In this document: one piece after another, positions 1 through 64,000 of the stretch
Layout: every line of letters starts with the position of its first letter
Position numbering within the stretch: position 1 is the stretch's first letter
Assembly: GCA_021325515.1 (NCBI GenBank)
Contig: JAJPHC010000015.1
Location: 1-64,000, forward strand
Origin: Acidobacteriota bacterium
Lineage (GTDB): Bacteria > Acidobacteriota > Thermoanaerobaculia > Gp7-AA8
Reading direction: 5' to 3'
DNA length: 64,000 bases
The notes under the pieces: generated by a model
Seen by the model: the letters and a program-made list of their open reading frames with translations, nothing else
Told to the model about the DNA's origin: nothing
Database searches by the model: none
Position numbers and translations under genes: made by a program

Positions 1-642
1 ACGTCGTACACGCCGAACGGCCGCGCCGTCATCCGGATGGAAGACATCTCCGGCGCGTATGACGCGCGGCAGTTGAAGAAGGCCGATTTCCTCCTGATTC
101 TCAACCGCAACGAGAACATCATTCCCGCGGTCGCGAAGCTCGAGGGGCCGCTGGCCGCCGCCTACTTCATGCTCGGCGAAACGAAGGGAACATCCGCCGG
201 CGGCGCAGCCGAAGCGGGCAAGTCGCTGCGCGTCCCGGGAACGAATCCGTTCTTCCCGCTGCTGCACGCGTATCAGGGCAACCGCATGCTCGAGCTGATG
301 AAGGAGAGCCCGATGGAGGTTTACCTCCTCAACACGGGACGTATCGGCGGAGATGACAAGGATGAGCGCTCGAAGAAAGTTCGCATCCAGCACTCGTCGG
401 CCATCGTGAAGGCGATCGCCGAGGGAACGATCAAGTGGGAGAAGGATCCGGACTTCGGCTATCTCGTCGCGACCGAAGTTCCCGAGATGGACGACGCCGA
501 TTACCTGCAGCCGAAGAAGATGTACGAGCGGCAGGGAAGGATCGACGAGTACAACGCGCTGGTCGCGAAGTACAACGAGGACCGGCGAAGCTACCTCCGG
601 AAGTGGAAGGGCCTGAGCGAGGAGATCGTGAACGCGATCTGA
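1..642 (+). CDS. pckA: Phosphoenolpyruvate carboxykinase (ATP), C-terminal part
   Basis: Partial gene: the frame is open from base 1 and the start lies outside the window. About 213 C-terminal residues are present. They resemble the end of ATP-dependent PEP carboxykinases: a segment ending YLLNTGRIGG parallels the LVNTGW region of the E. coli enzyme, followed by a helix that corresponds to TRAIIDAI and a lysine-rich C-terminus. The enzyme interconverts oxaloacetate and PEP in gluconeogenesis. The nucleotide-binding P-loop would be upstream, so ATP versus GTP type is judged by similarity only. A strong hairpin terminator follows at 696-722. No partner gene is seen on this side. Confidence 0.8.
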   Translation, partial: TSYTPNGRAVIRMEDISGAYDARQLKKADFLLILNRNENIIPAVAKLEGPLAAAYFMLGETKGTSAGGAAEAGKSLRVPGTNPFFPLLHAYQGNRMLELMKESPMEVYLLNTGRIGGDDKDERSKKVRIQHSSAIVKAIAEGTIKWEKDPDFGYLVATEVPEMDDADYLQPKKMYERQGRIDEYNALVAKYNEDRRSYLRKWKGLSEEIVNAI

Positions 643-644
643 TC

Positions 645-833
645 AATGGGAGTATGGGACCGATAGGACCTATGGGACCTATAGGCGGATCACCGAAGCC
701 CCGCGATTCTGCGGGGCTTTTTCATTTCTGCCCATTCTCCCGCCACCCAAAGCCGAGTGATTCTCGAATGTTCTTCCAGCTCCGCCTATAGGTCCTATAG
801 GTCCCATAGGTCCTATCCCTCCCATCCCTCCCA
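645..833. repeat. Inverted nonamer arrays after pckA
   Basis: Left array (about 645-687) is a run of 9-bp units alternating ATGGGACCT and ATAGGACCT. Right array (about 781-833) is the same unit in reverse complement. The pckA terminator and about 60 bp of unremarkable sequence lie between them. A transcript could fold the arrays into a long imperfect hairpin. The same unit recurs at 59203-59285, and a related unit at 27110-27199 and 63107-63209. Confidence 0.85.
696..722 (+). terminator. Rho-independent terminator of pckA
   Basis: A perfect 9-bp stem (AAGCCCCGC, 6-nt loop, GCGGGGCTT) runs directly into five T residues. It lies 54 bp after the pckA stop, inside the nonamer repeat region. Confidence 0.9.
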
Positions 834-837
834 GCCC

Positions 838-880
838 TTGACAAATTCATCGCAGATCGCAATATTAGTATTGCAATCTG
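838..880 (+). promoter_or_regulatory. Promoter with overlapping 28-bp palindromic operator
   Basis: A TTGACA -35 box (838-843) is followed after 17 bp by AATATT (861-866), a fair -10 box. The -10 lies inside a near-perfect palindrome at 853-880: half sites CAGATCGCAATA and TATTGCAATCTG around TTAG, one mismatch pair. The palindrome ends 4 bp before the ATG of the XRE-type regulator, so a repressor bound there would block its own operon. The 5' UTR would be only about 12 nt and shows no Shine-Dalgarno sequence. Confidence 0.7.
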
Positions 881-884
881 CACT

Positions 885-1361
885 ATGACCGTCGGCGAGA
901 AACTCCGCTACCTCAGAACCGTGGAAGGCACGCTTCGCGGTCTCGACCGCGAGATGACGCAGCAGGCCGTCGTCGAAGCCATCGAGAAAGAGCTCGGCCT
1001 GCGCATCAGCCAGTCGTATCTCTCGCAGATCGAGCGCGGGCAGCGCCGCCATCTGACCAACACCAGCCGCATGACGCTCGCGAAGTTCTTCCGCGTTCAT
1101 CCCGGCTATCTCGTCGATGATCCCGAGAATTTTCACACCGAGCTCACGTCCGACGTCCGCACGCTCGAGGACAATCTCGATCTCTGGCTGGCAGGCGGAG
1201 CCGAGCGCTTCGCGCACGATCGGGCTGTGAGTGAAGCGCTCGTCAAGCTCGCCAGACATCCCGACACGCGCCGCGTCATGGCGCTCGTCTCCGCGATCCT
1301 CGATTCGCCCGAGCTCGTCGAGCGTCTGTTGCAAGTACTCCGGCCGGAGGTTGTTGCATGA
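885..1361 (+). CDS. XRE-family transcriptional regulator
   Basis: 158-residue cytoplasmic DNA-binding protein. Residues about 5-75 form a helix-turn-helix of the XRE/Cro type, with the typical ISQSYLSQIERG recognition stretch. The C-terminal half is helical and has no recognised ligand domain. It is the first gene of an operon with NfeD, flotillin and PspA; the next start codon overlaps its stop by 4 bp. The palindrome just upstream is its likely binding site, suggesting autoregulation and control of the membrane-stress operon. The ATG is placed 4 bp after that palindrome with no ribosome-binding site. Family assignment is firm; the regulated signal is unknown. Confidence 0.85.
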   Translation: MTVGEKLRYLRTVEGTLRGLDREMTQQAVVEAIEKELGLRISQSYLSQIERGQRRHLTNTSRMTLAKFFRVHPGYLVDDPENFHTELTSDVRTLEDNLDLWLAGGAERFAHDRAVSEALVKLARHPDTRRVMALVSAILDSPELVERLLQVLRPEVVA

Positions 1362-1924
1362 ACTGGGAATCGATCTATCTCACGGTCTTCGTCATCGGCC
1401 TGGTGCTGACTCTGCTCTCGCTCTTCGCCGGTCACATCCATCTGCCGATTCACCTGCCGCACGCGTTCAACGTTCATCTTCACGGCGGCGGGGCGGGGCA
1501 CATCGGTCCGCTCAACACGACGACCATCGTCGTCTTCCTCACCTGGTTCGGCGCGACCGGCTATCTCGTCACGCACTATCACAGCCTCGCCGCAGGGCTC
1601 GCGTTCACGGCCGCGATCATCGCCGGCTTCATCGGCGCCGCGCTCATGTACGTGTCGGTGATCCGCACGTTCATGATGAACGAGCATCCGCTCCGCGATG
1701 ACGATTTCGAAATGACCGGCGTCCTCGGGCACATCAGCGTGCCGGTGCGGGAAGACGGCGGGACGGGCGAGCTCATTTACACGCAGCAGGGAACGCGCCG
1801 CAGTTGCGGCGCCCGCAGTGAAGACGGCGCGCGCATCGAGCGCGGCACCGAGGTCGTCGTCCTGCGCTATGACAAAGGAATCGCCTGGGTCCGTCCGTGG
1901 GACGACCTGCAGAAAGAGGCGTAG
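1358..1924 (+). CDS. NfeD-like membrane protein
   Basis: 188 residues. An N-terminal transmembrane helix (about 6-25) is followed by a His/Gly-rich loop, then two hydrophobic segments (about 50-70 and 77-100), then a soluble C-terminal beta domain (about 118-185) of the NfeD/OB-fold type ending in WVRPWDDL. NfeD proteins are membrane partners of flotillin/SPFH proteins and are commonly encoded next to them, as here. The ATG overlaps the stop of the regulator gene (ATGA), implying translational coupling. The flotillin gene starts 12 bp downstream. Best described as a YqiJ/NfeD2-like flotillin partner. Confidence 0.75.
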   Translation: MNWESIYLTVFVIGLVLTLLSLFAGHIHLPIHLPHAFNVHLHGGGAGHIGPLNTTTIVVFLTWFGATGYLVTHYHSLAAGLAFTAAIIAGFIGAALMYVSVIRTFMMNEHPLRDDDFEMTGVLGHISVPVREDGGTGELIYTQQGTRRSCGARSEDGARIERGTEVVVLRYDKGIAWVRPWDDLQKEA

Positions 1925-1936
1925 GAGGAAAACTCA

Positions 1937-3367
1937 ATGTTCGGACTACCAATGGGACTCGTGATCGTCGTCGCAGTCGTCGGCGCATTCATCATCGCCG
2001 GAATGATGTTCGCCAGCTTTCTGCGGAAGGTCGCCCCCAATCAGGCGCTGATCGTCTACGGGCTGCGCGGCACGCGCGTCGTCACGGGCCACGGCACGAT
2101 CGTCATGCCGCTCATCGAGCATGCGCATGAGCTCTCGCTGGAGCTGATGTCATTCGATGTCGCGCCGAAGCAGGACATGTACACGAAGCAGGGCGTGGCG
2201 GTGACCGTCGAGGCGGTGGCGCAGATCAAAGTGAAGAGCGACACGCTCTCCATCAAGACGGCGGCCGAGCAGTTCCTCACGAAGACGCCGGCTCAGCGCG
2301 AAGGTCTCATCCGCCTCGTGATGGAAGGCCACCTGCGCGGCATCATCGGCCAGCTCACCGTCGAAGAGATCGTGAAGCAGCCGGAGATGGTCGCCGACCG
2401 CATGCGCTCCACCTGCGCGGAAGACATGACGAAGATGGGGCTCGAGGTCGTCTCGTTCACCATCAAGGAAGTCAAGGATCAGAACGAATACATCACGAAC
2501 ATGGGACGTCCGGACATCGCGCGCATCAAGCGCGATGCCGACGTCGCCGCCGCGGAGGCGGAGCGCGACACCGCGATCAAGCGCGCCCAGGCACAGCGCG
2601 AGGCTGCGATCGCGAAGGCGCAGGCCGATCAGGCTCGTGTCGAAGCGGAGACGGCATCGCTGTCGAAGCAGGCCGAGGCGACGCGCGACCTCGAGATCAA
2701 GAAGGCGCAGTACCTCGAGTCGATGAAGCGCCAGCAGGCGCAGGCCGACAAGGCCTACGAGATTCAGACGAACGTGATGCAGCAGCAGGTCATTGCGGAA
2801 GCGGTGCGCGTGCAGCAGATCGAGAAAGAAGCGCAGGTGAAGGTGCAGGAAGCGGAGATCAACCGCCGCGAGAAAGAGCTGATCGCGACGGTGCTGAAGC
2901 AGGCCGAGATCGAGAAGCAGCGCATCGAAACGTTAGCCAACGCCGAGCGGCAGAAGCTCATCGCAGAGGCCGAAGGCCGCGCCGCCGCGACGCGCTCGGA
3001 AGGTGAGGCCGAGGCCGAGATCATCTTCAAGAAGGGCGAGGCGGAAGCGAAGGCGATGAACGTCAAGGCCGAGGCGTATCAGGAATGGAATTCCGCGGCG
3101 GTCGTCGACAAGCTCATCACCGGATTGCCGGAAGTCGTCAGGGCGATGTCCGCACCGCTCTCGCAGATCGACAAGATCACGATCGTCTCGACCGGCAACG
3201 ACTCCGCCGCCGGCGTGAACAAGATCACCGGAGACATGGCGAAGATGGCCGCACAGGTGCCCGCACTCTTCGAAGCCCTTTCCGGCATGCAGATGTCCGA
3301 GCTCCTCGGCCGCGTCAAGCAGATCGGCGACAAGGTCGAGCCGAAGGTGCCGATCAAGGAAGCATAG
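1937..3367 (+). CDS. Flotillin (SPFH/band 7) family protein
   Basis: 476 residues. A single N-terminal membrane segment (about 7-27) is followed by an SPFH domain (to about 200), then a long coiled coil rich in Glu, Ala, Lys and Gln (about 200-390) typical of flotillin and YqiK proteins. Such proteins assemble membrane microdomain scaffolds. A good Shine-Dalgarno (AGGAGG) precedes the ATG. The gene sits between nfeD-like and pspA, the usual neighbourhood for envelope-stress flotillin operons. FloT or YqiK would be acceptable names; I leave the symbol blank because the subgroup cannot be fixed by eye. Confidence 0.9.
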   Translation: MFGLPMGLVIVVAVVGAFIIAGMMFASFLRKVAPNQALIVYGLRGTRVVTGHGTIVMPLIEHAHELSLELMSFDVAPKQDMYTKQGVAVTVEAVAQIKVKSDTLSIKTAAEQFLTKTPAQREGLIRLVMEGHLRGIIGQLTVEEIVKQPEMVADRMRSTCAEDMTKMGLEVVSFTIKEVKDQNEYITNMGRPDIARIKRDADVAAAEAERDTAIKRAQAQREAAIAKAQADQARVEAETASLSKQAEATRDLEIKKAQYLESMKRQQAQADKAYEIQTNVMQQQVIAEAVRVQQIEKEAQVKVQEAEINRREKELIATVLKQAEIEKQRIETLANAERQKLIAEAEGRAAATRSEGEAEAEIIFKKGEAEAKAMNVKAEAYQEWNSAAVVDKLITGLPEVVRAMSAPLSQIDKITIVSTGNDSAAGVNKITGDMAKMAAQVPALFEALSGMQMSELLGRVKQIGDKVEPKVPIKEA

Positions 3368-3376
3368 GAGGTTGTC

Positions 3377-4036
3377 ATGGCACTCCTGGAACGCGTCACC
3401 GCGTTGATTCGAGCCAATCTCAACGACCTCGTCGAGAAGGCCGAGGATCCTGAGAAGATGCTCCGGCAGGTCATCGTCGACATGGAAAATCAGCTCATCC
3501 AGGTGAAGACGCAGGTCGCGGTGGCGATCGCCGACGAACATCTGCTGGACAAAAAGCAGAAGGAGAACGGCGAATCGCGCCGCGACTGGATGCGCCGCGC
3601 GGAGCTCGCGGTGGACAAGGGAAATGACGCGCTGGCGCGCGCCGCACTCGAACGGAGCGAAAGCTATCGCGTCGCCGGCGAGGCGCTCGAAGAGCAGATC
3701 CAGCAGCAGCGCGCGCAGACCGAGACGTTGCGCACCTCGCTGCGCAAGCTCGATCACAAGCTCCGTGAGGCGCGCGAGAAATGCGACCTGCTGATCACGC
3801 AGAAGCGGCGCGCACGCACGATGCAGCGCGCCGCCGACGCGAAGGCTGGCGGTTCATCGGGAAAGCTCGATCGCGCGCGCCGCCAGATTCAGGAAGAGGA
3901 GCTCGTCGCATCGACGCGCGCGGAGATGGCGGGAATCGAAGAGCGGTTCGAAGAGCTCGAGCGCAACGAACGGATCGAGCAACTGCTCAACGATTTGAAG
4001 GCGAGCCGCGGAGCGCGGGCGTCTCGCCCGCAGTGA
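3377..4036 (+). CDS. pspA: PspA/IM30 family membrane-stress protein
   Basis: 219 residues, almost entirely alpha-helical coiled coil, starting MALLERVTALIRANLNDLVEKAEDPEKM, shown here only as the family-defining start of PspA/IM30. These proteins polymerise on the inner face of the cytoplasmic membrane and help to maintain its integrity. A GGAGG ribosome-binding site precedes the ATG. It is the last gene of the operon. The last residues (RGARASRPQ) and the TGA stop are encoded by a pair of REP-like hairpins at 4015-4057, so the native C-terminus may have been replaced. Confidence 0.88.
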   Translation: MALLERVTALIRANLNDLVEKAEDPEKMLRQVIVDMENQLIQVKTQVAVAIADEHLLDKKQKENGESRRDWMRRAELAVDKGNDALARAALERSESYRVAGEALEEQIQQQRAQTETLRTSLRKLDHKLREAREKCDLLITQKRRARTMQRAADAKAGGSSGKLDRARRQIQEEELVASTRAEMAGIEERFEELERNERIEQLLNDLKASRGARASRPQ

Positions 4037-4057
4037 TCGGGCGTCCCGCCCGATCAC
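4015..4057. repeat. Twin REP-like hairpins overlapping the pspA stop
   Basis: Two adjacent perfect hairpins: 7-bp arms GCGGGCG/CGCCCGC with a TCT loop (4015-4031), then 11-bp arms GTGATCGGGCG/CGCCCGATCAC with a TCC loop (4033-4057). The pspA stop codon (4034-4036) is inside the second. They lie between the convergent pspA and lptFG genes and could also terminate transcription, but no T-run follows. Confidence 0.8.
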
Positions 4058-4078
4058 GAATAAGAATCGCTGGGCAAG

Positions 4079-6490
4079 TTACGTTTCCACGTGGAGGAAC
4101 ATGTACGTCGCGGCGATGGCAAAGAGCACGTTCGCACTCCACGCTGAAAGAATCGGCGGTAGATTGCCGACCTCGCCGAACTTCGTGAAGAGCGCGAACG
4201 TGATCCAGTAGACGATGCCGAGGATCAGCGCGATCCCGACACCGTACAACGCCCCGCGCTTGCCGATGCGAAACGCAAAGGGGAGAGCGATCATCGCCAT
4301 CACCAGGCTCAGCACCGGCCATGACGTCTTCGTGTAGAGCTTCACACTGAACTCTTCCTGCGCATACCCCGCATTGCGAATCGTGTCGATGTACCGCCGC
4401 AGCTGATTGAAGGTCATCTGATCCGGCGACTTCACCTCGGTCTCGAAGTCGGCGGGCTTCTCGGCGTATTGCAGACGCACGGGCTGCGCGATGGCGGTGT
4501 AAGTCGAACCGCCGTTGTCGGTGAACGAGCGCATCCAGCCGTTCTCGAAGACCCATCCTTCACCATCCCATCGCGCACGCTGCGCGAAGACGCGGCGCGT
4601 GAGCCGGAACTCGGTCGGATGCATCTCGAACACCTGCACCTGATTCAGGACCTTGTTGTCCTTGTCGTAGGAAAGAAAGTTGAGCAGATAGTGGCCCTTG
4701 CCGAGGAGCCAGAGCTTCTGCTGCGCGGAAATGGGGATCGGCTTCTTGCCCTTGATCCGCGCCTCGATCTGCGCGAGCCGCTGATTCGAATAGGGCAGGA
4801 CGAAATCGAGTAGCAGGTAGGCGAGGATGCTGATCAGCCCCGCGACCGCGAGAATCGGCAGCGCAACGCGATAGAGAGACACGCCCCCCGACTTGATCGC
4901 GGTGACCTCGTTGTTCTTCGACATGATCCCGAACGTGACGAGAGTCGCGACGAGCACCGAGATCGGCAGCATCCAGTGGAAGATCTGGAAGAGGAAGAAA
5001 CGGAAGTAGGAGGCCACGAGATGGAACGGGATCTTGTGCTCGCGGATGTCGTTCGCGATCTCCGTGTACTGGATGATCAGCATCAACGCGATCGTCGACA
5101 GCATCACGAGACCGAGCACCTTCAAAAACTCGCTGAGGATGTAGCGGTCGAGGATGTTGGGAAACGTGATGTCGAGGCGATTGAGAATCGACGACGTTTC
5201 CTGCGTCGCGACGCCGTCCAAACCCTTGCGGTTCTTGCGCGCCGTGATCGCGGTGCGCAGACGCGTCAGGATTCCGCCGGAGTCTCCACGCTGCGCACCG
5301 ATGTCGCGGTTCGCGCGGATCAGCAGGTAGACGCCGAGGATGAAGAGGAGCACATCGGCGGTCCACATGCCGACGACGGGAGGAATCCGGCCATTCGCCG
5401 CGAGCTGCTCGCCGTTATTGATGAGGACGTAATAGAAAACGATGATCGCGATACTTAAAGAGAATCCTGAGCTTTTCCCGCCGCGCCGATTTGTGATGCC
5501 GAGCGGCAGACCGACGATCCCGAACACGATGCAGGCGAATGGAATCGCGAACTTCTTCTGAATCTCCACGCGCGCGAGGTTGTAGGTCTCACGGTCCGCG
5601 GCATGCCGCAGTTCCTTTGCCTGGCGAAGGAGCTCCCAGAGCGTCATCTCGCGGAACGACCTGCTCGCGGAGCGCGTCGTCTGTTCACCCGGCATCTTCT
5701 GCGGCAGCAGGAGCCGCTGCAGCGCATTGCGATTCAGGTCATAACGTTCGGGCTTGCGTGGATCCCACACGTGCGTTTCAGCGATGTGCAGGTTCAGCCA
5801 TGTCTGGCGAGTCTGCTTGACCGTGGCGATGTTTCCGTCGCGCGCGATGATGATTCGCTGCCCGCCGCGCTGGCCGAACGTGCCGCCGGAATTCTCGCGA
5901 TGCGCCGCCGCGACTGCGCCCGCTGGCGTCGTCGGTTCGCTTTCGTCCGGGCGGTTGTCGACGACGAATACGCCGCGCCATTGACCTGTGCGCGGTTCGA
6001 CGTCGTCGACGTAGATCATCAGGTTCTCGAATTCGTCGTAGAAGATGCGCGGCTTGATTTCTTTCGCGGCCGATTGCGTGACGATGTCGCTCGTCATCCT
6101 TGCCAGCTCCGCGTTGCCGCGCGGCAGCACGTAGATCATCAGATAGAGGTTCAGCACGAACACGACGAAGCTGAAGAGGAAGACCGGCAGGTAGATCGTG
6201 CGCGTGGAGATGCCGAGCGCGCGCATGGCGATGATCTCGGAGTCCGAGGAGAGGCGTCCGATCGCGATGAGGATTCCGAAGAGCAGCGACATCGGCACGG
6301 TGAGGACGATGATCCACGGGAGCGAGAGTGCGAGGAGCTTGAAAACGGTCGTTGCCGGAAGCGAGCGGCGGATGATGAGGCCAGCGAGGATGAAGAGCTG
6401 GCGCATCAGGATGATCGACGTATAGAAGATGAAACCGAGGACGGTCGGACCGACCATTTCCTTGAGGATGTAGCGAGTCAGGATCTTCAT
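4079..6490 (-). CDS. Fused LptF-LptG LPS-transport permease
   Basis: 803 residues from ATG 6490 (a TTG at 6499 is an alternative). Two LptF/LptG-type permeases are joined. The first (about 1-400) starts with a membrane anchor and has six predicted helices around a periplasmic beta-jellyroll; after a basic cytoplasmic linker, the second starts near ILDRYILSEFLKVLGL (about 435) and repeats the layout. LptF and LptG normally are separate about 360-residue partners that, with ATPase LptB, extract LPS from the inner membrane. LptB (26344-27093) and LptC/A (27196-29145) are elsewhere in the window. A TACAAT -10-like box lies at 6503-6508. No Shine-Dalgarno is visible. Confidence 0.88.
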   Translation of the reverse strand: MKILTRYILKEMVGPTVLGFIFYTSIILMRQLFILAGLIIRRSLPATTVFKLLALSLPWIIVLTVPMSLLFGILIAIGRLSSDSEIIAMRALGISTRTIYLPVFLFSFVVFVLNLYLMIYVLPRGNAELARMTSDIVTQSAAKEIKPRIFYDEFENLMIYVDDVEPRTGQWRGVFVVDNRPDESEPTTPAGAVAAAHRENSGGTFGQRGGQRIIIARDGNIATVKQTRQTWLNLHIAETHVWDPRKPERYDLNRNALQRLLLPQKMPGEQTTRSASRSFREMTLWELLRQAKELRHAADRETYNLARVEIQKKFAIPFACIVFGIVGLPLGITNRRGGKSSGFSLSIAIIVFYYVLINNGEQLAANGRIPPVVGMWTADVLLFILGVYLLIRANRDIGAQRGDSGGILTRLRTAITARKNRKGLDGVATQETSSILNRLDITFPNILDRYILSEFLKVLGLVMLSTIALMLIIQYTEIANDIREHKIPFHLVASYFRFFLFQIFHWMLPISVLVATLVTFGIMSKNNEVTAIKSGGVSLYRVALPILAVAGLISILAYLLLDFVLPYSNQRLAQIEARIKGKKPIPISAQQKLWLLGKGHYLLNFLSYDKDNKVLNQVQVFEMHPTEFRLTRRVFAQRARWDGEGWVFENGWMRSFTDNGGSTYTAIAQPVRLQYAEKPADFETEVKSPDQMTFNQLRRYIDTIRNAGYAQEEFSVKLYTKTSWPVLSLVMAMIALPFAFRIGKRGALYGVGIALILGIVYWITFALFTKFGEVGNLPPILSAWSANVLFAIAATYMFLHVET

Positions 6491-6616
6491 GCGGCTCAAG
6501 GGATTGTACGTGCGGAGAGAGTGCCCGGCCGGTTTTCCTCAGGGTCTGATAAGATAGATTATGTTAAATCCGAGAGGGGAAACTTGGGGCTCCTGGTCCC
6601 GTATCCTGCTCGACGA

Positions 6617-7531
6617 ATGGCAAAGCTCCGGACGCTTCTTCGTCTCATCCTCTTTCTCGCAATCGTTTCCGCACCCTCCTACGTGCTCAAGCGCTGGCTC
6701 CGGATGTCTTCCTTCCACCCCGGCGAAGACGTTCTCTTCCTCCTCAGGTGCGCGGTCGACATTCCTCTCACTCTGTTTGCGACGTGGCTGATGGGACGCC
6801 TCGAATCGCGTACCGTTGCGGAGTACGGACTGCCATCGCGCCGCATGTTCCGTAGCGAGTTCTGGCGTGGTGCGCTCACCGGCTTTGCCAGCGTGAGCGC
6901 TCTTGTCGGCGCCATGGCTCTTGCCGGCGTCTTTCACGTCGAAGGCGTCGCGCTGCACGGCGCAGCAATCGTGAAATGGGCAGCGGCCTACCTGTTCGTC
7001 TTTGTCCTCGTCGGTGTACGCGAGGAATTCAGCAGCCGCGGCTACCTTCTTTCGAATCTCTCCGAGCTCCTCGGCTTCTGGCCGGCGGCAATCGCAACGT
7101 CGATTCTGTTCGGCATCGCGCATCTCGGCAATCGGAACGAGACCTGGACCGGCGTCGCGAACGCGGCTCTGTTCGGCCTGGTGATGTGCGCGATCCTGCG
7201 TCGCACGGGCAACCTCTGGATGCCGATCGGACTGCACGCCGCGTTCGACTGGGGGGAAACCTATTTTTATGGAGTGGCGGACAGCGGAGCGATCTCTCCC
7301 GGGCATCTGCTGAACACGAGATCGTCCGGCTCTGCCTGGCTGTCCGGCGGCGTCGTTGGACCGGAAGGCAGCGTGTTCTGCTCACTCCTGTTCGTCACGC
7401 TGTTGGTGCTATTCGCGAGACGGATGCGGAGACCAAACGCCGCTCAGCGCTCGCCGCTTCCGCAAAGCGACCCGATCACTCTCGCAGCCTCGGGCTCGAT
7501 CGCAAACGGAGACCGCGGATCGGCGAACTGA
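6617..7531 (+). CDS. CPBP-family intramembrane metalloprotease
   Basis: 304-residue polytopic membrane protein, about seven to eight hydrophobic segments. It has the CPBP (Abi/Rce1) motifs: EExxxR at residues 136-141 (REEFSSRG), a His at 169 in FGIAHLG, and a His at 207 in GLHAAFDW; these coordinate the catalytic metal. Members cleave prenylated or membrane substrates; the substrate here is unknown. ATG 6617 is chosen because upstream sequence reads antisense through lptFG. It is divergent from lptFG, and its 3' end overlaps the convergent spermidine-synthase-like gene by 88 bp. Confidence 0.85.
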   Translation: MAKLRTLLRLILFLAIVSAPSYVLKRWLRMSSFHPGEDVLFLLRCAVDIPLTLFATWLMGRLESRTVAEYGLPSRRMFRSEFWRGALTGFASVSALVGAMALAGVFHVEGVALHGAAIVKWAAAYLFVFVLVGVREEFSSRGYLLSNLSELLGFWPAAIATSILFGIAHLGNRNETWTGVANAALFGLVMCAILRRTGNLWMPIGLHAAFDWGETYFYGVADSGAISPGHLLNTRSSGSAWLSGGVVGPEGSVFCSLLFVTLLVLFARRMRRPNAAQRSPLPQSDPITLAASGSIANGDRGSAN

Positions 7532-9855
7532 CGGATCGCCTTCGCATTCATCGCCGCGAGGTCCTCACGCGCGAGGTTGTAGCGCGGAGTCTGGTACTCG
7601 AGCCAGCGATTCCGATCGGTGTTGATGATCGTTCCGCGAGCCGTCCGCTCGAGACGCGTCACATCCTCCGGCGAGAGCATCCGACCGCTCAACAGACTGC
7701 AGAGACCGTGCGAATCGACAGACCCGGGATAAGAGCCGAAGATCCGTACAGCGGCTTGAACACCGGCCGCTCGCATGACCTGAGGCTCCATCGTCGCAAC
7801 GGCGATTCCCTGTCCACCGAAGGACCAGAGGCTGACGTACGGAAACACCTTGCGGATCGTCAACAGAATCGAAGCGATCTCTCGCGGCGTTGTGTGATGC
7901 AGTTGAATCCACTGCTGCAGCACCGCATGCGGTTTCATTCGCGCGGCAGCGAGCTCATAGAAATTGCGGCTGTAGAGATTCGTCGCGCCGGCGAACCAGA
8001 TACTCGAGATCTCCATCGTAATCAGGTCGTACTTCTTCTCGTCCAGGAGCAGCAGATTGCGTCCGTCTTCCAGATGGATGTGCACGTTTGGTTGTGCGAG
8101 AAAGTCGCGGTTGACACGCCCGAAAAATGTCTGTGCCGCGACCAGCATCCCGGGCGCGATCTCGGCCACTTCGACATTGTGGAATCCCGCCGCCTGCACG
8201 GCACCACCTGATTGGCCCGTCCCCACACCAACCACGAGTGCGTCGTCGAACCGTGATGTGAACAGTGTCGGGACGGCGGCAAACCCAATCTGCGCCGCCA
8301 GCTCGCCTCCGTCGCTTCCCTGAAACTTGCCGTTGGTGAGCAGGACTCGCGTCCCTTTCGGGCTTGAAACGACCGTCGTAATGCCGCCCGCCGAGTCTTC
8401 GTGAAAGAAGAACAGTTTGGTCGAGGAGCTCACGAACATCGGCTCGAAGTAGACGTGCTCACCCGACGTGAGTCGCAGGCGGTCCCACTGCGGTGCGAGA
8501 CCGCTCACCAGCAGGGCGATGGCAACTGCGCCGAATCCAACCGCCCGCTGCCGGCCGGAGGCGGTCGCGAACAGGATCGCCGCACCCGCAATCGAGTACA
8601 CCATTGCGATGATGAGCAGTACCGCCTCGGAGCCGATCGACGGAATCGCGACGAAGGCGGTCAGCAAGGCACCGGCACAACAGCCGATCGTATTCGCTGC
8701 GGTCATCGTGCTGGCAGTTCTCCCCTGCTCGGCCGCGGGAAATTCACGTAGGCGGAAGAGCATCGGAAAGACGGAGCCGAGAATTGCCGACGGTGGCATC
8801 AGGACGACGGCAGCCACGGCAGCGCGCAGCAATTCAGCCCCTGCGAACCCTGTGACGCGCGATCCGAACAGAGTAAACGTGTGCGGCACATGCGGCCACA
8901 CCATCTGCTGGATCGCGACGGCCAGACCGCCGAGCGCCAGCATCGTAGCGGGAGCGGCGGCGGGTACGTCATCGCGTGATGGCAGGATTCGGCTGGCGAT
9001 TGCACCACCGATGAAGAGCCCGGCGAGAACCGCCGTCAGCATCGAGGCGAATGCATAGATCGTGTTGCCGCATACCGCCGCGATGAGATGCGTCCATACG
9101 ACTTCGAGCGCAAAAAAGAGGAATCCGCAAACGGCCGCGCTGCCGATGAGCAACAGTCGATGCGATACGCGTGCAGCCGGCTCGTCGTGTGCAGAGGCAC
9201 GAGAAACATCGTTGCTGACCATCTCGGGCGCCGTGCGTCCGAGATTCCAGGCAGCAAGGCCGACGACGACGTCGAGCGTCGTGAGGAGCAGCGCACCATC
9301 GACGCCGGCCCTCGCGAATACGACGTACGGCCCGGCTGCCGCGGCCGCGGTAGCTCCGAGAAGGTTGAGCGCGTAAAAGAAGCTGATGTCGTCACGGCGC
9401 GTGCTGCCGAGTTGATCGTGCAGTGCGTCGACGATCGCCGGAAACGTCGCACCCATGAACAGCGTCGGCGGAAGAATCCAAATTGACGCGACGAGCAGCC
9501 GGAGTGCGGTCAAGCCGGCGAAGCTTCCCGTGCCAAGACGCAGCAGTGGTACGAATGCGTTGATCAGATGTTCGAACGCAAAGTAGAGCACGAGAGCCCA
9601 CAGGCCGACCGCGCATTCGAGCACGGCGTAGATGCGCAACGGCCTGAGCGATGACCTGCGCCACCAGCGGTACGACCATGCGCCGAGCGTCAGGCCGGCG
9701 AAGTAGATCGTGAGCACGCTGGCGGCGGCATGGGTGCTCGTCCCGAGCAGAGTTTCGAGAAGCTTCTCGTACGCCTGCTCCGCGATCAACGCGGTTGCGC
9801 CGGTGCTGACGAAGAGTGCCGCCAGCGTGCGCCGTGCAGATCGTGGGATGTTCAA
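7444..9855 (-). CDS. Membrane-anchored spermidine synthase-like protein
   Basis: 803 residues starting with TTG. The N-terminal about 500 residues are hydrophobic, with roughly 12-14 membrane helices of the fused MFS/spermidine synthase type. The C-terminal about 280 residues are a methyltransferase-fold spermidine synthase-like domain (VVGVGTGQSGG glycine loop, LEDGRNLL, YDLITMEISS). True aminopropyl transfer is uncertain: such fusion proteins are common in environmental bacteria and mostly uncharacterised. It overlaps the upstream homoserine dehydrogenase by 4 bp and is the last gene of that operon. Its 3' end overlaps the CPBP gene by 88 bp. Confidence 0.75.
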   Translation of the reverse strand: MNIPRSARRTLAALFVSTGATALIAEQAYEKLLETLLGTSTHAAASVLTIYFAGLTLGAWSYRWWRRSSLRPLRIYAVLECAVGLWALVLYFAFEHLINAFVPLLRLGTGSFAGLTALRLLVASIWILPPTLFMGATFPAIVDALHDQLGSTRRDDISFFYALNLLGATAAAAAGPYVVFARAGVDGALLLTTLDVVVGLAAWNLGRTAPEMVSNDVSRASAHDEPAARVSHRLLLIGSAAVCGFLFFALEVVWTHLIAAVCGNTIYAFASMLTAVLAGLFIGGAIASRILPSRDDVPAAAPATMLALGGLAVAIQQMVWPHVPHTFTLFGSRVTGFAGAELLRAAVAAVVLMPPSAILGSVFPMLFRLREFPAAEQGRTASTMTAANTIGCCAGALLTAFVAIPSIGSEAVLLIIAMVYSIAGAAILFATASGRQRAVGFGAVAIALLVSGLAPQWDRLRLTSGEHVYFEPMFVSSSTKLFFFHEDSAGGITTVVSSPKGTRVLLTNGKFQGSDGGELAAQIGFAAVPTLFTSRFDDALVVGVGTGQSGGAVQAAGFHNVEVAEIAPGMLVAAQTFFGRVNRDFLAQPNVHIHLEDGRNLLLLDEKKYDLITMEISSIWFAGATNLYSRNFYELAAARMKPHAVLQQWIQLHHTTPREIASILLTIRKVFPYVSLWSFGGQGIAVATMEPQVMRAAGVQAAVRIFGSYPGSVDSHGLCSLLSGRMLSPEDVTRLERTARGTIINTDRNRWLEYQTPRYNLAREDLAAMNAKAIRQFADPRSPFAIEPEAARVIGSLCGSGER

Positions 9856-10826
9856 TCGATTCCGTTCATTTTATCGCTTCTCATCATGATGACATCGGAT
9901 ACGACGGCCGCGGCCGTTGGACCAGCACCCGCACCTCGTCCGATGAGCGTGATCTCGCCGGCCGCGCGGCTCTGAATCACGACGCCGTTGAACTCATCGC
10001 GGATGTGCGCGAGCGGATCGTGCGCCGTCAGCTGCACCGGGGCGACACGCAGCTCGATGCCTCCGGTCACGCGATGCGCGGAGGCAACCTGGCGGATGAC
10101 GCGCCCATGCTCGCGTGCGCGGATGACGTCCTCGTGTCGAATGCCGCGAATCCCGGCGATGGAGCTGCTGACGACAGGCTCGTCGAACGCGAGCCCGGCG
10201 AGGATCCGCAGTTTCTGCGCGGCATCTTCGCCGTCGATATCGAGCGACGGATCCGCCTCGGCGAACCCGCGCTCCTGTGCGAGGGCCAGCGCCGCGTCGA
10301 ACGAAAGACGGTCCGCTTCGATGCGCGTCAGGACGTAATTCGACGTGCCGTTGAGAATCCCGCGGACGCAATCGATCGTGTCGGCCGCGAGCCCGTCGCG
10401 AATCGCGCGGATCACCGGGATTCCACCGCAGACGCTCGCCTCGAACCCGATCGTCACGCCACGCCTGACTGCGGCCGCGAAGAGATCGCGGCCGCAGTCA
10501 GCGAGAAGAGCCTTGTTGGCGGTGACGACGTGGCGCCCGTTGGCGATGGCGCGGCGCACGTACGCGCCGGCGCAATGGACGCCGCCCACGGTTTCGACGA
10601 TGACATCGCAGCTCGCATCGAGCACGTCCGTCGCGCGCGTCGTCAGCAGCCGCCGGTCGACTCCCGGCCGCGGCTTGGCGAGATCGCGCACGAGAATCTT
10701 CTCGATCGTCAGCTCGACACCATGGCGCTCGCGAATCCGTTCCCGCTCCCGATCGATGAGGTGTACGACTCCCCCGCCGACGGTTCCGCATCCCAGCAGC
10801 CCGAGTCGAAGTCTCGCGGCGCTCAT
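9852..10826 (-). CDS. hom: Homoserine dehydrogenase (no ACT domain)
   Basis: 324 residues. An N-terminal NAD(P)-binding Rossmann domain (GLLGCGTVGGG, residues about 9-19) and a catalytic domain with GGIPVIRAIRDGL and ILNGTSNYVL are present. The enzyme reduces aspartate semialdehyde to homoserine, the branch to threonine and methionine. The usual bacterial enzyme is about 430 residues and ends in an ACT domain for threonine feedback; this one stops before it, as in short archaeal and some bacterial forms. Both neighbours overlap by 4 bp; the upstream gene is a trans-sulfuration enzyme, which implies a role in methionine supply. Confidence 0.92.
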   Translation of the reverse strand: MSAARLRLGLLGCGTVGGGVVHLIDRERERIRERHGVELTIEKILVRDLAKPRPGVDRRLLTTRATDVLDASCDVIVETVGGVHCAGAYVRRAIANGRHVVTANKALLADCGRDLFAAAVRRGVTIGFEASVCGGIPVIRAIRDGLAADTIDCVRGILNGTSNYVLTRIEADRLSFDAALALAQERGFAEADPSLDIDGEDAAQKLRILAGLAFDEPVVSSSIAGIRGIRHEDVIRAREHGRVIRQVASAHRVTGGIELRVAPVQLTAHDPLAHIRDEFNGVVIQSRAAGEITLIGRGAGAGPTAAAVVSDVIMMRSDKMNGID

Positions 10827-11998
10827 GCTTCAGCACTCCTCGCCGGAATGCGCGTTACGGAGAGCGCCTGCTCCAGATCGTCGATCAGATCGCGCACATC
10901 TTCGAGCCCGACCGACAGTCTGATGAGCCCATCGCTGATTCCGACGCTCTTTCTCACCTCGGGTTCCACCGATGCGTGAGTCATCGTCGCCGGATGGCAG
11001 AACAGACTGCGCACGCTGCCGAGGCTTTCGGCGAGCGTCCAGAGTTTCAGGTGGCGCGTGAAGGCGCGCGTCTCCTCGAGCGTCGTGTCGAGCTCGAATG
11101 AGACGACCGCGCCGAAGCGCTCCATCTGGCGCCGCGCCACGGCGTGGCCCTCGTGCGTCGCGAGGCCGGGATAGAACACCCGCGACACCGCGTCGTGGCG
11201 TTCGAGATACTCCACGATCCGCTCGGCGTTGTCGCAATGCTTCTGCACGCGGAGCGAAAGCGTCTTCGTGCCGCGCAGGATGAGGAAACAATCCTGCGGG
11301 CCGGGGACGGCGCCGATCGCGTTCTGATAGAAGTGCAGATCGGCGGCGAGCGCGTCGTCGTTGGTGATGACGACTCCGCCGAGGACATCGCTGTGGCCGT
11401 TGATGTACTTGGTGGTCGAGTGCAGGACGAGGTCGGCGCCGAGCGCGAGCGGATGCTGCAGGAGCGGCGTTGCGAACGTGTTGTCGACTACGGTGCGGAC
11501 GCCGGCGCGCCGCGCGATGGCGGCGCACGCCGCGATGTCCGTGATCTTCAGCAGCGGATTCGAGGGAGTCTCGAGCCAGAGCAGCTTCGTTTCGGGGCGG
11601 ATCGCTCCCGCGATCGTGAATGGATCGCCGGGATCGATGAAGGTGAACTCCACGCCGAATTTCGCAAAGTACTTTGTGAAGATCCGCCAGGCGCCGCCGT
11701 AGAGATCGCGGGTCGAGATGACATGATCGCCGGCGCGCAGCAGCGAGAGCACGCCGTGAATCGCGGCCATGCCGCTGGCGAAGGCGACGCCGTGCTGCGC
11801 TCCTTCCAGCGAAGCGAGATTTTCCTCGAGCGCGCGGCGCGTCGGGTGGCCGGTGCGCGCGTAGCAGTAACCGCGGTTGATGCCCGGTTCCGTCTGGCGG
11901 AACGTCGAGGTCTGGTAGATCGGGAACGAGACTGCACCGGTCGTCTCATCGTCGGGTTGACCGGCATGGATGGCGAGCGTATCGAGTCGATACGACAT
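10823..11998 (-). CDS. Trans-sulfuration PLP enzyme (cystathionine gamma-synthase / O-acylhomoserine sulfhydrylase type)
   Basis: 391 residues of the Cys/Met-metabolism PLP family. Visible features: YARTGHPTRRALEENLASLEG near the N-terminus, the DNTFATP stretch, and the PLP-lysine motif HSTTKYINGHSD. The family includes MetB, MetZ, MetC and methionine gamma-lyase, which cannot be separated by eye. Pairing with homoserine dehydrogenase and the methionine-rich leader peptide upstream favours a biosynthetic role (MetB or MetZ). ATG 11998 is chosen over an in-frame codon at 12019 because AGGAGG stands 7-8 bp before it. Its stop overlaps hom by 4 bp. Confidence 0.88.
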   Translation of the reverse strand: MSYRLDTLAIHAGQPDDETTGAVSFPIYQTSTFRQTEPGINRGYCYARTGHPTRRALEENLASLEGAQHGVAFASGMAAIHGVLSLLRAGDHVISTRDLYGGAWRIFTKYFAKFGVEFTFIDPGDPFTIAGAIRPETKLLWLETPSNPLLKITDIAACAAIARRAGVRTVVDNTFATPLLQHPLALGADLVLHSTTKYINGHSDVLGGVVITNDDALAADLHFYQNAIGAVPGPQDCFLILRGTKTLSLRVQKHCDNAERIVEYLERHDAVSRVFYPGLATHEGHAVARRQMERFGAVVSFELDTTLEETRAFTRHLKLWTLAESLGSVRSLFCHPATMTHASVEPEVRKSVGISDGLIRLSVGLEDVRDLIDDLEQALSVTRIPARSAEA

Positions 11999-12057
11999 GA
12001 GTTTCCCTCCTGCGCGCAATGCGCTCGTGTGTTCGAACTGCGGGAATCGTGTGAGTG

Positions 12058-12114
12058 AAAAAGGACGGAGGGACCCTGGCCGAAGACGCGAGGAATTACG
12101 CGTCCGCGCCAGGG
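12058..12114 (-). promoter_or_regulatory. Leader hairpin, candidate attenuator
   Basis: On the minus strand CCCTGGC (12114-12108) pairs with GCCAGGG (12080-12074), and GACGCG (12104-12099) pairs with CGCGTC (12090-12085), giving a two-part stem with an 8-nt loop. Five T residues occur at 12062-12058, but about 12 nt after the stem, so it is not a canonical terminator. A second CGCGTC copy at 12154-12149 could pair with the same GACGCG and act as an alternative fold. Confidence 0.45.
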
Positions 12115-12128
12115 CGGCGCATCATCAT
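12096..12128 (-). CDS. Candidate methionine leader peptide (10 aa)
   Basis: Short reading frame ATG ATG ATG CGC CGC ... TAA, translated MMMRRPGADA. It lies in the leader between the promoter at 12170-12198 and the trans-sulfuration gene. The stop codon falls in the loop of the hairpin at 12074-12114. Three consecutive Met codons ahead of a methionine biosynthesis operon resemble ribosome-mediated attenuators. An AGGG is present 4 nt upstream of the first ATG, a weak ribosome-binding site. Too short to prove by sequence; chance occurrence is possible. Confidence 0.45.
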   Translation of the reverse strand: MMMRRPGADA

Positions 12129-12169
12129 TCGGCCCTGCTGGGTGAAGTGACGCGGCATGTTGGCGGAGG

Positions 12170-12198
12170 ACGATACGCTCGTCGCCGGGATCTGTCAA
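12170..12198 (-). promoter_or_regulatory. Sigma-70-type promoter of the methionine operon
   Basis: On the minus strand TTGACA (12198-12193) is followed after exactly 17 bp by TATCGT (12175-12170). The predicted start near 12163 gives a leader of about 165 nt before the trans-sulfuration gene, long enough to hold the leader peptide and hairpin described separately. Confidence 0.75.
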
Positions 12199-12236
12199 CG
12201 CTGTGGTGCGCGGGACCGAGCGGAAGCGATGTGCCG

Positions 12237-12608
12237 CTATTGCGCGAGGAACTTCTCGACTTGTGCGACGAAGGTCAGGCCGTTTCCGGTCTTTTTGATG
12301 TAACCCATCGCGGGTGAGCGCTCGACGAGCGACTGAAGCTCTTCTTCGCTTTTCGATGAATGCAGGACAATGCGCGTCTGTCGCAGAAAGTCGAAGAGCG
12401 TCGTGAAGTCGAGCACATGCTCGCCCGACAGCGCGGGCATCTCGATGTCGAGCAGAACGAGATCGGGCTTCTCACGCTGGACGAGCTGCGGCATCCGCAG
12501 CGGCGATTCGGTCGTGACGACCTCGTATCCCGCAGCTTCGAGAAGACGCTTGGCGACGCTCAATGCTTTCGCGTCGTCATCGATCACCATGATCTTGCCC
12601 TTGGCCAT
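12237..12608 (-). CDS. Single-domain response regulator (CheY-like)
   Basis: 123 residues, a lone receiver domain. The acidic pocket (Asp10-Asp12), phosphoacceptor Asp54 in LVLLDIEMP, Ser at 84/85 and Lys105 in GYIKKTG are all present, so phosphorylation looks feasible. There is no output domain. The start codon overlaps the parB stop (TGATG), so translation is coupled to the partition genes. No histidine kinase is in the window. The link to ParAB hints at a role in chromosome segregation or cell-cycle control, but that is inference from position. Confidence 0.88.
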   Translation of the reverse strand: MAKGKIMVIDDDAKALSVAKRLLEAAGYEVVTTESPLRMPQLVQREKPDLVLLDIEMPALSGEHVLDFTTLFDFLRQTRIVLHSSKSEEELQSLVERSPAMGYIKKTGNGLTFVAQVEKFLAQ

Positions 12609-13441
12609 CAGTTCTCCGACTCCAGCCTGCGCAGGAGCTCGCGCACTGCATCGATCACTTCCGTTCGATCGACATTCGGCTTCTTGAACGAGAGGTTGAG
12701 CGAGAACGGAAGCGACTTGTCCTTCAACTGGAAGACGTAGTTCTTCGGCCGCCCCGCCTTCTTCGGCTCTGCCTTCGCCGTCTGCTTGCGCAGCTCCTCG
12801 CGCGACAACTCCCCTGCCGCGAATGCGCGGACGATCTCTTCCATCGCGCTCTCGCTGCCGGCGCGTGCGACCTGAACGAGCACCGACTTATTGCTGATAC
12901 CCGCCTCGCGGCACATCGCGCGGATGCGATCCGGAATCTCGTTGATGAGCAAGGTCTCCGTCACCGTCGAACGCGACTTGCCGATCACCTGCGAGATCCT
13001 CTCGTGCGTATAGCCGAACTTCTCCTGCAGGATGTACAGCCCTTCAGCCTCTTCGAACGGTGTGAGGTCCTTGCGCTGAATGTTCTCGATCAACGCGATC
13101 TCGAGCTGTTCCTTGTCGTCGACATCGAGCTCGATGGCCGGCACTTCGTCCAGACCGACCATCGTGGCCGCACGAAAGCGGCGCTCGCCGGAGATGATCT
13201 GATAACGGTTCGGCCCGACGGCGCGCACGAGAATCGGCTCGAGCACGCCCTTCTCTCGCACCGATGCCGCGAGCTCCTCGATGTTTCCGAGCTGTGTGCG
13301 GGGCTGATCGGGGTTCGCCTCGATGAACTGCAGGGGAATCATCGATCCGATGTGACGTCCGGAGCGTTTCGTCAACTCCTCCACGTAGTGGGAGTCGTGA
13401 CGCATCGCCGAACGATCGGGAAGGCCTCTTTTCATTGCCAT
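12608..13441 (-). CDS. parB: ParB/Spo0J-family partition protein
   Basis: About 277 residues from ATG 13441 (13435 is an alternative). Family motifs: NPDQPR, ISGERRFRAA, and ALIENIQRKDLTPFEEAEG, followed by the helix-turn-helix and a C-terminal dimerisation region. ParB loads on parS sites and works with ParA to segregate replicated origins. An in-frame extension upstream (to 13525) is rejected because it translates the heptamer repeat (FNFQFSIFNF) and lacks family similarity. parA lies 104 bp upstream across that repeat array. No parS consensus was found in the window. Confidence 0.9.
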   Translation of the reverse strand: MAMKRGLPDRSAMRHDSHYVEELTKRSGRHIGSMIPLQFIEANPDQPRTQLGNIEELAASVREKGVLEPILVRAVGPNRYQIISGERRFRAATMVGLDEVPAIELDVDDKEQLEIALIENIQRKDLTPFEEAEGLYILQEKFGYTHERISQVIGKSRSTVTETLLINEIPDRIRAMCREAGISNKSVLVQVARAGSESAMEEIVRAFAAGELSREELRKQTAKAEPKKAGRPKNYVFQLKDKSLPFSLNLSFKKPNVDRTEVIDAVRELLRRLESEN

Positions 13442-13453
13442 TGGTCTTGGGTC

Positions 13454-13542
13454 GAAATTGAAAATTGAAAATTGAAAATTGAAAACGCATGAACGTCTTC
13501 GATTTCCTGCATTTTCAATGTTCAATGTTCAATGTTCAATTC
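13454..13542. repeat. Inverted heptamer arrays between parA and parB
   Basis: Left array (13454-13486): about four and a half copies of GAAAATT. Right array (13510-13542): copies of TTCAATG and related units, complementary to the left. Spacer is about 23 nt. The parA stop is 4 bp beyond. Transcribed from parA toward parB, this would form an A/U-rich hairpin in the intercistronic mRNA. Confidence 0.85.
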
Positions 13543-13545
13543 CTT

Positions 13546-14301
13546 TCAGACTCGGGCGAGGATTTCTTCGCTGAGTGAGTAGTACTCCATCGCGCCGCTC
13601 GATTTCGGCGCGAAGGTGAAGATCGATTCCTTGTACGCGGGACTCTCTTCGAGACGGATCGATTTCGTGATCACCGTGTTGAAGAGGCGGTCGCCGAACA
13701 CGCTGCCGATCTGATCGTGAATGTCCTTGGCCAGCGTCGTCCGTTTGTCGTGCATCGTGATCACGACGCCGAGGAGTTGCAGGTTCGGATTGGGCCGCGC
13801 TTTGATTTTTTCGATCGTCTCGAGGAGATCGTCCGTTCCCTCGAGCGCGAAGTAGGACGACTGAATCGGGACGAGCACGTGCGTCGAAGCGACCAGCGCA
13901 TTCACCGTGATCATGCCGAGCGTCGGAGGGGTGTCGATGAGGATGTAGTCGTACTTCGACGCGACATCCTTCATCTTGTCCTTCAGGCGAAAGGGCCCGT
14001 CCAGCTCACCGATGAGCTTCGACTCGAGCTTCGCGAGCGCAATTCGCGAGGGAGCGACGTAGAGGTTCTCGACCGGCGTCGGTACGACTACCTCGTCGAG
14101 CGGCAGCTCCTCGCTCACGAGCACGTCGTACATCGACCTGGTCACCTGCCGCACATCGATGTACGACATGGACGAGTTCGCCTGCGGATCGAGATCGATC
14201 AACAGGGTTCTGAATCCCTTATTCGCTACGGCTGCCGAGAGATTGATGGCGGTCGTGGTCTTGCCCACTCCGCCTTTTTGGTTGGCGACTGTGATGATCA
14301 T
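13546..14301 (-). CDS. parA: ParA-family chromosome partition ATPase
   Basis: 251 residues from ATG 14301, preceded by GAGG. Deviant Walker A KGGVGKTT at residues 9-16, including the signature Lys9, then DLDPQANSS and the Walker B-like DYILIDTPP. ParA/Soj ATPases bind DNA nonspecifically and move ParB-parS complexes. A TACAAT -10-like box on the minus strand at 14320-14315 would start a short leader. The in-frame extension to 14400 has no family similarity and is discarded. ParB and a receiver protein follow on the same strand. Confidence 0.93.
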   Translation of the reverse strand: MIITVANQKGGVGKTTTAINLSAAVANKGFRTLLIDLDPQANSSMSYIDVRQVTRSMYDVLVSEELPLDEVVVPTPVENLYVAPSRIALAKLESKLIGELDGPFRLKDKMKDVASKYDYILIDTPPTLGMITVNALVASTHVLVPIQSSYFALEGTDDLLETIEKIKARPNPNLQLLGVVITMHDKRTTLAKDIHDQIGSVFGDRLFNTVITKSIRLEESPAYKESIFTFAPKSSGAMEYYSLSEEILARV

Positions 14302-14530
14302 TGAGCCTCGATGGATTGTACCCGACAGACACACACAAACATCCGATTCATGCGCTGGAAAATCTTCGCAGGCGAAGATGGAATTCAGGACGAATCGCAT
14401 CTTCTCGCCACCACGGCTTTGCGGTACACTGGTGTCGGATAATCGTTCGCTTGGAACTGGTTGTGGTCCGCGATCCGGCGATGACCCGGTCCCGAAAAAC
14501 TGGTCTCCTGTGCAGAGGGGGAACTATTCA

Positions 14531-15691
14531 ATGAAAAGCACGTCGTGGAAAATTGCAGCTCTTCTTTCCGCTCTGGTTTCGATTCAGGCCTACGCACAGC
14601 CAGCGTGGACGCCCAACACGCCTAACGACACACTTGGTACTACATCGAAGGTTGGCGTCGGAACCACGAACCCAACCTACCCGTTCCAGGTTTTCGGTAA
14701 CCTGACCACGGGCGCGGGCATCCAGTACGGATCGATCTGCCAGGTCAACTCGGCGGGAACCGCCGGCTCGATTCAGCAGGCTGCCGAAGTGGAGCTCTTC
14801 CCCGGCTACACCGGCACGGGCAGCACCGCGGCGCTCGGCTTCCGCAACAGCGCCTCCGGCCAGGGCACCTCGATCGACGTCAGCAACAACGGTAACTACG
14901 GTGTCTTCGGTGTCACCACCGGCACCACCGTTGGCGACAACGCCGGCATGGTCGGATTCGCGGCAAACGGCAACTACAGCTTCGGTCTCGTCGGCGACGC
15001 GCAGACCGCCAAGAGCGGCGGGAAGAACGTCGGCGTCCTCGGCTACGGCTTCAACAACGCAGCCGACGTCGCGATCGGCGGCTACTTCGCTCTCTCTGCC
15101 GGCTCGCAGAAAGCGAAATTCACCACCGCAGCGCTGATCGCCGACAACGGCGATCTCGTTGCCACCGCGCCGATCTTCCTCGGCCGCGCCAACGGCGTCA
15201 CCAAGTTCCTCATCGACAAAGATGGCAACGTCAACGTCACCGGCACACTCACGGCCACCTCGGTCGTCAACGCGGTGTATGGACAGGACGTCGCCGAATG
15301 GGTGCAGGCTGATCACGAGATTCCCGCAGGCACGGTCGTGATTCTGAATCCCGAGAAGAACAATCAGGTCATGCCTTCGACCGTCGCGTACGACACGACG
15401 ATCGCAGGTGTCGTCTCCGCGCAGCCCGGCATGATCCTCGGCCGTGGTGGCGTCAACAAGTGCACGGTCGCGACCTCGGGCCGCGTGCGTGTCCGCGTCG
15501 ACGCAACGAAGGGCGCGATCCACATCGGCGATCTCCTGGTGACGAGCGACGAGCCCGGCACCGCGATGAAGTCGCAGCCGATCGAAGTCAACGGCCGCCA
15601 CTTCCACCAGCCGGGCACGATCCTCGGCAAGGCTCTCGAGCCGCTCGAGGATGGCAAGGGCGAGATCCTCGTCCTCCTCTCCCTCGGCTAG
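14531..15691 (+). CDS. Secreted repeat protein with tail-fibre-like C-terminal domain
   Basis: 386 residues. A clear signal peptide (Lys at 2 and 7, hydrophobic core, AYAQ cleavage region near residue 22). The middle is Gly/Asn/Thr/Ser-rich, with the VGVGTTNPTYPFQVFGN segment that resembles openings of secreted tail-fibre-like proteins, and irregular GxxG repeats that suggest a beta-rich fold. The C-terminus (about 255-386: DVAEWV, AGTVVILNP, ATSGRVRVRVD, GDLLVTSDEPG) is a conserved domain often found at the end of such proteins. Function unknown. ATG 14531 is preceded by AGAGGGGG. A terminator follows at 15719. Confidence 0.75.
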   Translation: MKSTSWKIAALLSALVSIQAYAQPAWTPNTPNDTLGTTSKVGVGTTNPTYPFQVFGNLTTGAGIQYGSICQVNSAGTAGSIQQAAEVELFPGYTGTGSTAALGFRNSASGQGTSIDVSNNGNYGVFGVTTGTTVGDNAGMVGFAANGNYSFGLVGDAQTAKSGGKNVGVLGYGFNNAADVAIGGYFALSAGSQKAKFTTAALIADNGDLVATAPIFLGRANGVTKFLIDKDGNVNVTGTLTATSVVNAVYGQDVAEWVQADHEIPAGTVVILNPEKNNQVMPSTVAYDTTIAGVVSAQPGMILGRGGVNKCTVATSGRVRVRVDATKGAIHIGDLLVTSDEPGTAMKSQPIEVNGRHFHQPGTILGKALEPLEDGKGEILVLLSLG

Positions 15692-15718
15692 AAACGAACC
15701 AACACGCACGAAACGAAA

Positions 15719-15742
15719 GGCCGCCCATCCGGGCGGCCTTTT
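15719..15742 (+). terminator. Rho-independent terminator
   Basis: Perfect 8-bp stem GGCCGCCC/GGGCGGCC with an ATCC loop followed by TTTT. It ends the secreted-protein gene and lies 4 bp before the convergent DUF151 gene, where it could serve only the plus strand because the T-run is on one side. Confidence 0.92.
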
Positions 15743-15745
15743 CAT

Positions 15746-16237
15746 TTACATCTTGTACTTGCCGAGATCTTCCGGACTGAGACTGTCGAACCACTTCTTC
15801 ATCTTCTCGTCCTGATCTTCGGAGTCGGGCGTGATCGTCTGCGCCTGATCGAGCACCGTCTGCGCGACGAAGATCGGCGCTTCCGTACGCAGTGCGAGCG
15901 CGATCGCATCGCTGGGCCGCGCATCCACCTCGAGCGTCCGGCCGCCCGTGATCACGCGGATCTGCGCGAAGAAGGTGGAGTCGCGCAGGTCGTTGATCAC
16001 CACGCGGGTCACGCGGGCATCGAGCTCGGCGATGATGTTGCGGAGGAGGTCGTGCGTCATCGGACGCGGTGTCGCGACGTTCTCCAGTTGCAGGGCAATC
16101 GCGTTCGCCTCGAAGATGCCGACCCAGATCGGAAGGAAGAACTTCTCCTCCTCATCCTTGAGTACGACGATCGGCGAGTTCGACACCGGGTCGAGCATCA
16201 GACCCTTGATGCTCATCGGTACGAGATCAGAAGTCAT
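15746..16237 (-). CDS. Bifunctional nuclease family protein (DUF151)
   Basis: 163 residues from ATG 16237, preceded by AGGA. The DUF151 fold is visible: an N-terminal GLMLDPVSNSPIVVLKDEE stretch, LPIWVGIFEANAIALQLE, and the ARPSDAIALALR motif. Family members include plant bifunctional nucleases and bacterial proteins of unclear role; nuclease activity is not established for this protein. The C-terminal tail is acidic and lysine-rich. An upstream in-frame extension to 16285 is not supported. miaB is 72 bp upstream on the same strand. Confidence 0.87.
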   Translation of the reverse strand: MTSDLVPMSIKGLMLDPVSNSPIVVLKDEEEKFFLPIWVGIFEANAIALQLENVATPRPMTHDLLRNIIAELDARVTRVVINDLRDSTFFAQIRVITGGRTLEVDARPSDAIALALRTEAPIFVAQTVLDQAQTITPDSEDQDEKMKKWFDSLSPEDLGKYKM

Positions 16238-16309
16238 TTTGAATTCCTGTTCGACACCTGCAGCAAACAGGATACCTCCGCACATCCACTTTCGATCAAG
16301 GGAAGAGAA

Positions 16310-17605
16310 TCAGACGGCTTCTCCGCGCAGCGTGTGATGCTGCGCGGACTCGATGCGAACGCCGAGCATGCTGCCCAGCGTCGTGTCCGGGTTGCCTGAG
16401 AAGTTCACGACCCAGTTGTCATCCGTCCGTCCCGCGAACATCGCAGGATCGTGTTTGCTCGGACCTTCGACGAGGACCGGCAGCACGCGCCCGCGATACG
16501 ATTCGAGCCGCTCCCGCTTGTGCTGCTCGTGCAGTTCGAAGAGACGGTTGAGGCGCTCCGACGCGACGGCGTCATCGACCGGCTCGCCGATGCGCAGCGA
16601 CGGCGTCCCCGGCCGCGGCGAATACTTGAACGCGAAGAGCGAGCCGTAGCGAATCTGCTCGATCAGCGACAACGTCTCCTGAAAATCCTCTTCTGTCTCG
16701 CCGGGAAACCCGACGATCACATCCGTGGAGAAATGGATCTCCGGGATCGCCTCGCGGATGCGATCGACGATCTCGAGATAACGCTCGCGCGTGTAGAGGC
16801 GCTTCATGCGGCGCAGAATCCGCGACGAGCCCGACTGCACCGGCAGATGGAGGTATCGCGAAATGTTCTCGTGATCGCGCATCGCGGCGATCATCGAGTC
16901 GTTCACTTCCGCAGGGTGCGAGGTCATGAAGCGAAGCCGCGCGACGCCTTCGACTTCCGCAACCGCGCCGAGAAGCGCACCGAAGTCGCGCCCGCTCTTG
17001 TGGCAGCGATAGGCATTCACGGTCTGGCCGAGCAACTCGATCTCGACCCGCCCACTCGCAACTGCAACGCGTACTTCGTCGAGAATCTCGTCGAAGGTCC
17101 GCGAGACTTCGCGCCCGCGCGTCATCGGAACGATGCAGAAGGTGCAGTTCTTGTTGCAGCCTTCCATGATCGTGACCCACGCCTTGGTCGGCGACGTGCG
17201 GTCGATCGCCAGAGAGTCGTAGCGCCGGTCCTCGGGAAAATCGACGGCGACTGCGTGCTCGCGGTCGAGCACTGCATCGAGATGACCGACGTTTCCCGGA
17301 CCCATCACGAAATCGACCCACGGCGCGCGCTGGATGATCCGCTCCCCTTCCTGCTGCGCGACACAACCGCAGACGCCGATCTTCAGCTCACTGCGCTCTT
17401 CTTTCAACTCGCGAAGACGGCCGAGGTGGGAGTAGACCTTCTGTTCGGACTTGTCGCGGATGGAGCAGGTGTTGAGCAGGATCATGTCCGCTTCCAGCTC
17501 GCTGTCGACACGGCGAAGCCCGCGCAGCTTGAGGCTGCCGGAGAGTCGCTGGCTGTCGAGGTCGTTCATCTGACAGCCCCAGGTTTCGATGTAGAACGTT
17601 TTCAT
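16310..17605 (-). CDS. miaB: tRNA-2-methylthio-N6-dimethylallyladenosine synthase
   Basis: 431 residues. The methylthiotransferase layout is complete: N-terminal UPF0004 domain with cluster cysteines 11, 47 and 81, the radical-SAM motif CNKNCTFC (Cys 150, 154, 157), and a C-terminal TRAM domain. It adds a methylthio group to i6A37 of tRNAs reading UNN codons. WGCQMN at the N-terminus is typical of MiaB rather than RimO or MtaB. Its start overlaps the stop of the coiled-coil protein upstream by 4 bp. Confidence 0.93.
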   Translation of the reverse strand: MKTFYIETWGCQMNDLDSQRLSGSLKLRGLRRVDSELEADMILLNTCSIRDKSEQKVYSHLGRLRELKEERSELKIGVCGCVAQQEGERIIQRAPWVDFVMGPGNVGHLDAVLDREHAVAVDFPEDRRYDSLAIDRTSPTKAWVTIMEGCNKNCTFCIVPMTRGREVSRTFDEILDEVRVAVASGRVEIELLGQTVNAYRCHKSGRDFGALLGAVAEVEGVARLRFMTSHPAEVNDSMIAAMRDHENISRYLHLPVQSGSSRILRRMKRLYTRERYLEIVDRIREAIPEIHFSTDVIVGFPGETEEDFQETLSLIEQIRYGSLFAFKYSPRPGTPSLRIGEPVDDAVASERLNRLFELHEQHKRERLESYRGRVLPVLVEGPSKHDPAMFAGRTDDNWVVNFSGNPDTTLGSMLGVRIESAQHHTLRGEAV

Positions 17606-18114
17606 TTTGGGATTGCCGCGCGTGCGGCATCGAGCTCGCGCTTTTTCTCCAGGAACTTCTTCCGGATCACGTCATCGCGGTAGCTCGGATCATTCTCGTC
17701 GTAGTAACTCTGCTCGATCACCGCGAGCTCCGCCTCGAGATCGGTGATCTTCTTCTCGGCCACGGCTCGTTCCCGTTCCGCAGCGGCGGCTTGCTTCAAA
17801 GCCTCGTCGTGCTTCTCGATCGTCGATCGGGCATCCGCAACGTGCGGCGGAAGCGGCGCGCCTTTCGCCGGAAGCTCGATCAGTTTTCCCTTCGACTTCT
17901 TCACATCGGCGTTCGTGATCACCTTGCGAGGAATCGCGACGCGCCCTTCCCTCGCACGCCTCGCTGCCGCGACGAGAGCGGAATCCTTCGGCGGTTCGGG
18001 GGGCGCTTCCTGAGCGGCGAGACTCAGAGACAGCAAACAGCATGCAGCGGGCAGCAGGATGGGGAGTGAGATCTTCCTGCTTCCTGTTGTCCGCTGTCTG
18101 CTGCCTGAAATCAC
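17602..18114 (-). CDS. Secreted coiled-coil protein of unknown function
   Basis: 170 residues. A signal peptide (basic residues 6-14, hydrophobic core about 16-33, AAQ cleavage region) precedes a proline-rich stretch and a charged coiled coil (about 95-165) with Tyr/Asp-rich YYDENDPSYRDDV. No family recognised. Remarkably, the first about 30 codons are the two inverted arms of a heptamer repeat (18024-18107): one arm encodes the basic n-region, the other the hydrophobic core. The stop overlaps miaB by 4 bp and the start overlaps the cupin gene stop by 4 bp, supporting a real gene. Confidence 0.65.
   Translation of the reverse strand: MISGSRQRTTGSRKISLPILLPAACCLLSLSLAAQEAPPEPPKDSALVAAARRAREGRVAIPRKVITNADVKKSKGKLIELPAKGAPLPPHVADARSTIEKHDEALKQAAAAERERAVAEKKITDLEAELAVIEQSYYDENDPSYRDDVIRKKFLEKKRELDAARAAIPK
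18024..18107. repeat. Inverted heptamer arrays inside a signal-peptide region
   Basis: On the plus strand, units such as AGACAGC, AAACAGC, ATGCAGC, GGGCAGC (about 18024-18058) face CTTCCTG, TTGTCCG, CTGTCTG, CTGCCTG (about 18077-18107). Same inverted two-array plan as the intergenic repeats, but here coding. Confidence 0.7.
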
Positions 18115-18497
18115 GGTTTGCTCGTTCCCGCTCTTCCGTATCGATCCTCGAGCCTGACCACGTCATGCAACTCCGGCGTGGACACTTCGGCCACATCGGT
18201 GTCGGCGACCGCCACCATCCGATGAATCATGCGCGGCGGAATGTGGAAGGCTTCCCCTTTTCGCAGCGCAAGCTCGCGGCGATCGCCGTCGTGCTCGACT
18301 GTGAGCAACAGCTCGCCCTCGACAACGTAGAGGGTTTCCTCTTTCATTTCGTGGTACTGGAGGCTGAGGCTCTCGCCGCGATTGATGTGCAGGATCTTTC
18401 CGACGTAGCGGTCGGTTTTCGCGAAGATCAGCTCATAACCCCAGGGCTTCGGGACCCGCTTGATATCGCAGATTTCGAAAAGGCGCTCATCCGTCAT
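18111..18497 (-). CDS. Cupin-domain protein (phosphomannose isomerase type II-like)
   Basis: 128 residues, a single cupin. The start KPWGYELIF and the segment SLQYHEMKEETLYVVEGE carry the conserved His/Glu metal-binding pattern; a second His lies in IPPRMIHRM. The fold matches the C-terminal domain of type II mannose-6-phosphate isomerases and free-standing sugar-phosphate cupins. A sugar-isomerase or epimerase-like role is plausible, but substrate is unknown. It overlaps ptsI by 4 bp, linking it to the PTS operon. Confidence 0.8.
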   Translation of the reverse strand: MTDERLFEICDIKRVPKPWGYELIFAKTDRYVGKILHINRGESLSLQYHEMKEETLYVVEGELLLTVEHDGDRRELALRKGEAFHIPPRMIHRMVAVADTDVAEVSTPELHDVVRLEDRYGRAGTSKP

Positions 18498-20293
18498 ACG
18501 TTCTTACCCACCACACCCTCCGGGAATCTGAGCGCCACGTTCTCGATGACGAACTCCTCGATCTCCTGCGCCGTACGCTTCTGCAGCGCCATCTCCGCGA
18601 TGCGCCTGCAATCCTTGTAGCGCACGGAGCGGACGACGTTCTTGATCACCGGAATCGAAGAGGGATTCATCGAGAAGTTCTCGAGTCCGAGGCCAAGCAG
18701 AACGATCGCGAAGATCGGATCCGACGCCATCTCGCCGCACATCGAGACAGGGATGTTCGCCCGTTTGCCGGCGTCGATCACGTTCTTGATCAGCCGCAGC
18801 AGCGCGGGATGCAGCGGCTCGTAGAGATAGCTGACGTTCTCGTTCGCGCGATCGATCGCGAGCGAGTATTGAATGAGATCGTTCGTGCCGATCGCAAAGA
18901 AGTCCGCCTCCTCGGCGAGCAGATCGGCGATGAGAGCCGCGGATGGTACTTCGATCATGATCCCGATCTTGAGATCGGGGTTGTACGGCTTCCCTTCCGC
19001 ATCGAGCTCGGCGCGGATCTCGCGGATGAACGTCTTCACCTGACGCACTTCCTGAACGCCGGAGACGAGCGGGAACATGATCTTCATGTCGCCGTACGCC
19101 GAGGCGCGGAGGAGCGCGCGCAACTGCGTCTTGAACATCTCGCGATGCTTCATGCAGAGACGCAGGCCGCGCAGGCCGAGAACCGGATTGTCTTCCTTGC
19201 TGCCGATGACTTCGCGGGCGAGCTTCTTGCCGCCGAGATCGAAGGTGCGGATGACGCAGGTCTGCGGCGCGAGCTTCTCCACGATGCGGCGATAGACCTC
19301 GAAGTGTTCGTCTTCGTTCGGCAGATCGGGACTCTTGGAGATGTAGAGAAATTCGGAGCGGTAGAGGCCGATGCCCTGCGCGCCGAACTTGATGGCATCG
19401 TCGAGCTCTTCGAGAAGCTCGAGATTCGCCTGCAGCGAGACGCTGCGGCCGTCTTTCGTCGTCGCCGGAAGGTCGCGATTCTCGAGCAGCTTCCGCTCGG
19501 ATTCTTCGTGGCGCGAAACGCGGCTGCGATACTCGGCGATCATCGCCGGCGTCGGGTTGACGAGGACGATGCCCTCGTAACCGTCGACGATGACCATCTC
19601 GTCGTTGTCGACGATCTTCGTCAGCCGCGGAACCCCGATGACTGCAGGCATGAAGAGCGACTTCGCGATGATCGACACGTGCGACGTGCGCCCGCCGGTC
19701 TCCGTCGCGAAGCCGACGATCGGCCGGCGGTTGAAATGCACTGTATCGGAGGGCGTCAGGTCATCGGCGAGGATGATCACATCGTGTTTGATCTCGGAGA
19801 GATCGTGATGTGCAACACCCTGCAGGTTGCGCAGCACACGCTCCGCAACGTCCTTCACGTCCGCAACGCGCTCGCGCAGGTACTCTTCCTCGAAGCTCTG
19901 GAACCGCGCCTGCAGCTCCTCCTGCACTTCGGAAAGAGCCCATTCCGCGTTGACCTGCTCTTCCTCGATCTTCTGCACGACCTTGTCGGCGAACGAGGGA
20001 TCGCTGACCATCATGGCGTGCGCTTCGAAGATCGACGCGTACTCCTCCCCCATCGAGCGGCTGACTTTCGCCTTCAGCTCGTGCAGTTGATCGCGCGTCT
20101 TCTCCAGCGATTCGAGAAACCTCGTCACCTCGGCCGGCACATCTTCATCGCGAATGGGAACGCGATAGATCTGCACGACGCGTTTCTCGATGATGACGGC
20201 GCGGCCGATGGCGATACCGGGCGACACGCCGACGCCCTTGTAGGTGCGGATGTCACTGCGCTGGGATGCCGCTTTCGACCGTTCGATCAGCAT
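18494..20293 (-). CDS. ptsI: PTS enzyme I (PEP-protein phosphotransferase)
   Basis: 599 residues, slightly longer than the usual 570-575. The phospho-His is His205 in GGRTSHVSIIAKSL; the PEP-binding TIM-barrel contains LRGLRLCM, GIMIEVPSAA, FAIGTNDLIQY and the active-site MCGEMAS. Enzyme I takes phosphate from PEP and passes it to HPr. HPr, an EIIA-Man domain, RapZ and HprK are just upstream, but no sugar permease (EIIB/C) is nearby, so the chain is probably regulatory. A heptamer repeat array separates it from ptsH. Confidence 0.95.
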   Translation of the reverse strand: MLIERSKAASQRSDIRTYKGVGVSPGIAIGRAVIIEKRVVQIYRVPIRDEDVPAEVTRFLESLEKTRDQLHELKAKVSRSMGEEYASIFEAHAMMVSDPSFADKVVQKIEEEQVNAEWALSEVQEELQARFQSFEEEYLRERVADVKDVAERVLRNLQGVAHHDLSEIKHDVIILADDLTPSDTVHFNRRPIVGFATETGGRTSHVSIIAKSLFMPAVIGVPRLTKIVDNDEMVIVDGYEGIVLVNPTPAMIAEYRSRVSRHEESERKLLENRDLPATTKDGRSVSLQANLELLEELDDAIKFGAQGIGLYRSEFLYISKSPDLPNEDEHFEVYRRIVEKLAPQTCVIRTFDLGGKKLAREVIGSKEDNPVLGLRGLRLCMKHREMFKTQLRALLRASAYGDMKIMFPLVSGVQEVRQVKTFIREIRAELDAEGKPYNPDLKIGIMIEVPSAALIADLLAEEADFFAIGTNDLIQYSLAIDRANENVSYLYEPLHPALLRLIKNVIDAGKRANIPVSMCGEMASDPIFAIVLLGLGLENFSMNPSSIPVIKNVVRSVRYKDCRRIAEMALQKRTAQEIEEFVIENVALRFPEGVVGKNV

Positions 20294-20296
20294 GGC

Positions 20297-20370
20297 AGAA
20301 CGATGAACGACGAACGATGAACAAGGAACGAGGCACCGTCGTGTTCATCGTTCATCGTTCATTGTTCTGC
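20297..20370. repeat. Inverted heptamer arrays between ptsH and ptsI
   Basis: Left array (about 20297-20332) has GAACGAT-type units; right array (20342-20370) has GTTCATC units in the opposite sense. Spacer is about 10 nt, so a tight hairpin can form in the ptsH-ptsI mRNA. The same unit recurs at 46379-46602. Confidence 0.85.
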
Positions 20371-20380
20371 GTTACAGAAG

Positions 20381-20650
20381 TCATTCTACTTCATCGAACT
20401 TGCGGTCGATCAGCTCCTGGATCGCGTCGACGGCGGCGGCCTCGTCGTCGCCGTTCGCCCGCACGGTGATCGTCGAGCCGCGCCCGGCAGCGAGCAGAAG
20501 GATGCCGAGAATCGACTTGCCGTCCACTTCTTCGTCACCCTTGCGAATCTTGATGTCCGACTTGTACCGTGCCGCGATGTGCACGAGCTTCGCCGCGGCG
20601 CGCGCGTGTAATCCCAGCTTGTTCTTGATCTCGATGTTGCGCTCGATCAC
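20381..20650 (-). CDS. ptsH: Phosphocarrier protein HPr
   Basis: 89 residues. His15 in LGLHARAA is the PEP-dependent phosphorylation site. Ser46 in GKSILGILLL is the conserved target of HPr kinase, and hprK is encoded nearby, so both kinds of phosphorylation are expected. The gene overlaps the EIIA gene by 4 bp. Downstream is ptsI, across a heptamer repeat. Confidence 0.95.
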   Translation of the reverse strand: MIERNIEIKNKLGLHARAAAKLVHIAARYKSDIKIRKGDEEVDGKSILGILLLAAGRGSTITVRANGDDEAAAVDAIQELIDRKFDEVE

Positions 20651-21063
20651 GAACGGGCTCCGGCCGCCGCGAGGAGGTCAGAGGCCACGCGAATCGCCTT
20701 GGAGCCCTTCTCGCTGATCACGTGCGCGAGGGTCGCGACATCCTTCGCTTCGCTCTGCATCGTCGCGAACTTCACGATCATCGGCAGGTTCACGCCCGTG
20801 ACGATCTCCACCCGTCCCTGTTCGAGAAACGAGAGGCTGATGTTGCTGGGCGTGCCACCGAACATATCCGTGAAGATGATGACGCCGCGCTCCGGACCGA
20901 TTCGGTCGAGCGCCTGGCGGATCTTCTCGCGCGCTTCGTCCACCGTGTCGTTCCATTCGAGCGGGACTGCCTCGATCCCGGTGACAGTTGCTTCGATTCT
21001 TTGCGCCGCGCTGAGAAGCTCATTGGCGAGCTGGCCGTGCGTGACGATGAGTGCTCCGATCAA
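20647..21063 (-). CDS. PTS EIIA component, mannose family
   Basis: 138 residues if translation starts at TTG 21063; GGAGG lies 8 bp upstream and the product then begins like other EIIA-Man proteins. The likely phosphorylated His is residue 9 in ALIVTHG. IIFTDMFGGTPSN is the other family motif. A longer frame from 21153 would start inside a REP hairpin and is not supported. It is a lone IIA domain without IIB, IIC or IID, as in regulatory PTS chains of some Deltaproteobacteria-like genomes. Confidence 0.88.
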   Translation of the reverse strand: MIGALIVTHGQLANELLSAAQRIEATVTGIEAVPLEWNDTVDEAREKIRQALDRIGPERGVIIFTDMFGGTPSNISLSFLEQGRVEIVTGVNLPMIVKFATMQSEAKDVATLAHVISEKGSKAIRVASDLLAAAGARS

Positions 21064-21122
21064 GTCCTGGACCTCCGAATTGCCGAGGGAATCATACAAG
21101 GGTGCCGGGGCCTCCGGGTGGA

Positions 21123-21144
21123 GTGCGGACGCCCCCGTCCGCAC
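21123..21144. repeat. REP-like hairpin between rapZ and EIIA
   Basis: Perfect 9-bp arms GTGCGGACG/CGTCCGCAC with a CCCC loop, 8 bp past the rapZ stop. The same arms occur twice at 50249-50306. Confidence 0.85.
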
Positions 21145-21152
21145 ATCGAGCA

Positions 21153-22019
21153 CTAGCGCCGGCAGTCCCGGTGCACGACCTCGATCAGATATCCCGCCTC
21201 CGCGAGATCATCGGCCAGCCGCTGCCCCACCGCGACGGATCGATGCTTCCCACCCGTGCATCCAACTCCGATCGTCAGATAGCTCTTCATCTCTTTCCTG
21301 TACTCGGGCAGGAGGTACTTCACGAAGTCCAGCAGCCGCGAGTAGAACGTTTCGTAGTCGGGCTGCCGGCGGAGATACTCGATGACTCCCTCATCCAACC
21401 CGGTCAGCGGACGGAGCTCCTCTACGAAGTGTGGATTCGGGAGGAAGCGGACGTCGAAGAGCAGATCGAGGTTGTACGGCATCGAATACTTGAAGCCGAA
21501 CGAAATGATGGTGACGAGCATCGTCACTTCGTACCCCGACAACCGGAACCGCTTCATCACCTCGGCCTTCAGCTCATGCACCGAGAACTGTGACGTGTCG
21601 ACGACCATGTTCGCCAGCGCCTTCACTTCGGCGAGGGCCGTCCGCTCGCGCTGAATCGCTTCGATGATCGGCAGGTCCTTCGCCAGCGGATGCGGCCGGC
21701 GCGTCTCGGAGTAACGCCGGGCAAGAACCTCGTCGCTTGCCTCCAGGAAGATCAGCACGACATTCGGAACGACACTCTGGATCCGTTCGCGATAGAACTG
21801 CGGAAAGATCGTCGCGAAGTCATGCGTGCGCACGTCGACGACGATTCCGACGCGGTTCGCCTTCTCGTGCGTCGCCACCTCTTCGAGAAAGGGTTCGATC
21901 AGCGCAATCGGCAGATTGTCGCTGCAGTAGAAGCCGAGATCCTCCAGCGTCGACTGGACGTACGACTTGCCCGAGCCCGAGAGCCCGGTGATGATCACGA
22001 GATATTCGGGCGCCTTCAT
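21153..22019 (-). CDS. rapZ: RNase adapter / nucleotide-binding protein RapZ
   Basis: 288 residues. N-terminal P-loop GLSGSGKS, then the YvcJ/RapZ core with LIFLEASDEVLARRYSETRRPHPL, and the C-terminal signature GVGCTGGKHRSV. In E. coli RapZ guides RNase E to the GlmZ small RNA in control of amino-sugar synthesis; in Firmicutes the homologue YvcJ has a less clear role. It lies between hprK and the EIIA gene, the usual neighbourhood in rpoN-linked PTS operons. Confidence 0.93.
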   Translation of the reverse strand: MKAPEYLVIITGLSGSGKSYVQSTLEDLGFYCSDNLPIALIEPFLEEVATHEKANRVGIVVDVRTHDFATIFPQFYRERIQSVVPNVVLIFLEASDEVLARRYSETRRPHPLAKDLPIIEAIQRERTALAEVKALANMVVDTSQFSVHELKAEVMKRFRLSGYEVTMLVTIISFGFKYSMPYNLDLLFDVRFLPNPHFVEELRPLTGLDEGVIEYLRRQPDYETFYSRLLDFVKYLLPEYRKEMKSYLTIGVGCTGGKHRSVAVGQRLADDLAEAGYLIEVVHRDCRR

Positions 22020-22047
22020 ATCGGGAGGCAGCGGTCTGCGGTGCGAG

Positions 22048-23124
22048 TCATCGCTGTCTCCGCAGCCGGTTCAACGTATCGGGATTCATCATCATGCGCG
22101 TCGTGTTGCTGCGGAGCTCGGAGCTCGCGGCAGCATCCCGCGTGACTTGCGGAAGTTGTTCCGACGCGCCGTTGGCCTGCGCCGCAATGTGCTCGTCGAT
22201 CTTCTGCGCGAAGGCGCGTGCGGAATCGTAGCCCTGCAGCTTCATCAGGTGATTGCGCGCGGCGATCTCCACGAGCAGCGCGAGATTGCGTCCCGAGGCG
22301 ACCGGCAGACGAACATAGGGCTTCTGCACGTTCAGCATCTCGAACGTCTCGCCGGCGATGCCGAGCCGATCGTATTCGGTCCCCTCGACCCACTTCTCGA
22401 GCTTCACCACGAGATCGATCGGCTTCACGTCGCGCGTCGACGCAACGCCGAAGAGATCCTTGATGTCGATGATGCCGATTCCGCGCAGCTCCATGTGGTG
22501 CCGCAGCAGATCGTTCGAGTAACCGAGAAGGACGTCGTTGGGATGGCGCTTGATGACGACCATATCGTCGGCGATCAGCCGGTGACCGCGATAAACGAGA
22601 TCGAGCGCGCACTCGCTCTTGCCGATGCCGCTGTCGCCGAGGAGGAGAACGCCGATGCCGTAGACGTCGAGGAGACCGGAGTGCATCGTGATGCGCGGCG
22701 CCATCGTCTCTTCGAGGATGTATGAGACGCGCGTGATCGACGTGGACGACATGTTCGGCGTCGACAACAGCGGCACGCTGCGCTTCTCGCACTCGTGGCG
22801 GAACTCCTCGAGCGGCGCGATCCCTTTGGTGACGATGAAGCAGGAGACATCGAGGGCCGTGACATCGCGTACGCGCTTCTCGCGCAGCCGGGGCGGCAGC
22901 GACTGCAGATACTTGATCTCGGACTCGCCGATGATCTGCACGCGCCACGGCTTGATGTACTCGTAGTAGCCGGCGAACGCGAGGCCGGGCTTCTGCACGC
23001 GCGGCCGCATGATGATGCGGTCGAGACCGTCGTCGCCGGTGATGAGCTTGAGCGCGAGATCGTCGAGCTCCGTCGTCAGCAGCGCGCGGACCGTGGTTTG
23101 TACGTAGTCTTCCTCAGACGGCAC
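22048..23124 (-). CDS. hprK: HPr kinase/phosphorylase
   Basis: 358 residues. N-terminal domain, then catalytic His148 in MHSGLLDVYG, Walker A GDSGIGKS at 163-170, and the HprK signature LRGIGIIDIKDLFG. It phosphorylates or dephosphorylates Ser46 of HPr, which is encoded 1.4 kb downstream. The C-terminal about 40 residues beyond the usual domain are Ser/Thr/Asn-rich and of unknown use. It is the first gene of the PTS block. Confidence 0.94.
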   Translation of the reverse strand: MPSEEDYVQTTVRALLTTELDDLALKLITGDDGLDRIIMRPRVQKPGLAFAGYYEYIKPWRVQIIGESEIKYLQSLPPRLREKRVRDVTALDVSCFIVTKGIAPLEEFRHECEKRSVPLLSTPNMSSTSITRVSYILEETMAPRITMHSGLLDVYGIGVLLLGDSGIGKSECALDLVYRGHRLIADDMVVIKRHPNDVLLGYSNDLLRHHMELRGIGIIDIKDLFGVASTRDVKPIDLVVKLEKWVEGTEYDRLGIAGETFEMLNVQKPYVRLPVASGRNLALLVEIAARNHLMKLQGYDSARAFAQKIDEHIAAQANGASEQLPQVTRDAAASSELRSNTTRMMMNPDTLNRLRRQR

Positions 23125-23138
23125 GAGTTGATTGTACT

Positions 23139-23173
23139 TGGGCCGCGGGCCCGCGCGTGCGCGGGCTCGCGGT
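23139..23173. repeat. REP-like GC-rich hairpin upstream of hprK
   Basis: Arms CCGCGGGCCCGCGC and GCGCGGGCTCGCGG, 13 of 14 pairs, separated by a few bases. A close relative with the arms further apart is inside the chrA coding start (40144-40197). Confidence 0.7.
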
Positions 23174-23184
23174 GTGACTGCGTG

Positions 23185-23433
23185 TTAACCGCGGTGATGG
23201 CGGTGATGTCGATACGCGTGATGCGTGCGGTGGTGTCTCAGGCTCTGTACGCCGTTGCCCACCGCGCCGCCGACGACCGCTCCTGCCGGACCACCGACGA
23301 CTGCGCCAGCCACGGCACCGATCGTGGTGCCGCGCGTGCGGCTCTTGTGCTTCGACCAGTCATTCGCAAAGACGCTCGAGGCCGGCAGCATGAGTGCGCC
23401 GATGAGAGCGATTGCAGGAAGTTTGGTTTTCAT
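23185..23433 (-). CDS. Small secreted glycine-zipper, His-rich protein
   Basis: 82 residues from ATG 23433, preceded by GGAGG. A signal peptide (MKTKLPAIALIGALMLPASSVFA, cut near residue 23) is followed by a basic stretch, a glycine-zipper (GTTIGAVAGAVVGGPAGAVVGG) and a C-terminal His/Arg tail that may bind metal. Glycine-zipper proteins of this size often associate with the outer membrane. Function unknown. Confidence 0.7.
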   Translation of the reverse strand: MKTKLPAIALIGALMLPASSVFANDWSKHKSRTRGTTIGAVAGAVVGGPAGAVVGGAVGNGVQSLRHHRTHHAYRHHRHHRG

Positions 23434-23590
23434 GGTTGTGACCTCCTGCGTTTGATATCTGCGAAGGTCGTACCAGTAACAAGACACGCAATATCAATAG
23501 TTTAACAAACGGTTTCCCCGATAGTCGAAGCCCGCCAGTTGTATGCATATTTGCTTGACAACTGCATCAAGACAGGAACACTCTTGCATC

Positions 23591-23806
23591 ATGAGAACGA
23601 CGATTACGATCGGGGAGGATCTCCTGCGGGAGGCTCGGAGGCTCAGCGGAAAAGATGGCTACAGCGAAGCGATTGTGACCTCGTTGCGCGACTACGTGGA
23701 CCTCAGGAAGCGATTAGCCCTCCTCGAGTCGCTCTTCATGCAGAAGACGCCCCACTCCTACCGGCAGGTGAAGAGCCAGCGGAGAAAGCGGCAGTGGTCC
23801 TCGTAG
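23591..23806 (+). CDS. VapB-type antitoxin
   Basis: 71 residues from ATG 23591. MRTTITIGEDLLREARRLSG is a ribbon-helix-helix-like VapB start; the C-terminus is basic. It would bind and neutralise the PIN toxin encoded next and repress the pair. TTGACA at 23555-23560 is a candidate -35 box; an inverted repeat CTTGA/TCAAG at 23554-23571 may be the operator. The frame to 23543 is not used because it has no ribosome-binding site. The stop overlaps vapC by 13 bp. Confidence 0.8.
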   Translation: MRTTITIGEDLLREARRLSGKDGYSEAIVTSLRDYVDLRKRLALLESLFMQKTPHSYRQVKSQRRKRQWSS

Positions 23807-24165
23807 ATACGAGCATTTGGATTGCACTGTTCCGCAAGCGGAACGCCGAGATTGGCCAGAAAATCTGGATGCTCGCCGCGAGGAACGAAGCCGCGGTCTG
23901 CGGGCACATCTGGGTCGAGTTCCTGGGGGGATTTCGCGACGACGCCCTGCGAGGAAGTTACGCGGAATTACTGGGCGCATACCCCTTCCTCGAAACGCCG
24001 CGGGCCGCATATGAGCTCGCGGCAAGATTACTCGCGGGCCATCAGCGTCTTGGTGCTGGCGATGCGGTAATCGCGGCCACCGCGATTACCGCCGGAGTGG
24101 CACTCTGGTCAAGCGATCTCGATTTCAGAGAGTTGGCCGGAGATGGCCTGCAGTTGTACGCGTGA
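23794..24165 (+). CDS. VapC-type PIN-domain ribonuclease toxin
   Basis: 123 residues from GTG 23794, with GGAG about 10 bp upstream. PIN-domain acidic residues are in place: Asp5 (LVDTS), Glu42 (WVEF), Asp90 (AGDAVIA) and Asp108/110 (SSDLDF). VapC toxins cleave tRNA or rRNA. The 13-bp overlap with the antitoxin gene is typical of type II modules. The pair is on the plus strand inside an otherwise minus-strand operon block, as if inserted between hprK and hpf. Confidence 0.85.
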   Translation: MVLVDTSIWIALFRKRNAEIGQKIWMLAARNEAAVCGHIWVEFLGGFRDDALRGSYAELLGAYPFLETPRAAYELAARLLAGHQRLGAGDAVIAATAITAGVALWSSDLDFRELAGDGLQLYA

Positions 24166-24171
24166 CCCGCT

Positions 24172-24206
24172 CTCGTTCCCTCCCCCTGGGCGGGAGAGGG
24201 AACGAG
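24172..24206. terminator. Long hairpin between convergent vapC and hpf
   Basis: Perfect 11-bp arms CTCGTTCCCTC (24172-24182) and GAGGGAACGAG (24196-24206) around a 13-nt loop with a further short stem. It lies between convergent stops, so it can act in both directions, although no T-run follows. Confidence 0.65.
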
Positions 24207-24216
24207 GGGTCGACGA

Positions 24217-24792
24217 TCAGATTTCGGGAGCGATGAGTCCGATGTTGTTGTCGCGGCGCTTGTAGATCACGGAGATCTTGTCGGTGTCGAGATCGCGGAA
24301 GACGATGAACTCGTTCTTCGAATCATCGAGGCGCAGCGCGGCCTCTTCGATCGACATCGGGCGGATGGGCAGGTTGTTCGTCTTGATGATGCGGGGGCGG
24401 TTCTGCCCTCCGCCGTTCGCCTCGCGCAATTTGCCCGGCTCGAGAACCTGCACGGCCCACTCGCTCACTTCGACTTTGCGGCCGTTGCCGTCCTTGCGGT
24501 GGTGATCGCGGATCTTCTTGCGGTTCTTCTGCGCCTGGCGCTTCAGGTGGTCGAGCGCCTGGTTGATCGCATCCTGCATCGACTCGTCGGACTCCTGGAC
24601 CGTCTTCACATCGTGGTCCTTGCCGACGACGAGAATCTCGCAGATGTTGCGGTACTTCTCCACCTGAAGCATGACGCGCGTCTCGATGACGTCGTCGAAG
24701 AGACGCTCGCCTACTTTCGCCAGCTTCTTGTTGATGAGATCGCGGATGTCGGGAGTGACTTCGAAATTACGGCCAATGATGCCCGTTGCCAT
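24217..24792 (-). CDS. hpf: Ribosome hibernation-promoting factor, long form
   Basis: 191 residues. N-terminal sigma-54 modulation/YfiA domain (about 1-100), a charged linker, and the C-terminal dimerisation domain (about 130-190: RIIKTNNLPIRPMSIEEAALRLDDSKNEF) that defines the long form. It pairs 70S ribosomes into inactive 100S particles. GAGG precedes the ATG. It lies downstream of rpoN, the classical order. Confidence 0.93.
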   Translation of the reverse strand: MATGIIGRNFEVTPDIRDLINKKLAKVGERLFDDVIETRVMLQVEKYRNICEILVVGKDHDVKTVQESDESMQDAINQALDHLKRQAQKNRKKIRDHHRKDGNGRKVEVSEWAVQVLEPGKLREANGGGQNRPRIIKTNNLPIRPMSIEEAALRLDDSKNEFIVFRDLDTDKISVIYKRRDNNIGLIAPEI

Positions 24793-24814
24793 GAAGACAC
24801 CTCACTTAGTCGTT

Positions 24815-24831
24815 GCGAAGGAAACCTTCGC
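24815..24831. repeat. Small hairpin between rpoN and hpf
   Basis: GCGAAGG, AAA loop, CCTTCGC. It lies in the 59-bp rpoN-hpf gap and could influence relative expression of the two. No T-run. Confidence 0.5.
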
Positions 24832-24851
24832 TCGGTGGATTGACGTACGCA

Positions 24852-26309
24852 TCAGAAGATTTGCTTGCGATCCGTCGACGACGGGATGTTCAGCTCGTCA
24901 CGGTATTTGGCCACGGTCCTGCGAGCTATGTTAATCCCCTCGTCGTTCAAAATCTTCATGATCTTGGAATCCGAGAGGGGCTTTCTCGGATCCTCGGCGT
25001 CAATATAACTCTTGATCTTCTTCTTAACTGTAAGAGAAGAAATGTCTTCGCCCGTATCGGAGTCGATGCCGCTGTGGAAGAAATACTTCATTAGAAACAG
25101 CCCGCGCGGCGTGTGCATGTACTTGTTGGAAACGACGCGCGACACGGTCGACTCGTGCATCTGAATGTCGTCGGCGACATCGCGCAGAACGAGCGGGCGC
25201 AGATGATCGATCCCATGCTCGAGGAACTCGCGCTGATGTTTGACGATCGACTCGGCGACCTTGTAGATCGTCCGCTGCCGCTGATCGAGTGATTTGATCA
25301 GCCAGACCGCCGAGCGGATCTTGTCCTTGATGTAGTTGACGGTCTCTCCGTCGGACTTCGTGTCCATGGAGTTCAGCATCGACCGGTAGCTCGCGTTGAT
25401 GCGCAGCTTCGGCATGCCGTCCTCGTTCAGCACGATGATGTATTCGTCGCCGACCTTGTGCACGTAGACGTCGGGCTCGACGTAGATCGCGCGCTCGTTG
25501 GAGTACTTGCGGCCCGGCTTCGGATCGAGGTGCTTGATCACCTCGACGATGCCTTCCAGCGACTTCATGTCGATGTTCAGCGTCTTCGAGAGCTGCACGA
25601 AGCGGCGCTGCATGAACTCGTCCCAGTGATCGCGCACGATCGTCTCGACGAGAGGATTGTCGATCTCCAGAAAATCGAGCTGCAGCAGCAGGCACTCGCG
25701 CAGATCACGCGCGCCGACGCCGATCGGATCGAGCGCCTGCACTACCGCGATCGCATCCTCGACTTCCTTCTCTTCGTAGGGCCCCGCCGCCATGATCTCT
25801 TCGGTCGAGGCGCGGAGATAGCCGTCTTCATCGATGTTGCCGATGATGAAGTGGCCGACGTCCTTGATGCGCGGCGACGCGTCGCTCATGCTGAGCTGCC
25901 ACGTGAGGTGATCGGTGAGATTCGGCGGGCGCGTCAGCGTGTTCTCGATGGGGAACTCTTCATGTTCTTCTCCCATCCCGCGCGGGTTGTAGCCGTACTC
26001 GATGTAGTCCTGGAAGTAGGCGTCGTAGTCGATCTCGTCGAACGAGTCCTTCTCTTTTTCCTTCTGCGGCTCCGCCGCTTTCGCCTCTTCTTCCGTCTGT
26101 GTCTTGGTTTCCTGCGCGTCGCTCTCCGCTTCTTCCTGCTTGGTTTCTTCCTGTGTTTCGTCGAGGAGCGGATTCTCGAGGAGCTCCTGATTGAGCACTT
26201 CCTGGAGCTCGAGTTTCGATAGCTGCAGCAGCTTGATCGCCTGCTGCAGCGAAGGCGTCATGATCAGCTTCTGCGAGAGCTTGAGGTGTAATTTCTGTTC
26301 TAAGGCCAT
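24852..26309 (-). CDS. rpoN: RNA polymerase sigma-54 factor
   Basis: 485 residues. Region I is glutamine-rich and opens LHLKLSQKLIMTPSLQQAIKLLQ; region II is strongly acidic and lysine-rich (residues about 50-95); the core-binding and DNA-binding domains follow; the C-terminal RpoN box ARRTVAKYRDELNIP is intact. It needs an AAA+ activator, none of which is in the window. Downstream of lptB and upstream of hpf, the usual arrangement. Confidence 0.96.
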   Translation of the reverse strand: MALEQKLHLKLSQKLIMTPSLQQAIKLLQLSKLELQEVLNQELLENPLLDETQEETKQEEAESDAQETKTQTEEEAKAAEPQKEKEKDSFDEIDYDAYFQDYIEYGYNPRGMGEEHEEFPIENTLTRPPNLTDHLTWQLSMSDASPRIKDVGHFIIGNIDEDGYLRASTEEIMAAGPYEEKEVEDAIAVVQALDPIGVGARDLRECLLLQLDFLEIDNPLVETIVRDHWDEFMQRRFVQLSKTLNIDMKSLEGIVEVIKHLDPKPGRKYSNERAIYVEPDVYVHKVGDEYIIVLNEDGMPKLRINASYRSMLNSMDTKSDGETVNYIKDKIRSAVWLIKSLDQRQRTIYKVAESIVKHQREFLEHGIDHLRPLVLRDVADDIQMHESTVSRVVSNKYMHTPRGLFLMKYFFHSGIDSDTGEDISSLTVKKKIKSYIDAEDPRKPLSDSKIMKILNDEGINIARRTVAKYRDELNIPSSTDRKQIF

Positions 26310-26343
26310 GGTCCGGATTCGACAGCGATGACAGCGTTCTCGG

Positions 26344-27093
26344 TCAGCTCAAATTGAATGACTCGCCCAGGTAAATTCGCCGGACCTCCGCATCTGCCGA
26401 GAGACTTTCTGGTACGCCCTGTCGAAAGATTTCACCCTCTTTGATGATATAGGCGCGATCGGTGATCTTCAATGTTTCCCGTACGTTGTGATCTGTGATC
26501 AAGATTCCGATGCCTCGCGCCCGAAGTTGGGAAACGATTCGCTGAATCTCAAAGACAGCGATTGGATCGATTCCTGCAAATGGCTCATCTAGCAAGATGA
26601 ATGCCGGGTTGATTGCCAGGCTTCTCGCGATCTCCACCCGCCGCCTCTCCCCTCCCGAAAGTGAGAATGCACGGTTCCTCGCGATGTGCGTCACTCCGAA
26701 TTCTTCGAGGAGTTGATTCGTCCGCGCCTGCCGTTCCGCCAGCGGAAGATTCATCGTCTCGAACACCGAGAGAAGATTCTCTTCCACCGTCAGCTTGCGA
26801 AACACCGACGCTTCCTGCGGCAGATAGCTGATCCCCTTCTGCGCGCGGAGATACATCGGCGTCTCCGTGATGTCTTCCTCGCCCAGCGTCACGCGGCCAT
26901 CGTCGGGGCGGACGAGTCCCACGATCATGTAGAACGTCGTCGTCTTGCCCGCACCGTTGGGCCCGAGGAGTCCGACGATCTCACCCTGCTTGATTTCGAC
27001 GGAGACATCGCGGACGACACGGCGGCCTTTGTAGACCTTCACGAGATGGGTCGCAGCGAGGCGAAGAGGGTTCGCGATCGGTTCCGTAGTCAC
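26344..27093 (-). CDS. lptB: LPS export ABC transporter ATPase LptB
   Basis: 249 residues starting with GTG. Walker [13 protein letters not shown], signature LSGGERRR, Walker [13 protein letters not shown], and the H-loop ITDHNVRET match LptB. It powers LPS extraction with the membrane proteins LptF/LptG, here encoded as one fused gene at 4079-6490. lptCA is just upstream, and rpoN just downstream, a conserved order. Confidence 0.95.
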
Positions 27094-27109
27094 GGCGCGG
27101 ATTGTATAG

Positions 27110-27199
27110 CGATGGGAGTATGGGACCGATGAGACGGATGGGACGGATGAGACGGATGGGGAGACTTCCCATCCGTCTCATCCGTCCCATCCGTCCTAT
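27110..27199. repeat. Inverted nonamer arrays between lptCA and lptB
   Basis: Left array (about 27110-27163) uses the units ATGGGACGG and ATGAGACGG; right array (27168-27199) is the reverse complement. Only about 5 nt separate them, so a stable hairpin is likely in the lptCA-lptB mRNA. The TAG stop of lptCA (27196-27198) is made by the repeat. Confidence 0.85.
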
Positions 27200-29145
27200 T
27201 GCTTCGGCTTGTAGCTTCCCGACGTCTGCGATCCCGGCGACACCACTTCCACCTTGTTGCGCGCGAGATCGAATTTGATCTGCTCGCCGGTGAGTGTGCC
27301 GCTCGGGTCCGTCGCCGTCGCCGGCTTCCCGGTGAGAAATGCGAGATGACGCTGGACCTGATAGAGCGCCTTGTCGCCGCTCCCCTTCCGGCCCGTCTGC
27401 TTCTCGACCAGCACGACTTTTCCTTCCGATTCGACGTGATCGAGCTTCTTGTTCGCATCGAAGAAGAACGCCGACTTCTCGCTGGTCATCGTGTGCTGAT
27501 CGTCGCGCATCTTCACATTGCCGATCAGATCCACACGTCTTTCGTTCTTGTGCGCGATCAATTGATCGCTCTCCGTGAACGTCGGCGAGCGGTGCGCCGT
27601 ATCGCTCTCCTGATAGAGCGTCATCCGCACGTTGCCGCGCGCATTGATCGTCTCGCCGCCGTTCTGCACCTGCATCTCCTGCGAGAGCACCACGTTCGCA
27701 TCCTGCCAGGAGCGCACGTTGCCGCTGAAGACGGCGACCTTGTTCGCCTGCCGCATCAGCAGCGTGTCGGAGTTCACGAAGACCGGCTTGTTGCCCGTGA
27801 AGACGCCGGCACCTGTCTCCTTCTCTCCCGCTTTCGACGCGAGTTGCGCGATGACATCGCCCGTCCCTTTCGCCGTCTGCGCCTTCGGCGAGAACTCGAG
27901 CTGCTTCGCCTTGAGCGTGTTGCCGTCCGACACGACGGTCGGATCGAAGCCCTGCTCGGCGGTCAGCAGCACGCGATCGTTGACGACGTCGTAGTTCGCT
28001 CGCATCGCCGTCGCGTCATTCTTCGGATCGTGGTACTTGAAGTTGCCTTCGATGATCGATGTCGTCGCCTTGTGCGTCGCCGGATCGAAGAGCACCGTCA
28101 GGTGATCGCCGTTGACCTGACGCGGCACCGGCCCGAGCTCGTGCATGATCACGTGGTCTTCTGCCTTGAGCTCGTTCACTGCACGATTCACGAGCGCGAC
28201 CCGGAATCGATTCGCGGTGAGGTTGCGCTTCGGCGTTCCTTCGATCACCGCATGCGCGACTCCTGCGTCCCCGAACGCGTTGATCGCGTTGATCTGGCCG
28301 TCGGGACCCAGCTCGCTGTTGAAGCGCTCGCACGTCACTTCCTTCCGGCCGCCGAGGTCTTCGCCCGGATTGGTCATGGAGGACATGGACATGAAGACAT
28401 GCCCGTTTCCTTCGAGCGCCATGAGGCGCTTGCGGTCGACGGTGAAGCGGCCGACGCTGTGATCGCACGTGAGCTTGTCCGCGGCGCGAGTGACGACGAC
28501 GTCCTGCTGGAACGTCACGTCGTTCTCTTTGCGGCGGAACGTTCCCTCTTCCGCAGCGATCGTCATCGGCGCTTCCTGCGGCGTCTCCGGCTTCATCGTC
28601 GCGTGCATCTTTGCGTAGAGGCGGAGAGTCTCGGCCGGGACATCCATGTCGAGCGAGCCGGCGTTGCCGGTCCAGCGGTCGATCTTGAATTGCACGGGGA
28701 TCTTGTTGGTGAGCCGGTTGCCGTCGTAATGCATCTCTGCGGTCTTCACTTCGACGCCATCGCTCGAGCGGAGCTGGACGCCGCCTTTGAGATCGGCTTC
28801 CTTCGTGTTCGAGTTGAACTGAGCGCTGGGACAGACGATGTCGTACTGCAGGCCGGTGGGGCGGTAGACGGTGAGCTGCACGTTGTCGAGCGTGTTCCAG
28901 CCCGAGGGATAAGCGACGACGCGGCTGGCGTGAATGTGCATGGCGACGCGGCCTGCGATCGTCTGCGTATCGTCGAATTGCTTCGACTCCGCGTGGGGCT
29001 TCTGGCCCGGAATCGTCGGCGCGACCGGATCGCTCGAAGGCTTGTCCTTCGGCCGGACGCGATTGAAGCTGACGACGATCAGCAGAACGAATCCGAAGAA
29101 CGCGATCGGAAGCGCGATCTTCAGAATGCGAATGGTGCGTTGCAC
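27196..29145 (-). CDS. LptC-LptA-type fusion, LPS transport
   Basis: 649 residues starting with GTG. A membrane anchor (about 5-27) and an LptC-like domain come first, then repeated OstA/LptA-like beta-jellyroll segments (for example TAAEEGTFRRKENDVTFQQD and LTAEQGF, and a C-terminal LLMRQANKVAVFSGNV to LVEKQTGRKGSGDKALY region). Separate LptC is about 190 and LptA about 180 residues, so this protein is large enough for LptC plus several jellyrolls. It probably forms the periplasmic part of the LPS bridge. The assignment rests on domain pattern and lptB adjacency. Confidence 0.75.
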   Translation of the reverse strand: MQRTIRILKIALPIAFFGFVLLIVVSFNRVRPKDKPSSDPVAPTIPGQKPHAESKQFDDTQTIAGRVAMHIHASRVVAYPSGWNTLDNVQLTVYRPTGLQYDIVCPSAQFNSNTKEADLKGGVQLRSSDGVEVKTAEMHYDGNRLTNKIPVQFKIDRWTGNAGSLDMDVPAETLRLYAKMHATMKPETPQEAPMTIAAEEGTFRRKENDVTFQQDVVVTRAADKLTCDHSVGRFTVDRKRLMALEGNGHVFMSMSSMTNPGEDLGGRKEVTCERFNSELGPDGQINAINAFGDAGVAHAVIEGTPKRNLTANRFRVALVNRAVNELKAEDHVIMHELGPVPRQVNGDHLTVLFDPATHKATTSIIEGNFKYHDPKNDATAMRANYDVVNDRVLLTAEQGFDPTVVSDGNTLKAKQLEFSPKAQTAKGTGDVIAQLASKAGEKETGAGVFTGNKPVFVNSDTLLMRQANKVAVFSGNVRSWQDANVVLSQEMQVQNGGETINARGNVRMTLYQESDTAHRSPTFTESDQLIAHKNERRVDLIGNVKMRDDQHTMTSEKSAFFFDANKKLDHVESEGKVVLVEKQTGRKGSGDKALYQVQRHLAFLTGKPATATDPSGTLTGEQIKFDLARNKVEVVSPGSQTSGSYKPKQ

Positions 29146-29205
29146 GCGCTTCGCAACTACTTCTGCACGTTGGACATTCCGCGCAGAACAACCTGAGTGC
29201 CGGTT

Positions 29206-30900
29206 CTACGCCGTGTGCCGCGCGTCGACCAGCGTCAGCTTGGCGCCCGTCGCCGCGTAACGGTCGGGCTCGATCTGAAAGAGCACATCCGATGGCTGCT
29301 GCGCAACCACTGCGGCGAGCTCTTTGACCGAGGACCAGACGACCGCCGGGAATCGCGCACTGCCGTCATCGAGGACGAGCTCGCAGCAATCCTCCGCGAA
29401 TGCGCGCGACGAAATCACGGTCACACGGTTCGTCTGAAACAGCGGCTGCGGATTGCCGGCGCCGAACGGCTGCAGCGTCTCATGCGTTTCGACGAACGCG
29501 CGATCGATTTCGCTGAGCGTGAGCACCGCATCGACATGCGCCTCGCGCACGAACAGCGATGGATCGAGCGCCGCGAAATTCTTCTGCAGCCGGCCGCGCA
29601 GTTCCTCGAGGTTGCGGCGCTCGAGCGAAAAGCCGCAGGCGAATTCATGTCCTCCGAAATGCGTGAAGAGATCGGCGACTCGCTCGAGTTGCTCGTGCAG
29701 GTTGACTGTCGATATCGAACGTGCGGAGCCCGTGCAGCGGCCCTCCTCGATCGTCATCACGAGCGTAGGGCGATGATATTTCTGCGCGATGCGCCCCGCC
29801 GTCAGACCGACGACGCCCTTGTGCCACCCCTCGCCGGCGAGGATCAGCACGTTCGCTTCCGCGGATCGCGCGCTTCGCTCGCGATGGCTTGCCGGGATCT
29901 GCTCTTCTGCCGCGGCGCGCACCTGCTGCTCGATCATCTGCCGCTCGGAGTTCATCCGATCGAGCTCGGCGCAGATCGCCCACGCCGAATCCTCATCGCG
30001 CGTGTGAAAGAGATCGATCGCGGTATTTGCGGACGCCAGGCGTCCTGCTGCATTGATGCGCGGCCCGATCTTGAAGCCGATGTCTACAGACCGTAGAGGA
30101 CGGCCAAGGAGTCCGACGCGCCGGATCAGCGCGCGCAAGCCTGGATTCCGCGGATCGGCGAGACCGAGGAGGCCGAGGCGGGCGATGGTGCGGTTCTCGC
30201 CGATGAGAGGAGCGACGTCGGCGATCGTGCCGATCGCGGCGATCTTCAGCAGCGAATCGATCGAGATCTTCTTCTCATGCCGCCGGATCAGTTCGCAGCA
30301 AAGCTTGAAGGCGACTCCGACACCGGCGAGATCCTTGAACGGATATTCGCAGCCCGGCTGGCGCGGATTGAGAACGGCGGCCGCCTCCGGCAATTCGCCC
30401 GGCGGCAGATGATGATCGGTGATGATGACGTCGATGCCGCGATCGATCGCGAGCCGCACAGGCTCGACCGAAGTGATGCCGCAGTCGACGGTGATGACGA
30501 GCTTCACGTTGCGGTCGGCGAGGACGCGCTCGATGACTTCGATCTTCAGCCCGTAGCCGTCGACGAGGCGATGCGGCACGACGAAGTCGACGGTCGCACC
30601 GATCGAGCGCAGCACGGTCTGCAGCAGCACGATGGACGTGACTCCATCGACGTCGTAGTCGCCGTAGATGAGAATGGTCTCGCCATCGCGCACCGCGCGC
30701 CCGATGCGCTCGCACGCCTCGGAGATGCCGTGAATCGTCGAGGGGTCGTGCAGATCGCCGATGACGGGCGCGATGAAGCGGCGATACGAATCGGAGTCGG
30801 TGACGCCGCGGCGAATCGCAATCCAGCGAAGAGCGTCATTCGCAATGGGGAGCGGAAGGTCGGCCGTCTCCTCAGCCAGTCGCCAGCGGTCGAAGATCAT
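29206..30900 (-). CDS. recJ: Single-stranded-DNA exonuclease RecJ
   Basis: 564 residues. DHH-family motifs: DYDVDGVTS (motif I), VITVDCGITS, and the ITDHHLPP motif III; the DHHA1 half holds VLILAGEGWHKGVVGLTAGRI and the GGHEFACGFS motif. RecJ degrades single-stranded DNA 5' to 3' in recombination and mismatch repair. The ATG is next to a heptamer array that separates it from accA. Confidence 0.94.
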   Translation of the reverse strand: MIFDRWRLAEETADLPLPIANDALRWIAIRRGVTDSDSYRRFIAPVIGDLHDPSTIHGISEACERIGRAVRDGETILIYGDYDVDGVTSIVLLQTVLRSIGATVDFVVPHRLVDGYGLKIEVIERVLADRNVKLVITVDCGITSVEPVRLAIDRGIDVIITDHHLPPGELPEAAAVLNPRQPGCEYPFKDLAGVGVAFKLCCELIRRHEKKISIDSLLKIAAIGTIADVAPLIGENRTIARLGLLGLADPRNPGLRALIRRVGLLGRPLRSVDIGFKIGPRINAAGRLASANTAIDLFHTRDEDSAWAICAELDRMNSERQMIEQQVRAAAEEQIPASHRERSARSAEANVLILAGEGWHKGVVGLTAGRIAQKYHRPTLVMTIEEGRCTGSARSISTVNLHEQLERVADLFTHFGGHEFACGFSLERRNLEELRGRLQKNFAALDPSLFVREAHVDAVLTLSEIDRAFVETHETLQPFGAGNPQPLFQTNRVTVISSRAFAEDCCELVLDDGSARFPAVVWSSVKELAAVVAQQPSDVLFQIEPDRYAATGAKLTLVDARHTA

Positions 30901-30903
30901 GGG

Positions 30904-30983
30904 TCAGTGACGAGTGAAGAGTGACGAGTGAAGAGTGATTTCTTGCCGACTCATCACTGTTCACTCGTCACTCGTCACTTCTC
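30904..30983. repeat. Inverted heptamer arrays between accA and recJ
   Basis: Left array (30904-30940): GTGACGA and GTGAAGA units. Right array (30949-30983): complementary units, sharing 26 identical consecutive bp with the right array at 44586-44628. The accA TGA stop (30975-30977) is formed by the repeat. Confidence 0.88.
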
Positions 30984-31925
30984 AAAGTACCCCATCTTCC
31001 TGAACTTCTTGTATCGCTCTTCAGGGAGTAGAGAACCCTTCGTCTTCTGCAGTTCCTTCAGCGCCTTCTCGAGATACGGCGCGAGGATCTCCGCGGCGTG
31101 CGGTGGATCGGCGTGCGCGCCGCCGGCTGGCTCGGGAACGATTTCGTCGATGATGCCGTGTTTCTTCAGATCGGCCGCTGTGATCTTCATCGCGGCCGCT
31201 GCATCGGGCGCATTTGCGGCGCTCTTCCAGAGAATCGCCGCGCAGCCTTCGGGCGAGATGACCGAGTAGACGGCATGCTCGAGCATGAACACGCGGTCTC
31301 CCACGCCGAGCGCGAGTGCGCCGCCGCTTCCGCCCTCGCCGATCACCGTCACGATGAGCGGCGTCTGCAACGCCGCCATCTCCCTCAGGTTCACCGCGAT
31401 CGCCTCGGCCTGTCCGCGCTCTTCCGCACCGACGCCGGGGTAGGCGCCCTGCGTGTCGATGAAGCTGAAGATCGGCAGATGGAACTTCTCCGCCATCTTC
31501 ATCGCCCGCAGCGCCTTGCGGAAACCCTCGGGCCGCGGCTGGCCGAAGTTGCGGAAGATCTTCTCTTTGGTGTTCCGCCCCTTCTGATGCCCGACAACGC
31601 AGCAGGGCTGGCCGCGGAAGCGCGCGAAGCCGGTGACGACGGCAGGGTCATCCGCGAACTTTCGGTCGCCATGAATCTCGCTCCACTCTTCGAAGAGAAG
31701 CGCGATGAAATCGAGCGTATACGGCCGCTGCGGGTGGCGCGCAACCAGAGTCTTCTGCCAGGGCGTCAGGTTGCCGTAAATCTCGGACGAGACTTTGGTA
31801 AGCTTCTGCTGGAGCTCGGCGATCTCGGCTTGCCTTGCGGGCTCAGCTTCCATCGCCGAAAGCTCTTCAATTTGCCGCCGCAACCGAACGATCGGCTCTT
31901 CGAACTGCATCGGATCGCCGTTCAT
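30975..31925 (-). CDS. accA: Acetyl-CoA carboxylase carboxyltransferase subunit alpha
   Basis: 316 residues from ATG 31925. Family segments: YTLDFIALLFEEWSEIHGDR, VGHQKGRNTKEKI, RNFGQPRPEGFRKALR, and the oxyanion-forming VIGEGGSGGALAL. With AccD it transfers carboxyl from biotin to acetyl-CoA. accD is not in the window. A longer frame to 32081 has no support. The start lies only 18 bp from a divergent gene. Confidence 0.94.
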   Translation of the reverse strand: MNGDPMQFEEPIVRLRRQIEELSAMEAEPARQAEIAELQQKLTKVSSEIYGNLTPWQKTLVARHPQRPYTLDFIALLFEEWSEIHGDRKFADDPAVVTGFARFRGQPCCVVGHQKGRNTKEKIFRNFGQPRPEGFRKALRAMKMAEKFHLPIFSFIDTQGAYPGVGAEERGQAEAIAVNLREMAALQTPLIVTVIGEGGSGGALALGVGDRVFMLEHAVYSVISPEGCAAILWKSAANAPDAAAAMKITAADLKKHGIIDEIVPEPAGGAHADPPHAAEILAPYLEKALKELQKTKGSLLPEERYKKFRKMGYFEK

Positions 31926-31943
31926 GGTGCGTGACCGTAACAG

Positions 31944-32510
31944 ATGACCGCGACCGAAGCAACGACCGACCAGCATCCCGACCGATCCGCCCACCTCGAG
32001 ACGTGGAGTGCGAACGAGATCATGCGCCACGTCCCCTCCCTGGAGTGGATCATCCGCAAGCTCGACGTCGATGTCCGCCATCGTGTCGACATCCTCTGGG
32101 CGTCCGTGGCGGACCTTCCTTCAGCAGATCCGCGCTATCCCGCGGTCGAGCACGAGCTCCAATCGCTCTGCCGCGCGCTCGATCGGCTTGCCGATCTTGC
32201 GAAACACATTCGCAACACGCACATCCCTGCGGATCTCGGGATCCACATCCCCTGGGCGCTGAATCACGCGACGAGCTGCCTCCGAACGCTCGACGCATCT
32301 GTGTTCAACCGGCGCTACCCGGTGCAGACGCATGACCGCTCGAAGGCGGAGCCGGTGTACGCGGGGCTCCTCGTCGTACTGCAATGTGTCGCGAAAGCCA
32401 CGGAGAAGGTTTCGGAAGTGGATCCTGCGGTATGGGAAAAGCTTCTGAGCCCCTCACCTCTGGCCCCTCTCCCCGCGTTGCGCGAGGGGACGCCGTCTAC
32501 AGCATGTTGA
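31944..32510 (+). CDS. Hypothetical protein
   Basis: 188 residues, mostly helical, no membrane segment or signal. Contains a stretch HVPSLEWIIRKLDVDVRHRVDILWASV and a HIRNTHIPADLGIHIPWALNHATSC segment. No family recognised. Transcribed divergently from accA, with only 18 bp between starts. The last 20 residues are proline-rich (PLAPLPALREG) and lie on a GC-rich hairpin repeat that resembles dispersed repeats, so the native C-terminus may be different. It overlaps the priA end by 14 bp. Confidence 0.5.
   Translation: MTATEATTDQHPDRSAHLETWSANEIMRHVPSLEWIIRKLDVDVRHRVDILWASVADLPSADPRYPAVEHELQSLCRALDRLADLAKHIRNTHIPADLGIHIPWALNHATSCLRTLDASVFNRRYPVQTHDRSKAEPVYAGLLVVLQCVAKATEKVSEVDPAVWEKLLSPSPLAPLPALREGTPSTAC
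32462..32487. repeat. Hairpin repeat at the 3' end of a hypothetical gene
   Basis: CCCCTC-type arm faces GAGGGG with inner CCGCG/CGCG pairing around TTG. The sequence is like common bacterial REP elements that begin CCCTCACC...CCTCTCCCCG. It lies between convergent genes and encodes the last residues of the hypothetical protein. Confidence 0.5.
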
Positions 32511-34932
32511 GCGGATCGACGTCGATCGCTACGTCGACACCCTTCCACCTTCGCCCGGACATCGCCGCTTCGACCGCCTTGCGCAACGCGACGCGCTGCG
32601 GTGCACGCACCAGGATCTGATACCTCCACACGCCTTTGATGCGCGAGAGTGGCGCGGGTGCGGGGCCTTGAATCCTGACGCCGGTCAACGGCGCGACCTT
32701 TTCCTCGATCCGCTTTCCGCTGTCGAGCGCGGCGCGCTCCACGTCCGTCAGTTTCTCTCCGCGAAACAGGATAGCGATCATCGCGCTCAGCGGCGGATAG
32801 TGAAACGTGCGGCGAAACTGGATCTCCGATTCGAAGAACGCCTCGTAGTCGTGATGCACCGCGTGTTGAATCGCGTAGTGCTGCGGAAACGCTGTCTGGA
32901 TGACGACCTTGCCCCGCAGCTCGCCTCGGCCGGAACGGCCTGCGACCTGCGTGAGCAGATAGAACGTCTTCTCCGCGGATCGGAAATCGGGATAGCCGAG
33001 AATCGAGTCGGCGTTCAGCACGCAGGTGAGCGTGACGTTCGGGAAATGATGTCCTTTGCTCAGCATCTGCGTGCCGATCAGCGCCTGCGTCTGCTGCGTG
33101 CGGAACCGATCGAGAATGCGAACGAGCTCGCCCTTTTTTCGCGTTGAGTCGCGATCGAGGACTTCGACGGCGATCTCCGGAAACTCGCGGCGAAAGCGCT
33201 CTTCCACTTTCTCCGTTCCGAACCCGACCGGCTGCAGCACCTCTCCGTTGCAGAGCGAACAGCGCTGCGGAATCCGCATGCGCAGGCCGCAGTAGTGACA
33301 GATGAGCAGCTCCTCGCGGCGATGCACCGTGAGAGTCACGCTGCAGTCGCGGCAGCGATACTCATGGCCGCATTCGCGGCAGAGGAGGAATGGCGCGTAG
33401 CCCCGGCGATTGATGAGGATGATCGCCTGCTCGCCCGCGCCGAACGTCGCGCGCAACTGCTCGCGCATGCGCGAGCTGAAGATCACGAATCCGCGGTCTT
33501 CCTTCTCCCCTTTCTCCTTGCGCAGGTCGATGACTTCGACGTCGGGCAACGGCCGCGCCTCGACGCGGCTCGCCATACGCAGCAGCGTGTATTTCCCACG
33601 CGCGGCGTTCTCGCGCGTTTCGAGCGAAGGAGTCGCGGAGCCGAGAACGACCGGAATCTTGCGGAATTGCGCGCGGACGACGGCGAGATCGCGCGCGTTG
33701 TAGCGCGGCGTCTCCTCCTGTTTGTACGCGCCGTCGCCTTCTTCATCGACGACGATCAGGCCGAGCCGCGGAAATGGCGTGAAGAGCGCGGAGCGCGGAC
33801 CGATCGCGACATCGACTTCACCGCGCCGCGTGCGCCACCACTGATCGTAACGCTCGCTCGGCGAGAGGCTGCTGTGCAGAATCGCGATGCGCTCGCCGAA
33901 TCGTTCCTTCAGCCGCGCCGCGAACACCGGCGTCAGCGAGATCTCCGGCACGAGCAGGAGTGCCTGCTCTCCCCGCTTCACCACCTCCCGCATCAACTCG
34001 ATGTACACCTCGGTCTTGCCGCTGCCGGTCACCCCTTCGAGAAGAAACGGGGCGAAGGTGCCGAGCACGCTTCTCACACTCTCGATCGCGGCGCGTTGTT
34101 CGCTCGAGTAGCGGATCTCGCCGAGCGATGCGGTATCGAGTCCGGCAAGAAAAGCGTCGAGCGTATGCCGGCGCGCGCGGCGCTCGATGCGGATGATCGA
34201 TTTCTTCGCCAGCGCGGACAACGTCGATGCGCCGATGCCTGCGTGCTCGAGCGCGCGGACAGACATCTCGCCGCCGTGCGCCTGGAGCAGTTGAACGGCC
34301 TCGAGCTGTTTCCCTTTCAATTCGCCCGGCGCAGCGTCGAGAATCACGAAGCGGTCGTAGCGGACCCCCTTCGCGTCCTGCAGCCGGTCGCGAACGCCGA
34401 TGATCCCGGCATCTTTCAGCCGCTCGATCGCCGAGCGCGTGACGCGCATCTCATCGAACAGGGTCGCGAGCGGGAGCGGCCTCCGCTGCAGTTCTTCAAT
34501 CAGCGCGCGGTCCCCTTCGAGCGTCCGCGCAGGATCATCGGCGATGAGATGGACCTCGCGCCGCCCTCGCGCCGACATGTTCGCCGGCAGCGCGACGCGA
34601 AGCATTTCGCCGATCGGAGCAATGTAGTAATCAGCGGCCCACCGGCAGAGCTCGATGATCTCCGGCGTCAGCGCGGGCTCGTCATCGTCGAGCACGGCGC
34701 GGATCGGCTTCAGCTTCTCAGGGTCGTCCGCGCTGTCGATCAGTCCGATGACGAAGCCTGTGGTGCGCTTCGTTCCCAGCGGCACTTCCACGCGAGAGCC
34801 GAGGCGGACGGCATCGCGCAGATCGGCGGGAATCGAATAGGTAAAGCTTCCGTGCACCGCGACAGGAACGGCGACTTCAGCGAAGGCGGAGATCCCATGC
34901 ACCATCGCGCGGAGTCTATTCGCTTTGCTCAC
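32497..34932 (-). CDS. priA: Primosomal replication-restart helicase PriA
   Basis: 811 residues starting at GTG 34932 (an ATG at 34905 also fits). N-terminal 3'-binding domain, helicase motifs LLEGVTGSGKTEVYIELM (I), VDEEGDGAYKQ (II), and cysteine pairs CRECGHEYRCRDC and CHYC/CSLCNGE for two zinc sites, then LIGTQMLSKGHHFPNVTL and VAGRSGRG (VI). It restarts collapsed forks. A GTGA overlap joins it with the secreted-protein gene upstream. Confidence 0.94.
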   Translation of the reverse strand: MSKANRLRAMVHGISAFAEVAVPVAVHGSFTYSIPADLRDAVRLGSRVEVPLGTKRTTGFVIGLIDSADDPEKLKPIRAVLDDDEPALTPEIIELCRWAADYYIAPIGEMLRVALPANMSARGRREVHLIADDPARTLEGDRALIEELQRRPLPLATLFDEMRVTRSAIERLKDAGIIGVRDRLQDAKGVRYDRFVILDAAPGELKGKQLEAVQLLQAHGGEMSVRALEHAGIGASTLSALAKKSIIRIERRARRHTLDAFLAGLDTASLGEIRYSSEQRAAIESVRSVLGTFAPFLLEGVTGSGKTEVYIELMREVVKRGEQALLLVPEISLTPVFAARLKERFGERIAILHSSLSPSERYDQWWRTRRGEVDVAIGPRSALFTPFPRLGLIVVDEEGDGAYKQEETPRYNARDLAVVRAQFRKIPVVLGSATPSLETRENAARGKYTLLRMASRVEARPLPDVEVIDLRKEKGEKEDRGFVIFSSRMREQLRATFGAGEQAIILINRRGYAPFLLCRECGHEYRCRDCSVTLTVHRREELLICHYCGLRMRIPQRCSLCNGEVLQPVGFGTEKVEERFRREFPEIAVEVLDRDSTRKKGELVRILDRFRTQQTQALIGTQMLSKGHHFPNVTLTCVLNADSILGYPDFRSAEKTFYLLTQVAGRSGRGELRGKVVIQTAFPQHYAIQHAVHHDYEAFFESEIQFRRTFHYPPLSAMIAILFRGEKLTDVERAALDSGKRIEEKVAPLTGVRIQGPAPAPLSRIKGVWRYQILVRAPQRVALRKAVEAAMSGRRWKGVDVAIDVDPLNML

Positions 34933-35780
34933 CGGAGACGGCGGTACGCCACGGCTCCGACGATTGCGAGACCGGCGACGATGTATGCCGCGATCTCGCC
35001 CGATGGGATCCGCCAGCGCGGCGCCGTCTCGAAGCTCATCTCGTAGGCCGTTCCATCCTGCGTACCGTTCGCGATGCGTACCGCTCCGGCGATCACACGG
35101 CCGTTGCCGCTCAATCCCTGCAGACGCAGCACCGCCTGCCCGTGAACGTCCGGAAATTCTGCCGCCGGATCGAACGAGCGCTGCTCGAAGCCGCCGAGGT
35201 ATTCGCGCTTTCTTGCGAGGACGGAACCGGAGGGATCGAGCAGCGAAGCGATGAACACGAGCGGCGTGCCGGTGGTCTCCACCATGAAGACTCTGCTTCG
35301 GAATCCCGGCGCTTCGACGAATCCGGGTACGTACGCCGTCTCGCCGATGCCCGCCGCGAACTGCGACGGAATCGCGTTGAATGAAGACGCGACGCTCTGC
35401 GCAAGCCCGGCGCCCTGCGCGAGGCTGTAGAGACGCGCGTGGGCGATGACCGGCGCAGCAGCCTCGATGCGCAGCGCGCCGCTCGCGGACTCTTCTCCCG
35501 TCATCGCGGCCGTTGCCGATGGCACGATGCGGGTTTCCATCGCGCCGAGCACGAGCCGCGATTCGAAGGGACGCGGGTTCGGTTGTCCTGCGCGAAGGAA
35601 CATGAGCCGTACGGCGACCGGCGACGCGCCGGGATTGATCAGCGTCAGTTCAGAATCGAAGACCCGCCCCTCGGCACCGGGACCTCGCCCGTACGCAGGA
35701 AGGAACGCGCTGTTCGAAACGTAGGCCGCATCGATGCGCAGCGCGGCCAGCATCGCGATCGCGAGGAGAAAACGCTTCAC
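34929..35780 (-). CDS. Secreted protein of unknown function with C-terminal membrane segment
   Basis: 283 residues from GTG 35780, where the frame becomes a signal peptide (VKRFLLAIAMLAALRIDA). The middle is beta-rich, with SELTLINPGASPVAVRL typical of bacterial immunoglobulin-like or adhesin modules. A C-terminal helix (IAAYIVAGLAIVGAVAY) with Arg residues after it suggests membrane anchoring, PEP-CTERM/sortase-like in layout but lacking the motif. The in-frame extension upstream is not used. Overlaps priA by 4 bp; a TATTGT -10-like box is shared with the divergent gene. Confidence 0.6.
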   Translation of the reverse strand: MKRFLLAIAMLAALRIDAAYVSNSAFLPAYGRGPGAEGRVFDSELTLINPGASPVAVRLMFLRAGQPNPRPFESRLVLGAMETRIVPSATAAMTGEESASGALRIEAAAPVIAHARLYSLAQGAGLAQSVASSFNAIPSQFAAGIGETAYVPGFVEAPGFRSRVFMVETTGTPLVFIASLLDPSGSVLARKREYLGGFEQRSFDPAAEFPDVHGQAVLRLQGLSGNGRVIAGAVRIANGTQDGTAYEMSFETAPRWRIPSGEIAAYIVAGLAIVGAVAYRRLR

Positions 35781-35790
35781 ATCCGCAGCG

Positions 35791-35797
35791 TACAATA
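35791..35797. promoter_or_regulatory. Candidate bidirectional -10 element
   Basis: TACAATA gives TACAAT on the plus strand (35791-35796) and TATTGT on the minus strand (35797-35792), inside the 37-bp gap between the divergent secreted-protein and YfhO-family genes. Symmetrical -10 boxes are known to fire in both directions. No good -35 on either side. Confidence 0.4.
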
Positions 35798-35817
35798 CGT
35801 CGCGGTCCGCCACCCTC

Positions 35818-38193
35818 ATGAGTGCGTCCCTCTATGCCGTCACGGCCGCGGTTGCGATTCTCATACTCCGCCGATTCCTCCCGACGTCGCGGCGTGTGCT
35901 CGCGGTGCTCGCGCTCCTTCCTCTCTGCCTGACGGGACGCGCGCTGCTCACAGGCGGTCTCTACGCGCCGATCGACATCGCCTACACGAGCGAGCCACTC
36001 GCTTCACTCGCCGAGCAGGCCGGTGTCACCCGCGTGCTCAACCCGACGGCGTCGGATGTCTTCTCACAGTTCCTTCCATGGCGAGAAGCGCTGCGCGACG
36101 CACTGCGGCACCGTCAGTGGCCGCTCTGGAATCGCTTCGATCTCGGCGGACATCCTCTGCTCGGCGCGGCGCAGGTCGCGCCATTCCATCCCGTCACGAT
36201 CGCAGGCTTGCTGTTGCCGCCCGAAGCAGAACCGGCGTTCACGGCGTCGATGCTCTACCTGCTCGCCGCTCTGTCGATGTTCATTCTGCTGCGCGATCTC
36301 AACGTCGACGAGCTCGCCGCCATCTTCGGAGCAGCGGCGTGGATGACGGCGACGTATCTCGTCTCCTTCGCAGGCACCGCGCACGGGATGTCGGTCTCCG
36401 TCGCGCCGCTCGTCCTTGCGGCCGCGGGCCGCGTCGCGCGAAGACCAGCACGCCGCACACTGCTGCTGCTGACCGCCGCACTGCTGCTGCTCCTCATGTC
36501 CGGCCATCCTGAGACGACGCTGCACGTCGTCGCACTCGCAACTGCGTTCTTCTTCTTCGAGTGGCTGCCGCGTCGCGATGGGAAGGCGATCGTCGCCGGA
36601 CTCGCCGCGGGAGCTGCGACGCTGCTCATCTCCGCGATCTATCTCTTCCCCGTTCTGGATACGCTCGAACAGACGCGCGACCTCGCCGAGCGGGCCGCGG
36701 ACCGGAAAGCCTCGGCGGGACCTGCCGAGCTCTCGCATCGGCTGCGCGTGAATCTGCTCCCCTTTCTCGAAGGGGCGCATGGCGAGCCCGCGACGCACGA
36801 GAGCGGCACGTCGCACGGATGGTTCTCGACCTCCTACGCGGGCACGCTGCTCTTTGCGCCGGCGATCTACGCACTCGTCTTCGCACGCGATCGAAGGCGC
36901 TGGTTCTTCGCGGCAGCGGCGGCATTCGGAATCGCGGCAGGGGTGAAGGCCCCGGGCGTCGCGGATGTACTCGAGCTCCTGCCGGGATTCTCGATCGCGA
37001 TCAATGAGCGGATGTTGTGGTTTGCGGCGCTCAGCGTCTGCGCGCTCGCGGGCATCGGATTGGAAGAATTCCGCAAGGAGCGGCGGCATGTGCTCGCGCT
37101 CCTCTTCGGCCTGACCGCGTTCGTCTTCGCGATCGCGTTCGTACTCGCGCGGCCAGCGATCGAGGCGGCTGCGCTGTCGAACAGTTTCGTGCGGATTCAG
37201 GCGGTGCGGATGCTCCTGCCGCTCGCGCTCGCCGCAGGAATCGCACTCGCGGTGCGGCCGCGCAGGCATGCGGTCATCGCCCTGATCGCCATCCTCCTCG
37301 TGCAGCGCGCCAGCGAAGATGCGATGCTCCAGCCGTCGCTGCCGGAGCGCGCGTGGTATCCGCACATCGCCGCGCTCGATCAGCTCGCGCAGCGCAACGA
37401 CGTCTTCCGCATCGTCGCTCTCGATGTGATGCTGCCGCCGAACATCGCCGCACATTACGGACTCGAAGACGTGCGGGGCTATGAAGCGATGATGCATCCG
37501 CGGGTGGCGGAGACGCAGGCGCTCTGGTCGGTGCCGCAGCCGGTCTGGTCGAATCGCGTGATGGATCTGTCGGCTCCGATGCTGTCGCTGTTGAATGTCC
37601 GCTATGCGCTGGCGCCGCCGCGCAGTGCTCCGCCGGAGGGATGGCATGCGGCCGCGAACGGCAGCGGGTTCGAGCTCTTCGAGAACGAGCATGTGCTGCC
37701 GCGAGCCTTCCTGCCTCGCGTCATCCACCTCACGTCAAGGGCGAAGGCGCTTCAGGGCGTGGCGTCATGCCGCGACTTCGCTGCGGAGGGATGGGTCGAG
37801 AGCGGCCGCGAAGCGACGATGACGAACGGAAGCGGCGACGTCCGCATCGCGCGGCGTGGCGCAGATCTCACCGTCGATGTCTCGATGCGCGAGCCCGGAT
37901 GGCTGTTTCTCTCCGAGAACGGATGGCGCGGCTGGCGCGTGCGCGAAGGAGGACGCGATCTGCCGATCTCCCCTGCGAACGATTCCCTCCTCGCCGTGCG
38001 CCTCGGCTCGGGACCGCATCATCTGGCCGTGACGTTCCGGCCGCGCGCATTCATCGCCGGCCGCGCCGTGACTGCGGTCACGATGCTGGTGCTGCTGCTG
38101 GTTGGGGTCTTCTATGTGATTCCCAGCTCGGCCATCACCAGCTTCATGTCCTGCCACACGTCTTTTTTCGCAGCCGGAGTTCGCAGCAGATAG
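35818..38193 (+). CDS. YfhO-family multi-spanning membrane protein
   Basis: 791 residues. About 12 membrane helices, interrupted by a large loop after helix 1 with PIDIAYTSEPL and FLPWREALRDALRHRQWPLWNRFDLGGHPLLGAAQ, the feature that marks YfhO/GT-C proteins. The C-terminal domain is a beta-rich periplasmic or external region (RDFAAEGWVE to VRLGSGPHHLAVTFRPRAF). YfhO homologues are thought to add sugars to wall polymers or lipid carriers. The 3' end overlaps the convergent udg gene by 82 bp. Confidence 0.78.
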   Translation: MSASLYAVTAAVAILILRRFLPTSRRVLAVLALLPLCLTGRALLTGGLYAPIDIAYTSEPLASLAEQAGVTRVLNPTASDVFSQFLPWREALRDALRHRQWPLWNRFDLGGHPLLGAAQVAPFHPVTIAGLLLPPEAEPAFTASMLYLLAALSMFILLRDLNVDELAAIFGAAAWMTATYLVSFAGTAHGMSVSVAPLVLAAAGRVARRPARRTLLLLTAALLLLLMSGHPETTLHVVALATAFFFFEWLPRRDGKAIVAGLAAGAATLLISAIYLFPVLDTLEQTRDLAERAADRKASAGPAELSHRLRVNLLPFLEGAHGEPATHESGTSHGWFSTSYAGTLLFAPAIYALVFARDRRRWFFAAAAAFGIAAGVKAPGVADVLELLPGFSIAINERMLWFAALSVCALAGIGLEEFRKERRHVLALLFGLTAFVFAIAFVLARPAIEAAALSNSFVRIQAVRMLLPLALAAGIALAVRPRRHAVIALIAILLVQRASEDAMLQPSLPERAWYPHIAALDQLAQRNDVFRIVALDVMLPPNIAAHYGLEDVRGYEAMMHPRVAETQALWSVPQPVWSNRVMDLSAPMLSLLNVRYALAPPRSAPPEGWHAAANGSGFELFENEHVLPRAFLPRVIHLTSRAKALQGVASCRDFAAEGWVESGREATMTNGSGDVRIARRGADLTVDVSMREPGWLFLSENGWRGWRVREGGRDLPISPANDSLLAVRLGSGPHHLAVTFRPRAFIAGRAVTAVTMLVLLLVGVFYVIPSSAITSFMSCHTSFFAAGVRSR

Positions 38194-38771
38194 GCGGGGT
38201 GGTAAGTCGGCATCACCTTCACACCTTCGTGCTCGAGCCAGCGCCCGCGCGCGGCGCTGATCGAGTAGTCGCGTCCTGTGAGGCTCTGCAGCGCGAAGCG
38301 GCCGAGCGTCACGATGACGCGCGGCTTGATCAGCTCGATCTGGCGGCGGATGAATGGCCGGCAGGCATCGAGCTCGTCCGGCTCGGGGTTGCGATTCTCC
38401 GGAGGCCGGCACTTGATCACGTTCGCGATGTAGACCTGATCGCGTGTCAGCTTCATCGCTTTGATGATGTCGGTCAGCAGTTGTCCGGCGCGGCCGACGA
38501 AGGGCTCGCCCTGCAGATCTTCATCTCTTCCCGGCGCTTCGCCGACGAACATCAGATCCGCATTCGGGTTCCCCACTCCATACACGACCTGCGTCCGCGT
38601 CTTCGCCAGCTTGCACTGGGTGCAGGCGGCCGCGATGCGCCCGAGATCGTCGAGCGTCTCGTTCATCTCCTCCCGCGGTTCGCTGCCTGCTGCCTGCCGC
38701 GCGGTGAGATCGAGATGGGTGTAGCCGAGGTCGCGCAGGAGCTCCAGTTCCTCGCGGAGAACATTGGTCAT
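38112..38771 (-). CDS. Uracil-DNA glycosylase, family 4 (Fe-S)
   Basis: 219 residues from ATG 38771. Cys50, Cys53, Cys121 and Cys137 are spaced for the [4Fe-4S] cluster; GEAPGRDED (78-86) is the catalytic motif and [10 protein letters not shown] the second conserved motif. It removes uracil from DNA to start base-excision repair. A longer frame to 39011 is antisense to the neighbouring gene and is dropped. The start is 21 bp from the divergent secreted-protein gene; both seem leaderless from one shared TATA box. Confidence 0.93.
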
Positions 38772-38792
38772 GAGTTCTTTTATACTCGATTC
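38772..38792. promoter_or_regulatory. 21-bp bidirectional promoter giving leaderless mRNAs
   Basis: The gap holds TTTTATACT. On the plus strand TATACT (38781-38786) ends 6 nt before ATG 38793; on the minus strand TATAAA (38784-38779) ends 7 nt before ATG 38771. Transcription would start at or within a base of each ATG. Neither gene has a ribosome-binding site. Confidence 0.6.
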
Positions 38793-39152
38793 ATGAGCAC
38801 CCGTACGAAATGGATCGCCATCCTCTTCGCTCTCACCGCGTTTGCCGTTCCTGCTTTCGCCAAGGGAAAAAAGGCGACGATCAAAGTCATCAACCAGAGC
38901 AAGTGGGAGATTCACCATCTGTATTTGTCGTCGACCAGCGACAAGCAGTGGGGTCCCGACCAGCTCGGCGATGAAACGATCGGCAACGGCGAATCGTTCA
39001 CGCTCACGCACATCGACTGCGACGACTACGACATCAGGATCGTCGACGAAGACGGCGATGAGTGCGTCGTCGAGGAAGTCAACCTCTGCGGCGATGACAC
39101 GGTCTGGAAGATCACGGACAAGATCCTCCTGAAGTGCGAGAACCAGAGCTGA
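38793..39152 (+). CDS. Small secreted protein of unknown function
   Basis: 119 residues. A signal peptide (basic MSTRTKW, then hydrophobic, cut after AFA near residue 23). The mature part is a compact acidic beta protein: ATIKVINQSKWEIHHLYLS, WGPDQLGD, IDCDDYDIRIVDEDGDECVVEEV, LCGDDTVWKITDK. Three Cys may form disulfides. Homologous secreted proteins occur in Deltaproteobacteria-like genomes, often misnamed. Divergent from udg; likely leaderless. Confidence 0.78.
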   Translation: MSTRTKWIAILFALTAFAVPAFAKGKKATIKVINQSKWEIHHLYLSSTSDKQWGPDQLGDETIGNGESFTLTHIDCDDYDIRIVDEDGDECVVEEVNLCGDDTVWKITDKILLKCENQS

Positions 39153-39171
39153 CGGGATAGCTCTCTCGCAG

Positions 39172-39201
39172 TTGCCAGTTCGCTATAGCAGTTGCTATAG
39201 T
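39172..39201 (+). promoter_or_regulatory. Promoter with perfect 18-bp palindromic operator for the chromate operon
   Basis: -35 TTGCCA (39172-39177), 18-bp spacer, -10 TATAGT (39196-39201). The -10 ends 6 nt before GTG 39208, so chrB should be leaderless. CTATAGCA, GT, TGCTATAG (39183-39200) is a perfect palindrome covering spacer and most of the -10; a repressor bound there would shut off transcription. Confidence 0.7.
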
Positions 39202-39207
39202 AGGCGT

Positions 39208-40119
39208 GTGTCCGGCTGGTATCTGCTCACCCACAACGTTCCTCCCCGGCCGCTCTACCTGCGCGCGAAGATTCGCCAGCGCCTCGCTCAGGTAGGGGCC
39301 GTTGCGCTGAAGAACTCCGTCTACCTCCTGCCGAAGAGCGACGACGCGCTCGAGGACTTCCAGTGGATCGCCGAGGAGGTCATCAGCGGAGGGGGATCGG
39401 CACACATCGCGGAAGCGTCGTTCGTCACGCCCGCGAACGAAGAGATCGTGCAACTCTTCCAGCAGGAGCGCGATGCCGATTACGAGGCCGTCGTCGCCGA
39501 GGCTCGTGAAGCGCGCAAGCGTGGCAGGGCGGCCGACATGCCCTCCGCCGCCGCACGACTCTCGAAGCGTCTGGAAGAGATCCGCCGCATCGACTTTTTC
39601 GATGCGCCCGGGCGCTCCGCTGCCGAAGAGGCTGTGAACGCCCTCGGCGCGCGAGCCGCGGGAAAGGAGAAGTCACGCATGCTCAAAGTACATCCCGAGC
39701 TCACCGGCCGGACCTGGGTCACGCGCCCCGGCGTCAAGGTCGATCGCATCGCCACCGCGTGGTTCATCCGGCGCTTCATCGATCCGAAAGCAAAGTTCCG
39801 CTTCGCAACGCCCGACAGCCGCTTCGCGAAGGACGAGATCCGCTTCGATATGGTTGGCGGGGAATACACACATGATGGCGATCGCTGCACCTTCGAGTCG
39901 CTGGTGCGCGCCGTCGGCCTCCCGGATCGCGGCGTGAAGGCGATCGGTGAAATCGTGCATGACCTCGATCTCAAAGACGGAAAGTTCGGACGCCCCGAGG
40001 CCGCAGGCATCGCGCGGATGATCGAAGGCCTCGCCGCGCGCTACCCCAACGATGACGATCGGCTCGAGAAGGGCTTCGCGATGTTCGACGATCTGCATGA
40101 GGCGATGACGAAGAAATGA
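39208..40119 (+). CDS. chrB: Chromate-resistance regulator ChrB
   Basis: 303 residues from GTG 39208. The N-terminal half (WYLLTHNVPPRPLYLRAKIRQRL) is the ChrB-N domain, which resembles PaaX-type regulators; the C-terminal half (TWVTRPGVKVDRIATAWFIRRFIDPKAKFRF to MFDDLHEAM) is the ChrB-C domain. ChrB is reported as a chromate-sensing regulator of chrA. The 18-bp palindrome at its promoter is a plausible target. Its stop overlaps chrA (ATGA). Confidence 0.9.
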   Translation: MSGWYLLTHNVPPRPLYLRAKIRQRLAQVGAVALKNSVYLLPKSDDALEDFQWIAEEVISGGGSAHIAEASFVTPANEEIVQLFQQERDADYEAVVAEAREARKRGRAADMPSAAARLSKRLEEIRRIDFFDAPGRSAAEEAVNALGARAAGKEKSRMLKVHPELTGRTWVTRPGVKVDRIATAWFIRRFIDPKAKFRFATPDSRFAKDEIRFDMVGGEYTHDGDRCTFESLVRAVGLPDRGVKAIGEIVHDLDLKDGKFGRPEAAGIARMIEGLAARYPNDDDRLEKGFAMFDDLHEAMTKK

Positions 40120-41252
40120 CCATGGATACGGAGTCACGCGGGCACGCGGGCTCGAAGGTGGATTTGCAGGAAGAAAACCGCGAGCCCGCGGGCCCGCGCA
40201 ACCTCGCGTCCCTCTCCGCGTACTTTTTCCAGCTCGGCGCCATCGGCTTCGGCGGTCCCATCGCGCTCGCGGCGCGCATGCAGCGCACTCTCGTCGACGA
40301 GCGAAAGTGGTTTTCGACGGAGGAGTTCGCCGATGGCCTCGCGCTGTCGCAGCTCTCGCCCGGCCCTCTCGCCGCGCAACTCGCGATGTACCTCGGCGCG
40401 GTGAGCAACGGCATCGTCGGCGGCTCCGTCGCCGGCATCGCCTTCATCCTCCCCTCGCTCCTGATGGTGTGGCTCGCGGCGATGGCGTACGTCCGCTTCG
40501 GCGGTCTGCCGTGGATTGGTGCGGCGTTTTACGGAGTCGGCGCGGCAGTGATTGCGATCATCGTGCGCAGCGCCTGGAAACTCGCCCGGACGATGCTCGC
40601 CAGAGACCCGGTGCTCTGGACGATCGCCGCAGCGATGGCCATTCTCACCGCCTGGACGGGACGCGAGCTCGTCCTCGTCTTTCTCGCTGCCGGACTTCTC
40701 CCTCTGATTGCAAAGCGTGTCCGTGGGATTCTCGCCGTGCCCCTCCTGGAAATCCTCTGGTTCTTCACGAAGGCGGGCGCGTTCGTCTTCGGCAGCGGAC
40801 TCGCGATCGTTCCTTTTCTTTACGGCGAGGTCGTGCAGGGCCATCACTGGCTGACGGACCGCCAGTTTCTCGACGCGGTCGCGGTCGCGATGATCACGCC
40901 GGGGCCTGTCGTCATCAGCGTGGCGTTCATCGGCTATCTCATCGCGCGTGAGCCGGGGATGCTGGTCGCTGCGGTCGGCGTGTTCATGCCGGCGTGGATC
41001 GTGGTGATGGCCACGGCCAGCCGGTTTCACGCGATCGCGCGGCGGGAAGGCGTGCGGGATTTCGTGCGCGGCGTCACCGCGGCGGCAACGGGTGCGATGG
41101 CCGGCGCGGCGTTCATCCTCGGCCGCCGCGCGATCATCGACACGCCCACCGCTCTCATCGCCCTCATCACGTTCGCGCTGCTCACGCGCACGAAGGTCTC
41201 CGAGCTCTGGCTGATCGGCGGCGCCGCCGTCGTCGGGATGGTGATGCGATGA
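40116..41252 (+). CDS. chrA: Chromate transporter ChrA
   Basis: 378 residues, long-chain CHR type with two homologous halves. Conserved FQLGAIGFGGPIA near the N-terminus, LSQLSPGPLAAQLAMYLG, FFTKAGAFVFGSGLAIVPFL and MITPGPVVISVAFIGYL. It exports chromate from the cytoplasm. Residues 1-30 (MTMDTESRGHAGSK...) are unlike the family and are encoded across a GC-rich inverted repeat (40144-40197). The start overlaps chrB by 4 bp; the dipeptidase follows with the same overlap. Confidence 0.93.
   Translation: MTMDTESRGHAGSKVDLQEENREPAGPRNLASLSAYFFQLGAIGFGGPIALAARMQRTLVDERKWFSTEEFADGLALSQLSPGPLAAQLAMYLGAVSNGIVGGSVAGIAFILPSLLMVWLAAMAYVRFGGLPWIGAAFYGVGAAVIAIIVRSAWKLARTMLARDPVLWTIAAAMAILTAWTGRELVLVFLAAGLLPLIAKRVRGILAVPLLEILWFFTKAGAFVFGSGLAIVPFLYGEVVQGHHWLTDRQFLDAVAVAMITPGPVVISVAFIGYLIAREPGMLVAAVGVFMPAWIVVMATASRFHAIARREGVRDFVRGVTAAATGAMAGAAFILGRRAIIDTPTALIALITFALLTRTKVSELWLIGGAAVVGMVMR
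40144..40197. repeat. REP-like inverted repeat inside the chrA N-terminus
   Basis: 19-nt arms (17 of 19 pairs), left 40136-40154 and right 40181-40199, around a 26-nt loop; core GCGGGCTCG/CGAGCCCGC. Resembles the hairpin at 23139-23173. It encodes the atypical first 28 residues of ChrA and lies a few codons after the start. Confidence 0.65.
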
Positions 41253-42469
41253 CGGACGAATATCTCTCGCTGCTCGCGGACCTCGTGCGGATCCCGAGCA
41301 TTTCGAATGCACACGAATCTGTGCAGCAATCGGCTGAGGCGTTTTCGGATGTGCTGCGCGCGCACGGCTGCGATGACGTCGAGATTCTCGGCAACGGCGC
41401 TGTGTACGGCTGCCGTCACGTCGCACGCGACAAGCCTGTCGTTCTCGTTTACGGCCATCACGACGTGCAGCCGGTGGGGCGGCCCGAGGCGTGGATCTCG
41501 CCGCCGTTCGAGCCGGAGATCCGCGACGGGCGGATGTACGGCCGCGGCACGTGCGATGACAAGGGAGGAATCCTCGCCTACATCGCCGCGACGCGTCTGA
41601 GCCGCGACTGCAACGTGAAATTCCTCATCGAGGGCGAAGAGGAGATCGGCTCGCCCACCCTCGGCGCGCTGCTCGAAGAACACCGCGAACTGCTGCGCTG
41701 CGACTACGCCGTGCTGTGCGACACGCCGAATTTTGCGACCGGCGTGCCGTCGATCACGTACCGGCTGAGGGGCAACGTCGTCATCGACGTCGAGGTGAGG
41801 TGCCTCGAGCGCCCGGCACACAGCGGCAAGTTCGGAGGGGTGGCTCCCGATGCGGTGCAACGGCTGGTTAGCCTGCTGGCCTCCATCGAGTTGCCGGCCG
41901 AGCCCGATGAGTCGATCGATCTTCCCTTCGATGAGCAGGCTTTCCGGCACGATGTCGGCGTTTTGCCCGATGCCGAGCTGCCGTCCCGGCCCTACGAGCG
42001 GATGTGGGCGACACCGTCACTGACGATCACCGGCATCGAGGCGACGCCGGTCGCCCAGGCTGGCAATCAGATCAACGCCGTCGTGCGTGCACGGTTGTCC
42101 CTGCGCAGCGTTCGCGGCGACGAAGGCCGCCTCGTTCTCGAGCAGCTCGCGCAGCCGATGGTCTCCGCACGCGTGATCAGTCACGCCGATCCGTGGAAAG
42201 CCGACCGCGCGCATCCGCTGTTCGAGGCTGCGCGCCGCGCGCTCCAGCGCGGCTTCGGCACGCCTCCCGTCATGACCGGCTCGGGCGGCTCGATCGGCTT
42301 CGTCCCCCCTTTCGCCAGTCTGCTCGGCGATACGCCGCTGCTGCTGACCGGCGTGCAGGACCCACCCTGCAACGCTCACTCCGAAAACGAGTCTCTTCAC
42401 CTCGGCGACTGGGAGAAGGCGATGCACTCCGGCGCCTGCCTGTTCGACGAACTTGCGAGGTTGTCATGA
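41249..42469 (+). CDS. M20-family dipeptidase
   Basis: 406 residues. Metal-binding motifs of M20 peptidases: VYGHHDVQP (His and Asp), GRGTCDDKGG, EGEEEIGSP (catalytic Glu) and late HSENES. Cleaves dipeptides or N-acyl amino acids; substrate unknown. Between chrA and a cyclodeaminase, each overlapping by 4 bp, so its presence in a chromate operon is unusual. Confidence 0.88.
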   Translation: MTDEYLSLLADLVRIPSISNAHESVQQSAEAFSDVLRAHGCDDVEILGNGAVYGCRHVARDKPVVLVYGHHDVQPVGRPEAWISPPFEPEIRDGRMYGRGTCDDKGGILAYIAATRLSRDCNVKFLIEGEEEIGSPTLGALLEEHRELLRCDYAVLCDTPNFATGVPSITYRLRGNVVIDVEVRCLERPAHSGKFGGVAPDAVQRLVSLLASIELPAEPDESIDLPFDEQAFRHDVGVLPDAELPSRPYERMWATPSLTITGIEATPVAQAGNQINAVVRARLSLRSVRGDEGRLVLEQLAQPMVSARVISHADPWKADRAHPLFEAARRALQRGFGTPPVMTGSGGSIGFVPPFASLLGDTPLLLTGVQDPPCNAHSENESLHLGDWEKAMHSGACLFDELARLS

Positions 42470-43356
42470 TTCCATTCATCGGCCGTGAGGACATCGTCAA
42501 GCTGTTGACCATCGACGACTGCATCGCCGCGGTGGAGCGCGCATTCCGCGATGGCGGGGAAGCCGCTTCGCTCGGCCTCGGGCACTTCCATGTGAAGGCG
42601 GCGATTGCCGGCGGCCGCATCGCGGTCAAGGTGAACGGCAACTTTCCGGAGAATCCCGCGAAGCACGGCCTGCCGACGATCCAGGGCGTGATCGTGCTCG
42701 CCGATGCGGACAAGGGCACGCCGCTCGCGATTCTCGACTCGATCGAGATCACCGCACTGCGCACCGCTGCCGCAACCGCGGTGGCGGCGAAGTACCTCGC
42801 CCGCCAGGATGCGAAGAGCGTCACCATCGCCGGCTGCGGCATTCAGGGTCATGCGCAACTCGCGGCGATCCGGCGCGTGCGCGCGATCGAGCGAGTGTTC
42901 GCGGTCGATGTTGATCACGACAAGGCCGCCGCCCTCGGCGAGGTCCGCTCGCTCGATGACGCGGCAAGGGAAAGCGACATCATCGTGACCTGCACGACCT
43001 CGACGGCGCCGATTCTCCGCGACGGGCATCTGCATCCCGGACTCTTCATTGCGGCGGTGGGCGCCGACAACCCGCGGAAGTCGGAGATTGATCCGGCGGC
43101 GCTCGCGCGGACGAATGTCGTCGTCGACGTGCTGGAGCAGGCCGCGACGATGGGCGATCTTCATCACGCGATCGACGCGGGTGTCATGACCCGGCAGGAT
43201 GTCTTCGGAAGTCTCGCCGATGTGATCCGGGGACGGCGCCGGACGACCGAGGACGAGATCTTCGTCTTCGATTCGACGGGAACGGCGTTGCAGGATGTGG
43301 CGGTCGCGTCGCTCGCGTACGACCGGTGCAGGACAAGCTCTCAGCTTGTCTCGTGA
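42466..43356 (+). CDS. Ornithine cyclodeaminase / mu-crystallin family protein
   Basis: 296 residues. NAD-binding core with IAGCGIQGHAQLAAI and ITALRTAAATAVAAKYLAR, plus FVFDSTGTALQD at the end. The family includes ornithine cyclodeaminase, alanine dehydrogenase and ketimine reductase, which are not separable by eye. The last residues (RTSSQLVS) and the stop come from a REP-like hairpin at 43330-43351. It overlaps the convergent coaBC by 16 bp and the dipeptidase by 4 bp. Confidence 0.85.
   Translation: MIPFIGREDIVKLLTIDDCIAAVERAFRDGGEAASLGLGHFHVKAAIAGGRIAVKVNGNFPENPAKHGLPTIQGVIVLADADKGTPLAILDSIEITALRTAAATAVAAKYLARQDAKSVTIAGCGIQGHAQLAAIRRVRAIERVFAVDVDHDKAAALGEVRSLDDAARESDIIVTCTTSTAPILRDGHLHPGLFIAAVGADNPRKSEIDPAALARTNVVVDVLEQAATMGDLHHAIDAGVMTRQDVFGSLADVIRGRRRTTEDEIFVFDSTGTALQDVAVASLAYDRCRTSSQLVS
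43330..43351. repeat. REP-like hairpin in the cyclodeaminase C-terminus
   Basis: GACAAGCT (43332-43339), CTC loop, AGCTTGTC (43343-43350), flanked by the same bases as the copy at 54689-54708. It encodes the end of one gene and overlaps the 3' end of coaBC. Confidence 0.8.
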
Positions 43357-44537
43357 CGATCGGACGCGTTGAGACCCACACACAGATCCAGAATCCGATC
43401 CGCGATCACGCTCTTCGGCGCTTTCGCAATGCGGGTGGCCGATCCATCTTTCGCAATCACGAGCACTTCGTTCTCGCCGGAGTCGAAGCCGATGGAGGCA
43501 TCGCTCACGTCGTTCGCGACGATGAGATCCGCTCCCTTGCGTTGCAGCTTCTCGCGCGCGTGCTGCTCGACCGCATGCGTTTCCGCGGCGAACGCGACGA
43601 TGAACGGGCGCGGCGATTTCGCCGACAGCTCGGCGAGGATGTCGGGTGTCTTCCGAAGCGTGATCGTCAGCTCGTCGACGCCTTCCTGTTTCTTGATCTT
43701 CGTGGCGGCGACCTCGACCGGCGCGAAGTCCGCGACCGCAGCGGCCTTGATCACGATGTCATGCGTGCCGTTCATCACGGCATCGCGCATCTCCTGTGCG
43801 GACGTCACGCGAATGACTTCGACGGGAGGCGCAGGCAGAGAGGTCGGGCCGGACACGAGCGTCACGATCGCGCCGCGCCGCCGCGCCGCTTCGGCGATCG
43901 CATAGCCCATCTTTCCCGACGAGCGGTTGGAGATGTAACGGACGGGATCGATCGCCTCGCGCGTCGGACCGGCGGTTACGAGCACGCGCTTGCCCTCCAG
44001 ATCACGCGTGCCGAACTGCGCGCGCACGCGCTCGATAATCAGAGGAACGTCGGGCAGACGGCCGGCTCCTTCATCGCCACAAGCGAGGAGGCCGCTGTCC
44101 GGCTCGATGATCGTGACGCCGCGGGCGCGCAAAGTCTCAACGTTCGACTGCACCGTCGGATGCGCGAGCATGAAGGTGTTCATCGCCGGCGCGACCATCA
44201 GCGGACCGCGATGGGCGATCGCGTACGTGCTGAGCGCATCGTCCGCGATGCCGACGGCGAGCTTTGCCAGCATGTTCGCCGTGGCGGGTGCGATCAGCAG
44301 CAGCTCGGCCCAGCGTGCGAGCTCGATGTGATCGACGCCGCCGCGCTCGGGATCGCCCCATTGGTCGACGATGACGCCATGCTCCGAGACCGCGGCCAGC
44401 GACAGCGGCGACACGAAGCGTGCAGCGTTGGGAGTGAGGATGACGCGAACGTCGGCGCCGGCATCTTTCAGCCGGCGCACCAGCTCGGGCGCTTTGTACG
44501 CGGCGATGCCGCCGGTGACGCCGAGGACAACTCTCAT
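43341..44537 (-). CDS. coaBC: Bifunctional phosphopantothenoylcysteine decarboxylase / phosphopantothenate-cysteine ligase
   Basis: 398 residues. N-terminal flavin-dependent CoaC half: GVTGGIAAYKAPELVR, active-site His in GVDHIELARWA, and PAMNTFM. C-terminal CoaB half: VTAGPTREAIDPVRYISNRSSGKMGYAIA and IKAAAVADF. Catalyses two steps of coenzyme A synthesis. A heptamer array separates it from rpoZ. Its 3' end overlaps the convergent cyclodeaminase by 16 bp. Confidence 0.95.
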   Translation of the reverse strand: MRVVLGVTGGIAAYKAPELVRRLKDAGADVRVILTPNAARFVSPLSLAAVSEHGVIVDQWGDPERGGVDHIELARWAELLLIAPATANMLAKLAVGIADDALSTYAIAHRGPLMVAPAMNTFMLAHPTVQSNVETLRARGVTIIEPDSGLLACGDEGAGRLPDVPLIIERVRAQFGTRDLEGKRVLVTAGPTREAIDPVRYISNRSSGKMGYAIAEAARRRGAIVTLVSGPTSLPAPPVEVIRVTSAQEMRDAVMNGTHDIVIKAAAVADFAPVEVAATKIKKQEGVDELTITLRKTPDILAELSAKSPRPFIVAFAAETHAVEQHAREKLQRKGADLIVANDVSDASIGFDSGENEVLVIAKDGSATRIAKAPKSVIADRILDLCVGLNASDRHETS

Positions 44538-44541
44538 GGTT

Positions 44542-44628
44542 TCAGTGACAAGTGATGAGTGACGAGTGCAGAGTGTGAATCAGGTTCTCACTCATCACTG
44601 TTCACTCGTCACTCGACACTTCACTCAG
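44542..44628. repeat. Inverted heptamer arrays between rpoZ and coaBC
   Basis: Left array (44542-44578) with GTGATGA, GTGACGA and related units; right array (44586-44628) complementary and sharing 26 identical bp with that at 30949-30983. The TGA stop of rpoZ (44621-44623) lies in the array. Confidence 0.85.
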
Positions 44629-44836
44629 CGATCGCGGATGGCTCAGCTTCAGCGACCGGTTCGGTCAGCTGCCACTTCACCTGATTCTTGTCGATCTCTT
44701 CCATCGCAACGCGCGTTGGTTTCGCGTGCTTCGTCTTCAGCTTCGGCTGCGAGCCCTGGATGAGCTGCTCGGCGCGCTTGGAGACGAGGAGCACGTACCG
44801 GAACTTGCTATCCACGCCTTCGGGCAGACCTTCCAT
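44621..44836 (-). CDS. rpoZ: RNA polymerase omega subunit
   Basis: 71 residues. Matches omega: GVDSKFRYVLLVSKRAEQLIQG and the KPTRVAMEEI segment. Supports RNA polymerase assembly. It overlaps gmk by 29 bp, in the conserved yicC-gmk-rpoZ-coaBC order. The acidic C-terminus runs into the heptamer array. Confidence 0.9.
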   Translation of the reverse strand: MEGLPEGVDSKFRYVLLVSKRAEQLIQGSQPKLKTKHAKPTRVAMEEIDKNQVKWQLTEPVAEAEPSAIAE

Positions 44837-45494
44837 CTCGTTCCTCCTTCAGTCGCTCGGCCATCGAGGAGATCGCTTCGAGCGCTGTCTTCGTTTGCAG
44901 TTTCTTCGCGATGATCGCCGCCTTGAGGCACTCGGCCGCTGCGCGAAGATCATCGTTGATGATCACGTACTCGTAAAACTCTTTGCCTGCGTCGATCTCG
45001 TCGATCGCTTTCTGCAGGCGCGTCTGAATCTCCGCCTCCGTGTTGAGCCCCCGATCGCGAAGTCGCTGCTCGAGATGCTCGAACGATGGCGGAAAGATGA
45101 AGATGTTCAATGAACGCGGGCGAAGATCCGGATGATCCGCGATCTGCCGGGCGCCCTGGTAGTCGATATCGACGATGACGTCCTCGCCGCGGTTCAGGCG
45201 GGCGAGCACCTCTTCCTTCGATGTCCCGTACCGTTGGTCATGAACCCAGGCGTGCTCGATAAATTCCCTCGCCTGAGCCATTTGCTCGAAACGCTCCGGG
45301 GTCACGAAGTAGTACGCCCTCCCTTCCTTCTCGCCGAATCGCGCTTTGCGCGTCGTGTGCGAAACGGAAAAGTAGAGGTAGATGCCGAGCCGTTTGAGCT
45401 GGCGCCGCACCTTGTTGATGAGGGTGGTTTTCCCGGCCCCGGACGGACCGGAGACGATGAACAACGTCCCGTCCGGGTGGAAGTTACTCGACAT
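44808..45494 (-). CDS. gmk: Guanylate kinase
   Basis: 228 residues. P-loop SGPSGAGKTTL, SVSHTTRKAR (GMP-binding), and IDYQGARQI. Phosphorylates GMP to GDP. The basic C-terminal tail overlaps rpoZ by 29 bp and its start overlaps yicC by 11 bp. Confidence 0.95.
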   Translation of the reverse strand: MSSNFHPDGTLFIVSGPSGAGKTTLINKVRRQLKRLGIYLYFSVSHTTRKARFGEKEGRAYYFVTPERFEQMAQAREFIEHAWVHDQRYGTSKEEVLARLNRGEDVIVDIDYQGARQIADHPDLRPRSLNIFIFPPSFEHLEQRLRDRGLNTEAEIQTRLQKAIDEIDAGKEFYEYVIINDDLRAAAECLKAAIIAKKLQTKTALEAISSMAERLKEERDGRSARRRG

Positions 45495-46377
45495 TCTGGA
45501 CCTGCTCGCGGATTCGCTCGACCTCGGTTTTCAAGTCTACAACAAGGGTTCGGATGTCCGCCGTCCGCGACTTCGATCCCATGGTGTTGATCTCGCGGAT
45601 CATCTCCTGGGAGAGGAAGTCGAGCTTCTTGCCCGACGGTTCCTTGCCGTTGATCGCCTTCTCCGTCTGCTCGATGTGGTGCGTGAGGCGCGTGAGCTCC
45701 TCGGCGATGTCGCCCTTCTCGACCATCAGCACGACTTCCTGCGCGAGGCGGTCTTCGCGGATGGTGACATCGCCGGCGGCCGCGGCAATATCGGCGACGC
45801 GCGCGCGATACGACGCGAGCAGCTCATCGCGCACGAGCTCGCGCCGCGAGGCGAGTTGTTCCTGCGAGGCACGCATGTGCTCGAGGCGTGCCGTGATGTC
45901 GTTGTACAGCGTCTCACCCTCGCGGATGCGCATCGACATGAGCTGCGCGAAGGCGTCGCGGATCAGCGCGGTGATCTCTTCCTTCTCCTCGTCGCTGATC
46001 TCGCTCTCGACCGGCTCGACCTGCAGCAGGTCGGGCACGCGCATCAGATCGGAGCCGCTGAACGTGCTCGAGATCCCGATGTCGTCGGCGATCGCGCGCA
46101 GTTGCGGCACGACGGCGTTCGCGATCTGCGAGTTGATGCGGACGTTGTATTCCGGCTGCTGCGTACGCTGCACGCGAATGGAGATATCCAGCTTGCCGCG
46201 CGAGAACGTCTCGGAGGCGAGCGCCCGCACGAGCGGCTCGAGCTCCCAGAAGAACTCCGGCAGACGGACGGAAACTTCGAGATAGCGGTGGTTGACGCTC
46301 TTGGCGGTAACCGCAACGAACCAGCGCGAAGAAAGCGCGCCGGAACTGCGGCCGAATCCTGTCATGGAAGCGATCAT
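45484..46377 (-). CDS. yicC: YicC-family endoribonuclease-like protein
   Basis: 297 residues from ATG 46377. The family start MIASMTGFGR and the C-terminal FLSQEMIREINTMGSKS match YicC proteins, some of which are reported as endoribonucleases. A longer frame starting MFIVHRSS is encoded by the heptamer array and is discarded. Overlaps gmk by 11 bp. Confidence 0.9.
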   Translation of the reverse strand: MIASMTGFGRSSGALSSRWFVAVTAKSVNHRYLEVSVRLPEFFWELEPLVRALASETFSRGKLDISIRVQRTQQPEYNVRINSQIANAVVPQLRAIADDIGISSTFSGSDLMRVPDLLQVEPVESEISDEEKEEITALIRDAFAQLMSMRIREGETLYNDITARLEHMRASQEQLASRRELVRDELLASYRARVADIAAAAGDVTIREDRLAQEVVLMVEKGDIAEELTRLTHHIEQTEKAINGKEPSGKKLDFLSQEMIREINTMGSKSRTADIRTLVVDLKTEVERIREQVQNVE

Positions 46378-46378
46378 T

Positions 46379-46602
46379 GGAACGATGAACGATGAACGAT
46401 GAACGATGAACAATTTGCGGAGGCTGCGCGGTCACTCGTCTGTTCGTGACGTGCGAAGACTGCGCTTTCACTGTTGCTCGTCTTTCAATCTTTCCTCGTC
46501 GTTTTCCTCCAAATCACAATTGAATGATGAATCATGAACGACGAACGCTGATCTCAGCCACTCGGCCCAGTTCATCGTTCATCGTTCATCGTTCATCGTT
46601 CC
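46379..46602. repeat. Three heptamer arrays between the acyltransferase gene and yicC
   Basis: Array A (46379-46411): about four GAACGAT units. Array B (about 46523-46549): degenerate copies of the same sense. Array C (46570-46602): GTTCATC units, inverse of A and B. B and C are 20 nt apart and can form a hairpin; A could replace B. The 110 bp between A and B is T/C-rich and shows no gene. Confidence 0.85.
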
Positions 46603-47217
46603 CCCAGTGTTCCTCGAACCGCTCTTCCGCCTCGTCCGCCAGCGCGTTCATGCGCTGCTCGATCTTTTGCCGCCATTCCTCCGTGTCGCCATCGCGCGGC
46701 ACGACGAGCGGCTCGCCGTACAGGAAGATGGCGCGTGTGAACGGGTGCGGGACGACCATGCGGTCCCACGAACGGAGCAACTTTTTTTTTTTGCGGCGAA
46801 GGCGATGGGAACGACCGGAAGGCCGGTCGCCTGCGCCGCGTAGACGACGCCATCCTTCGCGATGCGCGCCGGCCCCTTCGGTCCATCGGGAGTGAAGACG
46901 ATGTTCTTCCCTTCCCGCGCTGCGCGGATCAGATCGCGAAGCGCGGCGCTTCCGCCTCGCGTCGACGATCCGCGCGCGGAATCGACGCCGTACCAGTCGA
47001 AGACCCGCGCGATGTACTCCCCATCCTTCGACTGCGAGATCATCACCGTGATCGGCCGCCGGTATCGCGAGTGCAGCATCAGCAGAAGATGCGCATGCCA
47101 GAACGCCACGATGTACTGCGGCGTCTTCTCGATGTTCTCCACGTGCACGTGCCGGACGCGCAGCGTCGCGTGCAGCGCACGGATGAACAGGCTGGCGATC
47201 AGGGAGAGAACCTTCAT
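46586..47217 (-). CDS. Lysophospholipid/lipid A acyltransferase-like (DUF374), split by a frameshift
   Basis: Reading from ATG 47217, the family sequence (VAFWHAHLLLMLHSRY, FTPDGPKGPARIAKDG, ATGLPVVPIAFAA) runs for 145 codons to a run of 11 A, then loses similarity. The rest of the family (LRSWDRMVVPHPFTRAIFLYGEPL to EERFEEHWG) continues in the -1 frame to 46586. Read with a -1 shift the product is 210 residues, normal for the family. Neighbours are msbA and lpxB, so a lipid A role is likely. Either an assembly error, true disruption, or slippage on A AAA AAG. Confidence 0.75.
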
Positions 47218-47235
47218 CTTCGGTGCGGATCGTAA

Positions 47236-47253
47236 GACAACCAGGAGGTTGTC
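47236..47253. repeat. REP-like hairpin after the msbA stop
   Basis: GACAACC, AGGA, GGTTGTC. On the minus strand it starts right after the TAG stop of msbA. Related to the pair at 54722-54741. Confidence 0.75.
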
Positions 47254-49137
47254 CTACACCACCACCTCCTCGGCAAACTGTAAGTCATACAGCTTTCGGT
47301 AGACGCCCTTGGTGAGGAGCAGCTCGTCATGCGTTCCCACTTCGACGATCTCTCCCTTGTCCAGCACCACGATCTTGTCGGCGCTGCGGATGGTCGACAG
47401 ACGGTGCGCAATCACGAGCGTCGTACGCCCGCGCATGAGGTTGTTCAGCGCCTGCTGCACGAGCCGCTCGGATTCCGTATCGAGCGCCGACGTCGCCTCG
47501 TCGAGCACGAGAATCGGCGGATCCTTGAACAGCGCGCGCGCGATCGCCAGACGCTGGCGCTGGCCGCCGGAGAGCAGCACGCCCGCTTCACCGATCATCG
47601 TGTCGTAGCCGTTCGGCAGCGCGCTGATGAACTCGTGCGCATTGGCGGCCCGGGCAGCGTCGATGACAGCGGCATCGTCGATGTTCGAGCGGCCGTATGC
47701 GATGTTGTTCTTCACGGTGTCATTGAAGAGCACCACTTCCTGCGTCACGAAACCCATCAGCGACCGAAGGGACTTCAGCGTCACATCGCGTACATCCACC
47801 CCGTCGACGGTGATTCTTCCTTCGGTGACATCGTAGAAGCGTGGCAGCAGGTTGACGAACGTCGACTTCCCTGCCCCGCTGCCGCCGACGAGCGCCACGA
47901 TCTCTCCCGGCTGTACCGCGAGATCCACGTCCCGCAACACAGGATCATTTCCGTAGGTGAACGTCACGTGGTCGTAGCGGATCCCGCTGCCGACCTTCGT
48001 CAGCACGATCGCGTCCTTCTTCTCTTCGACGTCATTCGGAATGTCGAGCATCCGGAAGACGCGCTCCGCTGCGGAGAGCGCCGTGTTCAGCGAGAGATTC
48101 ACCTTGTTCAGCTTTTTGATCGGTGCATACATCGCCGCCATCGCGGCGAGAAAGCTGAGGAACTGGCCGAGCGTCAATGTGCCGGCGTTGATGCGGCGAT
48201 GCGCGTAGAGGAACAGCGCGATCATGCCGAGGCCGGCGAGGAGCTCCATGACGGGAGAGGTGAGCGCCTGCACGCGCTGCGCTTTGAGATTCCAACTGAG
48301 ATGCCGCTTCGTCGCCGCGCGAAAGCGGTCGATCTCGAACGGCTCCATCGTGAATGCCTTCACGATGCGGACGCCGCGGATCGTCTCTTCGAGCAGCGTC
48401 GCGATGTCCGCCATCCGCTCCTGCGAGCGGTGCGTCGTGCCGCGCAGCCGCTTGCCGAACTGCACGACGGGGATGACGAGCAGCGGCGCGCCGATCATGC
48501 TGATCAGCGCGAGCTCGGTATTCGTGATGAAGACGAAGGCGATGAGACCGACGAGCGTGATCGATTCCTGGAAGAGATCGCCCATGCGCGTCGACACCGC
48601 GGCCTGAATCGCATCCGCATCCGACACGACACGGCTGACCATCTCCCCCGTCGACCGCTCCGCAAAGAATCGATGGCTCTGATTGATGATCCGCTCGTAC
48701 AACTGATTGCGCAGATCGCGCACCGTCGATAATCCGACCTTCTGAAACGCATACTCGGAGAAGAACGACGTGAAGGCGCGGATGACGAACACGAACAGGA
48801 GAGCGGCGAGCACCTTCCGCCAGCGGTTCTCAGGCTTCGCATTCCACCACGCGTTCAACGTGTTCGTGACCCGATCGACCCCGTTGATCAGCCACCCGCG
48901 CCGCCCCTCGGGCTGATCGCGCTTGAGCACCGAGTCGAGAATCCTCTGCTTCGTGGGGTCGAGCTTCTGCACCGTGCGATGCGCGCCGGCCGGCGACAGG
49001 ACTTCGTCGAACAGCGGGCGGATCAGCCCCATGAGCATCGTCTGCGTCGCTGCGAAGATGATCATCGAGCCGAAGGCGACGATCGCCCAGCCTTTGTAAC
49101 TGCGGAGGTAGCGGTAGAGCCGCGCCAGAAGCTTCAT
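47254..49137 (-). CDS. msbA: Lipid A/phospholipid flippase MsbA-type ABC transporter
   Basis: 627 residues from ATG 49137. A six-helix membrane domain (about 15-355) with a longer-than-usual loop after helix 1 (PLFDEVLSPAG to NAWWNAKPENRW) is followed by the ATPase: Walker A GGSGAGKST, signature LLSGGQRQR, Walker B ILVLDEATSALD. Flips lipid A-core to the outer leaflet. Adjacent to lpxB (4-bp overlap) and the acyltransferase. In-frame extension beyond 49137 is antisense-like and dropped. Confidence 0.9.
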   Translation of the reverse strand: MKLLARLYRYLRSYKGWAIVAFGSMIIFAATQTMLMGLIRPLFDEVLSPAGAHRTVQKLDPTKQRILDSVLKRDQPEGRRGWLINGVDRVTNTLNAWWNAKPENRWRKVLAALLFVFVIRAFTSFFSEYAFQKVGLSTVRDLRNQLYERIINQSHRFFAERSTGEMVSRVVSDADAIQAAVSTRMGDLFQESITLVGLIAFVFITNTELALISMIGAPLLVIPVVQFGKRLRGTTHRSQERMADIATLLEETIRGVRIVKAFTMEPFEIDRFRAATKRHLSWNLKAQRVQALTSPVMELLAGLGMIALFLYAHRRINAGTLTLGQFLSFLAAMAAMYAPIKKLNKVNLSLNTALSAAERVFRMLDIPNDVEEKKDAIVLTKVGSGIRYDHVTFTYGNDPVLRDVDLAVQPGEIVALVGGSGAGKSTFVNLLPRFYDVTEGRITVDGVDVRDVTLKSLRSLMGFVTQEVVLFNDTVKNNIAYGRSNIDDAAVIDAARAANAHEFISALPNGYDTMIGEAGVLLSGGQRQRLAIARALFKDPPILVLDEATSALDTESERLVQQALNNLMRGRTTLVIAHRLSTIRSADKIVVLDKGEIVEVGTHDELLLTKGVYRKLYDLQFAEEVVV

Positions 49138-50231
49138 TGAACGACGCTCATTATCGCTTCCGCAGCGCGGCGGCTCGCGCCTTCTTCGCCCAGGCGCTCG
49201 CGCACCGCGGCCAGCTCCGTCGTGATCCGCTCGTAGGTTGCCGGCTCGGTGATCCGTTTCACCTCGGCGGCGATGCGCTCGCCGTTCACGTCGTGCTGGA
49301 TCAATTCCGGCACGACTTCCTTCTCTGCCACGATGTTGACGAGGCTGAAGTACGGCACCTTCACCAGCCGCTGCGCCAGGAGGTACGTGAGCCGCGTCAG
49401 CCGGTACATGACGATGACCGGCGTGCCGAGCACGGCGCACTCCAGCGTCGCGGTGCCGGACGAAGAGAGCGCGACATCCGCCGCGGCGATCGCTTCGCCG
49501 CGATCGTGCGGAAGGATGGGGAGATCCGAATGGTGACGCTTCAGGATGGCCTCGAGCATCTCATGCTCGATGGTGGGCGCCTGGATGATGTAGGCGTTGA
49601 TCTCGCGATCGCGCCGCAGCACGTTCACGGCATCGATCATCGGCGGCAGCAGACCTTCGACTTCCTGCCTGCGCGAGCCCGGCAGCAGCGCGATCCGCAG
49701 CGCGTCCTTGCGCGCAGCGCGGCGCACTCCAGCCTTCTGCTCCACGATCGGGTGGCCGACGTACGTCACCGGCACACCATGCTCGCGATAGAAGTCGGCC
49801 TCGAACGGAAAGAGGACGATCATGTGATCGACCGTCTCGGCGATCTGCCGCACGCGTCCCTGCCGCCATGCCCAGATCTGCGGCGAGATGTAGTAGATGA
49901 CGCGAATTCCGAGCTGCCTGCAGCGCTTCGCCACGCGCATGTTGAAGCCGGGATAGTCGACCAGCAGGACGGCATCGGGCCGCTCCCGCTCGATGCGCGC
50001 CATGAGATCGCGCATGATGCCCATGAACATGGGCAGGTGCCGGAGAACGTTGAAGAGGCCCACCATTCCCAGCTCGCTCGCGTGATGGAGCAGTTCCATT
50101 CGTTCGCGCGCCAGCATGTCGCCGCCGATCCCGAACGTCGTCAGCGCGGGCTCGAGCTTCCTGAGCTCGCGCACGACGTGCGCTGCATGGAGATCGCCGG
50201 AAGCTTCGCCGGCGACGATCGCGAGCTTCAA
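49134..50231 (-). CDS. lpxB: Lipid-A-disaccharide synthase
   Basis: 365 residues from TTG 50231, with AAGGAG 8 bp upstream. LAIVAGEASGDLHAAHVVREL, DYPGFNMRVAK, YYISPQIWAWRQGR and YVGHPIVEQ are LpxB signatures. It joins UDP-diacylglucosamine and lipid X. The longer frame (to 50318) runs into a REP element. The stop overlaps msbA. Confidence 0.94.
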   Translation of the reverse strand: MKLAIVAGEASGDLHAAHVVRELRKLEPALTTFGIGGDMLARERMELLHHASELGMVGLFNVLRHLPMFMGIMRDLMARIERERPDAVLLVDYPGFNMRVAKRCRQLGIRVIYYISPQIWAWRQGRVRQIAETVDHMIVLFPFEADFYREHGVPVTYVGHPIVEQKAGVRRAARKDALRIALLPGSRRQEVEGLLPPMIDAVNVLRRDREINAYIIQAPTIEHEMLEAILKRHHSDLPILPHDRGEAIAAADVALSSSGTATLECAVLGTPVIVMYRLTRLTYLLAQRLVKVPYFSLVNIVAEKEVVPELIQHDVNGERIAAEVKRITEPATYERITTELAAVRERLGEEGASRRAAEAIMSVVQ

Positions 50232-50248
50232 GAGCGGAGCTCCTTCGT

Positions 50249-50306
50249 GGAGTGCGGACGCCTCGTCCGCACATCCATCGCATGCGGACGAGGACGTCCG
50301 CACTCC
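50249..50306. repeat. Double REP-like element upstream of lpxB
   Basis: Two hairpins, GTGCGGACG/CGTCCGCAC (50252-50272) and ATGCGGACG/CGTCCGCAC (50282-50303), face each other within outer arms TGGAGTGCGGACG/CGTCCGCACTCCA. Same family as 21123-21144. Confidence 0.85.
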
Positions 50307-50331
50307 AACTGAATACACGCGTGCTCTTCTT

Positions 50332-50517
50332 TCATCGCAGTGGCAACGGATACATCGCCCACCCTACGGCAATTCCGCCGAAGAACAACGCGATGAAGAC
50401 CCAGAGAAAGAAGCGGACGCGCTCGCTCGTCGTGCTCTTCCACAGCAGAGCGAAAAACGCCGCGGTTGCCGTGGCGTAGAGAAACATCAGGACGAGGTGA
50501 GAGCGAAGGAGGCTCAT
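50332..50517 (-). CDS. Small two-helix membrane protein
   Basis: 61 residues. Two hydrophobic helices (about 5-24 and 35-55), few charges. No family recognised. Its start overlaps the next membrane protein's stop by 4 bp, which supports translation. Followed by the double REP element. Confidence 0.6.
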   Translation of the reverse strand: MSLLRSHLVLMFLYATATAAFFALLWKSTTSERVRFFLWVFIALFFGGIAVGWAMYPLPLR

Positions 50518-50879
50518 TCCTTCCTCCCCGCCGCGATGTCATGGCAGTCGAGGACGAGCAGAAGATTCATCAGCCCCGCCGTGAGTGTGAACGCGGTGCC
50601 GTATTCGAACGTGATCGACGTGATGTCGCCCCGCGCGCCGGCGTGCCTCGCGATGAAGTAGAGCGCGCCGGAGCCCATCGAGCCGAGGGCGCCGAGTGTC
50701 GCCAGCAGATTGCCGCGCTCGATCACGTACAAACGCCCATCGATCAGCAGGCCGATGGCGAAGAGAGACACGACGATCGCGAAGAACGCAGCGCCGCGTG
50801 CGCGCCGTCCGAGAAAGAAGTGACCGCTGCCCGGAACGATCAGCGCCAGCAGCATGGCAATCAGGGATCGTGAGCTCAT
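50514..50879 (-). CDS. Membrane protein, TM2/DUF6677-like
   Basis: 121 residues. The N-terminal SLIAMLLALIVPGSGHFFLGRRARG resembles the PGxGHF/Y turn of TM2-type membrane proteins; four hydrophobic segments in all. Overlaps both neighbours by 4 bp. Function unknown. Confidence 0.65.
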   Translation of the reverse strand: MSSRSLIAMLLALIVPGSGHFFLGRRARGAAFFAIVVSLFAIGLLIDGRLYVIERGNLLATLGALGSMGSGALYFIARHAGARGDITSITFEYGTAFTLTAGLMNLLLVLDCHDIAAGRKE

Positions 50880-51388
50880 TCGCCGTTGAAATCTCGCGGA
50901 AGCTTCGCGAAATGGGGGCGGAGTTTATCGAAAGTCGCGCCCAGATCCTCGGGCACAAGACGCGTCCGCGCGGTGACGGTCATGAAGTTCGAGTCGCCCG
51001 CCCAGCGCGGAACGATGTGCATGTGGTAGTGATCGGCGACGCCGGCTCCCGCGATCTGCCCGAAGTTCATCCCGACGTTGAAGCCGTCGGGCCGGTACAC
51101 ATCGGACAGCACACGCTGCGCTTCGGCCGTGAGCCTGATGAGCGCGCGCAGTGCGGCGTCGTCCGATTCCGTCAGCAGCGCGTGATGCGCGACCGGCGCA
51201 ACCATGAGATGTCCGTTCGTGTACGGGTACTTGTTCAGCATCACCAGCGCGCGCTCGCCGCGAAAGATCGTGAGCGTCTCCCGGTCGTCATCCGCGGTTG
51301 CGGCGATGCAGAAGATGCAACCGGGAGGCTGGCCGCTCTTGGGTGAGGTCAAGTAGGAGAACCTCCAGGGAGTGAATAGGACTTCCAT
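50876..51388 (-). CDS. HIT-domain protein (Ap4A phosphorylase-like)
   Basis: 170 residues. CIFC near residue 24, NKYPYTNGHLMVAPVAHH, and the HIT triad HYHMHIVPRW. Members hydrolyse or phosphorolyse dinucleoside polyphosphates. Precedes two small membrane proteins with a 4-bp overlap. Confidence 0.9.
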   Translation of the reverse strand: MEVLFTPWRFSYLTSPKSGQPPGCIFCIAATADDDRETLTIFRGERALVMLNKYPYTNGHLMVAPVAHHALLTESDDAALRALIRLTAEAQRVLSDVYRPDGFNVGMNFGQIAGAGVADHYHMHIVPRWAGDSNFMTVTARTRLVPEDLGATFDKLRPHFAKLPRDFNGE

Positions 51389-51403
51389 CGACGAACGCGG
51401 AGC

Positions 51404-51769
51404 TTACTTCGAAGCGGCGTGATCGTCGATGATCTCCCCTTCACCCAGCGCCGTATTGATGAGCTCCTTCAGCTCTTTGCCCGGTTTGAAGTACGGAATC
51501 TTCTTGGAAGGCACTTCGACCTTCTCGCCGGTTTTCGGATTGCGGCCCGTGCGCGACTTGCGGCTGCGGAGGCGGAAGCTGCCGAACCCGCGCAGTTCGA
51601 TCTTCTGACCGGAACGGAGAGAGTCGACAATCGAGTCGAAGACGATGTTGACGATCGTCTCCGCCTGCTTCTTGGTGAGCTGGACGACGCGCGCAACCTC
51701 GTCGACGAGCTCCGCCTTCGTCATCACTCCCGCCTTCTGCTCATTGTCGTCTTCGAGTTCGTCCACCAC
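51404..51769 (-). CDS. HU/IHF-family DNA-binding protein
   Basis: 121 residues from GTG 51769 with GAGGAGG 6 bp upstream; ATG 51724 gives a 106-residue alternative. The HU/IHF core starts MTKAELVDEVA, with GFGSFRLRSRKSRTGRNPKTGE and the KIPYFKPGKELKE segment. IHF-beta-like by RxxRxGRNPKTG. N-terminal acidic residues are atypical. Confidence 0.9.
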   Translation of the reverse strand: MVDELEDDNEQKAGVMTKAELVDEVARVVQLTKKQAETIVNIVFDSIVDSLRSGQKIELRGFGSFRLRSRKSRTGRNPKTGEKVEVPSKKIPYFKPGKELKELINTALGEGEIIDDHAASK

Positions 51770-51785
51770 TGTTCGCCTCCTCTCC

Positions 51786-52784
51786 CTAATTCCACCTGTA
51801 CAGGAAGCGCAGGCCCCCTGCGCTCAGTACACGCTGCACGACAGACTCGGCATCATCCGAGCTGGCGAGCAGATCGAACAGACCTCGCGCATGTTTGCGC
51901 GGATAAATCAGCCCCGGTTCGCCCGACACTTTCGCCAGCTTCGCAGCGAGCGAGACCGCGTCGTCGAGGCTTCCGAGCTTGTCTACGAGCTTCAGACCGA
52001 ATGCCTCTTCGCCGGTGAAGACGCGGCCGTCGGCAATCCGGGTTACATCTTCCTCGCTGATCCTGCCGTTGCGCCCGACGGCGACCGCGTGAATGAACTG
52101 CTTGTGCAACTGATCGCTGACGTGCTGCAGATACGCGCGCTCCGCGTCGCTCAATTCGCGGTACGGCGAGCCGGCGGCTTTCATCGTGCCGCTGGTGATC
52201 GTCTCCGGCTTCACCTTCGCCCACTGCAGCAGATCCTTGAGATCCATCCACTGCATGATCACGCCGATGGAACCGGTGATCGATCCCGGATTGGCGACGA
52301 TCTGATCGCAGGCGGAGGCGATGTAGAAACCGCCGGAGGCCGCAACGCTGTCCAGCGAAGCGACGACCGGCTTCCCGCTTTTCCTGCGCGTGTCGCGAAT
52401 CGCCTGGTAGATCTCCTGCGACGGTGCGATCGCACCGCCCGGACTGTTGATCCGCATGACGATCGCCTTGACGCTCCGGTTGTCGGAGTACTTGTGCAGC
52501 GCTTCGACCGCGCTGCGCGCGTCGACGATCTCGCCTTCGATCGGCACGATCGCGACCTTCTCCGTCGCAAAGTGATGCTCGTCGTCATCGGCGATGGCGA
52601 TGAGCACGATGACGCCGAACGCGAGCACGATCGCGCCGAAACATCCTGAAAAGAGGCCGAAGAAAAACATCGGCAGACGGCTGCGCTTGCGCACGGCCGG
52701 CGGCGCCGGCTTCTCATCCGGCAGCGGTTGCGGAGCCGGCGCGGCGTCCGCTCCCCTCGTGTCGTCCATGTCGAGCTCGGACAT
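51786..52784 (-). CDS. sppA: Signal peptide peptidase SppA
   Basis: 332 residues, short (36K) type. Proline-rich cytoplasmic tail, one membrane helix (about 38-66), and the protease domain with nucleophile Ser150 (SVAASGGFYIAS) and general-base Lys202 (SGTMKAAGSPYR). Digests left-over signal peptides. rpsA ends 3 bp upstream. Confidence 0.93.
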   Translation of the reverse strand: MSELDMDDTRGADAAPAPQPLPDEKPAPPAVRKRSRLPMFFFGLFSGCFGAIVLAFGVIVLIAIADDDEHHFATEKVAIVPIEGEIVDARSAVEALHKYSDNRSVKAIVMRINSPGGAIAPSQEIYQAIRDTRRKSGKPVVASLDSVAASGGFYIASACDQIVANPGSITGSIGVIMQWMDLKDLLQWAKVKPETITSGTMKAAGSPYRELSDAERAYLQHVSDQLHKQFIHAVAVGRNGRISEEDVTRIADGRVFTGEEAFGLKLVDKLGSLDDAVSLAAKLAKVSGEPGLIYPRKHARGLFDLLASSDDAESVVQRVLSAGGLRFLYRWN

Positions 52785-52787
52785 CGA

Positions 52788-54524
52788 TCAACCCTGAGGC
52801 GTCCCGCCTTCGTCGGGCGTGTGCGGCGGCTCGTGCGGCTCGCTGCCGCCGGAGAGCTGCGCCTTCTCCTCGTCCGATAACGGCTCGACATCGCGCACGG
52901 TCAGACCGATCTTCCGTTCCGCCGGATCGATCTTGATGATGCGCGTCCGGATCGGCTCGCCCTGATGGAACATCCGGTCGAGCTTCACCCGTCCGTCGCG
53001 ATGAATCTCACTGACGTGAGCCAGCCCTTCGACTCCGTCCGCCAGACGGATGAAGAGACCGAAGTCCGTGATCTTGGAGACGATGCCGGTGACTTCATCG
53101 CCGACGTTGTGCGACTTCGCGAAGTTGTCCCACTCGTTCGGAAGAAACTCGCGCACCGACAACGACAGGCGCTGGTTCTCTCCATCGACATTGATGACGC
53201 GCGCCTGCACCGTGTCGCCCTTCTTCAGCACTTCGTTCGGGTGTTTGATGCGCCGGTTGTACGACATGTCCGAGATGTGAATCAGACCGTCGATGCCATC
53301 TTCGACTTCGACGAACGCGCCGAAGTCCGTCAGGTTGCGAACCTTGCCGGTGATGATCGATCCGACCGGATAGCGCTCGGCAATCGTGTCCCACGGATTC
53401 TGTTCGAGCGCCTTCAGGGAAAGCGAGATGCGGCGATTCTGCACGTTGACGTCGGCAACCACCGCCTCGACATCGGTGCCGATCGACAGCAGCTTCGACG
53501 GATTGCGGACCTTCTTCGTCCACGACATCTCGCTGACGTGAATCAGTCCTTCGACACCTTCTTCGAGCTCGACGAATGCGCCGTAGTCGGCGAGCGAAAC
53601 GACCTTGCCGTGAACGCGGCTGCCGAGCGGATAGCGCTGCACCACGTCCGACCACGGATCCTGGCTCTTCTGCTTGTAGCCGAGCGAGACGCGCTCATTC
53701 GCCGGATCGAACTTCAACACCATCACTTCGATCTCGTCGCCGACGTTGAAGTACTCGGAAGGATGATTGACGCGGCCCCAGGAGATGTCGGTGATGTGCA
53801 GCAGCCCGTCGAGACCGCCGAGGTCGACGAAGACGCCGTAGTCGGTGATGTTCTTGACGACGCCGTGCGTCAGCTTTCCTTCCTCGAGCTTGCCGAGAGT
53901 CTGGGCCTTCTGTGCGACGTGCTCGACTTCGACGATCGCGCGGCGCGACAGCACGATGTTGTTCCGCTTCTTGTCGAAGGAAACGATCTTGAATTTGTAT
54001 TCGTGACCGCGGAGTGCATCGAGGTTCTTCACCGGCTTCGTGTCGATGAGCGATCCGGGGAGAAATGCTTTCACTCCGCCGACCTCGACGGAGAGTCCGC
54101 CCTTGACGCGATCGAGCACACGCCCGGTGATCGCCTCATCCGCCTTGAACGCGGCTTCGATCCGATCCCAGACGAGCATGCGCTCGGCTTTCTCGCGGGA
54201 GACGGTCACGTATCCCGACGAGTCTTCGAGCCGGTCGACCATGACGTCGATCTCGTCGCCCGGCTTCACTTTCACCTGCCCGTCGTAGCCCGTGACTTCT
54301 GATTTCTGCAGAAGCCCCTCGGACTTGTATCCGATGTCGACGACGACTTCCGTCGGCGTGATCTTCAGGACGCGGCCTTTGACGATTTCTCCTTCGGTGA
54401 AGCTCGCCATCTTCTTGTCGTAGATGTCGAGCAACTGATCCATGCCGAGGGATTCCAGCTCGCCTCCGTTCTCCGCGCGGGGCGATGGTTGCTGGGGTTT
54501 CTTCGGGTCCTGCTTGGATGCCAT
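52788..54524 (-). CDS. rpsA: 30S ribosomal protein S1
   Basis: 578 residues with six S1 (OB-fold) domains: e.g. GVVKNITDYGVFVDLGGLDGLLHITDISW, GKVVSLADYGAFVE, GKVRNLTDFGAFVE and GIVSKITDFGLFIR. Binds mRNA upstream of starts on the 30S subunit. Downstream of cmk, the common cmk-rpsA order, but separated from it by 460 bp with its own promoter. Leader is about 110 nt with GGAGG 10 bp before the ATG. Confidence 0.96.
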   Translation of the reverse strand: MASKQDPKKPQQPSPRAENGGELESLGMDQLLDIYDKKMASFTEGEIVKGRVLKITPTEVVVDIGYKSEGLLQKSEVTGYDGQVKVKPGDEIDVMVDRLEDSSGYVTVSREKAERMLVWDRIEAAFKADEAITGRVLDRVKGGLSVEVGGVKAFLPGSLIDTKPVKNLDALRGHEYKFKIVSFDKKRNNIVLSRRAIVEVEHVAQKAQTLGKLEEGKLTHGVVKNITDYGVFVDLGGLDGLLHITDISWGRVNHPSEYFNVGDEIEVMVLKFDPANERVSLGYKQKSQDPWSDVVQRYPLGSRVHGKVVSLADYGAFVELEEGVEGLIHVSEMSWTKKVRNPSKLLSIGTDVEAVVADVNVQNRRISLSLKALEQNPWDTIAERYPVGSIITGKVRNLTDFGAFVEVEDGIDGLIHISDMSYNRRIKHPNEVLKKGDTVQARVINVDGENQRLSLSVREFLPNEWDNFAKSHNVGDEVTGIVSKITDFGLFIRLADGVEGLAHVSEIHRDGRVKLDRMFHQGEPIRTRIIKIDPAERKIGLTVRDVEPLSDEEKAQLSGGSEPHEPPHTPDEGGTPQG

Positions 54525-54641
54525 GAACTGGGGAACCTCCCTCGACGAGTGGCCTTGGTGGCGTCAAAAGCGGCAACGTCCCGCGGCCTGTCTCCGCGGC
54601 GTAAAGTCAACTGTAAGTTGTTGATACACGCCGGAATGAGG

Positions 54642-54671
54642 AGTTTAGCGGTCGCAACTGAAGTCAGTCAA
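54642..54671 (-). promoter_or_regulatory. Promoter of rpsA
   Basis: Minus-strand TTGACT (54671-54666), 18-bp spacer, TAAACT (54647-54642). Predicted start near 54635. It lies between a REP pair and rpsA. Confidence 0.65.
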
Positions 54672-54688
54672 CCTGCGGCCCCCGCGCA

Positions 54689-54741
54689 GGACGAGCTCTC
54701 AGCTTGTCTCTGGCGCTTGATGACAACCTGAGAGGTCGTCC
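54689..54741. repeat. REP-like inverted repeat upstream of rpsA
   Basis: 20-nt arms (54689-54708 and 54722-54741) pair at 18 of 20 positions across 13 nt. Left arm shares its core with 43330-43351, right arm with 47236-47253. On the minus strand it begins at the TAG stop of the small ORF at 54741-54848. Confidence 0.85.
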
Positions 54742-54848
54742 TACCACTGTCCCCAAAAGATCAGGAGCGCGATCGAAACGGTCCCAATCGCAGCAAGAAT
54801 CGGCACGAACTTGAGCAGAGGTTGAATCGCTTCATCTTCCGTGTTCAT
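54741..54848 (-). CDS. Small single-helix membrane protein (35 aa), candidate
   Basis: ATG 54848 to TAG 54743. Residues 1-10 are acidic (MNTEDEAIQP), followed by one hydrophobic helix (about 14-33) ending IFWGQW. Codon use is like coding sequence and the topology is sensible, but no clear ribosome-binding site. The rest of the 460-bp cmk-rpsA gap (54849-54984) shows no gene that I can support. Confidence 0.45.
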   Translation of the reverse strand: MNTEDEAIQPLLKFVPILAAIGTVSIALLIFWGQW

Positions 54849-54984
54849 GACGCACTTCGATGGCGAGCATCATGCCGCACGGGCTCGTCCGGACGAAGTG
54901 ACTCAGCGCACAACTACTTAGAGGAAATTTTGCTCTCCGCGGGAGGTGCTGAATCCGTCCAGCCTCCGTTCGGCTGTTCGAAAA

Positions 54985-55656
54985 TCAGTGCGCTGCGCGG
55001 GATCTCACGCGATCGACGATCGCCGCGACGACGTCATCGATGCGCAGGTCGGACGTGTCGATGACCTGATAGGTGTCGTCGCAGGTCAGGGGCGAATCAG
55101 CGCGCGTCGAGTCCTGCGTGTCGCGTTGAATCGTGTCGGCAAGAATCCTGTCGTAATCGACGGCCTGCCCTTTCGCGAGCAGCTCGCGGTAACGCCGCTG
55201 CGCGCGCACCTCGGGACGTGCCGTGAGGAAAAACTTGAACGGAGTTTCGGGAAAGACCTTCGTGCCGATGTCTCTTCCCTCCAGCACTCCGCCGGTGCGG
55301 CGTCCCATCTCCTGCTGCAGCTTCACGAGCGCGCGGCGCACGGCGGGCACTGCGGAGACATGGCTTGCCGCCATGCTGATTTCCGGAGTGCGAATCAGAT
55401 CCGTGATGTCTTCCCCATCGAGGATCGTCTTCGCACGTTCGCCCGGAACGAATTCGATGCTGGCATTCGCGGCGAGACCGGCGACGCGCGGCTCGTCTTT
55501 CACATCGACTCCGGCGCGTGTTGCGGCCAGACCGATGGCGCGGTACATCGCGCCGGTATCGATCTGCGGAATGTTGAGCTCTCGCGCGACGAGGCGGCTG
55601 ACGGTCGTCTTGCCAACACCCGACGGGCCGTCGATGGCCACGATGAGAGGCGCCAT
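54985..55656 (-). CDS. cmk: Cytidylate kinase
   Basis: 223 residues. P-loop AIDGPSGVGKTTVSR, DTGAMYRAIGLAA, and GRDIGTKVFPETPFKFFLTA. Phosphorylates CMP/dCMP. Shares one base with the rluB stop; upstream genes rluB-scpB-scpA-trpS appear to form one operon. Confidence 0.96.
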   Translation of the reverse strand: MAPLIVAIDGPSGVGKTTVSRLVARELNIPQIDTGAMYRAIGLAATRAGVDVKDEPRVAGLAANASIEFVPGERAKTILDGEDITDLIRTPEISMAASHVSAVPAVRRALVKLQQEMGRRTGGVLEGRDIGTKVFPETPFKFFLTARPEVRAQRRYRELLAKGQAVDYDRILADTIQRDTQDSTRADSPLTCDDTYQVIDTSDLRIDDVVAAIVDRVRSRAAH

Positions 55657-56549
55657 CAGCCTCTCCGGGCGGCGCGCTTGCTGCGAGTCGCTGCGGCCGG
55701 CTTCTTCTTAGCGGCAGGCTTGCTCTTCGTCGTGGTCTTGGCGCGCGTGGTCGATTTCGCGCGTGTCGCCGGACGCGCCGTCGTGCGGCGCGGTTTCGCC
55801 GCAGGCTTCGGCTGCTTCATGGTCGACAACATCTTGACTTCCTGCTTCGACAGCTCGCGCCAGACGCCGGGAGTCAGCTTGGGATCGGAGATCGGCCCGA
55901 TGGCCACACGCTTCAGCTTCGACACGGGATGGCCGACGGCCTGGAACATCTTGCGGATCTGCTGCGTCCGTCCTTCACGCAGCTTCACCTCGAACCAGCT
56001 GTTGCCTTCATCCTCGGTGCGGCCCGTCGTCTTCACGCGGCGGATCTCGCAGGGCAACGTCCGTTTGCCGTCGAGCGTGATGCCGCGCTGCAGCTTGTCG
56101 ATCAGCCGCTGCTCCGGCACTCCGCGAACTTTCACGTGATACGTCTTCACCGAACCGTTGGTGGGATGCGAGACCTTGAACGCGAGCTCCCCATCATTGG
56201 TGAGCAGCACGAGTCCTTCGGAGTGATAGTCGAGACGGCCGACGGGATAGATGCGCTCGCGAACGCCACGCACGAGATCGATCACGGTGCGGCGGCCCTG
56301 CGGATCTTCGACGGTCGTCATCACTTCCTTCGGCTTGTAGAGAAGGATGTAGCGATGCGGTTCCGCACGTGTAATCAGCTTGCCGTCGACCTTGATGTGA
56401 TCGCGTGTCGCGTTGGCGCGCGAGCCGAGCTCGGTGACGACACGGCCGTTCACCGTCACCCGTCCCTCCCGAATCATCGTCTCCGCTTCGCGCCTTGACG
56501 CGAAACCGGCGTGGGCGATGATCTTCTGCAGTCGCTCCAGTTCCATCAC
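55656..56549 (-). CDS. rluB: 23S rRNA pseudouridine synthase (RluB/RsuA family) with basic tail
   Basis: 297 residues. S4 RNA-binding domain (LQKIIAHAGFASRREAETMIREGRV), catalytic Asp in PVGRLDYHSEGLVLLTNDG, and EGRTQQIRKMFQAVGHPV. The last about 55 residues are a Lys/Arg/Ala/Thr/Pro low-complexity tail with little order, longer than in RluB relatives, possibly for RNA binding. Overlaps scpB by 4 bp and cmk by 1 bp. Confidence 0.92.
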   Translation of the reverse strand: MMELERLQKIIAHAGFASRREAETMIREGRVTVNGRVVTELGSRANATRDHIKVDGKLITRAEPHRYILLYKPKEVMTTVEDPQGRRTVIDLVRGVRERIYPVGRLDYHSEGLVLLTNDGELAFKVSHPTNGSVKTYHVKVRGVPEQRLIDKLQRGITLDGKRTLPCEIRRVKTTGRTEDEGNSWFEVKLREGRTQQIRKMFQAVGHPVSKLKRVAIGPISDPKLTPGVWRELSKQEVKMLSTMKQPKPAAKPRRTTARPATRAKSTTRAKTTTKSKPAAKKKPAAATRSKRAARRG

Positions 56550-57277
56550 TCTCGCTGTTCTTCGCTCGACGATTCTACATCGTGCGATGCGCCGGATGCT
56601 TCTTCGTTTCGCGCGAGCTCCGCTTCCGCTTCCGCAGTCGCCGCTGCTTCATCGGTCACCGGCACTTCGAGCGCCGCCGCTTCTGCAGCAGGAGACGCCT
56701 GTTCCGATGCGGCAATCGCTTCGATCAGATCATCGCCGATGTTGTCTCCAATGAGATCGCCGAATTCCTCGAGGCGCGGAAGATCGCGAATGTCATTCAG
56801 CCCGAAGTGAACGAGAAACTCCTTCGTCGTGCGATAGAGAAACGGACTGCCGACGACGTTCTTGCGGCCTGCCACACGAATCATCCGGCGCTCGAGCAGT
56901 GTGCGAATCACACCGTTCGAGTTCACGCCGCGAATCTCCGACACTTCCGGTGCAGTCACCGGCTGGCGGTACGCGATGATGGCCAGCGTCTCCAGCGCAG
57001 CGATCGAAAGGCGCGACTCCCCTTTCTTCGAGAAGTACTTCTTGAGCACCGGATCGTGCTCGGCGCGCGTGGCCATCCGCCAGCCGCCGGCAGTCTGCTC
57101 CAGCATGAAGCCGCCGATGTTCGCTTCGAAGATCCGCTTGATCTCTTCCAGTTGCGCGATCACCGCGTCGCGTCCTTCGTCGGTGAAGGCGTCGACGAGA
57201 TCGTCGAGCGATACCGGCTCATTGCTCACGAAGAGAATCGCTTCGATTGCAGCACGCAGTTCAGTTGCTTCCATCAT
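56546..57277 (-). CDS. scpB: Segregation and condensation protein B
   Basis: 243 residues. Two winged-helix domains with ESRLSIAALETLAIIAYRQPVTAPEVSEIRGVNS and GRKNVVGSPFLYRTT. With ScpA and SMC it forms the bacterial condensin. The C-terminus is an acidic Ala/Glu tail. Seven bp downstream of scpA; overlaps rluB by 4 bp. Confidence 0.95.
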   Translation of the reverse strand: MMEATELRAAIEAILFVSNEPVSLDDLVDAFTDEGRDAVIAQLEEIKRIFEANIGGFMLEQTAGGWRMATRAEHDPVLKKYFSKKGESRLSIAALETLAIIAYRQPVTAPEVSEIRGVNSNGVIRTLLERRMIRVAGRKNVVGSPFLYRTTKEFLVHFGLNDIRDLPRLEEFGDLIGDNIGDDLIEAIAASEQASPAAEAAALEVPVTDEAAATAEAEAELARNEEASGASHDVESSSEEQRE

Positions 57278-57284
57278 TCAATGT

Positions 57285-58148
57285 CTATCCGTTATCGAAA
57301 AGTGCGAAGCGGGTCTCGTCGACCTCGTTCTCCGTCCTGGCCAGCAGAATTTCACCGAAGGTCTCGCTCTGCTGCAGGCTGACTCCTCCGAGGCGCACCA
57401 GCTCCAGCGTGCCGAGGAAGATGGCGATGAGCTCGTGACGATCGCGCCCTTCCAGAAACCACTGCAGGCGGATCGGAGACTTCTCCTTCAGTTTCGCGTA
57501 CAGCTCGGCCATCTTCTCCGAGACTTTGTGAACCGTGTGCTTGAGCTGCAGCGCCTGGGGGTGATTCTGCTTGTAGCGGTTGAGCGCCGTGCGGAATGCG
57601 TCGATCAGATCGAAGAGCGACACCTCGCTCATGTCGATCTCCGAGGGCTCGTTGCCGGGGAGCGGCGTCTGCGGGCGCGCCCACATGCCCATGCGTACGA
57701 CATCGAGCTCGGCGAACGATTCCGCAACTGCCTTGAATCGCTGGTACTCGAGCAGCCGGTCCACCAGCTCCTTGCGCGGATCCTCGACCGGCTCCGGCGC
57801 GTTCTCGTCGCGCGGCAGCAGCATCTTCGACTTGATGTGGATGAGGAGCGCCGCCATGTAAACGTAGTCGGCGGCGACTTCGAGATCGAGCTCCTCCATC
57901 GCATCGAGGTATGCGTTGTACTGCTCCGTGATCAGAGTGATCGGGATGTCGAAGATATCGATCTTGTGCTGCTTGATGACGTGCAGCAGCAGATCGAGCG
58001 GACCGTGGAAGCTCGGCAGCGTGATCTTGTACGCCGTCGATTCTTCTTCGGCGAGCGCCTCGCCGGCGACAATCGGCGACTCGCCTGTCGCTTCTGCGGC
58101 CGGGACAGGGTGCGCCTGTCCTGCACTGCTGTTGGTTTCGTCGCTCAT
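57285..58148 (-). CDS. scpA: Segregation and condensation protein A
   Basis: 287 residues. The kleisin starts near residue 36 with YKITLPSFHGPLDLLLHVIKQ. Residues 1-35 are a Glu/Ala-rich extension crossing a small REP-like hairpin (58103-58121). ScpA bridges SMC heads. Overlaps trpS by 4 bp. Confidence 0.94.
   Translation of the reverse strand: MSDETNSSAGQAHPVPAAEATGESPIVAGEALAEEESTAYKITLPSFHGPLDLLLHVIKQHKIDIFDIPITLITEQYNAYLDAMEELDLEVAADYVYMAALLIHIKSKMLLPRDENAPEPVEDPRKELVDRLLEYQRFKAVAESFAELDVVRMGMWARPQTPLPGNEPSEIDMSEVSLFDLIDAFRTALNRYKQNHPQALQLKHTVHKVSEKMAELYAKLKEKSPIRLQWFLEGRDRHELIAIFLGTLELVRLGGVSLQQSETFGEILLARTENEVDETRFALFDNG
58103..58121. repeat. REP-like hairpin in scpA N-terminal extension
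   Basis: GGACAGG, GTGCG loop, CCTGTCC. It encodes part of the non-conserved N-terminal extension of ScpA. Confidence 0.55.
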
Positions 58149-59152
58149 CGGAACTCGGGGTAATCGATCTTCATCGCTTTGCGCACGAGCTCGAGAGTCT
58201 CGGCCGCTCGCTCACGCGCCTGGCGATTGCCCTCGCGGAGGACGTCCCAGACGAACGACGGATCTGCGTCGAGCTGCTCCCGCTTCTCGCGAATCGGACG
58301 CAGCTTCTCGATCATGATCTCCGTGAGCAGTTTCTTGTCGTCGACGCAGCCGATCTGCGCCGTGCGGCACTCGTGATCGACGCGCGCCACCGTCTCCTCA
58401 TCGGAGAAGAGCTTGTGGAACTGGAAGAGGTTGCAGACGTCGGGGCGGCCGGGATCCTTCCGGCGCAGACGCTCGGGGTCGGTGAACATCGTCGAGACCA
58501 GCGAGCGAATCTCATCCGCACTCGCCGTCAGACCGATGGTGTTGTTGTACGACTTCGACATCTTGCGCGCGTCGAGGCCGGGCACCTTCGGCGTTTCGGT
58601 AAAGAGCGGCTGCGGCTCCGGGAAAACGTCGCCGTAGAAATTGTTGAAGCGGCGCACGATCTCGCGCGAGAGCTCGAGATGCGAAGCCTGATCCTCGCCG
58701 ACCGGAACGAAGTTCGCGCGATAGACGATGATGTCCGCGGTCTGCAGGAGCGGATACCCCAGAAATCCGTAGGTATTGAGATCCTTCTCCTTCAACTGCT
58801 CCTGCTGATCCTTGAAGGTCGGCACGCGCTCGAGCCACGGCAGCGGCGTCACCATCGAAAGGAGGAGATGCAGCTCGGCATGCTCCTTCACTTCCGACTG
58901 CACGAAGATCGTGGAGCGCTCCGGATCGAGACCTGCGGCGATCCAGTCCGCAACCGCATCGAACGTCGCCTGGCGCACGCGCGCCGGATCCGCATAGTCG
59001 GAGGTCAGCGCGTGCCAGTCGGCCACGAAGTAATAGCAGCGATACGACTCCTGCAGGCGCACCCAGTTGCGCACCGCTCCGAAGTAGTTGCCGAGGTGAA
59101 CGCGGCCCGTTGGCCGCAGTCCGCTGAGAACGAATTGTCGAGACTGATTCAA
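58145..59152 (-). CDS. trpS: Tryptophanyl-tRNA synthetase
   Basis: 335 residues from TTG 59152. HIGH-type motif GRVHLGNYFGA and KMSKS in DARKMSKSYNN. Charges tRNA-Trp. Heads the scpA-scpB-rluB-cmk run. Upstream is a nonamer repeat array. Confidence 0.95.
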   Translation of the reverse strand: MNQSRQFVLSGLRPTGRVHLGNYFGAVRNWVRLQESYRCYYFVADWHALTSDYADPARVRQATFDAVADWIAAGLDPERSTIFVQSEVKEHAELHLLLSMVTPLPWLERVPTFKDQQEQLKEKDLNTYGFLGYPLLQTADIIVYRANFVPVGEDQASHLELSREIVRRFNNFYGDVFPEPQPLFTETPKVPGLDARKMSKSYNNTIGLTASADEIRSLVSTMFTDPERLRRKDPGRPDVCNLFQFHKLFSDEETVARVDHECRTAQIGCVDDKKLLTEIMIEKLRPIREKREQLDADPSFVWDVLREGNRQARERAAETLELVRKAMKIDYPEFR

Positions 59153-59202
59153 GGATTTCTCACGGGGTAGCGTTAGGACCGCGGAGTGTAGCAGATAGAG
59201 AG

Positions 59203-59285
59203 GATGGGACTATGGGACCTATAGGACCTATGGGCGGTCCGGGCGTTCCGCCTATAGGTCCCATAGGTCCTATAGGTCCCATTTC
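59203..59285. repeat. Inverted nonamer arrays between recG and trpS
   Basis: Left array (59203-59236) with ATGGGACCT/ATAGGACCT units; right array (59249-59285) complementary. Loop is about 12 nt. The recG stop is immediately beyond. Confidence 0.88.
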
Positions 59286-61349
59286 TCAATCACGTGCAGC
59301 GTTTGCAATCGTTACTCCGAGCAATTGGCCTAGCAGGTCCTTTGCGCGATCGAGGCCGTCACGCTCGATCAATTCGATCGCGACTCGCTGCGCCTTCTCG
59401 AGCAGGGCGTGATCGCGAAGGATGTTGCCGAAGCGGAAACGCGCAACGCCGCTCTGGCGCGTGCCGAGGAATTCGCCGGGACCGCGGATCTCGAGATCGC
59501 GCTCGGCGACGTCGAAGCCGTCTTTCGTCTGCTCGAACGTCTTCAATCTCGCGACCGCCTCGGGATTCGCCTTCTCTTCGCAGACGATGACGCAATACGA
59601 CTTCCGCTCGCCGCGGCCCACGCGGCCGCGAAGCTGATGGAGCTGCGAAAGGCCGAAGCGGTCCGCGTCGAGGATCACCATCATCGACGCGTTCGGAACA
59701 TCGATGCCGACCTCGATCACCGTCGTCGACACGAGGATGTCGATCTCGCCCATCTTGAAGCGCGCCATCGTCTCTTCTTTCATCGCCGCCGTCATTCGTC
59801 CGTGCAGCATCTCCACACGGCGATTCGGAAACCGCTGCTTCATCGCTTCGAAGCCGGCGGTCAGCGGCTTGAGATTCGACTTCTCCGACTCCTCGATGAT
59901 CGGGAAGACGACGTAGGTCTGCGCGCCGGCATCGATCTCTTCGTCGATGAACTTCCAGACCCGATCGAGCTGCGATGCCGTTCGCAGCACCGTCTTCACC
60001 TGCTGCCGTCCGGGCGGCAACTCGTCGATCACCGACAGCTCGAGATCGCCGTACATCGCGAGCGCGAGCGAACGCGGAATCGGCGTCGCGGTCATCACGA
60101 GAATGTCCGGAGTCTCGCCCTTCTCGAAGAGAGCCTGCCGCTGCTCGACGCCGAAGCGGTGCTGCTCGTCGACGATCGCCAGCCCGAGAGACTTGAAGCG
60201 GATCTTTTCTTCGAGGAGCGCATGGGTGCCGACGACAAGCTGGATCAAGCCTTCGCGCAGCCCGGCCTGCAGCGTGCGGCGCTCGCCGGCGGACATCGAT
60301 CCCGTGGCCTTGGCGATCACCAGCGACTTGTCAACTAGTTGACTAATTCGCTGGAAGTGCTGCTCGGCGAGAATCTCCGTCGGCGCGAGCAGCGCGACCT
60401 GATGGCCGTTGCCGATCACGATCACCGCCGCGATCAGCGCGACGATCGTCTTGCCGCTTCCCACGTCCCCCTGCAGCAGACGGTACATCGGCTTCGAGCC
60501 GCAGAGGTCATCGGCGATCTCCTTCACGACGCGCTTCTGCGCGTTCGTCAGTTTGAATGGGAGAATCTTCCGAACCTCGGCGCGGAGCTCTTCATCGATG
60601 TGAATGCGCCGCAGCTTCTTCTGACCTTCCTCCGCCGCGCGCCGCACGCGCAGCGCGAGCATGAAGCTGAAGAACTCCTGCAGGATCAGGCGGAGGTGCG
60701 CCGGCGACCGCTGCCGCAGAAACTGTTCGTCCAGCACTTCGGGGCGGTGAATCGCGAGCAGCGCTTCGCGCAGGCCGATCACGCCGAGCGTCTTCCGGAT
60801 CTCTTCCGGCATCGGGTCTTCGATCTCCGGCAGGACTTCGTCCAGCGCGCGTCCCACGATCTGCCGCAGCGTCTTCGGTGCGATCGTCCCGATCTTCGAA
60901 TAGATCGAAACGATCGATCCTTCATCATCCTCGCTGCCTTCGAACTTCTCCCAGTCGGGGCTGTCGATCTGCAGGTTGTAGGAGGTGAGCCGCGGAGTTC
61001 CGTAGACCGAGAGCCGGTCGCCGCGCGCGATCTGATCGGAGAGATACGGCTGGTTGAACCAGACCAGCTTGACCGAGGCGGTGCCGTCTTCGATGACCGC
61101 TTCGAAGATCTTCATCCGTTTCACGGGCGACACACGCGCGTGTGCGGAGAGGATGCGGCCGCGAATCAGAACGGGAGACTCGACGTGGCGCCCGAGATCC
61201 GCGATTCGCGTCGGATGGCGCCGGTCCTCGTACCGGTAAGGAAAAAACCAGAGAAGGTCGCGCGCCGTGGCGATGCCGGCGCTTTCGAGCGCCTTCGCAC
61301 GCCCCTCGCCGACGCCCTTCAGAAACTTGACGGGAGTGTCAGGACTCAC
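59286..61349 (-). CDS. recG: ATP-dependent DNA helicase RecG
   Basis: 687 residues from GTG 61349. Wedge domain, then helicase motifs RLLQGDVGSGKTIVALIAAV, VDEQHRFGVEQRQAL, and LHQLRGRVGRGERKSYC, then the conserved EFLGTRQSG. Remodels forks and Holliday junctions. Confidence 0.96.
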   Translation of the reverse strand: MSPDTPVKFLKGVGEGRAKALESAGIATARDLLWFFPYRYEDRRHPTRIADLGRHVESPVLIRGRILSAHARVSPVKRMKIFEAVIEDGTASVKLVWFNQPYLSDQIARGDRLSVYGTPRLTSYNLQIDSPDWEKFEGSEDDEGSIVSIYSKIGTIAPKTLRQIVGRALDEVLPEIEDPMPEEIRKTLGVIGLREALLAIHRPEVLDEQFLRQRSPAHLRLILQEFFSFMLALRVRRAAEEGQKKLRRIHIDEELRAEVRKILPFKLTNAQKRVVKEIADDLCGSKPMYRLLQGDVGSGKTIVALIAAVIVIGNGHQVALLAPTEILAEQHFQRISQLVDKSLVIAKATGSMSAGERRTLQAGLREGLIQLVVGTHALLEEKIRFKSLGLAIVDEQHRFGVEQRQALFEKGETPDILVMTATPIPRSLALAMYGDLELSVIDELPPGRQQVKTVLRTASQLDRVWKFIDEEIDAGAQTYVVFPIIEESEKSNLKPLTAGFEAMKQRFPNRRVEMLHGRMTAAMKEETMARFKMGEIDILVSTTVIEVGIDVPNASMMVILDADRFGLSQLHQLRGRVGRGERKSYCVIVCEEKANPEAVARLKTFEQTKDGFDVAERDLEIRGPGEFLGTRQSGVARFRFGNILRDHALLEKAQRVAIELIERDGLDRAKDLLGQLLGVTIANAARD

Positions 61350-61385
61350 GGGAACGATTGTCGCTGATTCTACGGAGCGTAGAGA

Positions 61386-62171
61386 CTAGTCGAAGACGGC
61401 CTTCATCGAGATCAGCCCGATCTTCACCAGATCGCCGTTGTGCATCGTGACCGGAACGCCGGTCGGGATGCGCTGATCGTTGACGTATGTGCCATTGACC
61501 GTTCCGACTTCCTCGAGGACGTGGTACTCGTTCCCGGCGCGAATGATCTTGGCGTGGCGGCGCGAGACGGAGCGGTTCTGATCGACGGAGGTGAGATCGA
61601 TGTCGGGGAGGATGCCGGTCACGGGATCGGCGCGGCCGATCGTCGTTTCGTCGCCGGACGAGAAGAAGAAGGCGGTGCCGGTGGCGACGTCGACCAGGCG
61701 ATGCCGCGTCGTCTTCTCCTGCGCGAGATGCGTCTCATCCATGGCGGAGTGATCGACGTCGACTTCCTTGCCGACGAGACGCTCGAGGAGTGAGTTCGCT
61801 TCGCGAAGACGCTTCGAGTACTTGCGGATGATGCGCACCGCGACTTCGGGATTCTTGCGGAGCATCTCATCGAAGCGCGCCCCGTTGATGACGACGACCC
61901 GCACCTCGGTGACGGCCACGGCATCAGCGGTGCGCGGCACGCTCTCGAGCACGGCCATCTCGCCGAAGAAATCGCCCTTCTCCAGTTTGGAGAGGACGTG
62001 CGACTCGCCGGCGATGTGCTTGACGATGTTCACCTCTCCTTCCTGGATGATGTACATGTCGGTGCCGAGGTCACCTTGCGTGAAGATCGTGTCGCCGGCG
62101 GCGAAAACTTGGCTGTTGTCCTTCACAGGATCCTTGCTCCCGCCGGTCGTCGTTTTGAAAACGGCCTTCAT
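61386..62171 (-). CDS. cNMP-binding and FHA domain protein
   Basis: 261 residues from ATG 62171. An N-terminal cyclic-nucleotide-binding domain (FAAGDTIFTQGDLGTDMYIIQEGEV, FFGEMAVLESVPRTADAVAV) is followed by helices and a C-terminal FHA domain (TTIGRADPVTGILPDIDLTS to VSRRHAKI and NGTYVND) that would bind phosphothreonine. No DNA-binding domain. A signal adaptor role is likely; partner kinase not in the window. Confidence 0.87.
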   Translation of the reverse strand: MKAVFKTTTGGSKDPVKDNSQVFAAGDTIFTQGDLGTDMYIIQEGEVNIVKHIAGESHVLSKLEKGDFFGEMAVLESVPRTADAVAVTEVRVVVINGARFDEMLRKNPEVAVRIIRKYSKRLREANSLLERLVGKEVDVDHSAMDETHLAQEKTTRHRLVDVATGTAFFFSSGDETTIGRADPVTGILPDIDLTSVDQNRSVSRRHAKIIRAGNEYHVLEEVGTVNGTYVNDQRIPTGVPVTMHNGDLVKIGLISMKAVFD

Positions 62172-62181
62172 GCGTTCAATC

Positions 62182-63099
62182 TTACCCGTTCGTGACAGCG
62201 GGCTCGGTGATCTCGAACACGCCTTGCGCAGTGGAGAGCCGGGCGTGAATTCCAATCGGCATCAGGAGATTGTCTCCGAGATGACCGAAAGGAATGTTGC
62301 GGATGACGGGGATGCGCATCGTTCCGAAAAATTCATGGAGAAATGCCAGCATTTCTGCATCGCTCCCACACCCTTTCAGTCCCCCAATGATGACCCCTCG
62401 GATGTTTTTCAGTCTACCCGCCAGTCTGAGGTGCGTCAACATTCGGTCGACGCGATAAACGGCTTCGTCGATGTCCTCCCAGAACCAGATTCCATCGTCG
62501 ATCCAGAAGTCGTACGGAGTCGCAGTGAGCGCGGTCGTGAGCGAGAGGCAGCCGCCGAAGAGAACACCTTCCGCATCGCCGGGATAGACGACCTGATCGT
62601 CGCCGACGGGCCAGGAGCGCGGCGCAGTGCCATCGAGAATCGACCAGAACCACGCTTCGCGATCGGGCGAGAGTCCATCGTGCCAGTCGGTATTCAGCAT
62701 CGGACCGTGAAAGGAAGCGACACCGCTGCGCATCGCGACGGCCTGATGCAATGCGGTCACATCGCTGAAGCCGATGATCGGCCGCGGATTCGCGGCAATC
62801 GCGCCGTAGTCGATGCGGTCAAGGATGCGATGCAGCCCGTAGCCGCCACGGGCGAAGAAGTAAGCGTCATAGTCAGGCGAGCGAAAAAACTCGTTGAGGA
62901 TCGAGACGCGCTCGTCATCGCTGCCGGCGAGATAGCGGTCGCGATGCGCGATGTTGGGAGCGAGCGTGACACGCAGACCACGCGAGCGAAGATTCGAAGC
63001 GGCAAGCTCGATGCGAGGAAGTTCGGAGGGAGAGGAAGCAGCAAGAACAGCGATGTGAGAAGTGGTGGTGAGCCGGCGAGGCTTGCGGAGTGATGTCAC
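62182..63099 (-). CDS. LD-carboxypeptidase (S66 family)
   Basis: 305 residues. S66 motifs: AYFFARGGYGLHRIL, nucleophile Ser in IIGFSDVTALHQA, and GGCLSLTTALTATPYDF, and late FGHLGDNLLMPIGI. LdcA enzymes trim the D-Ala of murein tetrapeptides in recycling. The start lies after a nonamer array. Confidence 0.92.
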   Translation of the reverse strand: MTSLRKPRRLTTTSHIAVLAASSPSELPRIELAASNLRSRGLRVTLAPNIAHRDRYLAGSDDERVSILNEFFRSPDYDAYFFARGGYGLHRILDRIDYGAIAANPRPIIGFSDVTALHQAVAMRSGVASFHGPMLNTDWHDGLSPDREAWFWSILDGTAPRSWPVGDDQVVYPGDAEGVLFGGCLSLTTALTATPYDFWIDDGIWFWEDIDEAVYRVDRMLTHLRLAGRLKNIRGVIIGGLKGCGSDAEMLAFLHEFFGTMRIPVIRNIPFGHLGDNLLMPIGIHARLSTAQGVFEITEPAVTNG

Positions 63100-63106
63100 G
63101 CGAACA

Positions 63107-63209
63107 TTATGGGACTATGGGACGGATGGGACGGATAGGACGGATGGGTTAGAACCGGTTGTCAGTCCCATCCGTCCTATCCGTCCTATCCGTCCCATAG
63201 TCCCATCCT
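63107..63209. repeat. Inverted nonamer arrays between rnpB and the carboxypeptidase gene
   Basis: Left array (63107-63148) with ATGGGACGG and ATAGGACGG units; right array (63165-63209) complementary. It directly follows the 3' end of rnpB and could fold into its terminator. Confidence 0.88.
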
Positions 63210-63214
63210 AAGAA

Positions 63215-63585
<371 letters not shown>

Positions 63586-63672
63586 AGGGAGGATAACAGA
63601 TTGGCTGCAGGAAAATTGCGCCGTTAAATAGTTGCCGGTAAATGCGTTATGAAAAATGTCGGCACGCCGACA

Positions 63673-64000
63673 TCAAAAATCCTGCCGGTTTTTCGGATCG
63701 GAAAACCATGCGGCCCAGTCCGCCGGATCGGGCGGTTCCTCGCGCTGCGTCGCGCGCAATTCGGCGACGAATGCATCCGCCGAAACGACGGAGACATGGC
63801 GGCCGGACACTCGCGCTGCCACCGCGCGATCCGAGGTCACGACAGTCCATCCTCGCCCGCTCGCCACGCGATCCACGATCAGTTCGTCCGCCTTCTTCGC
63901 GCCGGTGAAGACGACGCTCACATTGCCGAACGACTTCGCGAACGAGCCGGGTTCGGGGCCGTCGAAGAAGCAGACGACGCGCGTCTTCTTCATCCGCGCA
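63673..64000 (-). CDS. NYN/YacP-like RNase domain protein, N-terminus missing
   Basis: At least 109 residues; the frame is still open at the window edge, so the ATG at 63993 is probably internal. RVVCFFDGPE, KKADELIVDRVASG and WTVVTSDRAVAARV match the later half of YacP/NYN nucleases, whose first Asp motif would be upstream. It would act in RNA decay. Stop at 63673; the rnpB gene follows on the same strand. Confidence 0.7.
   Translation of the reverse strand, partial: ARMKKTRVVCFFDGPEPGSFAKSFGNVSVVFTGAKKADELIVDRVASGRGWTVVTSDRAVAARVSGRHVSVVSADAFVAELRATQREEPPDPADWAAWFSDPKNRQDF

Follow-up and report, generated by a model that had tools for sequence, protein, structure and literature searches.

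A putative methionine-sensing leader precedes a cystathionine gamma-synthase family gene in Acidobacteriota and Phycisphaerales

The leader of a cystathionine gamma-synthase/lyase family gene (CGS) in the window, the 64,000-nucleotide stretch of an Acidobacteriota contig analyzed here (JAJPHC010000015.1; host genome 5.38 Mb), is probably a ribosome-mediated attenuator that senses methionine through an M-x-M motif in a leaderless peptide and most likely controls CGS translation. Comparison of the leader sequences across relatives supports the open reading frame (ORF), its frame, the Met codons, the hairpin and its covariation, a single-origin linkage to CGS and, in Phycisphaerales, competition between a segment behind the Met codons (segment A) and the Shine-Dalgarno (SD) region. 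Ribosome stalling on Met starvation and the direction of the switch would follow from this arrangement, and the compact acidobacterial form found in the window would work like its Phycisphaerales counterpart.

The leader and the operon behind it

The leader is read from the minus strand and is flanked upstream by a response regulator gene of the same strand that ends at 12237 (Table 1). The promoter proposed in the initial annotation was recovered, with TTGACA at 12198–12193 separated by a 17-bp spacer from TATCGT at 12175–12170; its score of 10/12 against the consensus compares with 0.0 expected in shuffles, and a similar promoter precedes the leader in most relatives. The leader peptide had been given as MMMRRPGADA. 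Its Met run is present, but MMMRRPGADA is the second half of a 20-residue peptide, MPRHFTQQGRMMMRRPGADA, in which the run is internal and whose leaderless ORF opens at ATG 12158, ~2 nt downstream of the predicted transcription start. We consider this ATG the real start because its position relative to the promoter is the same in the relatives, where it shares the frame of M-x-M at ~10 different distances. A search for a larger protein or known peptide family that would account for the ORF yielded no NCBIfam or Pfam match.

Table 1. Features of the leader and of the operon behind it in the window.
Feature	Position	Strand	Basis
Sigma-70 type promoter, TTGACA-17-TATCGT	12170..12198	-	10/12 consensus, shuffle comparison
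Leaderless leader ORF, 20 codons and stop	12096..12158	-	In-frame equivalents in all relatives
M-x-M sensor codons (ATG ATG ATG)	12120..12128	-	Alignment of 26 leaders
Segment A, 5' arm of P1 (GCCCTGGC)	12108..12115	-	Hairpin prediction and leader alignment
Inner helix P2 (GGACGCG/CGCGTCT)	12084..12105	-	Stop codon in loop
3' arm of P1 (GCCAGGGT), 5' half of segment C	12073..12080	-	Hairpin prediction and alignment
TCCCTCC, 3' half of segment C	12067..12073	-	Complementary to CGS Shine-Dalgarno
Shine-Dalgarno GGAGGGA of CGS	12004..12010	-	Sequence
CGS, start ATG 11998	10823..11998	-	Profile matches
Homoserine dehydrogenase	9852..10826	-	PRK06349 above cut-off

The two-part hairpin with the stop codon in its loop, as originally described, was found again, with a predicted dG of -28.5 (z -3.55 against dinucleotide shuffles). 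Its outer helix P1 (12115–12108/12080–12073) begins 13 nt downstream of the A that opens the first Met codon and pairs CCCTGG, the Pro-Gly codons, with a downstream CCAGGG; the arms of P2 (12105–12099/12090–12084) enclose a loop containing the leader stop codon TAA (12098–12096). Behind the hairpin, CCCTCC leads into a C-rich tail and then the SD sequence GGAGGGA, with which TCCCTCC pairs in the predicted fold. The alternative pairing suggested for an upstream copy of CGCGTC fared less well: the copy exists at 12154–12149, but it falls in variable N-terminal codons and is not conserved. A 4-bp mini hairpin, GNUG-AUG-CGYC, was also noticed around the third Met codon (about 12126–12116 in the window, alignment columns 12–22). 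It has G-C in 8/16 leaders and A-U in 4/16, which suggests covariation, although the remaining rows are unpaired.

The assignment of the leader to a methionine operon was borne out. CGS matches PRK07671, PRK07811 and other models, all below their equivalog cut-offs, and the gene for homoserine dehydrogenase (hom) overlaps the CGS stop codon, placing both in the same operon. The same neighbor stands downstream of CGS at most acidobacterial loci, in the groundwater bacterium L009 and in the Phycisphaerales loci L104–L107; it was not adjacent to the CGS genes tested that lack a leader. Just downstream of the window operon (7447–9855, minus strand) lies a gene for an 803-aa protein matching a fused MFS/spermidine synthase (NF037959), and a bacterial class A RNase P RNA occupies 63215–63581 of the minus strand (Rfam RF00010, 267.9 bits).

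Conservation and single origin of the leader

Relatives were collected by protein search with the window CGS, the nearest named ones being metagenome-assembled genomes labelled Thermoanaerobaculia or Acidobacteria gp7. Reading from the promoter, the first ATG of each leader shares its frame with M-x-M; the spacing between the two runs from 24 to 66 nt in ~10 lengths, all multiples of three, and most leaders have an in-frame stop just upstream of the ORF start. The outer two codons of M-x-M are ATG in 26/26 leaders even though they lie outside the P1/P2 stem, an invariance that is partly by construction as leaders in CGS loci were recognized by motif. The middle codon of the same 26 leaders is ATG, GTG, TTG, GCG or ATC (M, V, L, A or I), and the two codons after M-x-M are variable. 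Because the outer Met codons are invariant although the stem does not include them, and the middle codon varies freely, the leader would appear to sense codons rather than being a fixed peptide.

The hairpin is tied to these codons. With the first Met codon beginning at position a, the hairpin starts near a+13 in almost every leader, seemingly earlier starts reflecting extra small helices; this spacing stays fixed while the stop codon ranges from a+24 to a+60. Pairing in the hairpin alignment reaches 93.4%, compared with at most 48% when the alignment is slid, and 14 double-change cells were observed vs 5.1 in shuffles; the window itself contributes a compensatory change, with T-A in P1 where all other leaders have G-C. 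P2 and the loops diverge freely between relatives, with P2 pairing kept, and the mean folding z across leaders is -2.3. Aligning the leader across relatives had been proposed from the outset as a way to look for conserved Met codons and covarying stems, and both were found, with no riboswitch match. As in ribosome-mediated attenuators, a short ORF carries codons for the amino acid of the pathway, and a conserved structure involves the RNA segment directly behind them.

The region between hairpin and gene is diverse. Six leaders (L006, L011, L033, L041, L003 and L004) share a conserved stretch, CACGCAAAGAACCTT, 15–35 nt before CGS, between hairpin and SD. Spacers of 220–340 nt in L002 and L035 are filled with GC-rich inverted-repeat elements of the GCGGGCGTCTCGCCCGC type, and those of L010 and L050 extend to 370–500 nt. 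In L010, this spacer includes another strong hairpin, with arms CCCGG/CCGGG, as well as a short ORF (MSLVSMPLPDAGH); a second control element may lie here.

Wherever the upstream DNA could be read, every CGS gene of the clade is preceded by the leader: 16 Acidobacteriota rows, all of one family, one groundwater bacterium (L009; peptide ending in VHEMAMRRPGTSA) and eight genes of the order Phycisphaerales. The latter comprise L012/L104, which carries the Phycisphaerales label, and seven further genes from the same order, with complete peptides including MQYGRQNNLTLTMAMRRPGTGRKILCRGSRVA and MKRSTETTLLAIIPSDEAHLSMIMPSPSTGVFDLCAGFRGV. Within the family of the window, all CGS orthologues of at least ~69% identity have the leader, one per genome where tested; none was seen before the CGS paralogues (53%) in these genomes, nor before other Phycisphaerales CGS genes below ~60% identity. 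Scanning 298 genomes from the class containing the Phycisphaerales-type leaders for the DNA pattern, without reference to the gene, recovered the eight known leaders and three new ones (L143–L145), all directly before CGS, together with six matches in other frames that look like chance. The same approach elsewhere in Acidobacteriota gave two matches in one genome, inside unrelated frames, which we also judged to be chance.

A maximum-likelihood tree built from 70 proteins of the CGS family groups the 25 with a leader in one clade (support 100/100), requiring a single gain. The leader thus seems, on this phylogeny, to have a single origin and to pass between phyla together with the CGS gene. 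Genome G499 holds two CGS copies (L129 and L139), one in the leader clade with leader and hom and the other without a leader, which suggests that the leader-CGS-hom unit was acquired horizontally.

Competition for segment C and the output of the leader

Judged from the Phycisphaerales leaders, the output is probably translational, through competition for an anti-SD segment, rather than classical terminator/antiterminator attenuation. In these leaders, segment A has a long-range partner, segment C, with an A:C duplex of -31 to -38 kcal/mol (reached by 0–1 of 400 shuffles), and the same C pairs with the CGS SD region, the two sites overlapping by 10–21 nt. The joint energies and overlap were matched by 0/400 shuffled spacers in each of L104, L108–L111 and L143–L145, the SD:C energy by itself being not unusual in L109 and L111. 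L105–L107 have the same A/C/SD layout with less overlap (shuffle support 0–2/300), and folding and shuffle tests gave no support for the competition in L009. Segment A resembles the SD region it would compete with, as in GGGAGTC, present in both in L143, and GAGTACGGGG and CAAGTACGGAG in L108. Hiding A lowers the predicted SD accessibility in 7/8 leaders (L104, L108–L111, L143–L145), L143 showing the opposite change.

In Acidobacteriota, C seems to be compact: ACCCGGGT, which pairs with A, runs directly into CCCTCC, which pairs with the SD, so that A uses one half and the SD the other, with 4–7 nt shared. The compact segment is the best partner of the SD within the leader in most short-spacer cases, and the anti-SD:SD duplex averages -14.9 kcal/mol vs -11.4 ± 0.8 for shuffled anti-SD segments (11 leaders). 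In a swap test among Acidobacteriota, the anti-SD of a species fitted its own SD no better than those of other species (p 0.36), and partition-function folding of acidobacterial leaders, including that of the window, left the SD paired in both states; the A and SD pairings can coexist in the predicted fold. The exclusive alternative fold is clear in the Phycisphaerales leaders, and folding does not reproduce it in the window's own family; because the SD accessibility there is unchanged, the switch in the window form is inferred from its relatives.

The leader could operate as follows. When charged Met-tRNA is scarce, the ribosome would pause on the first Met codon, its leading edge reaching the base of segment A; A, left free, would pair with C, the anti-SD segment, and the CGS start site would be open. 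When Met is plentiful, the ribosome would run through A, releasing C to pair with the SD region and turning translation off. Given that a ribosome covers ~12 nt beyond the codon being read (PMC4833913) and that the hairpin begins near a+13, a ribosome at the first Met codon would leave A just free, and one that has moved further would cover it. Of the ribosome-mediated Met attenuation originally put forward, the Met-codon peptide and the hairpin, which covaries, stand; the evidence points to translational control, with no intrinsic terminator in the window leader.

Transcription attenuation is the main rival, although we regard it as unlikely: the same Met codons would be sensed, the hairpin would act as antiterminator, and the output would be termination, intrinsic in some lineages and Rho-dependent in Acidobacteriota. 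In L104 the 3' arm of P1 has an alternative partner, CTCCGCAC before TTTTT, in a fold seen solely with A hidden, and L105 has GCGGGTC-GCCT-GATCCGC-TTTTT; a C-rich, G-poor stretch that would suit Rho follows the hairpin in most acidobacterial leaders, four of which have 200–500 nt between hairpin and gene. However, terminator-like hairpins were seen only in L104/L105 and a few other leaders, and the terminator of L105–L107 does not compete with P1. Examined on the minus strand, the window leader shows no classical intrinsic terminator (GC-rich hairpin and T run), and a simple terminator at the hairpin was rejected, as no T run lies directly behind it. Termination would also leave the competition of A and SD for the same C unexplained.

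Nascent-chain arrest, in which the core M-x-M-x-x-P would stall the ribosome in response to SAM or Met like the MTO1 region of plant CGS, is very unlikely. The Pro at +3 after the second Met is invariant, RRPG is common and the downstream gene is a CGS homologue; yet the invariant Pro codon lies in the stem, where RNA pairing accounts for it, the residues next to the Met codons are variable (M/V/L/A/I/S between; R/P, then R/C/S after), and a stall at high Met would free A and switch the gene on. Its evolutionary version, a Met/SAM-responsive arrest peptide that is the bacterial counterpart of plant CGS1 MTO1 and was inherited with the homologous enzyme across phyla, seems less probable still. 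Strong nucleotide conservation around the hairpin in Acidobacteriota might instead reflect an undescribed SAM or Met riboswitch with incidental translation; we consider this highly improbable, given a frame kept at ~10 lengths, a freely variable inner helix and loops, the absence, apart from the Met codons, of any conserved unpaired core, and the lack of Rfam similarity. A known SAM riboswitch was rejected, in agreement with the initial annotation, as the leader has no Rfam match even at E<=1 and SAM-I (RF00162) is absent from the 13 genomes searched of the window's family. Least plausible of all is an ORF that merely boosts CGS translation by reinitiation: leader genes of this kind have been reported in Acidobacteria and Planctomycetes, but the effect needs ~10 nt from stop to start (PMC4833913), compared with 70–460 nt here.

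Relation to known leaders

In the trp and his attenuators of enterobacteria, ribosome stalling at codons of the pathway amino acid selects between two RNA folds, with an intrinsic terminator as the output. The stalling logic proposed here is alike, whereas the output is most likely access to the start site, for which the leader appears to use a stretch mimicking the SD region. Most of what is known about leader peptides of amino acid operons comes from Proteobacteria, Actinobacteria and some Firmicutes (PMC2965389); according to a 2010 survey, hardly any attenuator predicted in Acidobacteria has been given a function. We found no description of a Met leader in Acidobacteriota or Planctomycetota in the open-access literature searched.

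Among the closest parallels is the metL leader before metNIQ of Streptomyces lividans, predicted from RNA-seq, whose leaderless ORF encodes the peptide MSTTSDRTPATEATTTPGARCMCRRMCAF (PMC8079986). Both leaders place a leaderless Met-codon ORF before a Met gene and have hairpins without a typical terminator; they differ in phylum, gene and peptide, and metL was given without comparative structure (PMC8079986). For Actinobacteria, no conserved RNA structure was reported before Met operons (PMC1262725). The LEU element before leuA of Actinobacteria, in which the Leu codons pair with the SD and mutations of these codons are without effect (Seliverstov 2005, PMC1262725), likewise combines codons of the pathway amino acid with a structure involving the SD of the gene and no terminator. 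In the present leader, however, it is segment A, downstream of the codons, that would compete with the SD for pairing with C; LEU-type codon:SD pairing was not found, the Met codons lying outside the P1/P2 stem and being unpaired with the SD in the predicted folds. The terminator-less cys leader peptides of Mycobacterium, for which Rho has been proposed, also serve a sulfur amino acid, and differ in sensing cysteine and in genes and phylum (PMC1262725).

What our analysis describes is probably a conserved Met attenuator with a single origin, present in Acidobacteriota and Phycisphaerales, that accompanies one and the same gene in different phyla and would be suitable for Rfam. Compared with the SAM-I riboswitch, which controls Met genes elsewhere in the class (three genomes of other families, in one of them ~1.2 kb before a CGS-family gene) and which it matches in neither sequence nor structure, the leader stands where those families have SAM-I.
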